DNA of 33,605 nucleotides. Origin: an uncultured Opitutales bacterium (GTDB lineage Bacteria > Verrucomicrobiota > Verrucomicrobiia > Opitutales > Oceanipulchritudinaceae). The notes beneath the pieces are model-generated. The model worked only from the letters and a program-made list of their open reading frames with translations. It searched no databases and was not told the origin of the DNA. This document shows, piece after piece, positions 1 through 33,605 of this stretch. Location: the NCBI GenBank assembly GCA_913056355.1, contig CAJXMX010000010.1:1-33605 (forward strand). Reading direction: 5' to 3'. The translations under genes and the position numbers were made by a program. Position 1 is the stretch's first letter. The number at the start of each line of letters is the position of its first letter.

Positions 1-42
1 CCCGCCGCATTCCAAGAGGACTTCCGGAAGATCAAGCGCTAA
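1..42 (+). CDS. 3' end of an unidentified gene (partial)
   Basis: Frame 1 is open from the window edge and ends in TAA at 40-42, giving a C-terminus of about 13 residues (PAAFQEDFRKIKR). Nearly all codons end in G or C, as in the neighbouring genes. It would run tail-to-tail into hprK with a 2-bp gap. An alternative reading is a minus-strand gene starting at 48 with an ATGA overlap on the hprK stop (beginning [16 protein letters not shown]), but its third codon positions are much less GC-rich. The fragment is too short to assign a function. Confidence 0.35.
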   Translation, partial: PAAFQEDFRKIKR

Positions 43-44
43 AT

Positions 45-1010
45 TCATTGATTTTGTCCGGCCATGAAAGCGATCAGGCGATCGTTGAATTCCTTGGCCG
101 AATCATGCCCCAGGAGCTTGAGGGCCTCGATCATGGCAGCCACCTCGACCAGCCGGGCCATGTCGCGCCCGGGCCGGACCGGAAGGATGATATGGGGGAC
201 CCGGATGCCGAGGATTTCGAAGGTGTCGTGTTCCAGTCCGGTCCGTTCCTCGTCCATGCCCTGCTTCCATTCCTTGAAGGTGACCACCAGGTTGATTTCC
301 TTCTCCAGCCGGACCGAGCGGATGCCGAACAATTCACTGATGTTGATAATGCCCAGGCCGCGGCATTCCATGTAGCCCCGGTTCAGGTCGCTGCTCTTGC
401 CGACCGGGTAACGCTCGTTGTGCAGGGTGATGTAGACCAGGTCGTCGGCCACCAGGCTGTGTCCGCGCTCGATCAGGGCCAGGGCGCACTCGCTCTTCCC
501 CACCCCGCTCTTGCCGCGGATCAGGGTGCCGATCCCCTTGACGTCCATCAGCGTCCCGTGCTCGGCCACCCGCGGGGCAAACAGCTCTTCCAGGATGAGG
601 ATCGTCTGGGCGGAGAAATCCTTGGTCGCCAGGGGGGTCCGGAAAAGGGGGGTCCCGCTTTCCTCGGCCAGTTTCTCCATGGCCGGGGTCGGGAGCAGAT
701 GACGGGAGACCACGATGCAGGGCACGTGCTTGTCGACCATCCGCTGCATGATCTCCAGCTGGCGGCTGGCCGGGAGCTCCCGCATGTAGGCCATTTCGCC
801 GGCCCCGAAGAGCTGGATCCGCTTGGCCCCGAAATTCTTGAAGAACCCGGTCAGGGCCAGGGCCGGCCGGTTGATCGACTTGTCGCGAATGAGGCGGTTC
901 AGGCCGCGCTCCCCGCAGACCAGATTCAGCTGGAGGGCCTTGTCCGAGGCGTTGACCAGGTCCTGGACGCTGATGCTTTCGACAATCTTCGGTTGTGCTC
1001 GGAGAGGCAT
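45..1010 (-). CDS. hprK: HPr kinase/phosphorylase
   Basis: This is a 321-residue HPr(Ser) kinase/phosphorylase, full length for the family. Known members phosphorylate and dephosphorylate a serine of HPr in response to metabolic state. An N-terminal domain (about 1-130) precedes the kinase domain. That domain shows His151, a P-loop GKSGVGKS (166-173), the DD pair at 189-190, and the family signature around [10 protein letters not shown] (215-224). The gene follows lptB by 33 bp on the same strand and so probably ends the lptC-lptA-lptB-hprK operon. A GGGGGAGG purine tract lies about 20 nt upstream of the ATG at 1010, rather far for a Shine-Dalgarno site, but no better in-frame start is visible. 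No HPr or PTS enzyme gene is in the window, so the partner is unknown. In proteobacteria hprK-type and ptsN genes also lie near lptB. Confidence 0.95.
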
Positions 1011-1043
1011 TTCGACCGGAGCATGGAGAAAAGCCTCCCCCGG

Positions 1044-1787
1044 TTAAAGTGCAAAATCCTCGCCCAGATAAAAACGCCGGCTGTTGGTGTCCTTGATCAG
1101 GGTATCGCTGTCGCCCTCGGCCAGGACCCGCCCGTCGTGCAGGAGGTAGGCCCGGTCGACGATGCGCAGGGTTTCCCGGACATTGTGGTCCGTAATTAAA
1201 ACGCCAATACCCTTGTCCTTGAGGGCGAGGACGATCTTCTGGACCTCGCTGACACTGATCGGGTCGACCCCGCTGAAGGGCTCGTCCATGAGCAGGAAGC
1301 GCGGCTCGGTAAGCAGGGCCCGGGCGATCTCGAGCCGCCGCCGCTCACCGCCGCTGAGGGTGTAGGCGGGCTGGGTCTGGACCCCCTCGAGACCCAGCTC
1401 GTGCAGGAGACCGTCCACCCTTTCGCGTCGCTTTGGCCCGGGGAGCGGGAGGGATTCCGCGATGCAGGCCAGGTTGTTGCGCACCGAGAGTCGGCGAAAG
1501 ACCGAGGGTTCCTGGGGCAGGTAGCCGATGCCCATGCGGGCCCGACGGTACATCGGAACCCTGGTGATGACCTGGCCGTTGATCAGGACGTTCCCGGAGG
1601 TGGCCGGGATCAGGCCCACCATGATATAGAAGGAGGTGGTCTTGCCGGCTCCGTTCGGCCCCAGCAGGCCGACAATCTCGCCCGCAAACACATTCAGGTC
1701 CACCCCGCGAACCACTTCGCGTTTGCCGAAGCGCTTGACCAGGCTCTGGGTGGCAATGGAAAAACGCTCCTGCTCAGGGGTTTCCAT
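1044..1787 (-). CDS. lptB: LPS export ABC transporter ATP-binding protein
   Basis: LptB is the cytoplasmic ATPase that powers extraction of lipopolysaccharide from the inner membrane with LptF/LptG and hands it to LptC and LptA. The 247-residue product has Walker A GPNGAGKT (43-50), signature LSGGE (144-148), Walker B FLLMDEP (164-170), switch His201, and the LptB-type Q-loop region YLPQEPSVFRRLSV. The ATG at 1787 follows AAGGAG by 3 nt and yields the usual family N-terminus. A start 34 codons upstream would add an Arg/Ser-rich extension that is only an out-of-frame reading of the lptA 3' end. The start overlaps lptA by 14 bp, suggesting translational coupling. lptF and lptG are not in the window. 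Confidence 0.95.
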   Translation of the reverse strand: METPEQERFSIATQSLVKRFGKREVVRGVDLNVFAGEIVGLLGPNGAGKTTSFYIMVGLIPATSGNVLINGQVITRVPMYRRARMGIGYLPQEPSVFRRLSVRNNLACIAESLPLPGPKRRERVDGLLHELGLEGVQTQPAYTLSGGERRRLEIARALLTEPRFLLMDEPFSGVDPISVSEVQKIVLALKDKGIGVLITDHNVRETLRIVDRAYLLHDGRVLAEGDSDTLIKDTNSRRFYLGEDFAL

Positions 1788-2457
1788 CGTCTCCTTCCGC
1801 CTGTTCCGGCTGCTCCTCCGGCTGGACCGTCTCCGGGTCGATCTCCTCGGAGCCTTCCCTGGAACCTGAAATTTCCTCGATCCGGTCATCTACCGTCACG
1901 GCCTCCTCGCTCTGGTCGAAGCCCAGGTCCGGCATCGCGCCGAGGCGCACCACCGACCGGCTGGGCTGGCCCTGCGGGGCGTTGGGATCGGGAATGGACT
2001 CGAATTTGCGTTCGCCCTTGTGCAGGACAAACTGGAACCCCTCGACCTCGACATCTCCGTCGACCACCCGGGGGCTTTCGGAAAGCGTCACGGTCCCCTC
2101 GTCCGGATCCACCTCGGCCAGGCCGGCATAGGCACTGCGGCCGGCCTGGTGGATTTCCACCGAGCCGCGGGCCATGATCTTCTCGATGGCCCCGATGCTG
2201 CCGATGGTGGCCCCGGCCGGACCTTCCCGCAGGGAGACCACCGTCAACTCATCGCAGTTGATCTGCAGGTTGGTGGCGCGGACCTGGACATTGCCGCTGA
2301 AGTAAAAATAATTCTTCTCCTCCGTTCCCTGCATTTCCAGGTGCTGGCTGGTGATGACGGTGTTCTGGCGTTCCTCGGCCCGGAGGATTCCCGCAGCCAG
2401 GATGAGGGCGGCCAGGGCTGCCTGGCGAAGGATGGAAGGTCTGGAATGGATGCGCAT
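1774..2457 (-). CDS. lptA: LptA/OstA-like periplasmic LPS transport protein
   Basis: This 227-residue protein has an N-terminal signal peptide (hydrophobic about residues 12-26, cleavage near ILRAEE). A beta-rich OstA/LptA-like region follows (about 33-150) with the repeated pattern of the family (ITSQHLEM, YFYFSGNVQVRATNLQINCDEL). LptA forms the periplasmic bridge that carries LPS from LptC to LptD. From about residue 175 to the end the protein is an acidic, Glu/Asp/Pro/Gln-rich tail that is not part of the usual LptA fold and looks disordered. The gene lies 8 bp after lptC and overlaps lptB, which supports the assignment although sequence similarity to LptA is weak by eye. The tail coincides with the overlap into lptB. 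Confidence 0.8.
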   Translation of the reverse strand: MRIHSRPSILRQAALAALILAAGILRAEERQNTVITSQHLEMQGTEEKNYFYFSGNVQVRATNLQINCDELTVVSLREGPAGATIGSIGAIEKIMARGSVEIHQAGRSAYAGLAEVDPDEGTVTLSESPRVVDGDVEVEGFQFVLHKGERKFESIPDPNAPQGQPSRSVVRLGAMPDLGFDQSEEAVTVDDRIEEISGSREGSEEIDPETVQPEEQPEQAEGDDGNP

Positions 2458-2465
2458 GTGGCTGG

Positions 2466-2921
2466 TCAGTCGAGAATGTCAATATTGCCTGCAAAGGAAA
2501 CACGAACGTTTTCCCTGACAACGATTTTCCGCTCGCGCTCGCTCCAGGTCCAGTTGCGTCCCTGGATCTCGTAGCCGGGCCCGATGACAAAAAGGGAGGA
2601 ATCCCCCTCGGCGGTGGATTCATCGAGGTGGATCAAGGCCCTGGGACTGCGGATGATGTTGTCCTCCTTCAACTCCTCGTCGCCGGAGTAGACGACCAGT
2701 TCGAGCCCCTCGATCATGGCCTCGGCCTCGCTCAGGTAGTGGCCCCGGGTGCCCCGCAGCTCCCACGACTTGTAGCCGTTCTCCCCGAACATGGGGAGGC
2801 GGAAATGCTCGATGGGGGCGTCCGGGGTCATCTGGGCCAACAGCATCCAGCCACCGGCGACGGTTGCCGCGGCGGCCAGAATCAGGCCGGGTCGGAATCT
2901 CCTCGGGAAGTAGCGCCTCAT
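2466..2921 (-). CDS. lptC: LptC-like LPS export protein
   Basis: The product is about 151 residues with a single N-terminal membrane anchor (LILAAAATVAGGWMLLA) and a small periplasmic beta-rich domain. This is the architecture of LptC, which receives LPS from the LptBFG complex and passes it to LptA. The chosen ATG at 2921 sits in a TGATG junction with the elbB stop, typical of coupled translation. A GTG four codons upstream (2933) is an alternative inside the end of elbB, and neither has a clear Shine-Dalgarno site. The assignment rests on architecture and on position directly before lptA-lptB, because LptC sequences are poorly conserved. Confidence 0.75.
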   Translation of the reverse strand: MRRYFPRRFRPGLILAAAATVAGGWMLLAQMTPDAPIEHFRLPMFGENGYKSWELRGTRGHYLSEAEAMIEGLELVVYSGDEELKEDNIIRSPRALIHLDESTAEGDSSLFVIGPGYEIQGRNWTWSERERKIVVRENVRVSFAGNIDILD

Positions 2922-3580
2922 CAGGATATCCACTCAACCAGAGTTTGGATGAGTTTATCAATCCCTTTGCTCACCTCGAGGATATTTTGTCCCAGCATGT
3001 AGGCCGGGGTGGAAATGACTTTCCTTTCCTGGTCGATGTGGATTTCGGTCACGGGGCAGTCGATGTGCCGGGCCCCGCAGCTCTCGATGGCCGAGGCCGT
3101 TTCCCGGTCGGTGCCGATCGTCACCTCCACGCCGGTCTGCCCCAGCACCTGGGCCCCGATGGCCGGGGAAATGCAGAGAAAGCCGATCGGCTTGCGGGCC
3201 GCGCTCATTTCCTCGATCAGGCGGCGGACTTCCGGATCGACCTCCGACTCCGGACCTTCCACCGCGAAGCGGCTCAGGTTCTTGGCCGCCCCGAACCCGC
3301 CGGGCAGGACCAGGGCGTCCAGGTCATCCGCGCCGACCGTGGCCAGGTTCTCGATGTTCCCGCGGGCGATCCGGGCCGATTCCACCAGCACGTTGCGGGT
3401 TTCGTTGCTTTCCTTGCCGGTCAGGTGGTTGATGACATGGAACTGGTCCTTGTCCGGGGCCATGCAGACGGCCTGCACCCCGGCCCGTTCCAGGGCCAGC
3501 AGGGTCAGCACCGACTCCTGGACCTCCGAGCCGTCAAACACGCCGCAACCGGCCAATATTACGCCAACTTTCTTTTTCAT
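2921..3580 (-). CDS. elbB: ElbB-type DJ-1/PfpI family protein
   Basis: This 219-residue member of the DJ-1/PfpI superfamily matches the ElbB (isoprenoid biosynthesis glyoxalase) type. It has the N-terminal GCGVFDGSEVQESVLTLLAL (residues 11-30) and the nucleophile-elbow cysteine in GFLCISPA (Cys136). ElbB homologues have glyoxalase activity, but their cellular role is unsettled. The ATG at 3580 has AGGAG 8 nt upstream, one of the clearer ribosome binding sites in the window. The gene lies 18 bp after the aldo/keto reductase and shares a TGATG junction with lptC. It therefore probably belongs to the same transcript as the LPS export genes, although a functional link is not evident. Confidence 0.9.
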   Translation of the reverse strand: MKKKVGVILAGCGVFDGSEVQESVLTLLALERAGVQAVCMAPDKDQFHVINHLTGKESNETRNVLVESARIARGNIENLATVGADDLDALVLPGGFGAAKNLSRFAVEGPESEVDPEVRRLIEEMSAARKPIGFLCISPAIGAQVLGQTGVEVTIGTDRETASAIESCGARHIDCPVTEIHIDQERKVISTPAYMLGQNILEVSKGIDKLIQTLVEWIS

Positions 3581-3598
3581 GGTTTCTTCTCCTGAAAA

Positions 3599-4576
3599 TC
3601 AGGCCAGGGCCTTTTCGATGGTCTCCCGGACCTCCGGGGTCAACCGGGGCAGGACCTCCAGGGCCCCGAGGTTCTGCTTCAACTGAGATTCCCGGGAAGC
3701 GCCGAGGATGACCGTGCTCACGTTCGGATTGGCCAGGCACCAGGCCAGGGCCAGAAGGACCACCGGCACCCCGAGGTCGTCGGCCACCTTGGCCACCGCC
3801 TTGACCCGGCGGATCTTGGCCTCCCATTCCTCTGGATTGGCCTGCATGGCGTCCCGCAGCCACTTCATCGACTCGTGGCCGAGCCGGCTGTCCTCCGGAA
3901 TCCCGTTGTTGTATTTGCCGGTCAGGAGGCCGCTGGCCAGCGGGGACCAGACCGTCGTGCCCAGCCCGTTGCGGCTCTCGAAGAGCGGCGCGTACTCCTT
4001 TTCCACCCGGTCCCGGTGCAGCATGTTGTATTGCGGCTGCTCCATGGTGGGAGCGATCAGGTTCAGCCTTTCAGCCACGCCGACCGCTTCCTGGATCTCG
4101 CGCGCGCTCCACTCGCTGGTGCCCCAGTAGAGCACCTTGCCCTGCTCGATCAGGGTGTTCATGGCACGAACCGTTTCCTCGATCGGCGTGTCGGGATCCG
4201 GGCGGTGGCAGAAGTAGAGGTCCAGGTAATCCACCTGGAGGCGTTTCAGGGCCGCATGGCAGGCCTCGATGACGTGCTTGCGGCAGAGCCCGGTCTGGTT
4301 GGGCAGGTCGCCCCCCCAGAAGACCTTGCTGGATACGACGAAGGTGTCCCGGGCCCATCCCATCTTCTTCAGGATCTCCCCCATCACTTCCTCGGCATGT
4401 CCCCGGGCATAGGCCTCGGCGTTGTCGAAAAAATTAATGCCGTTCTCGTAGGCGGTTTTCATGCAGGCCTCGGCGGTGTTGTCCCCGACCTGGCTCCCGA
4501 AGGTCACCCAGGCCCCGAAGGACAGGGCACTGACCTGCAAACCGGATTTTCCCAATCTTCTGTATTCCATTTCCAT
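3599..4576 (-). CDS. Aldo/keto reductase, AKR6 (Kv-beta-like) family
   Basis: This is a 325-residue NADPH-dependent aldo/keto reductase of the (alpha/beta)8 barrel fold. The catalytic tetrad is visible as Asp51, Tyr56, Lys84 and His124 (in DLYFCHRPD). The text around LYWGTSEWSAREI and the C-terminal VSTVILGASRESQL resembles voltage-gated K+ channel beta subunit-like reductases. The natural substrate cannot be told from sequence. Two ATGs (4576 and 4570) are possible, and the first is preceded only by a weak GGGA. It is the first gene of the leftward group and is divergent from the HIT gene across a 117-bp gap. Confidence 0.9.
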   Translation of the reverse strand: MEMEYRRLGKSGLQVSALSFGAWVTFGSQVGDNTAEACMKTAYENGINFFDNAEAYARGHAEEVMGEILKKMGWARDTFVVSSKVFWGGDLPNQTGLCRKHVIEACHAALKRLQVDYLDLYFCHRPDPDTPIEETVRAMNTLIEQGKVLYWGTSEWSAREIQEAVGVAERLNLIAPTMEQPQYNMLHRDRVEKEYAPLFESRNGLGTTVWSPLASGLLTGKYNNGIPEDSRLGHESMKWLRDAMQANPEEWEAKIRRVKAVAKVADDLGVPVVLLALAWCLANPNVSTVILGASRESQLKQNLGALEVLPRLTPEVRETIEKALA

Positions 4577-4693
4577 GTCCCGTTAGTTTAGGGCCCGAAT
4601 CATTATCCTCAACCCAATAGCCGGCAAATTCGATGCTTTACAGTCTGATGCACCCCAACATCCTTTTGCCTCGAGGACCGCATCACGAACCGG
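4577..4693. promoter_or_regulatory. Divergent intergenic region with candidate promoters
   Basis: This 117-bp gap separates the leftward AKR-lpt-hprK group from the rightward HIT-phoH group and must hold at least one promoter. For the leftward genes a GATAAT -10-like hexamer (minus strand, 4607-4602) lies about 25 bp upstream of the reductase start, with only a poor -35. For the rightward genes a TTTACA hexamer lies near 4636-4641 without a good -10. No operator or riboswitch-like fold is evident. Confidence 0.25.
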
Positions 4694-5185
4694 ATGGATA
4701 TATTACACGCATACTGGCGCATGGACTACGTCACTTCGGCGGTGGATCCGGTGGAGGGGATCAAGAGCCCCTTCAGCGAGCTCCCCAAGCTGGGGGACGA
4801 CCGCAAGGCCCTGATTGTCCACCGCGCCGAACATACCTACCTCCTGCTGAACCGGTATCCCTATAATCCCGGGCACCTGCTGATCGTCCCCTACCGGGAA
4901 GTTCCGGAAATCGCCGACCTGACTTCCGCGGAGCGCCTGGAGATGATGGATCTCGTTGTCCTGGCCCAGGAAATGCTCCGCAAGGCCATGCGGCCGGACG
5001 GCTTCAATGTGGGATTCAACCTGGGTCGCGCCAGCGGGGCCGGGATCCCCAAGCACCTGCACGGGCACGTCGTCCCGCGCTGGAACGGCGACTCCAATTT
5101 CCTCCCGGTTATCGGAAAGACCCGTTCCCTGCCACAAGCCCTCGACAAAACATGGGAAGTCCTCAAGAAAGCCCTCTCCGAATGA
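4694..5185 (+). CDS. HIT family nucleotide hydrolase/phosphorylase
   Basis: This 163-residue histidine-triad protein carries the active-site motif HLHGHVVPRW, with His121, His123 and His125 as the triad. The N-terminal AYWRMDYV resembles the LWAPWRMEYI segment of HIT proteins of the Ap4A phosphorylase/Rv2613c-like branch, so nucleotide-polyphosphate or nucleoside-phosphoramidate cleavage is likely; the substrate is unproven. The N-terminal match supports the ATG at 4694 although no close Shine-Dalgarno site is seen. The stop overlaps the phoH start by 4 bp (ATGA), so the two are translated together. Confidence 0.9.
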   Translation: MDILHAYWRMDYVTSAVDPVEGIKSPFSELPKLGDDRKALIVHRAEHTYLLLNRYPYNPGHLLIVPYREVPEIADLTSAERLEMMDLVVLAQEMLRKAMRPDGFNVGFNLGRASGAGIPKHLHGHVVPRWNGDSNFLPVIGKTRSLPQALDKTWEVLKKALSE

Positions 5186-6198
5186 TTGAAGAAACGCTCT
5201 TTTTCCAGAGTCCACGCTTTCTCTCCGAGCTCTATTGCGGACTGGAGGAAAACCTGGCCGGGGTGGAATCCGTCACCGGCACCCGCATCGTCTCCCGCGA
5301 CGACTGGCTGAAAATTTCCGGCGAGGAGGACCAGGTGGCCCGGGCCCGGGAGTTTTTCCAGCTTCTGGAGCAGGCCAAGCGCCAGGGCATGCGCATCGCC
5401 CGCAGCGATTTCCGGAACATGCTGGGCCTGGTCGAATCGGGCGCCATGGAGGAAATGCGGGACCTCTTCCAGAACCCGGTCCAGATCGAGCTGCGCTCCA
5501 AGAGCATCGTCCCCAAGTCCCTCAACCAGAAGCGTTACCTGCAATCCATCGCCAAGCGGGACATTGTCTTTGGCATCGGCCCGGCGGGCACCGGCAAGAC
5601 CTACCTGGCCGTGGCCGCCGCGCTCAAGTCCCTGATGGACGAACAGGTGGAGCGGGTCATCCTGACCCGGCCCGCGGTGGAAGCCGGCGAGGCCCTGGGC
5701 TTCCTGCCGGGCGACCTGACCGAGAAGATCCAGCCCTACCTCCTGCCCCTCTACGACGCCATCTACGACATGATGGGCCGGGTTGAGGGGCGGCGCCTGA
5801 TCGGCCTCGACGCGGACCGCAAGGAGGAGCGCAATACCAAGATCGAGATCGCCCCCCTGGCCTACATGCGCGGCCGGACCCTCTCCAATGCCTTTGTCAT
5901 CCTCGATGAGGCGCAGAACACCACCCCGGAGCAGATGATGATGTTCCTGACCCGGCTCGGCGACGGCTCCCGCATGGTCATCACCGGCGACAAGACCCAG
6001 ATCGACCTCCCCCGGCACAAGTATTCGGGCCTCAAGGAAGCGGAAAAGGTCCTTGTCAATATCCCCGACGTGGCGTTCCATTACTTTGAAGGAAAAGACG
6101 TGGTGCGGAATCCCATTGTCCAGCAGATCATCGACGCCTATGCGCGGTATGAGGCCAGGACGGGCGCCCACCAACCGAGAGAGGTGCGGCCGGACTAG
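5182..6198 (+). CDS. phoH: PhoH-like ATPase (YbeZ type)
   Basis: This 338-residue PhoH/YbeZ-family P-loop ATPase has a short N-terminal KH-like region, then Walker A GPAGTGKT (133-140) and Walker B VILDEAQN (239-246), followed by the conserved TRLGDGSRMVITGDKTQIDLP. YbeZ-type proteins are linked to RNA metabolism and work with YbeY, encoded two genes downstream. The ATG at 5182 overlaps the HIT stop (ATGA). An in-frame start 10 codons upstream lies inside the HIT gene and is less likely. The gene heads the phoH-pgpH-ybeY order that is conserved across many bacterial phyla. Confidence 0.95.
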   Translation: MIEETLFFQSPRFLSELYCGLEENLAGVESVTGTRIVSRDDWLKISGEEDQVARAREFFQLLEQAKRQGMRIARSDFRNMLGLVESGAMEEMRDLFQNPVQIELRSKSIVPKSLNQKRYLQSIAKRDIVFGIGPAGTGKTYLAVAAALKSLMDEQVERVILTRPAVEAGEALGFLPGDLTEKIQPYLLPLYDAIYDMMGRVEGRRLIGLDADRKEERNTKIEIAPLAYMRGRTLSNAFVILDEAQNTTPEQMMMFLTRLGDGSRMVITGDKTQIDLPRHKYSGLKEAEKVLVNIPDVAFHYFEGKDVVRNPIVQQIIDAYARYEARTGAHQPREVRPD

Positions 6199-6233
6199 GG
6201 CTTCGCCTTGGCCTCGCTCCCCGATCGACCATC

Positions 6234-8648
6234 ATGAGCTTCCTCAAGAAATCCCACAAGCAACGGACTGAGGCTGGACGCAAGCGCCGGATGGGAACCG
6301 CGCGGCCCTCCAAGGTCAAGCAGGCCTTTACCCGGGCTTCCCTCTTCCAGTTCCTCCTCTATCTGGCCTTCGGGATCACCGCCACCATTATCGGTTTTGT
6401 CGGCCTCTCCTCGGCCGGCCCCCTGGTCCAGCGCGACCAGATATCGCGGATCCGCATCACGTCCGAAATCCCCTTCAGCTACGTCAGCCAGATCGAGACC
6501 AACCTGCTCATGGAGGCGGTGCGTCAGAAGGTGCCCCCGGTTTTCAAGCTCGACCTCTCCGCCTTCCGGGAATTCCGGGATTACACGGAACAGCTGGTGG
6601 CCGACCTCGGCGAGTTTGCCGCGGTGCCCGAAAACACCCCTGCGGACATGGCCCGCCTGCAGGAGAGTGAAGTCCAGAATTTCCTTAACGAGTATCCCGC
6701 CGACAATCCCTTCAACCTGCGACCCTCCGACCTGGTCACCCTTTACAACCAGCTCGGTCCGGACCGCAGCCTGGCGGTGGTCAACGAGGGCCTGATCATT
6801 ATCGGGGAAATATTCCGCAAGGGGATCTACCAGGAGGATTCCGCCTTCAACCTGGATTCCGGCCAGCGGCTGACCCTTTTCAACGTCGAGGACGAGGAGG
6901 GAGAGGTGCAGCAGGTGCAGATCCTCTCCCAGGAGGAAGGCCTGCGCACCCTGCGTATCCAGCTGGCGGCCCTCGACATTCCCCGGGAAAGCACGGTCTC
7001 GCTGTTCCGCATTCTGCGTTCCGCCCTCACCCCCAACCTCCTGTTCGATGCCGAGCGCACCCAGGAACGGGTCCGCAACGCCCAGGAGTCGATTGAACCG
7101 GTGGAGATCGGGGTCGGCGAAGGGCAGACCATCATCGAGCCCAATACCCGGGTCACCGCCCTCCAGTACGAACAACTGGAGGCTTACCGCCGGGCCCTGC
7201 GCGACTCCGAGGCCGGCAACTACGGATTCAATTCGCTCTTCTTCGAGCGGGCCATGCTGACCCTCCTGCTCATCCTCGGGGCCTTTTATTTTCTCAAGAG
7301 TTCCCGCCAGCAATTCCGCGGCAACAACCGCATCTTCTCCCTCTCCGGAGCGCTGATTCTCCTCAACCTCCTCCTGATCCGCCTGGTCATCGAACTGGGG
7401 GACAGCGTGATCGCGGAATCCAACCCGGGGCTGGTCCACCTGCTCCCCTTCATGACCCCGATCATCCTCGGGCCGATGATCATCACGATTCTCGTCGGCA
7501 CCGGTCCGGGCATCCTGGCGGCGCTGGTCATCAGCACCTTCAACGCCATGATGCAGGGCAACCAGCTCTCCGTCCTGCTCCTTTCCCAGCTGGTCTGCCT
7601 GGTCGCTATTTCCTACTGCCGCAATATCCAGCTCCGCACCTCCCTGGTCCGGGCCGGCCTCATTTCCGGCTGCGTCATGGCCCTTGGGGTGGTTCTCTTC
7701 GCGATCCGGGACAACCTGTCCCTGACCACCGTGCTGTACCAGATCCTGACCAGCCTCGGCACCGGCATCATTTCCGGCATTCTGATCGTCGGCCTGGTGC
7801 CGATCCTGGAGCACCTCTTCAAGAACACCACCGACATCACCCTGCTGGAGCTGACCGACTACAACCACCCCCTCCTCCGCAAGATGCAGATGGAGGCGCC
7901 CGGTTCGTACCACCACAGCATCATGGTGGCCAACCTCTCCGAGAACGCTGCAGCCGCCATCGGGGCCAATCCGCTGATCTGCCGGGTCTGCGCCCTGTTC
8001 CACGATATCGGCAAAATGATCAAGCCGGAGTACTTCGTGGAAAACCAGCTCTCCGGACAGAACCCGCACATCGAGCGGAACCCCTCCATGAGCGCCCTGG
8101 TCATCAAGAGCCACGTCAAGGAAGGGGTCCAGATGGCCAAGGAGCACCGCCTGCCGCGCATCATCATCGATGTTATCCGGCAGCACCACGGGACTTCGCT
8201 GATCCAGTACTTCTACTACAAGGCGCTGGAGCAGCAGCGAAAGGAAAAGGTCATCGAGTCGGTCTATCCGAACGCCCCGGCCATCGAGTTGAGCCCGGTC
8301 AACGAGGATACCTACCGCTACGAGGGCCCGATTCCGCAGTTCACCGAGAGCGCCCTGATCATGCTGGCCGACTGTGTGGAAGCCGCCAGCCGCAGCCTTC
8401 GCAAGGTCAATCCCCAGAGCATCGGCGAACTGATCGACAACATTTTCCGTTCCCGCATGGAGGATGGCCAGCTCAACGCCACCCCCCTCACCTTCAGCCA
8501 GTTGCAGAAGGTCAAGGAGAGCTTCTCCTTCACCCTCCTGAACATGCTCCACGCCCGGGTCGAATACCCGGATGCCCCCAACGGGAACAAGGGCGCGCGC
8601 AAGAAGTCCGCTCCCCCCAGGGAGGCGCCGGTGGCCACCGAGGAATGA
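6234..8648 (+). CDS. pgpH: 7TM-HD c-di-AMP phosphodiesterase PgpH
   Basis: This is an 804-residue integral membrane HD-domain protein. A basic N-terminus precedes TM1 (about 37-60), a long extracytoplasmic 7TMR-HDED-type domain (about 65-340), a multi-TM block (about 340-535) and a cytoplasmic HD domain. The HD domain shows YHHS (559-562), LFHDIGK with the His590-Asp591 pair, HIERNPSMSALVIKSHVKEG and RQHHGT. Characterised PgpH proteins hydrolyse the second messenger c-di-AMP to 5'-pApA, controlling K+ and osmotic homeostasis. The gene sits 35 bp after phoH and overlaps ybeY by 4 bp. No Shine-Dalgarno site is seen, and Met20 is a possible later start. No diadenylate cyclase gene is in the window. 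Confidence 0.93.
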   Translation: MSFLKKSHKQRTEAGRKRRMGTARPSKVKQAFTRASLFQFLLYLAFGITATIIGFVGLSSAGPLVQRDQISRIRITSEIPFSYVSQIETNLLMEAVRQKVPPVFKLDLSAFREFRDYTEQLVADLGEFAAVPENTPADMARLQESEVQNFLNEYPADNPFNLRPSDLVTLYNQLGPDRSLAVVNEGLIIIGEIFRKGIYQEDSAFNLDSGQRLTLFNVEDEEGEVQQVQILSQEEGLRTLRIQLAALDIPRESTVSLFRILRSALTPNLLFDAERTQERVRNAQESIEPVEIGVGEGQTIIEPNTRVTALQYEQLEAYRRALRDSEAGNYGFNSLFFERAMLTLLLILGAFYFLKSSRQQFRGNNRIFSLSGALILLNLLLIRLVIELGDSVIAESNPGLVHLLPFMTPIILGPMIITILVGTGPGILAALVISTFNAMMQGNQLSVLLLSQLVCLVAISYCRNIQLRTSLVRAGLISGCVMALGVVLFAIRDNLSLTTVLYQILTSLGTGIISGILIVGLVPILEHLFKNTTDITLLELTDYNHPLLRKMQMEAPGSYHHSIMVANLSENAAAAIGANPLICRVCALFHDIGKMIKPEYFVENQLSGQNPHIERNPSMSALVIKSHVKEGVQMAKEHRLPRIIIDVIRQHHGTSLIQYFYYKALEQQRKEKVIESVYPNAPAIELSPVNEDTYRYEGPIPQFTESALIMLADCVEAASRSLRKVNPQSIGELIDNIFRSRMEDGQLNATPLTFSQLQKVKESFSFTLLNMLHARVEYPDAPNGNKGARKKSAPPREAPVATEE

Positions 8649-9121
8649 GCAGGTCCGTCGATTTCCTGAACGAGGAGCCCCGGCTGGAACTCGAGCCAGA
8701 CAGCGTCCGGGCCTGCATCGCCGTACTCGACCGCGGGCCGGAATTCGCCGTCCCCCCGGGCTCCCTGGAGATCGCCTTCGTCGACTTGGAGGCTTGCTGC
8801 CGCCTGCATGGCGCGTTTTTCGGGGATCCCGACCCCACCGATGTCATGACCTTTCCCGGGGATCCCGAAGACGGGCACGCCGGCGATGTCGCGGTCTGTC
8901 CGGCCGTGGCCGCGAAGGCCTGCCGGGAGAACGGGACCACCTTCCCCGAGGAGCTGACCCTCTATCTGGTCCATGGCTGGCTGCACCTGGCCGGACTGGA
9001 CGACAGGGACGAGGACGGCCGGGCCGGGATGCGCCGCGCCGAGGCGCTCCTGATGGAACGGCTGGCCGCCGGGGGAGCCCTGCTGGCCTGCCGCTGGAGC
9101 CCGCCGGCGGAGACTCCTTAG
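8645..9121 (+). CDS. ybeY: Endoribonuclease YbeY
   Basis: This 158-residue UPF0054/YbeY protein belongs to a metal-dependent endoribonuclease family needed for 16S rRNA 3' maturation and late ribosome quality control. Family landmarks are DPTDVMTFP (63-71), AGDVAVCP (79-86) and the metal motif HGWLHLAGLDD (110-120). Two zinc-ligand histidines, His110 and His114, are present, but the third position of the H-x3-H-x5-H motif is Asp120. An Asp at this place also occurs in Bacteroidetes homologues (my recollection of the family), so it is probably a functional variant. The ATG overlaps the pgpH stop by 4 bp, which fixes the start. Confidence 0.93.
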   Translation: MSRSVDFLNEEPRLELEPDSVRACIAVLDRGPEFAVPPGSLEIAFVDLEACCRLHGAFFGDPDPTDVMTFPGDPEDGHAGDVAVCPAVAAKACRENGTTFPEELTLYLVHGWLHLAGLDDRDEDGRAGMRRAEALLMERLAAGGALLACRWSPPAETP

Positions 9122-9165
9122 CCTTGCCTGTAACCTTTTCCCTGCGCTAACTTTATACGGATAAC

Positions 9166-9852
9166 ATGATCCGCAGCCTGAGAAACGCCTTTGTGTCCGG
9201 CCTCCTGCTTCTGGCCCCGGTGGGAGTGACCATCTTTGTCGTTAATTTTCTCGTACAGAAAATCGGCGCCCCGACCCGCCAGCTCTTTTTCTTCTTCATC
9301 CCGACCAAGCAGAGCACCTTTGTCTGGATCGAGTACGGGCTCTATATCGGCGCGGTGCTGATCGTGATCATTCTCATCACTCTCCTGGGCTGGCTCTCCC
9401 AGCGCTTGATCGGCCGGGTCCTGGTCAACTATTTCGAGCGGGTGGTCAACAATGTCCCGGTGGTCCGCGGCGTCTACAACACCGTCAAGCAGATCCGCGA
9501 CACCTTTGTCCAGCAGGAGAAGGCGGTTTTCCAGAAATCGGTCCTGCTGGAATACCCGCGCAAGGGGATCTGGGTCCTCGGATTCCTGACCGGCAGCGGC
9601 AAAGGGGAGATCCAGGCCCGGACGGAGGCCGACCTGGTGAATGTATTTGTTCCCACCACCCCCAATCCGACCAGCGGATTCCTGTTGATGGTGCCGCGCG
9701 AGGAAGTGCATGACCTCGACATGTCGATTGCCGACGCCATGAAGCTGATCATTTCCGGAGGAGCTGTCGTGCCGCCGTGGAAGCAGGACCGCCTTGAGGT
9801 CGGGCAGCCGGTCGACATCCCCTCCCCCGCCTCCGACCCGCACCAGGCCTGA
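9166..9852 (+). CDS. DUF502 family membrane protein
   Basis: This 228-residue protein matches the DUF502 family. Two transmembrane segments (about 8-30 and 56-78) precede a conserved soluble part containing NNVPVVRGVYNTVKQI (95-110) and a region rich in beta strands (GIWVLGFLTG, NVFVPTTPNPTSGFLLMVP). Bacterial members have no settled function; plant homologues (COV1/LCV) are linked to membrane trafficking. It starts 44 bp after ybeY without a clear Shine-Dalgarno site and ends 2 bp before recO, so it belongs to the phoH-to-recO group. The C-terminal 20 or so residues are Pro/Ser/Asp-rich and probably disordered. Confidence 0.9.
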   Translation: MIRSLRNAFVSGLLLLAPVGVTIFVVNFLVQKIGAPTRQLFFFFIPTKQSTFVWIEYGLYIGAVLIVIILITLLGWLSQRLIGRVLVNYFERVVNNVPVVRGVYNTVKQIRDTFVQQEKAVFQKSVLLEYPRKGIWVLGFLTGSGKGEIQARTEADLVNVFVPTTPNPTSGFLLMVPREEVHDLDMSIADAMKLIISGGAVVPPWKQDRLEVGQPVDIPSPASDPHQA

Positions 9853-9854
9853 AC

Positions 9855-10472
9855 GTGTTTCTCAATGACCAGGGCTACCTGCTGCGCAAGGCCGACTCGG
9901 GGGAAAGCCACCTCCTGCTGGTGGTTTTCCTGCAGGAGAACGGCCTCCGGCATGTCCTGGCCCGGAAGCGGACCCGGCCCCAGCCCGGCAGTCATCTCCC
10001 CGACCTCTTCGACCTCGGGGAATTCAGTATCGAGCAGAAAGACCCGGCCCGCCCGGCCTTCCTGCGTGAATTTTCCCCGTCACGCCGCTTCGAGGGCATT
10101 TCCCGCCATTACGCGAATCTCACCGCGGCCAGCCGGCTGACCCGTTTCTACGAGCGCAACCTGATCCACCTGGAGCACTTCGCCCCGGTCTGGGAATTGC
10201 TGGGACAGGCTTTGCAGGGCCTGGCCGAGAAGCCGGAGCCGGAGCTGATCCTCTTCAAGGCCCTCTACGTCTTCGCCCGTTCCGAGGGCTACCCGGTCCG
10301 CGCCCAATGGCTGGAAAGCCGGCCCCGGGACATGCGGGAAGCCATGCTCACGGCCCTCCGGGCCGCCCCCGGCGACCAGCCCCTGGACAAGGAGGTCCTC
10401 CGGGAATGGACGGCCGACCTGTGCCGCTTCTTCCAGAACTCAACAGATCTCCTGCCTCCTGACCTACCCTGA
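9855..10472 (+). CDS. recO: RecO-like DNA repair protein
   Basis: This 205-residue protein begins with an OB-fold-like segment, GYLLRKADSGESHLLLVVFLQENGLRHVLARKRTR, matching the usual RecO N-terminus, followed by a helical domain. RecO works with RecR and RecF to load RecA at gaps by displacing SSB. Similarity by eye is modest and the protein is somewhat shorter than the usual 230-250 residues, with no zinc-finger cysteines (also absent in E. coli RecO). The position strengthens the call: phoH-pgpH-ybeY-...-recO is a widely conserved order. The start is GTG, 2 bp after the DUF502 stop. Confidence 0.72.
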   Translation: MFLNDQGYLLRKADSGESHLLLVVFLQENGLRHVLARKRTRPQPGSHLPDLFDLGEFSIEQKDPARPAFLREFSPSRRFEGISRHYANLTAASRLTRFYERNLIHLEHFAPVWELLGQALQGLAEKPEPELILFKALYVFARSEGYPVRAQWLESRPRDMREAMLTALRAAPGDQPLDKEVLREWTADLCRFFQNSTDLLPPDLP

Positions 10473-10495
10473 ATACCCTACCTGTTTGCGATTGC

Positions 10496-10521
10496 CTGGC
10501 CTGCGCTTCCCGGCCAGTTTT
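10496..10521 (+). terminator. Candidate intrinsic terminator or attenuator hairpin after recO
   Basis: CTGGCC (10496-10501) and GGCCAG (10512-10517) can form a 6-bp GC-rich stem with a 10-nt loop, followed by TTTT. It lies 24 bp after the recO stop and ends only 9 bp before the next ATG. It could therefore end the phoH-recO transcript or modulate read-through into the LolA-like gene. The T tract is short, so this is tentative. Confidence 0.4.
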
Positions 10522-10529
10522 AAGGCGTT

Positions 10530-11360
10530 ATGCGCTTGTTTTGTAAATGCCTGCTGTTTTCGCTGCTGTGGTCCGTCTCGCTTCCCTCACACGCCCAGGA
10601 CCCTGGGGAGGAGCCGACCGGTCCATGGGCCTTCCCCATTGCCCGGCCGGACAAGACCGATGTCACCTCCCTCAAGCTGATCGACCTCCATCTCAAGGCC
10701 CGCGGGGGCCGTATTGAGCTGGAGCAGGTCAAGTCCGTCAGCTGCAAGGGCACCCACTGGGAGGGCCAGAAGGAATATTCCGTCGAGGTCACTTTCGGCA
10801 CACCCGGCAAGATCCGCGTCCTGAGCGACTATTTTTCCCGGGGGTACAACTACATCACCCTCAGCGGCACCGACGGGGAATCCGCCTGGGTCCAGCCCCT
10901 GGAGCCGGACCAGCGCAATCCCAAGCCGCTCACCGGCCTGGACCGGCAGCTGCTGGAGCTGGACGCCTGCCTGCCCTTCCTGATGCTCCAGGCCGACCGG
11001 CTGGGAGTGGTCTTCAAGTACACTGGGGAGGACACCTTTGCCGACCAGAAGGTCTATGTCATGCACGCCTGGCTGAAGAACGGCCTGGAAATCGAGATCC
11101 TCCTCGATGCCAAGTCCTTCATGGTGATCAATTACCGCCAGCCCTTCGCCATCGGCAGCCAGACCCTGATTGTCGACCGCATGCCGGTCGGCCTGAGCCG
11201 GGTCATGGACACCTGGTGGGAACAGGGTTACAATTATGCCCTGCGCGGCAAGGGCCTGCAGAAAACCGTCTACAAGAAAATGTCCGGCAGTCCGGAAGCC
11301 CGGGAAGAGTCCTTTGAGGAACCTCCCACCCGGGAACGCTGGCTGCGGGCCAGCCCCTGA
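10530..11360 (+). CDS. Secreted LolA/outer-membrane lipoprotein-sorting-like protein
   Basis: This 276-residue protein has a signal peptide (hydrophobic about 4-20, cleavage near SHA-QD). The mature part begins LIDLHLKARGGRIELEQVKSVSCKG, the N-terminal pattern of LolA/LolB-like periplasmic proteins often annotated 'outer membrane lipoprotein-sorting protein'. A half-barrel beta pattern follows (QKEYSVEVTFGTPGKIRV, ITLSGTDGESAWVQPL, VYVMHAWLKNGLEIEILLDAKSFMVINYR). Such folds carry acyl chains or lipoproteins, but the ligand here is unknown. AAGG lies 6 nt before the ATG. The gene is convergent with the GPP34-like gene (21-bp gap). Confidence 0.65.
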   Translation: MRLFCKCLLFSLLWSVSLPSHAQDPGEEPTGPWAFPIARPDKTDVTSLKLIDLHLKARGGRIELEQVKSVSCKGTHWEGQKEYSVEVTFGTPGKIRVLSDYFSRGYNYITLSGTDGESAWVQPLEPDQRNPKPLTGLDRQLLELDACLPFLMLQADRLGVVFKYTGEDTFADQKVYVMHAWLKNGLEIEILLDAKSFMVINYRQPFAIGSQTLIVDRMPVGLSRVMDTWWEQGYNYALRGKGLQKTVYKKMSGSPEAREESFEEPPTRERWLRASP

Positions 11361-11381
11361 GGACGGCCGGGCCGCGCCACC

Positions 11382-12041
11382 CTACATGCCGGAGTAGGTG
11401 CGGATCTCCATGATGGCCTTCTGGATTTCCTCGAGGCAATCGGCCACCGCCATCCCGATCCGGTCGCTGGAGGCGATCGACTCGATCCGCTTGCGGCAGG
11501 CGGACTGCTCGTCCTCCGAGAGGAAGAGATGTTCCAGCTGGCAGGCGTGTACCAGGGAAATCAATACATGGTCGCTGTCCGAGAGCGGGATCTCGTCGCT
11601 TCGCACCCGGTTCCGGATCCGCTGCTTGACCGCATCCTCCGTCGCGGGATCGGCCAGGGGATAGCGGCTGTAGTGAAACACCCAGAGGAACTCCTTGTCC
11701 TCCTCGCGCAGGACGCCCTTTTCGACAAGGTTCTCGGTGACCCGCTTGCGCAGGCCGTGCGCATCGCCGGCCAGATGGGTCAGGGCTCCTCGCAGGCTGG
11801 TCACATTGGCCTGTTCCAGATCCAGCAGGCCGAGGTCTTCCGGAGCCGAATTGACCGGATTGGGATCCACCACCTCGAGGGAGTCCCGGGTCACGACAAT
11901 CCGGCCCACCCGGGCCAGGTCCGCCAGGACGGCTCCGGCCAGGGCATAGTCCAGTGCGCGGTCTGGCAACGGCCGCAGTTTGCCGGTTTCTTCATCAAGG
12001 GCCAGAAGGAGCAATTGTTCAGCTAAGGTTAGAGGTACCAT
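11382..12041 (-). CDS. GPP34/GOLPH3-like protein
   Basis: This 219-residue protein matches the GPP34 (GOLPH3/Vps74) family. It opens with LTLAEQLLLLALDEETGKL (4-22), followed by ALAGAVLADLARVGRI (33-48), and has a C-terminal half resembling the eukaryotic LLDLxxHPVTN and LALIYLAHASDVLE segments (WVFHYSRYPLADP, HVLISLVHACQLEHLF). Eukaryotic members bind PI4P at the Golgi; bacterial members have no established role. By eye the eukaryotic PI4P-binding Trp and first Arg are not conserved (Pro26 and Ala35), so another ligand is expected. It lies 17 bp after the antiporter gene on the same strand and is probably co-transcribed with it. Confidence 0.85.
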   Translation of the reverse strand: MVPLTLAEQLLLLALDEETGKLRPLPDRALDYALAGAVLADLARVGRIVVTRDSLEVVDPNPVNSAPEDLGLLDLEQANVTSLRGALTHLAGDAHGLRKRVTENLVEKGVLREEDKEFLWVFHYSRYPLADPATEDAVKQRIRNRVRSDEIPLSDSDHVLISLVHACQLEHLFLSEDEQSACRKRIESIASSDRIGMAVADCLEEIQKAIMEIRTYSGM

Positions 12042-12058
12042 GCTGAAATTCTGACAGC

Positions 12059-14449
12059 CTAGGTTCCCGCTGGCAACGGTTTTTCACCGCAGTTCTGGGC
12101 GAAGGCCTCGATCCGCGCGGGCAGTCCGGCGACCATGATGACATCCCCCGGGGAGAGCAGATAATCCGGATCCGGATTTGAAATGCGCTCGTCCCCGTGC
12201 TGGACCCCGATCACCGTGACCCCGAAACGGGAACGGATCCGGGCCCCCGCCAGGGTCTGCCCGTCCAGCTCGCTCTTGGGAGCCACGTAGATCCGCTCCA
12301 TGCGGAACTGGTCGGGCGTGGGCACGGGCCGGTCGTCCGGACGGACCTGCGCCTTCATGGCGGAGGAGACCTGCTCGATGGCTTCATGCGAACCGGAAAG
12401 GACCAGCCGGTCGCCGGAAAAGACAGGCGCTTCCGGGGACGGGTCGTAAGCCACCGAGTAACCGCGCCCGACGGCCAGGATGTTGACCCCGAAGCGTCGC
12501 CGGAGGTCGAGGTCGCGGATCAGCTTGCCGGACCAGGCGGCATGGGCCGGCAGGGTCAGGTCGACAATCTCCACCGGCCAGGGGGCCTGTTGCTGGATCA
12601 TATTGAGAATCTGCTGGCGGCGCTGCTCCTCCTTGGTCGCGACCTGGGCCCGGAAGGAGTCGGCAAACATGTTTTCCATCTGGCTGTTGACGAGAACAAA
12701 CCGGCTGCGCAGGAGCACCCCGGCTGCGGTCACGATCAGGAAGGCCGCCCCGGCCAGGCCGGAGTTGGGCAGATAAGGGGCGGCCACGAGGAGGAAAACC
12801 AGCCCCAGGAGGATCAGGAATCCGCCCATGATGGCCATATTGACCAGCTGGCGCACACGGTTCTGGTAGATCGGGCGGCTGGTGTGCCCGCTGAAAAGGG
12901 CATCGGTGAGGATGTAGGCCATGGCGTTGAGGTTGCGCAGGACGGCGATCAGGAAAGGGGAGACCACCAGTCCGCAGGCCACCCAGTATCCGAATTTCCA
13001 GACCCAGTCCCAGGGCATTTTCTCGACCATCTGGCTGAACCGCGGAAGAAAGAAGGAAGCCGTGATGAAGATCCCGTTGATAATGAAGAAGTAGAGGAAG
13101 ATCTGCAGCACCGGGCGCCGGATCAGCCGGAGGACCACATTCCGCCCGAGGCCGACCATCAGGCCCTCCATGAAATTCTGGTAGGTGTCGAACAGGGACC
13201 GCACCCCCTGGGGAACGGCCTGGTAGAGGACGGCGTAGCCGCCTTCCATGCGGCTGGTCATGAGCGGGGTCAGGAGAATGGTCACCAGGGCCACCCCGAA
13301 GGCGATCCCGGAGGACTTGGCATCCATGACCCCGAGGGAGGTGCCCAGGCCCGCGATAATGAAACTGAATTCCCCGATCTGGGCCTTGGGTACCGCGGCC
13401 AGGAAGGCCGTCCGCCCGCTCTGGCCGGCGATGGCCATCCCGCCCCAGCAGGCCAGGAGTTTGAAGGCAATCACCAGGATGGAGATCCCGGCGATCCAGG
13501 GAAGGTTGGCGATCAGCTGGTAGGGATTCATCTGCAGCCCGATGGAGACGAAAAACACCGCCGAGAAGACATCGTGGAGGCTCCGGTTGACCCGCTCCAC
13601 GGTGTGGGCGACCTGGGTCTGGGACAACAGGGTGCCGGCCACGAAGGCGCCCAGGGCGGGGGAAAAGTCCAGCCGCAGGGCCAGGATGCTGACGGCCATG
13701 ACCAGGCCCACGCTGACCAGGGTCAGGACCTCCTTGTCGGTCTCCTCGCCGCAAATGGCCATGAGGATCCGCGGAACCAGGGCCCGCCCGATGGCGAAGA
13801 CCATGATCACGAAGATTCCCATCAGGAAGGTGACCAGCCAGACCGCGTCCCAGTCGAGGTTCTGGGTGACCGCGACACCGGTCAGGATGACCAGCAGAAT
13901 CACCGCCAGGACATCCTCCAGGATCAGGATCCCGATGGTGTATTGCGCGCTGGCATCCTGCAGCCGGCCGGATTCCCGGAGGACCCGGACCGTGACCATG
14001 GAGGAGCTGATGGCCAGCAGGCTGCCGAAGAACAGGGTGCTGGTCGGGTTCCAGCCCATGAAGGGGGCCAGGACCTGGGCCAGGTATAACATGAACAGGG
14101 TCTGCAGGATCAGGCTCAACAGGGCCGGTCCCAGGACCCGCTGGAGCCGCTTCAGGTCGAATTCCATCCCGATAAAGAAGAGCAGGAAAATGATCCCCAG
14201 TTCGCTGATCTGCTGGATGGCCGCCTCCTCCTCGATCAGGGGCACGGGCAGCAGGTGGGGCCCGATCAGGATTCCGGCCAGGATGTATCCGAAAATGACC
14301 GGCAGGCGCAGGCTGTGGAATACCGCCACCGCCAGGCCGGCGGCGGCCAGAACCAGACCGAAATCATCGATCCAGCCGCCTCCGGAGGGTCCGGCCGCCA
14401 CCGCCAGCAGCCAAACGTCAGTCACATGCGCCAAGCAATCGCCCATCAT
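12059..14449 (-). CDS. CPA2/Kef-type cation:proton antiporter with two RCK_C domains
   Basis: This 796-residue protein has an N-terminal CPA2 antiporter core of about 12 TM helices (about 28-400). It shows FGYILAGILIGP (53-64), LGIIFLLFFIGMEFD (84-98), AISSSMV (146-152) and the acidic ILEDVLAV (176-183). A further block of about four TM helices (about 445-585) follows, and then two TrkA-C/RCK_C domains (about 622-700 and 718-786, the second with GVTVIGVQHGDE and LLSPGDVIMVAG). There is no nucleotide-binding RCK_N domain. Such proteins exchange K+ or Na+ for protons under ligand control. The start is one of two adjacent ATGs (14449 or 14446). It is divergent from mreB and followed by the GPP34-like gene. 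Confidence 0.92.
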   Translation of the reverse strand: MMGDCLAHVTDVWLLAVAAGPSGGGWIDDFGLVLAAAGLAVAVFHSLRLPVIFGYILAGILIGPHLLPVPLIEEEAAIQQISELGIIFLLFFIGMEFDLKRLQRVLGPALLSLILQTLFMLYLAQVLAPFMGWNPTSTLFFGSLLAISSSMVTVRVLRESGRLQDASAQYTIGILILEDVLAVILLVILTGVAVTQNLDWDAVWLVTFLMGIFVIMVFAIGRALVPRILMAICGEETDKEVLTLVSVGLVMAVSILALRLDFSPALGAFVAGTLLSQTQVAHTVERVNRSLHDVFSAVFFVSIGLQMNPYQLIANLPWIAGISILVIAFKLLACWGGMAIAGQSGRTAFLAAVPKAQIGEFSFIIAGLGTSLGVMDAKSSGIAFGVALVTILLTPLMTSRMEGGYAVLYQAVPQGVRSLFDTYQNFMEGLMVGLGRNVVLRLIRRPVLQIFLYFFIINGIFITASFFLPRFSQMVEKMPWDWVWKFGYWVACGLVVSPFLIAVLRNLNAMAYILTDALFSGHTSRPIYQNRVRQLVNMAIMGGFLILLGLVFLLVAAPYLPNSGLAGAAFLIVTAAGVLLRSRFVLVNSQMENMFADSFRAQVATKEEQRRQQILNMIQQQAPWPVEIVDLTLPAHAAWSGKLIRDLDLRRRFGVNILAVGRGYSVAYDPSPEAPVFSGDRLVLSGSHEAIEQVSSAMKAQVRPDDRPVPTPDQFRMERIYVAPKSELDGQTLAGARIRSRFGVTVIGVQHGDERISNPDPDYLLSPGDVIMVAGLPARIEAFAQNCGEKPLPAGT

Positions 14450-14524
14450 AGATGCTTCACTCTTGTATCGAATTGGTCCCGCGACTCAACTCCCCTCTCC
14501 AGAAATCTCCGCACAAAGACACTT

Positions 14525-14630
14525 GTCCTTTGCCCCGCGACATCAGACCTTTGACTTTTGACCTTGGTCAACCGTCCAAAGAGCTTGGTTCACCATAGTC
14601 CTTTGACCTTCAACCCTTTTCCGTTTTGAC
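14525..14630. repeat. Cluster of CCTTTGAC/TTGAC repeats between antiporter and mreB
   Basis: In about 105 bp there are three copies of G(T/A)CCTTTG (14525, 14546 and 14598) and four plus-strand TTGAC words (14551, 14558, 14603 and 14626). One more TTGAC word lies on the minus strand (14566-14571). Two of them are spaced exactly 7 bp. The pattern resembles a decayed heptamer array, or a set of binding sites in the 241-bp divergent region between 14450 and 14690. The rest of that gap holds nothing else I can identify. Confidence 0.5.
14558..14571. promoter_or_regulatory. Inverted repeat TTGACCTTGGTCAA
   Basis: Six-bp perfect arms (TTGACC/GGTCAA) flank a 2-bp centre. Its position in the divergent region and its symmetry fit a dimeric regulator site, but it also lies within the TTGAC repeat cluster and may be a product of it. 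No regulator gene is adjacent. Confidence 0.35.
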
Positions 14631-14655
14631 ATCTCATTAATTATCCCAAATTTTC
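14626..14655 (+). promoter_or_regulatory. Candidate mreB promoter (-35 TTGACA)
   Basis: TTGACA at 14626-14631 is a perfect sigma-70-type -35 hexamer. At the standard 17-18 bp spacing only AT-rich but poor -10 matches occur (AATTTT or ATTTTC near 14649-14655). It would place transcription start about 30 bp upstream of mreB. It is tentative because the hexamer is also one member of the TTGAC repeat cluster. Confidence 0.3.
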
Positions 14656-14678
14656 TGGAAATTAGATCACGCTCAAAG

Positions 14679-14690
14679 GAAAGCGCTTTC
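14679..14690. promoter_or_regulatory. Perfect palindrome GAAAGCGCTTTC abutting the mreB start
   Basis: This 12-bp perfect palindrome ends at the base before the mreB ATG and overlaps the AAAGGAAAG ribosome binding site (14675-14683). The sequence is close to LacI/CcpA-family operator cores such as TGAAAGCGCTTTCA. It could be a transcription factor operator, or an RNA hairpin that hides the ribosome binding site. Confidence 0.4.
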
Positions 14691-15710
14691 ATGATCGGCA
14701 AGGCACTGGGAATTTTTTCAAACGACATCGGCATAGACCTCGGGACAGCCAACACACTGGTATACGTCCGCGACAAAGGGGTCGTCCTTCGCGAGCCCTC
14801 GGTGGTCGCGATCAACAATGAAACGCGCGAGGTGATCGCGGTAGGCGACGAGGCCAAGCGGATGCTGGGCCGTACGCCGATGAACATCAGCGCCCTGCGG
14901 CCGATGAAGGACGGTGTCATCGCCGACTTTGAAATTACCGAGGCCATGCTCCGCTACTTCATCCAGAAGGTGAACAACACCATGCGTTTTGTTCCACCGC
15001 GGGTGGTGGTGGCGGTTCCTTCCGGAATCACCGAGGTGGAGCGCCGGGCCGTCAAGGAGAGCGCCATTCACGCCGGGGCCCGGGAAGTGCGGCTCCTCCA
15101 GGAACCCGTGGCCGCCGCCATCGGGGTCGGCCTGCCGATCGACGAGCCGACCGCCAACATGATCGTCGACATTGGCGGCGGGACCACTGAAGTGGCCATC
15201 ATCTCCCTGTCGGGGGTCGTCTACTCGAAGTCCATCCGGGTCGGCGGCGACGAACTGGACGCCGCCATCGTGAACTACATGAAGCGGGCCTACAACCTGA
15301 TGATCGGTGAGCGCACGGCTGAAGAGATCAAGATGCGCATCGGTTCAGCCGCGCCCCTGGACGAGGAACTGACCATGGAGGTCAAGGGCCGCGACTCCGT
15401 GGCCGGCCTGCCCAAGACCCTGCACATTTCCTCCCAGGAAATCCGCGAAGCGCTCGCGGACACCATCAATTCCATCACCGAGCTGGTCCGCAACGCCCTC
15501 GAGCGCTGTCCCCCCGAGCTCTCGGCGGACCTGGTCGACCGCGGCTTTATCCTCGCCGGCGGCGGTGCCATGATCCGCAGCCTCGACCGCCTCCTCAGTG
15601 ATGCCACCGGCCTTCCGGTCTTTGTCGCGGAAGATCCCCTCTCCGCGGTCGCCAACGGCACCGGGGTCGTCCTCCAGAACTTGCACTGGCTCATGAAGAC
15701 CCGCGCCTAA
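14691..15710 (+). CDS. mreB: Rod shape-determining protein MreB
   Basis: This 339-residue bacterial actin of standard length has phosphate-1 motif [10 protein letters not shown] (13-22), connecting motif [15 protein letters not shown], phosphate-2 motif [15 protein letters not shown] and adenosine motif [18 protein letters not shown]. MreB filaments guide the elongasome (MreC, MreD, RodA, PBP2) for lateral cell-wall growth. The ATG at 14691 is preceded by AAAGGAAAG, which lies inside a perfect palindrome. The gene heads the mreB-mreC-mreD-mrdA operon, with mreC starting 4 bp after its stop. Confidence 0.98.
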
Positions 15711-15714
15711 GGGA

Positions 15715-16563
15715 ATGCCACGCAAGCTCACCCACCAGACGAAATCCCTTCTGCTGGTTGCCTTCCTCCTGCTGATCTGGTGGTTCACGCCCGTTTTCTT
15801 CAAGCGATGGACCAATATCGCCTTTCATGAATTCCAGGCCCCCGCCTGGACCGGCCTCAGCTACCTCCGCGATCTCCGCAGCTACTGGGTCCTGCGCAGT
15901 TACCGCAAGAGCGAGTTGATCGAGGCCGGGGTGGAAATGTCCCGCCTCAACGCCGCCTACATGCTGCGCAACCAGCAGGCGGATTTCCTGGACCGGGAAA
16001 TCGAGCGCCTGGAGGCCTTCTATGAAATGCCCTCCTACGAGCAGTTCCACTACGAGGTGGCCCGGGTGGTCCGGCGCGACCTGACCGCATGGTGGCAGCA
16101 GCTGGTCATCCGCAAGGGGGTCAACTACGGGATCAAGACGGGGCAGGCGGTCGTCTTCTCCGGGGGCGTGGTGGGCCGGGTCAGTTCCGTCGGGGCCTAC
16201 ACCTCGACCGTGGAGCTGATCAGCAGTCCGCACTTCCGGGCCGCCGCCCACATCGAGGGCGACGAGCGGCCGGTGGAGTTTCGCGGCGGGGACAATCCAG
16301 GCCTGCTGCCGGCCACAGGCCATGTCTCGACGGTGCCGGCGGACATCATCGCCACCCTCAAGGAACCGGTCCGCCTGACCTCCTCCCGCCTCGGTGGCGT
16401 ATTCCCCGACGGCCTGACCCTGGGCTGGATCTACAGCCTCGACCCCTCGCCGGACGGCCTTTTCCAGACCGGCAAGGTGATGCTGGATCCGAGGCTCAAG
16501 CACGTCCGCGAGGTGGCGGTGCTGATTCCCTTCGAACCGCGTCCGGGAGCCGAAGAACAGTGA
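15715..16563 (+). CDS. mreC: Rod shape-determining protein MreC
   Basis: This 282-residue bitopic protein has a TM segment at about 10-26, a coiled-coil-prone stretch (about 60-105, ending DREIERLEAFYEM) and the periplasmic double beta-barrel domain. That domain contains VIRKGVNYGIKTGQAVVFSGGVVGRV and LISSPHFRAAAHIEG. MreC is the periplasmic scaffold that activates PBP2 in the elongasome. The C-terminal GLTLGWIYSLDPSPDGLFQTGKV matches the usual MreC end. Its TGA overlaps the mreD GTG (GTGA). Confidence 0.95.
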   Translation: MPRKLTHQTKSLLLVAFLLLIWWFTPVFFKRWTNIAFHEFQAPAWTGLSYLRDLRSYWVLRSYRKSELIEAGVEMSRLNAAYMLRNQQADFLDREIERLEAFYEMPSYEQFHYEVARVVRRDLTAWWQQLVIRKGVNYGIKTGQAVVFSGGVVGRVSSVGAYTSTVELISSPHFRAAAHIEGDERPVEFRGGDNPGLLPATGHVSTVPADIIATLKEPVRLTSSRLGGVFPDGLTLGWIYSLDPSPDGLFQTGKVMLDPRLKHVREVAVLIPFEPRPGAEEQ

Positions 16564-17087
16564 GCGACAATGGGCGCATCTCGATCCTCTTTCTCCTCAA
16601 CCTGCTCCTCTACTTCCTGGCCGGGGAGTTGAATTTCTACCTTGCCCACTGGGCGGTCCATCTACACCTGGACGCGCTCCTGATCGTCTTCTTCGGCCTC
16701 TATGTTTCGCGCACCTCCAGCCTGCTCTACACCGCGCTGCTGGGTGGCCTGGCCGGGGCCATGAACCCGCTCGCCGGAGGAACCTACATCATCGGATACG
16801 TCTGCCTGTGGATGTATTTCGTGTGGTGCCAGCGGCGCATCAGGCGCCAGAACAGCATCCACGTGCGCGCGGCCACGGCCGTCGGCCAGTTGCTGTGGAT
16901 GCTGGTCCTGGTTCTCTTCGACGGAACCTATCAATGGGGTTCCACCGCCTATTGGGGCCGGTTCCTGACGGAGCTCCTGCTGAGTACGGTGGTCATCTAC
17001 CTGCTGGCCTGGCCCTGGTGCCGGTTCCAGAAAAAATTCCTCTATACACTGGGCTGGGATCTTGAAGCCCTGCCCCCACCGCATTGA
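16560..17087 (+). CDS. mreD: MreD-like integral membrane protein (GTG start)
   Basis: This 175-residue hydrophobic protein has about five predicted TM segments (beginning ILFLLNLLLYFLAGEL and LDALLIVFFGLYVS). It occupies the canonical mreD slot between mreC and mrdA. MreD is a polytopic elongasome component. The start is assigned to GTG at 16560, whose GTGA overlaps the mreC stop by 4 bp. Upstream codons in the same frame are only an out-of-frame reading of mreC. Family sequence similarity is weak, as is usual for MreD, so the call rests mainly on membrane topology and position. The stop precedes the PBP2 ATG by 2 bp. Confidence 0.85.
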   Translation: MSDNGRISILFLLNLLLYFLAGELNFYLAHWAVHLHLDALLIVFFGLYVSRTSSLLYTALLGGLAGAMNPLAGGTYIIGYVCLWMYFVWCQRRIRRQNSIHVRAATAVGQLLWMLVLVLFDGTYQWGSTAYWGRFLTELLLSTVVIYLLAWPWCRFQKKFLYTLGWDLEALPPPH

Positions 17088-17089
17088 GT

Positions 17090-18979
17090 ATGGTCCCGAT
17101 GCGTCGCCATTACAAGAAGGCCCCGGAACGGCAGGACAACCCGGTCAACACCCGCATCTATTTGATGTACGTGGTCATCGGGATCTGCATGGTCGCCCTG
17201 CTCTGCGGGCTGGCCTACCGGCAGTTGATCCAGCAGGAAAGCTTTGCCGCCGCGGCCGAGCGGCAGAACTATCGCCGCATCCTGATGCCCGGCCCGCGGG
17301 GCATCATCTACGACCGCAAGGGGCGGGTCCTGGTGGGGAACCGTCCCCTCTTCTCGGCCGTGGTCTACCTCAACGAGCTGCGGACGGAGTTTCGCGAGGA
17401 GTACTTCAACCTGGTCCGCCGCCAGCGGGACCTCGGACTCAACCCGGACCGCTACGCGATGAACATCGAGGCCCGCCGGAACGTGGTCATGCGGTACATG
17501 AACCGGCTCAACTCCCTGCTGGAAGAGGAGTTCACGGTGGATTCGACCGACATCGAGCGTCACTTCTCCCAGTCCCTGCTGCTGCCCTTCCCCTTGATAA
17601 CGGACCTCAGCCCGGAGGATTACGCGATTCTCATCGAGCAGGTCCCGATCGATTCGCCGATCCAGATCATCTCCGGCAACGCCCGCTGGTATCCCTACGG
17701 GGAAGCCGCGGCCCACACCCTGGGATTCGTTTCCGACAGTACCGAGTTCCCCGAGGGAACCCTTCCCGGGGAAACCCTGCTGACTTTCCGCAACGAGGCC
17801 CAGGTCGGGCGCAGCGGACTGGAAAAGTCCTTCAACAACCACCTCCAGGGAACCACCGGCGGGGAAATCTGGTCCGTCGACCCGGGCGGATTCCAGCACG
17901 AACGGGTGGTTCACGAAGTCCCCAGCAAGGGGCAGGACCTGACCATCTCCCTGGACATCGACATCCAGCAGGCGGCGGAAGCGGCCATGGGCACCAAGAC
18001 CGGGGCGGTGGTGGCCATCGAGATTGAGACCGGCGAGGTCCTCGCCCTGGTCAGCAAACCGGCCTACGACCTGAACGACACGGCGCCCTACATCAGTTTT
18101 GAAGTGGACCGGGAGATCCGCGAAAAGGGCGCCTGGCTGAACCGGGCCATCCAGGGGCTCTATCCTCCGGGATCGACTTTCAAGCTGGTCACCGCCATGG
18201 CGTCCCTGCGCGCCGGGGCAGTGGACGAGAACACGATCGTTTACTGCCCGGGGTATTTCCAGGTCGGCCGGCGCCGGTTCCACTGTCACCGCCGGAGCGG
18301 ACACGGCGAGGAAAACCTGATCGGGGCCATTCGCGACAGCTGCAACGTTTTCTTCTACGACCGGGGGACGGAAATCGGGGTCTGGGCCATCGCCAATGAG
18401 GCCCGCCGTTTCCACCTGGACCGGAAGACCGGGATCGAGCTACCCGCGGAGACGGGCCGGATGCTGGTTCCGGATCCGGAATGGAAGGCCGCCCGCTTCT
18501 ACGGCGAGGGCTGGTTCGAGGGGGACACCGCCAACATGGCCATCGGCCAGGGTTTCCTGCTCCTGACGCCGCTCCAGATGGCCACCTTCGCGTCCTCCCT
18601 GGCCAGGGGGGTGGAATTCCTCCAGCCGACCCTCCTGCACGATGCAGGCGAAGCAGAGGTGGACAATCCCATTTCCCTGCGGCCGGAGCAGATGGCCCTG
18701 GTCCGTGAAGGCATGCGGCAGGCCGGGGAGCGAGGCACCGCCCGGCTGGCCGGCAATCCCAACATGCCGGTGGCCGGCAAGACCGGTACCGCCCAGGTCC
18801 GCAAGGACGGCCGCCCCACCACCCTGGCCTGGTTTGTCGGCTATGCCCCGGTCCAGAACCCCCGCATCGCGGTCGCGGTCATGGTCGAGGGAGTTCCCGA
18901 GGAGGAAACCAACTACGGGGGCGGCTCCACCGCGGCCCCCATCGCCAAGTCCGTATTCCAGCAGTATCTGGGGATGTAG
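17090..18979 (+). CDS. mrdA: Penicillin-binding protein 2, peptidoglycan transpeptidase
   Basis: This class B PBP has about 629 residues. An N-terminal TM anchor (about 25-43) precedes a PBP dimerisation domain (GPRGIIYDRKGRVLVGN onward) and a transpeptidase domain with STFK (catalytic Ser362), SCN (417-419) and KTGT (564-567). The FHCHRRSGHG segment before SCN is typical of PBP2 of the elongasome. It crosslinks new peptidoglycan during cell elongation. The ATG at 17090 leaves a 2-bp gap after mreD; a TTG at 17084 (TTGA overlap) and an ATG at 17099 are alternatives. rodA, often next in the operon, is absent: the next gene is convergent with only 9 bp between stops. Confidence 0.96.
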   Translation: MVPMRRHYKKAPERQDNPVNTRIYLMYVVIGICMVALLCGLAYRQLIQQESFAAAAERQNYRRILMPGPRGIIYDRKGRVLVGNRPLFSAVVYLNELRTEFREEYFNLVRRQRDLGLNPDRYAMNIEARRNVVMRYMNRLNSLLEEEFTVDSTDIERHFSQSLLLPFPLITDLSPEDYAILIEQVPIDSPIQIISGNARWYPYGEAAAHTLGFVSDSTEFPEGTLPGETLLTFRNEAQVGRSGLEKSFNNHLQGTTGGEIWSVDPGGFQHERVVHEVPSKGQDLTISLDIDIQQAAEAAMGTKTGAVVAIEIETGEVLALVSKPAYDLNDTAPYISFEVDREIREKGAWLNRAIQGLYPPGSTFKLVTAMASLRAGAVDENTIVYCPGYFQVGRRRFHCHRRSGHGEENLIGAIRDSCNVFFYDRGTEIGVWAIANEARRFHLDRKTGIELPAETGRMLVPDPEWKAARFYGEGWFEGDTANMAIGQGFLLLTPLQMATFASSLARGVEFLQPTLLHDAGEAEVDNPISLRPEQMALVREGMRQAGERGTARLAGNPNMPVAGKTGTAQVRKDGRPTTLAWFVGYAPVQNPRIAVAVMVEGVPEEETNYGGGSTAAPIAKSVFQQYLGM

Positions 18980-18986
18980 GGGTTGG

Positions 18987-19002
18987 GGTTACTGGTTGCG
19001 GG
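18987..19002. repeat. Short GGTTNCN heptamer repeat copy
   Basis: GGTTACTGGTTGCGGG at this position is identical over 16 bp to part of the heptamer array near the right end (33540-33555). It overlaps the 3' end and stop codon of the transglutaminase gene, so that gene's last residues come from repeat sequence. Confidence 0.7.
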
Positions 19003-21190
19003 CCTGCCCTGAGCTTGTCGAGGGAGCCTGTTTGCGGGCCTGGCGGAGGAGCTGATGCGGATTCTCCGGCCATGACTGCACCGGCCCGTAGCGAAGGAGC
19101 AGGAGCTGGTGGTGGTGGCGGTCCTCGGGAAACCGGCGCAGGGCCCGGAAAGCGAGGAGGCGGCCCGCCTTGTCGCGGATGATGGCTTCAAATCCCTTTT
19201 GCCGGGCCCAGCGGCGCAGCAGCAGGATCAGGAGGACAAGGAGCAGAACCGTGGTCAGGGGAAGCAGGTAATCCACCATGACACCGGCCCAGCGGGCGGG
19301 AATGTGGAATTCCCGGAGGTCCGCATCCAGTTTTTCCCGAAGCGACTTCCAGCGCTCCCTGAGCCAGCCCAGTCCCCCCCGGCCGGCCTCCTTGAGGGAC
19401 TCCGCCATCAGGGCCTGGTCCTGGCTGTCGAACTGGATGACCCGGCGGAACCAGAGGACGCGGAGGCTGTCCAGGTAGGCCTTCCAGGTGCGGTCCGGGA
19501 TCAGCCCGCCGGTGGCGAGGGCGGATTCCACGGTCCCGCCCGGGGAGCCCGGCGTGGGGTCGACCCGGATCCAGCCCTTGTCCTGGTCGTAGATTTCACA
19601 CCAGGCATGGGCGTTGCGGTTGCGGACCATGAAGTAATTCTCGAACCCGTTCCAGTCCCCGCCGGCGAATCCGGTCACCAGGCGGCTGGGGAATCCGGCG
19701 TAGCGGGCGACAAGGACAAAGGCCCCGGCGTAAAGCTCGCAGTGGCCCGGCTGGCCCGACTGGATCCAGCGCAGGACCGTGTCCGCCTCCCCTTCGGGAA
19801 TACGGCCCTCCAGGCTGTAGCCGCGGTCCCTGCGGAGGTAGTCGACCAGGCGTTCGGCATATTCCACCGCGGACTGGCGCGGAGAGAAACCGGAACGGCG
19901 CAGGGCCCGGTCGAGGATTTCCCGGTTGGCCGCCCCCGAGGGATAGGCCAGCAGGGTTTCCGGATAGGTGACCTCATCCAGATAGCCGGGATCCGCGGAT
20001 TCCACCTCGACGGGCTTCAGTCGGGTCAATTGAAAATCCATCGGGCCGAAAGGCAGGATCCCCCCGAAGCGGGCCCCTTCGTAGCGGATGGAAAGCGTGT
20101 TGGCATTGATTTCCCGGGTCAGGAAAACCCGCGTCAGGTCCTGGGCGATGAGGCCGGTCCGGTTGTTGAAACGGAGGGTTTTGAAGGTATCCGCCGAAGG
20201 CAGGTAGGCACTGATGCCGCCTTCCAGGTAGATGGTCCACTCCGAGTCATCGGGCTGGCCGCGCCCGTTCAGATCGTATCCGCTGAAGGCGTAATTCTGC
20301 AGGTAACGCTGGTTCCGGACCACGGCCGGCGAAACCCGGAATCCCCCGTCGTAGTAGGCATCCAGCACCACCATCCGCCAGTAGGGATGTGATGGGGGAT
20401 CCTGGCCGGTAACGTCCACCCGCATGGCGATGGAATCGTCGTTGAGGATGCTGACCACGTCCCCGTACTGGACGTTGTCGGAAAAGCCGCTCAGGCTCTG
20501 GTCGGTGCTCAGGCGGGGAAACGGCAGGGCGGCCCCGATGTCGAAACGCGGCATCAGGATGAAGAGGCCGAGGGCCATGCCGGTGGTGATAACGAATAGG
20601 ACCAGGCCGGCGGAGAGGGTGCGCCGGTCCAGGCGGGCCGAAGCATGCCGGAAGACAATTCCCCAGTTGGCCTTGGCAAAGACCGGTCCGTCCGGCGAAG
20701 CGCGGGGGCTTCCGTCTTCCCGGATCGACAGGTTGACCAGGAAGAGCTGGCTCATGGCCAGCGGGGCGTACAGCAGCAACTGGATGCCGAAGGTGATCTC
20801 CAGGCTGAGAACCCCGGTTATGACGAGAAGGAACATGGTCAGGAGCAGCTGCTGCAAATCCTCCCGCGGGGTGCGGATCTGCAGGGCCCGGAAAAGGGCC
20901 AGGAGGATGACCATCCGGAAGAGCGGGGGCAGGAAATCACTCCCGCTGCCCAGGAAATCCGCCCCGATGACCAGCAGGAGCAGGATCGGGGCATACTTCC
21001 AGAAGGCGGCCGGGACCCGCTCAAACAGGGAGGGAAGGACACAGGTCAGCGCGGTCAGGGCAAGGCTGGCCAGGATCAGGCCGTCGGCTCCCAGGTCGAG
21101 GGCGAATCCCCCGGACAGGCTGACCATGAACATCAACTGGCCCAGGAGCCAGCGCAGGGCGGCCAGTTCGCGCTGCTTAAGCCTGTCCAA
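18989..21190 (-). CDS. TgpA-type membrane transglutaminase (DUF3488)
   Basis: This 733-residue protein has an N-terminal multi-TM DUF3488-like region (about 10-215) and a periplasmic part holding the transglutaminase-like core. The catalytic triad is Cys484 in GHCELYAG, His528 in NRNAHAWCEIY and Asp544 in VDPTPG. A final TM (about 645-665, LLPLTTVLLLVLLILLL) and a cytoplasmic tail follow. Characterised TgpA is an essential periplasmic transglutaminase, but its substrates are unknown. The start is TTG at 21190, supported by a strong ribosome binding site. It overlaps the DUF58 gene by 14 bp, the usual partner. The last 17 or so residues derive from repeat DNA and are probably dispensable. Confidence 0.92.
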   Translation of the reverse strand: MDRLKQRELAALRWLLGQLMFMVSLSGGFALDLGADGLILASLALTALTCVLPSLFERVPAAFWKYAPILLLLVIGADFLGSGSDFLPPLFRMVILLALFRALQIRTPREDLQQLLLTMFLLVITGVLSLEITFGIQLLLYAPLAMSQLFLVNLSIREDGSPRASPDGPVFAKANWGIVFRHASARLDRRTLSAGLVLFVITTGMALGLFILMPRFDIGAALPFPRLSTDQSLSGFSDNVQYGDVVSILNDDSIAMRVDVTGQDPPSHPYWRMVVLDAYYDGGFRVSPAVVRNQRYLQNYAFSGYDLNGRGQPDDSEWTIYLEGGISAYLPSADTFKTLRFNNRTGLIAQDLTRVFLTREINANTLSIRYEGARFGGILPFGPMDFQLTRLKPVEVESADPGYLDEVTYPETLLAYPSGAANREILDRALRRSGFSPRQSAVEYAERLVDYLRRDRGYSLEGRIPEGEADTVLRWIQSGQPGHCELYAGAFVLVARYAGFPSRLVTGFAGGDWNGFENYFMVRNRNAHAWCEIYDQDKGWIRVDPTPGSPGGTVESALATGGLIPDRTWKAYLDSLRVLWFRRVIQFDSQDQALMAESLKEAGRGGLGWLRERWKSLREKLDADLREFHIPARWAGVMVDYLLPLTTVLLLVLLILLLRRWARQKGFEAIIRDKAGRLLAFRALRRFPEDRHHHQLLLLRYGPVQSWPENPHQLLRQARKQAPSTSSGQARNQ
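18992..19042. repeat. CCCTGAGCTTGTCGAGGG element inside a 36-bp direct duplication
   Basis: Two 15-bp copies (CTGGTTGCGGGCCTG at 18992-19006 and CTGTTTGCGGGCCTG at 19028-19042, 14 of 15 identical) flank a 21-bp block. The block contains the imperfect palindrome CCCTGAGCTTGTCGAGGG (19007-19024). This core is a short repeat seen in intergenic DNA of many unrelated bacteria. The period is 36 bp, so the transglutaminase frame is kept and the protein ends QARKQAPSTSSGQARNQ. Confidence 0.75.
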
Positions 21191-22310
21191 CCTGCACCTC
21201 CTCCATCAGGGCATTGACCACGCCGCCGGCTCCGGGAAGAAAGCGGACCCTTCCGGAAGCCGGTTCCGGCAGAACGTTCCCGGCGGCCGGAACCGCCGCC
21301 TCCAGGGAACCGAGCTGGTCCAGCACCCCGAACAGGTCCTCCTGGGTGCTGACCCGGAGGGGGTCCCGCCCGGCGACCTGGAAGGTCCGCAACTGGTCAT
21401 GCTGATACAGGTCCTCGGCCAGGCTGGCGGCAAAGGAGCACATCCGCTCGAACTGCCCGGCCTCGAGCCAGAGATTGGGCGAGGGATCGATCCACAGGGC
21501 GAAAGCCTGGTGGTGCTCCTGCTCGGTCTCGCGGACATGCAGCCGGCGCATCTTCGCCGAGGCCTTCCAGTGGATGTGCCGCAGGGGATCCCCGTGCCGG
21601 TACTCGCGCAGGTTGACCAGCTGGACGCCCTCCCCTTTCCGCCGGTGGTGGCCGTAGAGCCAGCGCCGGCCCGCCTTGTCACCAAAAAACTGATACGGAA
21701 TGCGTTCCGGCCAGACAATGACCTCCCGGGTAAAGCTGTCCCGGATCGTTTTCTTGAGAAACCCGAACGGATAACGCGAGACCAGCCCGCGCAGGTACAG
21801 GGTCTCCCGACCCCGCCGGCCCGGCCGGAAATCCCATTGCAGGCGCTCGCGCCGGCCCGGGTCCAGCCGCCGCTCAAGTTCCAGCACCGCCCGTTCCCCG
21901 CTGCGCTCCGCCTGCAGGACGAAACTGAGCGAATAGCTGGGCAGCCGGCGCTTGGTGTTCTCCACCTCCAGGTAGACCGGACTGCGCTCCCCGACCCGGA
22001 AGTGCCGCCCCGATTCCAGCCGCCAGCGGCAGCCCTTGAAATTCATCCAGCTGAGCAACCCGCTGACCAGGAGTGTGCTCAACAGCATCGAGAGGGCCAG
22101 GTAGAGGATGTTCTGCCCGGAATTGAAGGCGGCCGTCCCGACGCCGATGGTCACCAGGATCAGCAGGGTGCCGGCCGTCGTCGGCAGGGTCCGGTGCCCC
22201 CGGGGCGGCCGCACCAGTTGGACCAGCACCCGGACCGTGTTGCCGATCCGGGAAGTGCCCGAAAAATATCCCGGATCCGCCCAGTCGACCTTACTTCCAG
22301 CGCGGTTCAT
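21177..22310 (-). CDS. DUF58 domain membrane protein
   Basis: This protein of about 377 residues has two N-terminal TM segments (about 45-61 and 68-88) after RPPRGHRTLPTTAG, the usual opening of the family. A soluble part follows with the DUF58 signature around YRHGDPLRHIHWKASAKMRRLHVRETEQE. DUF58 proteins have a vWA-like region and usually act with a MoxR AAA+ ATPase and a TgpA-type transglutaminase; here the transglutaminase follows directly but no MoxR gene is present. The ATG at 22310 overlaps the hisI end by 20 bp. A further 30-codon extension would only be hisI read in another frame. Confidence 0.9.
   Translation of the reverse strand: MNRAGSKVDWADPGYFSGTSRIGNTVRVLVQLVRPPRGHRTLPTTAGTLLILVTIGVGTAAFNSGQNILYLALSMLLSTLLVSGLLSWMNFKGCRWRLESGRHFRVGERSPVYLEVENTKRRLPSYSLSFVLQAERSGERAVLELERRLDPGRRERLQWDFRPGRRGRETLYLRGLVSRYPFGFLKKTIRDSFTREVIVWPERIPYQFFGDKAGRRWLYGHHRRKGEGVQLVNLREYRHGDPLRHIHWKASAKMRRLHVRETEQEHHQAFALWIDPSPNLWLEAGQFERMCSFAASLAEDLYQHDQLRTFQVAGRDPLRVSTQEDLFGVLDQLGSLEAAVPAAGNVLPEPASGRVRFLPGAGGVVNALMEEVQVGQA
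21195..21204 (-). promoter_or_regulatory. Strong ribosome binding site fixing a TTG start
   Basis: Read on the minus strand, GGAGGAGGTG ends 4 nt before TTG at 21190-21188. It is the best Shine-Dalgarno match I see in the window and argues that the transglutaminase starts at this TTG rather than at Met20. It lies within the 3' end of the DUF58 gene. Confidence 0.75.
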
Positions 22311-22716
22311 TTGGGGAATGCTGCAGGCCGCCCTCGGTGAGGACCCGGTAATAGCAACTGGGCCGGGACTTGCCGGAAGCATCCCGGGTATGGCAGACAC
22401 CGGTTCCCCGGGGCCGCACCAGGTACAGGAGCGAATTCTGCTCGCAGTTGACCCGCACCTCGATCAGCTCCAGGAAATCCCCGCTGGAGGCACCCTTGAT
22501 CCACAATTCGTTGCGGCTGGTGCTCCAGAAGACGGCGACTTTCTCGGACATGGCCGTCTGGAGGGCGATTTCATTGACATAGCCCACCATCAGCACGGTG
22601 CCCGTGTCGACGTCCTGGGCCACGGCTGGAATGACACCCGGCGCACAGGCCGCAATCTTTTCCAACTTGCTGAAATCCAGATTCAGCGCGGAGCCCTCTT
22701 CCAGTATGTTACCCAT
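22291..22716 (-). CDS. hisI: Phosphoribosyl-AMP cyclohydrolase
   Basis: This 141-residue HisI (PRA-CH) protein belongs to the family that opens the purine ring of phosphoribosyl-AMP, the third step of histidine synthesis. It shows GVIPAVAQDVDTGTVLMVGYVNEIAL, FWSTSRNELWIKGASSGDFLEL and the cysteines of the zinc site (VNC, GVCHT, PSCYY). The usual Mg2+-binding DCDxD is replaced by NCEQN (residues 90-94), and six extra residues lie between the last two cysteines. The ATG at 22716 gives a family-like N-terminus; an ATG at 22764 overlapping the tsaD stop is also possible. No other his gene is nearby. Confidence 0.88.
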   Translation of the reverse strand: MGNILEEGSALNLDFSKLEKIAACAPGVIPAVAQDVDTGTVLMVGYVNEIALQTAMSEKVAVFWSTSRNELWIKGASSGDFLELIEVRVNCEQNSLLYLVRPRGTGVCHTRDASGKSRPSCYYRVLTEGGLQHSPNEPRWK

Positions 22717-22748
22717 TCCGGGTAGCGTTGGATAAATCCCGGTTCCGT

Positions 22749-23771
22749 TCAAGCAAGTTCCCATGAAGGCTCGAATGCGGGGGGATTTTCCCGGCAGCCC
22801 GGGCGGTCGATGAAGGCGGCAAAGGCGATCATGGCCGCGTTGTCGCCGGTGTGGCGCGGCTCGGCGATGTAGACCGGCAGGCGCAGGCGGCTTCCCAGCC
22901 GGCTGAAGCTCTCCCGGAGGCGCTGGTTGTTGGCCACCCCTCCCGAGAGGCCGAGGCTGCGCCAGCTCCCCTGCTTCAAGACCTGCCGGGTCTTGCGGAC
23001 GAGGGCCTCCACCACCGCCTCCTGGTAGCTGGCGCAGAGATCCGCGAGGACCCCCTTCAATTCCGCGTCACTGAGCTTCTCCAGGGTGTAGCGGAGGCTG
23101 GTCTTGAGTCCGGAAAAGGAAAAGCGCAAATCGCCGGAAGCGGGGAAGGCCCTTGGAAAATCGAAGGCCCCGGGATCACCTCCCCGGGCCGCCTTTTCAA
23201 TCAGCGGCCCGCCCGGGTACGGCATGCCGAGGAGCTTGGCCCCCTTGTCGAGAGCTTCCCCGGCCGCGTCATCAACGGTATTGGCCAGCACCCGGAGCTC
23301 CCGCTCGGCACTGATCGAGAAGAGGACCGTGTTGCCGCCGGAGACGATCAGGCCCAGGTGGGGCAGGCAGTCCGCGTAGCGCCCGGCAAAGGTTGCCGGA
23401 TCCGCGGCATGGAGGTCGATGAAAGGGGAAAAGGCATGGCCGCGGAGATGGTTGACCCCGACCACCGGCAAATCGCGGGCCAGAGAAAGCGCCCGGGCGA
23501 GGGACATGCCCAGGGCCAGGCAGCCGGCCAGGCCGGGGCCGCTGGTCACCGCCAGCAAGTCGCCCTTACCCGGGGTGTGCCGGTCCAGCAGCTCCTTCAG
23601 GATGTGGGGGAAATTTTCCAGGTGCTCCCGGCTGGCCAGGTCCGGCACAATGCCTCCGTAGGCCTGGTGCTTGAGGATCTGCGAATGCACCCACTCGCCC
23701 CGCAGACCCGTGTGCGGATCAAACAGGGCCAGGGCGGACTCGTCGCAGGAACTCTCAATGCCGATGATCAC
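22749..23771 (-). CDS. tsaD: tRNA N6-threonylcarbamoyladenosine transferase TsaD
   Basis: This 340-residue Kae1/Qri7/YgjD-family ASKHA ATPase transfers threonylcarbamoyl to A37 of ANN-decoding tRNAs together with TsaB and TsaE. It shows GIESSCDESA (4-13), the metal-binding His108 and His112 in NHLRGHAFSP, VSGGNT, and LSGGVANNQRLR. The ATG at 23771 overlaps the upstream hydrolase by 4 bp (ATGA). The C-terminus has about 15 residues beyond the conserved AAMIAFAAF segment. tsaB, tsaC and tsaE are not in the window. Confidence 0.97.
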   Translation of the reverse strand: MIIGIESSCDESALALFDPHTGLRGEWVHSQILKHQAYGGIVPDLASREHLENFPHILKELLDRHTPGKGDLLAVTSGPGLAGCLALGMSLARALSLARDLPVVGVNHLRGHAFSPFIDLHAADPATFAGRYADCLPHLGLIVSGGNTVLFSISAERELRVLANTVDDAAGEALDKGAKLLGMPYPGGPLIEKAARGGDPGAFDFPRAFPASGDLRFSFSGLKTSLRYTLEKLSDAELKGVLADLCASYQEAVVEALVRKTRQVLKQGSWRSLGLSGGVANNQRLRESFSRLGSRLRLPVYIAEPRHTGDNAAMIAFAAFIDRPGCRENPPAFEPSWELA

Positions 23772-24562
23772 TGGCCCGGCCTTTCGATGAAGTTGCTGAT
23801 CAACCGGACAAACGCGTCCGGCTGGTCGAAGTGGACGTTGTGGCCCGCCTCCGCCACTGTCTCCAGCCTGGCGAAGGGGAAGAAGTGGAGGATCATTTCC
23901 CGGTCGTCATCCTGGATGAAGCGGGACTTCTCCCCCTTGATGAAGAGCACCGGGCCCTCGAAGCGCTGTCCGTCGGCCGGCACCTGCTGGAAGAGGTTGG
24001 GCAGGGCCTGGTGCAGGATCTCCAGGTTGATGATCCAGCGGAAGTTGCCGTCGTCGTCGCGCTCCAGGTTGCTGACCAGGAACTTGCGGAAGGCCCAGTC
24101 GCGGATCTCCCCCTCCAGCCAGGCCTCCGCCTCCGAGCGGCGCTGGAAGTCCCCGATGGGCATTTCCCGCATCAGGGTGAACTCCTTCTCCCAGCGCGGC
24201 GGGACGGCCCGCGGCGCGATGTCGACCACGGTCAGCGAGGCCACCCGCTCCGGGTAGCGACAGGCCAGATACATGGAGACCTTGCCCCCCATGCTGTGGC
24301 CGACCAGGTGGACCCGCTCCAGCTCCCGCCCGTCCAGCCAGCGTAACACATCCGCCGCCATGGAAGGATAATCCATGACCTCGTGATGCGGGCTCTCGCC
24401 GTGGTTGCGGAGGTCCAGGGCCGTGACCCTGAAACTTTCCGCCAGCTTGCGTCCGGAGGTCTGCCAGTTGCGGGAGGAACCCAGCATGCCGTGCAGGAGG
24501 ACCAGGGGCGGGGCGGAAGCTTCGCCACCTAGGGAGCGGCAGGCCAGGGAAACGGTATCCAT
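23768..24562 (-). CDS. Alpha/beta hydrolase, YbfF/ABHD11-like
   Basis: This 264-residue alpha/beta hydrolase has the oxyanion motif LLHGMLGSSRNWQ, DLRNHGESP, the nucleophile elbow GHSMGG (Ser of the triad) and a C-terminal EAGHNVHFDQPD carrying the catalytic His. The pattern is that of YbfF/ABHD11-type esterases, whose natural substrates are poorly known. The ATG at 24562 (MDTVSLACRS) is preferred. An upstream in-frame ATG at 24658 would add 32 atypical residues and come within 14 bp of the divergent mutS start. It leads the hydrolase-tsaD-hisI-DUF58-transglutaminase group. Confidence 0.9.
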   Translation of the reverse strand: MDTVSLACRSLGGEASAPPLVLLHGMLGSSRNWQTSGRKLAESFRVTALDLRNHGESPHHEVMDYPSMAADVLRWLDGRELERVHLVGHSMGGKVSMYLACRYPERVASLTVVDIAPRAVPPRWEKEFTLMREMPIGDFQRRSEAEAWLEGEIRDWAFRKFLVSNLERDDDGNFRWIINLEILHQALPNLFQQVPADGQRFEGPVLFIKGEKSRFIQDDDREMILHFFPFARLETVAEAGHNVHFDQPDAFVRLISNFIERPGQ

Positions 24563-24671
24563 GGGAACAGTCTCAGCCCGGCAGGGAGCCCCGCACAACC
24601 CAAAATACGCCAATTCTGTCTGGATTTTTATTTGATTCCCGACCGCCTTCCACAACACTGCTCACTTCCGC

Positions 24672-27227
24672 ATGTCGTCCTCCCCGTCCAAGTTGACCCC
24701 GATGATGCAGCAGTATGTGGAGGTCAAGGCCAAGCTGCCTGCCAACACCCTGCTGCTTTTCCGGCTGGGCGATTTCTACGAGATGTTCGACGACGACGCC
24801 CGCGAGGGGTCGCAGGTCCTGGGCATCACCCTGACCCAGCGCAACGGCCAGCCCATGGCCGGCATCCCCTACCACGCGGCCGACACCTACATCCAGAAGT
24901 GCCTCAAGGCCGGCAAGAAGGTGGCCATCTGCGAACAGATGGAGACCCCGAAACCCGGCCAACTGGTCAAGCGCTCCCTGACCCGGATCCTGACCCCCGG
25001 AACCACGCTAGAGGACCAGCACCTGGAGGCCGGGCGCAACCAGTTTCTCCTGGCCTGCAACTGGGGCAAAGAGGGCCTCGCCGCAGCCTGGCTGGACCTG
25101 ACCACGGGCGAGTTCCAGGTCGCCTCCAGCCCGAAAATCGCCAACCTGGTCAATGTCTTCCACGCCCTCGATCCGCGCGAAATCATCCTTCCCGAGGAGG
25201 CCCTGGAAAGCTGGCGGGCCGACGACAAGCTTGAGGCCTGGACGGCCGAGATCGACCGTCTCCTGCAGGGCCGTACCCACTCCACCCTGATGCCCTGGCA
25301 GTTTGACCCGCGCGAAGGCGCCCGGGTGGTCATGCAGACCCTCGGGGTCATGAACCTCGACGGCTTCGGCATCCCCCTGGATCATCCCGGTCTGGGTCCG
25401 GCCGGGGCCCTCCTGGCCTACGCCACGGAAAACCTCTGCAGCAAGCCGGAGAACATTCGCCGTATCCGGGAATACCGGTCCAACGACAGCCTGCAGCTGG
25501 ATCCGGCCACCCTGCGCAACCTGGAGATCTTCCGCTCCAGCCAGGGCGTCCGCAAGGGATCCCTCCTCCAGGCCATGGACAAGACGACCACGGCACCCGG
25601 GGCCCGGCTCCTCGAACAGGTCCTGACCGAGCCCCCGCTGGACCTGGCCGAGCTGAAGCGCCGCCAGGGCTGCGTCGGGGAATTCCTCAGCGCTCCCGGC
25701 CTGGCCTCCGAGCTACAGGAGTATCTGCGCGGCGTGCGCGACCTGCCCCGCATCATCGGTCGCCTCCGCAACGGCCTGCGCAACCCCCGGGAGCCGGGCG
25801 CGATCCGCCAGACCCTGCACCAGCTGCCCCACATCCGGGCGGTCATCGAGTCCTTCCAGAGCCCCCTGCTGGATGAACTGACGGCCCGACTGGGACAGTT
25901 TCCCGAGTTGCTCGACCTGCTCGACCGGGCCCTTAACGACACCCTGCCCAACCAGATACAGGATGGCGGCTTCATTGCCGACGGCTTTGACACCGAGCTG
26001 GACCGCCTGCGCAACCTGACCCGCAACTCCCGGGAATGGATTGCCGACTTTGAGGCCAGGGAAATCGAGCGAACCGGGATCAAGTCCCTCAAGGTCAAGT
26101 TCAACAACGCCTTCGGCTACTTCATCGAGGTCCGCAAGACCAACCTGGCCAATGTCCCGGAAGACTACATCCGCAAGCAGACCGTGACCAACGCGGAGCG
26201 CTTCTACACCCCGGAACTGAAGGAGAAGGAACGCGAGATTCTTCATGCCGAGGAAAAGGCCATCGCCCGCGAGGAGTCGCTCTTCAACGACATCGTCAAC
26301 ACTATCCTCGAGCACGCCGACGCCATTGAGCAGACAGCGCAATGCCTGGCCGAGATCGACCTCTTCGTCGGCTGGGCCCAGATCGCCCGGGAATGGAATT
26401 ACGTCTGTCCGGTTCTCGACGACTCCGCCACTATCGAGATAAGCGGTGGCCGGCACCCGGTTGTCGAGCAGATGATGCGCGAGCAGCGGCTGCAGGGAAT
26501 CCCCGGCGAGCATGATTTCGTCCCCAACGACTCCCACCTCAGCGCCGGCGAGGAGCAGATCGCCATCATCACCGGCCCCAACATGGCCGGGAAGAGCACC
26601 TACATCCGCCAGGTGGCCCTGGTCACCCTCATGGCCCAGGTCGGTTCATGGGTGCCGGCCGACAAGTGCCGCATCGGCCTGGTGGACCGGATCTTTTCGC
26701 GAGTCGGGGCCAGCGACGAACTGGCCCAGGGCAACTCCACCTTCATGGTGGAGATGAACGAGACGGCCAACATCCTCAACAACGCCACCGGGCGGAGCCT
26801 GATCATCCTCGACGAGATCGGCCGCGGCACCAGCACCTACGACGGGCTGAGCATCGCCTGGGCCGTCGTCGAGTACCTGCACGGGAGCAAGGAAGCCGGT
26901 CCGCGCCCCCTCTTTGCCACCCATTATCATGAACTGACCCAGATCGAGGGAGAGCTCGGACGGATCCGCAACTACTGCGTGGCGGTCAAGGAATGGAATG
27001 ACCAGATCATTTTCGTCCGCCAGGTCCAGAAAGGCGCGGCCGACCGCTCCTACGGGATCCAGGTGGCACGGCTGGCCGGGCTGCCCGAGAGTGTCATCGA
27101 CCGGGCCAAGGTTATCCTCGGCCGCCTGGAGGATGACGACTCCAGCCACAACATCCTCCGCCGGCGGATGAAGTCCCGCAAAAATCTCCCGCCTGGAGAA
27201 GAGCCGCCCCAGCTGGAGTTGTTCTGA
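24672..27227 (+). CDS. mutS: DNA mismatch repair protein MutS
   Basis: This 851-residue MutS1 recognises base mismatches and small loops as an ATP-dependent clamp. It shows the mismatch-reading Phe-x-Glu in GDFYEMF (Phe35, Glu37), Walker A GPNMAGKST (635-643), STFMVEM, LIILDEIGRGTSTYDG and FATHYHEL. The extreme C-terminus QLELF (847-851) fits the beta sliding-clamp binding consensus. The gene is divergent from the hydrolase across a 109-bp gap in which I see no convincing promoter. No mutL is present in the window. Confidence 0.98.
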   Translation: MSSSPSKLTPMMQQYVEVKAKLPANTLLLFRLGDFYEMFDDDAREGSQVLGITLTQRNGQPMAGIPYHAADTYIQKCLKAGKKVAICEQMETPKPGQLVKRSLTRILTPGTTLEDQHLEAGRNQFLLACNWGKEGLAAAWLDLTTGEFQVASSPKIANLVNVFHALDPREIILPEEALESWRADDKLEAWTAEIDRLLQGRTHSTLMPWQFDPREGARVVMQTLGVMNLDGFGIPLDHPGLGPAGALLAYATENLCSKPENIRRIREYRSNDSLQLDPATLRNLEIFRSSQGVRKGSLLQAMDKTTTAPGARLLEQVLTEPPLDLAELKRRQGCVGEFLSAPGLASELQEYLRGVRDLPRIIGRLRNGLRNPREPGAIRQTLHQLPHIRAVIESFQSPLLDELTARLGQFPELLDLLDRALNDTLPNQIQDGGFIADGFDTELDRLRNLTRNSREWIADFEAREIERTGIKSLKVKFNNAFGYFIEVRKTNLANVPEDYIRKQTVTNAERFYTPELKEKEREILHAEEKAIAREESLFNDIVNTILEHADAIEQTAQCLAEIDLFVGWAQIAREWNYVCPVLDDSATIEISGGRHPVVEQMMREQRLQGIPGEHDFVPNDSHLSAGEEQIAIITGPNMAGKSTYIRQVALVTLMAQVGSWVPADKCRIGLVDRIFSRVGASDELAQGNSTFMVEMNETANILNNATGRSLIILDEIGRGTSTYDGLSIAWAVVEYLHGSKEAGPRPLFATHYHELTQIEGELGRIRNYCVAVKEWNDQIIFVRQVQKGAADRSYGIQVARLAGLPESVIDRAKVILGRLEDDDSSHNILRRRMKSRKNLPPGEEPPQLELF

Positions 27228-27277
27228 TTTGCATTTCCGTTTGCATTGGAACGGCTTCCGACTTTCTTTACAGAAGC

Positions 27278-27709
27278 ATGTCGGCCAAGAATTTCCATGA
27301 AGTCATCCAGCTTATCCGCAAGGAGGATTCCCGCTACGAGGGCGGGGCCTATGTTTTTATGCGGCAGGCCCTGGACTTCACCCTGGGCCGGATCCAGAAG
27401 GAGGAAAACTCCCGCAAACACCGTCATGTCAGCGGTCAGGAGCTTTGCCACGGAATCCGGGACTACGCACTTGAACAATACGGGCCGATGACCCGCACCC
27501 TGCTTGAGGCATGGGGAATCAAGGGCACCGAGGATTTCGGGCAGATCGTCTTCAACCTCGTCGAGTACGGGATTTTCGGGAAAACCGAAAACGACTCCAT
27601 CGAGGATTTCAACGAGGTCTACTCCTTTGAGGACGCGTTCGACCGGCCCTTCCGGCCAAGCCGCAGGTTTCCAACCGCCAACATCCCCAGCCTGAGCGAG
27701 AAAACCTGA
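27278..27709 (+). CDS. Minf_1886-type Verrucomicrobia/Planctomycetes-restricted protein
   Basis: This 143-residue soluble protein looks like the Minf_1886 family: F-x-E-VIQLIRKEDSRYEGGAYVFMRQALDFTL, then VSGQELCHGIRDYALEQYGPMTRTLLEAWGIKGTEDFGQIVFNLVEYGIFGKTENDS. The family has no known function and is largely confined to Verrucomicrobia and Planctomycetes. It has no TM segment, signal peptide or recognisable catalytic motif. The acidic stretch DSIEDFNEVYSFEDAFD precedes a basic end. It lies 50 bp after mutS and 7 bp before the M16 gene, so it is likely co-transcribed with both. Confidence 0.85.
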   Translation: MSAKNFHEVIQLIRKEDSRYEGGAYVFMRQALDFTLGRIQKEENSRKHRHVSGQELCHGIRDYALEQYGPMTRTLLEAWGIKGTEDFGQIVFNLVEYGIFGKTENDSIEDFNEVYSFEDAFDRPFRPSRRFPTANIPSLSEKT

Positions 27710-27716
27710 ATACCCC

Positions 27717-30257
27717 ATGAGCCTGCCTCCCGCCCTGGAAAACCTCTTTACCCAGACCCCGCAAATCCAGACCCTGGATAATGGACTGACCCTGATCCAC
27801 CAGCCCAGCCGGGCCCATCCGCTGGTCAGTGTCCAGGCCTGGATCCGGACCGGCAGTATCCATGAGGAGCAGCATCTCGGTTCCGGCCTTTCCCATTTTC
27901 TCGAGCACATGCTTTTCAAGGGAACCGGAAAACGGGCTTCCGGGGAAATCGCCAGCGAGGTCCAGGCCTTCGGCGGGCAAATCAACGCCTACACCTCCTT
28001 TGACCGGACGGTGTACTACATCGACGGGCCTTCGGAGGAACTCGGACACTGCCTGGAACTGCTGGCCGACATGACCCTCAACGCCTCCCTGCCACGAAGC
28101 GAGGTGGACAAGGAGCGGGATGTCGTCCTGCGCGAAATCGACATGACCCTCGACGACCCGGACCGCCGTGTCGCGAGGGGTCTTTTCTCCACAGCCTTCC
28201 AGCGCCATCCTTTCCAGTACCCGGTGATCGGCCTGCGTCCGCTCTTCAAGGAAGTCGGACGGGATGTATTGGCGGACTACTACAACCGGCGCTATCATCC
28301 GGCCAACCTGATCCTGGCCGTGGCCGGCAAGTTTGAACCGGAGGAGCTGGTCACCGAGGTGGAGCGGCACTTCTCCGGCTTTTCCCGCCGGCCCCTGCAT
28401 CCGGTCTCCATCCCGGAGGAAATGGAGCAGCTGGCCCGCCGGGAATCGCGCCTGTACGGGGACTACCAGACCACCCGGGGCATGGTCGCCTTCAAGATTC
28501 CCTCCCTGCGGCATCCCGATTCACCGGCTTTGGACATCCTGGCCGCGATCATGGGTTCCGGCCACAGCGGCAAGTTGCGGCAGCGGCTGCGCGAGGAACA
28601 GGAACTGGTTCACGGAATCTCCGCTTCCGCCTGGAACCCGGGACATCCGGGACTGTTCTTTATCCAGTATGTCTGCGCCCCCGGGAATTCCGCCGCGGCC
28701 GAGGAGGCCATCCTGGAGACCTGCCATGAGCTGGCGGAGACGGGATTCACCCGGGAGGAACTGGACAAGGCCCGGCAGTTTGCCCTCATCAGCGAAGGCC
28801 AGACCCGCAAGACCTGTTCCGGCCTGGCTTCCCGACTGGGCCTGGTCTCCGCCGTGGTGGGCGACATTAATTACCCGCGCCGCTATTTCGAAAAGCTGTA
28901 CGACCTGACCCCGGAGGACCTTCGCGAAGCGGCCGGCCGGACCTTTCGCGACGACCGGGTGACCCTTTCCACCCTGATGCCGGAGTCCTGCCGGCCCAAG
29001 ACCCGGCTTTCCTCCGCGGAGAGCGAGTTGCCCCCCTTCCAGCAGAAGGTCCTGCCCAACGGGGCCCGGCTCCTCTGGCAGCGGGATTCCCGGATTCCCC
29101 GGACCTGGATCCGCTTTGCCGGTCTCGGGGGCTGCCAGTATGAAGCGGACTCCGAACGGGGCGCAACCTCGCTCCTGGTGACCCTGCTGAACCGCGACAC
29201 CGAGTTCCACGACGCCGCCGAGGCCGCCCTCCTGCTGGAGTCCAGCGGGGGATTCATGATGGAAACTTCCGGCAACAACACCTTCGCCTTCAACATCGAG
29301 ACCATGCCGGACAGGATCGGGGAAGGGATTGAGGCCCTGCACGACGCCTTGTTCCACCCGGCTTTCCTCGAACAGACCTTCAAGCGGGAACAGGCCGCCC
29401 AGGTGGCCAACATCAAGGAGCTGCAGGATGAAATCCTGGATCATGGCCGGATCGCCCTGCGCCAGCACTTCTTTGGAACGCATCCCTTCTCCTCGCATCC
29501 GTTCGGCAGCATTGAAACCACTGCCGGGCTTGATGTCGCTGTCCTCAAGAATCTCTGGTCCCGCCTCCTGTCCGGTCCCAATGCGGTCCTGGTCATCGCC
29601 GGGGATTTTCAGCCGCAGGATATCCTCCCGCGCCTGGAAACGCTGCTCCTGAAGGTTCCCGCGTCCGGGTTCACCCCGCAGGCCATTCCCTTCACCGGGC
29701 CGGCCGAGACGGGCCAGGTCATCCAGCACATGGACCGGGAGCAGGCCATTGTCCTCGAGGCCTACCCGGATGTCGGGGTCCGGCCCGAGGCGGACCTCGT
29801 CGGGGAGGTGCTTGACGAGCTGCTTTCCGATATGTCCGGCCCCCTTTTCCGCTCGGTCCGGGAGGACGAATCCCTGGCCTATTTTGTCGGGGCGGCCCGC
29901 CTGCTGGGTCTCGAGTTCGGCTGCTTCTACCTCTACGCCGGCACCCATCCCGACTCGGTCCAGGCGGTCTACAATTGCTTCGAGCTGGAACTGCAGCGGA
30001 TCCGCGACGGCAATGTCACCAGGGAGGAACTGCAATCCACGGTAACCCGCCTGAAGGTCCAGAACCGGTTCTCCCTCCAGAATCCGTCCACCCGGGCGGC
30101 CCGGGTGGCCTTGAACGTGCTCTACGGCAAGCCGGCCATGGACTGGCTGGACTACGAAAGCCGGTTGGACTCCCTGACGCCGGAGCACCTGACCAACTTC
30201 GCCAACACCTTTCTCGTTCCCGGGAAGCGCCTGCGGCTGACCATTACCCCAAATTGA
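27717..30257 (+). CDS. Tandem M16 family zinc peptidase
   Basis: This 846-residue protein contains two M16 (insulinase/processing-peptidase-like) modules. The first has the inverted zinc motif HFLEH (His60, Glu63, His64) with the distal glutamates Glu133 and Glu140 in EVDKERDVVLREI. It also has YYNRRYHPANLILAVAGKF, typical of PqqF/MPP-beta-like enzymes. The second module (from about 440, FQQKVLPNGARLLWQRD) keeps the fold markers (FFGTHPFSSHPFG, VLVIAGDF) but lacks HxxEH, so it is probably the non-catalytic half. A fused active/inactive pair is known for other M16 proteins. No signal peptide is evident, so location is uncertain. Confidence 0.93.
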   Translation: MSLPPALENLFTQTPQIQTLDNGLTLIHQPSRAHPLVSVQAWIRTGSIHEEQHLGSGLSHFLEHMLFKGTGKRASGEIASEVQAFGGQINAYTSFDRTVYYIDGPSEELGHCLELLADMTLNASLPRSEVDKERDVVLREIDMTLDDPDRRVARGLFSTAFQRHPFQYPVIGLRPLFKEVGRDVLADYYNRRYHPANLILAVAGKFEPEELVTEVERHFSGFSRRPLHPVSIPEEMEQLARRESRLYGDYQTTRGMVAFKIPSLRHPDSPALDILAAIMGSGHSGKLRQRLREEQELVHGISASAWNPGHPGLFFIQYVCAPGNSAAAEEAILETCHELAETGFTREELDKARQFALISEGQTRKTCSGLASRLGLVSAVVGDINYPRRYFEKLYDLTPEDLREAAGRTFRDDRVTLSTLMPESCRPKTRLSSAESELPPFQQKVLPNGARLLWQRDSRIPRTWIRFAGLGGCQYEADSERGATSLLVTLLNRDTEFHDAAEAALLLESSGGFMMETSGNNTFAFNIETMPDRIGEGIEALHDALFHPAFLEQTFKREQAAQVANIKELQDEILDHGRIALRQHFFGTHPFSSHPFGSIETTAGLDVAVLKNLWSRLLSGPNAVLVIAGDFQPQDILPRLETLLLKVPASGFTPQAIPFTGPAETGQVIQHMDREQAIVLEAYPDVGVRPEADLVGEVLDELLSDMSGPLFRSVREDESLAYFVGAARLLGLEFGCFYLYAGTHPDSVQAVYNCFELELQRIRDGNVTREELQSTVTRLKVQNRFSLQNPSTRAARVALNVLYGKPAMDWLDYESRLDSLTPEHLTNFANTFLVPGKRLRLTITPN

Positions 30258-30307
30258 CCAGCCAGCCCGCTTGAGGCCGGGATCGCGCCGGCAAGAATGG
30301 GGTTCCT

Positions 30308-32470
30308 ATGCATGCCTCGGGCAAGCCGGGATTCGCCCTCCCCTTTTCCCTCGTCATGGCCGGATCCATCCTGGTCCTGGCCGTGCTGGTCCTGCAGCAG
30401 GCTGAGTTTGCCCGCTCCATTTCCGAGCGCCGGCGGCTCCACCGGCAGGCCCGGGAAACCCTCCTGGCCCAGGTCCAGCCCCTGGGGCGAAGACTCTCCC
30501 GGGAGGTCCTGCAGGACCGGTCCACCTCCGCCATCCGGAGAATCGGCGACGGACCGGGGAACGAGTTCCTTCCGCTCCTGCTCACGGACACCGGGGAGGA
30601 GGCGCTCCTGGCCTCCGTGGCTTCCGGAACGGATGTAGTGAATTTCCAATCACCGGTTTCCGGGGGAAGATTGCGCGCCGGATGGATCCGCATCTCCCCG
30701 GACAGCCTGGATTACGCGCTGGACCTGGCCTGGGCGGCGGAAGACGTCGCACTGGCGGCCGGACGCAACTCCCCGCCCGCATCCTGGCCTTTGCCCTCCT
30801 GGTACCTGGGCTTGCGGAAGGAAAACGCAGGCCTGGATTCATTCCTCTCCTCCGCGGCAGGGGCGGACTGGGACCAGCTGCCCTGGATAACCGCCGGAAA
30901 CCCGCTCCCCTTCTCCCCGGAGCTGAGCCCTTCCCTGGTGCCCGTCCCGCGCCGGCTGGCCCTCCACTTCGGGATTTTCGCCAGCGGTGCCATGGGCAGC
31001 CGGGAAAAGGTGATCCGCATCCGCTATTACCTGTCCGGGACCCTGTGGAATCCCTACAACCGGCCCCTGGCCCTGCACAACGGCGGCGGCCTCCGGCCGG
31101 TCACCCGGATGGTGCTCCGCAACCTCCCGGAAGTGCGTATCCACAATCTCACTCGCGGCTATTCGACCGGCTGGATTCCCCTTGACGAGGTCGTCAACGA
31201 CCAGACCGGTGAGGCGGGGATCCGCGGATGGATCCGCCTGCCGGGCACCCTCCGGGCGGGGGACAATTATGCCTTTGTGGAGCCGGATCCGGGTAGCCAG
31301 CCGGAAGGACTGGCCCGGACGGTGCATCCGGCCTTCCAGGTCGGTCCGGCCGATGCGGTGGAAATTGAATTTCGTTCCCGGCCCGGAGGCGTGGACCTGG
31401 CACTGGTGGACCTGGATGTTGCGGATCCTGGGGAGGCGGCCACGGCAGGACTGGGCTGGTTCCGGCTGGAACGATTCCCGGTCGAGTTTCCGCTCCTTGA
31501 ATTTCCGCGGGCCGACGAGGGCGGACAGCCCTTCTACCTCGCCGGGGGCAGCCTGGCCTTTCGCCGGGAGCACTGCCAGGCGGCCCTCGTCTTTGCCCGG
31601 AACGGCCTCCCGGGCGTGCCGGAGCTGGATCCCCGCCGCCGGTCGGTTGCCGCTGACGCCGTTTACCCGACCGCCTCAGGGGGCTCGCTAAGCGGCACGG
31701 AGCTGGTCGCCGCCGCCTGCCTGCTTCCTTCCGGAACTTCGGATACCGATCCCGCTGCTCCCGCAATGCAGGCGCTGTTTTCCTGGCCGGAGGAACGTCC
31801 GGAGGGACTCCTCACGGCCAGTGACCTACCCGGCTGGAGGGAGGCCTTTCGCCTGGGTGCGGCCGGGGCAAAGGAGCACAACGCCTTGTTGGACCGCTCT
31901 CCCATGCCGCCGCTGAGGCCGGATTCCGATGACTTCTCCCCCGAGCCGGTTCCCGGCTGGAAGTATGAGGAGCGGTTCCCGGTGAACCTGGTGGGGGCAA
32001 CCGCCTGGCAAGCCTTGCTGGAGCGCTCGGCTTCGACGGATCCCGTCACGGGTGCCCTCCGCTTCCCGGCCTTCATGCAGGTGGATCCGGCCCGGCCGGA
32101 GGATTTCCGAAGCTGGTCAAAAACCCGGCTGCGCCTGGCAGCGGAGAAGCTGGCCGGGGATATCGGGCTCGATCCTGCAAAATCGGTGACGGACTTTTTC
32201 AACCGGGGACGTCTGGCAACCGCGTTTGCCTCGACGGGTCCGGGGGCCGCCATCGACCAGCTGCTCCCGTTTCGGGGCTGGCTGCGTAACTCCCCCCTTC
32301 CGGGTCCTCATGGAAGCGCCTGGATCCTGCACCTCGCCGTCCGGTTGACCCGGGAACGGGGCAGTTCGCTTATCCCGGCCCGGGCCTGGCTGCTGGAAAC
32401 GCCGGAAGGCTTCTCCGTTGTCCGGTTCGAGTGGACCGATCCGGCAACCGGACTCACTTCGCCGTACTGA
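30308..32470 (+). CDS. Large pilin-like protein, Verru_Chthon cassette protein A-like
   Basis: This 720-residue protein has an N-terminal prepilin-like segment (GFALPFSLVMAGSILVLAVLVLQQAEFARS, residues 8-37) and then a charged helix. A long extracytoplasmic domain follows with LSGTLWNPYNRPL, a motif I associate with Verru_Chthon cassette protein A. It lacks the Glu5 of classical type IV pilins and is shorter than typical protein A members. No partner cassette genes (B, C, D) or pilus assembly genes are adjacent. It is probably a membrane-anchored, secreted pseudopilin-like protein; a PilX/PilK-like minor pilin is an alternative. Its last 17 bp overlap the convergent dinB 3' end. Confidence 0.5.
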   Translation: MHASGKPGFALPFSLVMAGSILVLAVLVLQQAEFARSISERRRLHRQARETLLAQVQPLGRRLSREVLQDRSTSAIRRIGDGPGNEFLPLLLTDTGEEALLASVASGTDVVNFQSPVSGGRLRAGWIRISPDSLDYALDLAWAAEDVALAAGRNSPPASWPLPSWYLGLRKENAGLDSFLSSAAGADWDQLPWITAGNPLPFSPELSPSLVPVPRRLALHFGIFASGAMGSREKVIRIRYYLSGTLWNPYNRPLALHNGGGLRPVTRMVLRNLPEVRIHNLTRGYSTGWIPLDEVVNDQTGEAGIRGWIRLPGTLRAGDNYAFVEPDPGSQPEGLARTVHPAFQVGPADAVEIEFRSRPGGVDLALVDLDVADPGEAATAGLGWFRLERFPVEFPLLEFPRADEGGQPFYLAGGSLAFRREHCQAALVFARNGLPGVPELDPRRRSVAADAVYPTASGGSLSGTELVAAACLLPSGTSDTDPAAPAMQALFSWPEERPEGLLTASDLPGWREAFRLGAAGAKEHNALLDRSPMPPLRPDSDDFSPEPVPGWKYEERFPVNLVGATAWQALLERSASTDPVTGALRFPAFMQVDPARPEDFRSWSKTRLRLAAEKLAGDIGLDPAKSVTDFFNRGRLATAFASTGPGAAIDQLLPFRGWLRNSPLPGPHGSAWILHLAVRLTRERGSSLIPARAWLLETPEGFSVVRFEWTDPATGLTSPY

Positions 32471-33503
32471 ACAGCTCCAGCTGGCCGGAGTCGTCCGCTT
32501 CCGGGAAGCGCACCCCGACGCCGATCAGGCGTACCGCATGCGGACTGCGGGAGAAGGCCTCCTCCAGCAGCCCGGCGAAGTTTTCCGGCTGCAGGTCGAT
32601 CCCGCTGCGCTCCCGGGTGGTCTGCTGGAAGTTGGAGAACTTCAACTTGACCAGGATCTTGTTGAACGGCTTCGGCTCCTTGCGCTTTTCCAGGTCGCCC
32701 CGAAGCTCCTTCAGGAGCGCCGGCAATTCCTGCAGGCAACTCTCCAGATCCGGCAAATCGCGGGAAAAGGTGCGCTCCACGCTCATGCTCTTGCGTTCCC
32801 GCACCGGCTCCACCGGCCGGTCGTCCTCACCCCGGCAGCGGGCATACAGTTCCATGGCCCGGCTGGGACCGAGCCAGTGCTCGAGCTCGTTGATGGGGAT
32901 CTCCTGCAGTTGCCCGCAGGTCTCGATTCCCTTGCCCCGGAACAGTTCCTCGGCCCGGGGGCCGACTCCGGGTATGCGCCGCAGGGGCAGGTCCTTCATG
33001 AAGGACTCCACATCCTCGGGAAGGACCGCAAACTGACCGTTCGGCTTGCGCCAGTCGCTGGCAATCTTGGCCAGCATCTTGTTGGGCGCGATCCCGGCGC
33101 TGGCCGTCAGCTGCGTCTCCCGGAAAATCTCCTTCCGGATCTCCCTCGCGATGTCGTAGGCGTACCGCTTGTGGTGCGAAACATCTAGGTAGGCCTCGTC
33201 CAGGGAAAGCGGCTCCACCAGCTCCGTGTAACGGGAGAAGATCTTCCGGATACGCCGGGATTCCCGGCGGTAGACATCGAAACGGACCGGTTTCAGCACC
33301 AGGTGAGGACACAGCTCCAGCGCCTTGAAAACCGGCATCGCCGAGCGGCAGCCGTACTCCCGGGCCACATAGTTGCAGGTCGTCAGGACCCCGCGCGGAC
33401 CGCTGCCGCCGACGCCCACCGGCTTGTCGGCGATGGACGGATCGTCCCGGCACTCGATCGCCGCATAGAACGAGTCCATGTCAATGTGGATGATCTTGCG
33501 CAC
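32454..33503 (-). CDS. dinB: DNA polymerase IV (Y family)
   Basis: This 349-residue translesion polymerase has IIHIDMDSFYAAIE (4-17, first catalytic Asp), the YVAREYG segment, PLSLDEAYLDVS (catalytic DE), the GIAPNKMLAKIASDWRKPNG block, an HhH region (RRIPGVGPRAEELF) and the little-finger domain. The C-terminal QLELF close to the end is a beta-clamp binding motif. The start is GTG at 33503, giving the usual MRKIIHIDMD opening, with no visible Shine-Dalgarno site. The heptamer array lies within 10 bp upstream of this start, so any promoter must overlap or lie beyond the repeat. Confidence 0.97.
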   Translation of the reverse strand: MRKIIHIDMDSFYAAIECRDDPSIADKPVGVGGSGPRGVLTTCNYVAREYGCRSAMPVFKALELCPHLVLKPVRFDVYRRESRRIRKIFSRYTELVEPLSLDEAYLDVSHHKRYAYDIAREIRKEIFRETQLTASAGIAPNKMLAKIASDWRKPNGQFAVLPEDVESFMKDLPLRRIPGVGPRAEELFRGKGIETCGQLQEIPINELEHWLGPSRAMELYARCRGEDDRPVEPVRERKSMSVERTFSRDLPDLESCLQELPALLKELRGDLEKRKEPKPFNKILVKLKFSNFQQTTRERSGIDLQPENFAGLLEEAFSRSPHAVRLIGVGVRFPEADDSGQLELFSTAK

Positions 33504-33511
33504 GGGATTTC

Positions 33512-33574
33512 GGTTACTGGTTGCTGGTTTCTGGTTCCAGGTTACTGGTTGCGGGTTGCGGGTTGCGGGTTGGA
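33512..33574. repeat. Array of nine GGTTNNN heptamers
   Basis: Nine units in exact 7-bp register read GGTTACT, GGTTGCT, GGTTTCT, GGTTCCA, GGTTACT, GGTTGCG (three times) and GGTTGGA. The first four bases are invariant and the last three vary. It lies directly upstream of dinB. It resembles the heptanucleotide STRR arrays known from cyanobacteria in form, not in sequence. There are no spacers, so it is not a CRISPR. Confidence 0.9.
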
Positions 33575-33596
33575 ATGAAGGATTCCAATGAGATTT

Positions 33597-33605
33597 AGAT
33601 CGGAA
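33597..33605 (+). other. Possible sequencing-adapter remnant at the window end
   Basis: The last nine bases, AGATCGGAA, equal the first nine of the common Illumina TruSeq adapter. If the window is a whole contig, these bases may not be genomic. A chance match cannot be excluded. Confidence 0.4.

Follow-up and report, generated by a model that had tools for sequence, protein, structure and literature searches.

The heptamer array beside dinB in this uncultured Opitutales bacterium is one member of a dispersed repeat family with the consensus GGTTDCK, which shares its genome with a second family, GGACDAA. On balance, we favor the explanation that GGTTDCK is a lineage-specific dispersed satellite, resized by slippage and tolerated at the edges of open reading frames (ORFs), and not a dedicated mutator switch of dinB. 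The dispersal of the arrays, their consensus, position and polarity, their absence from the examined relatives, and the lack of a larger common element were observed directly. In general terms, the dinB array is a dispersed, ORF-abutting heptamer repeat, a kind of element that is already known and poorly understood.

The array upstream of dinB

The window, i.e., the whole stretch of DNA analyzed (33,605 nucleotides), is the entire contig C10 of the genome under study (G000, 4.31 Mb). Near its end, dinB, encoding DNA polymerase IV with a GTG start, occupies positions 32454–33503 of the minus strand, as identified from its translation, NCBIfam NF002677 (429 bits, cut-off 256), and Pfam IMS domains. 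A gap of 8 bp (33504–33511) separates the start codon from the array (33512–33574), whose GG strand is the plus strand, antisense to dinB. Nine GGTT cores follow each other in perfect 7-bp register (33512–33571), and three trailing bases extend the array to 33574. Seven overlapping three-core matches were counted in the window, compared to none in 100 dinucleotide shuffles.

The last three bases of the units read, in order, ACT, GCT, TCT, CCA, ACT, GCG, GCG, GCG, and GGA. The nine units that the earlier note had described as GGTTNNN therefore hold as far as the in-register cores are concerned, but the last three bases do not vary freely: eight of the nine units carry C at position 6, and the GGA after the ninth core is flank. 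No Shine-Dalgarno-like sequence was found 4–20 bases before the dinB start. The dinB messenger, if it reaches that far, would carry AGTAACC-like units up to 8 bases before the start.

The 16-mer GGTTACTGGTTGCGGG, located at 33540–33555 within the array, is present a second time at 18987–19002 (plus strand), as had been noted before. This two-core stretch of the GGTT family starts 7 bp after the stop of a plus-strand gene ending at 18979, and a TAA within it (18989–18991 on the minus strand) is the stop of a transglutaminase-like minus-strand ORF (18989–21190).

Two heptamer families in one genome

The four-core GGTT pattern gave 101 overlapping matches in G000, and its reversed control gave none. 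Arrays of at least four cores number 29, are spread over 23 contigs, and reach up to 15 units. The dispersed family postulated in the earlier note is thereby confirmed; the array does not occur only here, and the 7-bp register is kept genome-wide. The DNA read for the following analyses (1.63 Mb) comprised the window, 22 array-bearing stretches, and 78 comparison stretches, each up to 20 kb, the comparison stretches being drawn from contigs C1–C83 without a four-core match; these 78 held a single three-core array (L260). Just five of the 29 arrays lie in the 83 largest contigs, roughly 1.9 Mb (C3, C8, C10, C22, and C51), so that either arrays break the assembly or their density truly differs.

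To avoid a bias imposed by the search, unit composition was determined from interior units, i.e., those between two in-register cores, whatever their content. Among 137 interior GGTT units, positions 1–4 and 6 agree in 127–135, position 5 is occupied by A (64), G (48), T (20), or C (5), and position 7 by T (78), G (55), C (2), or A (2). The family consensus is GGTTDCK. With the cut-off at three units, the commonest array size is four units (9 of 31). Runs of identical units and alternating pairs with a period of 14 occur within arrays, which led us to suspect slippage.

The second family, absent from the earlier note, was revealed by running Tandem Repeats Finder on the same DNA with no preset motif. 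In this sample, which is enriched in array contigs, 79 intergenic arrays were found, 53 of them with a period of 7, 14, or 21; in 400 kb of the same-genus genome G002, none of nine arrays had period 7. Three-unit GGACNAA matches amount to 155 genome-wide in G000, with an empty reversed control, and none occurs among 18 relatives. The 121 interior GGAC units vary chiefly at position 5 (T 56, G 42, A 22, and C 1); additionally, position 1 is A or T instead of G in 22 of them. Three units is the commonest size (12 of 34, with the cut-off at three units). Examples are the arrays at L064:1594–1656, L277:2609–2678, and L251:18014–18083 of G000.

Foreign contigs were considered as a source of the arrays and rejected: in G+C content (0.599–0.642) and tetranucleotide distance, the 23 array stretches do not leave the range spanned by 7-kb pieces from the 78 other stretches, a comparison that a mixed bin of close relatives would pass too. 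Similarly, a larger repeated element or MITE around the arrays was ruled out. A first comparison of flanks gave 265 matching pairs, judged by eye to be mostly arrays in the flanks; after masking of the arrays, seven short matches and no larger common element were left. Of the seven, three contain the repeat CCTGAGCCTGTCGAAGGG or its complement and one repeats such a row; the others are the end of a tRNA, a similarity in coding sequence, and a 22-bp repeat.

A separate dispersed repeat, CCTGAGC(C/T)TGTCGAAGGG, has 19 sites in the genome at no more than one mismatch. It follows three GGTT arrays, lying 3′ of their G strand (L069:4183–4200; L075:2721–2738 and 2751–2768; L060:2344–2361), and a variant is located at 19008–19024 of the window, after the two-core stretch.

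Position and polarity at gene edges

Genes were called with a simple dicodon model (coding fraction 0.91), which gives approximate starts and misses small genes. Outside predicted ORFs (<80% overlap) lie 26 of 31 GGTT arrays of at least three cores and 29 of 34 GGAC arrays, although 91% of the DNA read was called coding. The GGTT set includes five arrays in predicted ORFs, three with partial overlap, and two without a neighbor; the corresponding numbers for GGAC are five, four, and six. The eight arrays with a missing neighbor were left out of the polarity count.

Of the arrays with two known neighbors, 19 of 24 in the GGTT family and 21 of 23 in the GGAC family have their 5′ end, as read on the GG strand, closer to an ORF than their 3′ end. 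For both families jointly, 40 of 47 are nearer on the 5′ side (sign test, 1e-6), whichever way the gene runs; several arrays share one intergenic region, so these counts are not all independent. The intergenic location and the orientation bias that had been named for checking in the GGTT family were thus both found. Median distances to the ORF on the 5′ and 3′ side are 10.5 vs. 80 bp for GGTT and 7 vs. 101 bp for GGAC. The 5′ end falls within 10 bp of an ORF in 25 of 47 arrays, compared to 9.3 under random placement in the same gaps (largest value 18 in 5000 draws).

The edge on the 5′ side is a start codon in 21 of 24 GGTT arrays; among GGAC arrays, stops (14) outnumber starts (9). Neighboring array pairs less than 600 bp apart are convergent (+,−) in nine cases, same-strand in four, and (−,+) in none, the convergent pairing being a consequence of the polarity rule. 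At L063, the distance of 327 bp is too large because the gene caller missed a small gene: a conserved stretch between the called genes resembles, on inspection by eye, a gene for ribosomal protein L32.

In other lineages, the same 5′-edge polarity is suggestive only. Among the matches listed, and with crude gene calls, 31 of 49 arrays are nearer on the 5′ side (p 0.085), and within 50 bp of an ORF the count, again among the matches listed, is 30 on the 5′ side vs. 11 on the 3′ side. The sample consisted of 84 arrays at 80 loci of at least 119 stretches, with 13 arrays in ORFs and 22 dropped because a neighbor was missing.

Host genes and translation

Of the fourteen GGTT-adjacent starts, ten other than that of dinB were checked; their genes belong to ten different families, mostly of metabolism and housekeeping: YchF GTPase, two pyruvate-dehydrogenase-type subunits, a beta-CASP nuclease, glucuronate isomerase, a PfkB kinase, saccharopine dehydrogenase, DUF5069, an ABC ATPase, and YebC. 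Furthermore, when the 200 bp preceding dinB were searched in 11 other genomes (12 loci), among them the same-genus genomes G001–G003, no two-core GGTT match was found. The special link to dinB suggested by the earlier note is not upheld by these results; as far as the evidence goes, the association is incidental, and dinB is one more of a mixed set of host genes.

Arrays lie within 20 bp of 19 starts (14 GGTT and 5 GGAC). None of these starts has a Shine-Dalgarno-like sequence, compared to 26.6% of 1220 other genes with any form of it (shuffled, 16%). For 20 GGTT arrays of at least five units, the mean RNA folding energy is −0.02 kcal/mol per base for the C strand and −0.25 for the G strand. 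These values bear on a regulatory explanation that we consider rather unlikely, in which the C-rich strand, (MGHAACC)n, would take the place of the Shine-Dalgarno sequence in the leader and would be bound by an RNA-binding protein or S1, setting the expression of a regulon. It would agree with the start codons beside most GGTT arrays, with the difference in Shine-Dalgarno frequency, and with the unstructured C strand, and the same placement is reported for TAACTGA repeats (PMC4679880). However, GGAC arrays abut stops oftener than starts with the same polarity, and the ten host genes have no common function. The missing Shine-Dalgarno sequences, moreover, follow from the array filling the space, and such sequences are rare genome-wide (strong form, 12% of the 1220 genes; shuffled, 4.3%).

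Given a nearly unstructured C strand and scarce Shine-Dalgarno sequences, arrays before starts would be easily tolerated, with room for a mild translational effect.

Relatives and wider distribution

Neither a four-core GGTT nor a three-unit GGAC match was found in G001–G003, which are 84 to 99% complete. In G002, dinB directly follows glgC; glgC was sought in G000 to place the missing side upstream of dinB and was not found, an empty search that by itself shows nothing. When 55 arrays were compared with 800 kb of G002, both neighbors lay side by side, besides dinB, only at L063, L067, and L072. The counterparts of L063 and L072 align through the site and that of L067 keeps both neighbors, and no array of three cores is present at any of the three. 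The counterpart of L072 holds one two-core GGTTTTCGGTT, possibly an older or decayed array.

In place of the L063 array (L063:2698–2739), G002 has approximately 40 bp of different sequence surrounding a stop codon; in G000, the array supplies the stop of the neighboring gene together with several extra C-terminal residues relative to the G002 orthologue. This locus looks more like local growth than clean insertion.

Of 387 genomes sampled from the phylum, 16 hold GGTTDCK arrays; G000 is one of these and the sole bearer from its own class. The motif is also found in genomes outside the phylum; eight genomes were picked since their arrays looked alike, and seven of eight among them is therefore no frequency. 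The looser GGTTNNN pattern occurs in eight of 55 relatives up to order level, again including G000, often with other units. The reversed control, empty in G000, is not empty in several phylum and relative genomes because other heptamers of that form exist. In G146, G239, and G082, it matches tens of times, pointing to other GGKCDTT heptamer families there.

Origin and maintenance of the arrays

In the explanation that we favor, arrays would be seeded at ORF edges, and replication slippage would lengthen or shorten them in steps of 7 (and 14) bp. Selection would act as a filter and keep arrays where coding sequence is undamaged. At starts, the transcript would carry a nearly unstructured C-rich strand where a Shine-Dalgarno sequence would be, a leader presumably tolerated in a genome with few Shine-Dalgarno genes and perhaps able to tune translation a little. 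The array upstream of dinB would form the near leader of the messenger.

Several observations weigh against this explanation. Slippage adds copies inside an array and leaves the 5′ edge against starts and stops unexplained. Random mutation would blur all seven positions alike, but the variation is concentrated at positions 5 and 7, which points to recognition of the sequence or to a limited number of founder units. In addition, of 65 arrays, 10 are located inside predicted ORFs and another seven extend partly into one, and the two-core stretch in the G002 counterpart of L072 may be what is left of an array.

The fixed polarity at starts and stops alike and the position-specific conservation would be accommodated by mobile dispersal, in which units are copied or inserted at ORF edges, always in one orientation, by an enzyme that recognizes the heptamer, making the arrays a minimal mobile element. 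The patchy occurrence of GGTTDCK within and outside the phylum and the lack of a larger element around the arrays after masking fit this idea as well. We nevertheless regard it as quite improbable: the enzyme is purely hypothetical, and L063 suggests local growth from existing sequence over clean insertion. Y1 (REP-type) transposases were examined as the agent and rejected, as 13 of 19 genomes have them, irrespective of arrays (six in G000, one to three in same-genus genomes without arrays, and 133 in G008, which has one four-core match).

Comparison with known heptamer repeats

The earlier note had pointed to comparable heptanucleotide arrays in cyanobacteria. Such a precedent exists in Nostoc, but the distribution is wider and includes Xanthomonas, Beggiatoaceae, Bacteroidetes, Geobacter, and Chloroflexus. 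In the titles and abstract openings of the open-licence literature, no description of GGTTDCK or GGACDAA arrays was found.

The closest counterparts are the GGGAATC/GGGGAYT heptamers of Xanthomonas campestris, X. axonopodis, and Nostoc PCC7120 (Rehm, 2015; PMC4692102). These GGGNATC repeats lie on average 28 nt from an ORF at the 5′ end of the G strand vs. 160 nt at the other end, four units are preferred, 83% of the sites are common to the two Xanthomonas, and a G-quadruplex role is proposed. As in Xanthomonas, the GGTT family has a G-rich unit of seven bases with positions 1–4 and 6 conserved and 5 and 7 variable; the GGAC family departs from this rule, varying mainly at position 5 and in some units at position 1. 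The repeats described there and the arrays in G000 are alike in being dispersed and intergenic, with the 5′ side of the G strand nearer to an ORF of either direction, convergent pairs, and neighboring genes without a common function. They differ in the core (GGGA there, GGTT or GGAC here) and in the coexistence of two families in one genome here. Unlike the Xanthomonas sites, the few sites compared here are not common to the same-genus genome, a kinship that may be more distant than that of the Xanthomonas pair.

Based on this shared architecture, polarity, and convergent pairing, arrays might be kept because the G-rich strand folds into a quadruplex that acts on transcription, translation, or genome stability, and two-tier G2 motifs are indeed present in 30 of 31 GGTT and 26 of 34 GGAC arrays. 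We hold this to be very improbable. Four GGG tracts occur in only six of 31 GGTT and none of 34 GGAC arrays, since a third G is available only where the variable position 7 supplies it; it is not conserved here as it is in GGGNATC, and three-tier quadruplexes are mostly impossible. These counts rule out the three-tier quadruplex as a conserved feature, so that the arrays are not filed under a quadruplex-forming family, and argue against it as the common cause.

TAACTGA direct repeats of marine Beggiatoaceae, cyanobacteria, and Bacteroidetes, for which translational regulation has been proposed in Beggiatoaceae (MacGregor, 2015; PMC4679880), resemble the present arrays in lying a few bases upstream of starts, mostly in one orientation and usually without a ribosome-binding site, and in their patchy occurrence over phyla. 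There, however, one defined unit is described, and related heptamers rarely occur as direct repeats; here, units are degenerate, form two families, and are also found at stop codons, chiefly in the case of GGAC. Dispersed heptamer arrays are likewise represented by the GGGACCG elements of Geobacter metallireducens (49 sites; PMC2700814) and the (GATAGRA)n satellites of Chloroflexus aurantiacus (PMC6749651). Unlike the arrays in G000, the Geobacter elements are described as four repeats lying both within and between genes.

In GGTTDCK, GGACDAA, and GGGANTN alike, a fixed core of four bases beginning with GG precedes a fifth base that varies, and the GG strand has its 5′ end against an ORF edge. 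It is a long shot, to which we give little credence, that one common process recognizes the core in these distant lineages and seeds or extends arrays at gene boundaries with fixed polarity; if true, it would amount to a minimal repeat system, mobile or templated, in which cores can be exchanged. The positional rule of Xanthomonas and Nostoc is extended here to a further lineage, in which two families coexist and both follow it. This genome, with its two families and its array-free relatives in the same genus, is a good place to ask how arrays are born and what maintains their single polarity at gene edges.

The contig end

Beyond the dinB array, positions 33575–33596 (plus strand) are probable genomic flank and all that is known of it. 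The final nine bases of the window, AGATCGGAA (33597–33605, plus strand), resemble what we take to be the start of an Illumina adapter, and are probably a remnant of it; if so, just 22 genomic bases are known past the array. Within the DNA read, the 9-mer has 17 occurrences, most of them contig-internal; the 13-mer AGATCGGAAGAGC has five in the assembly, two of which lie no more than 55 bases from a contig start. The adapter reading is based on the place of AGATCGGAA at the very end of the contig and of AGATCGGAAGAGC near contig starts, and not on the count of AGATCGGAA. Probable remnants of the AGATCGGAAGAGC type are located near contig ends at C43:9–21 and C173:41–53 of G000.
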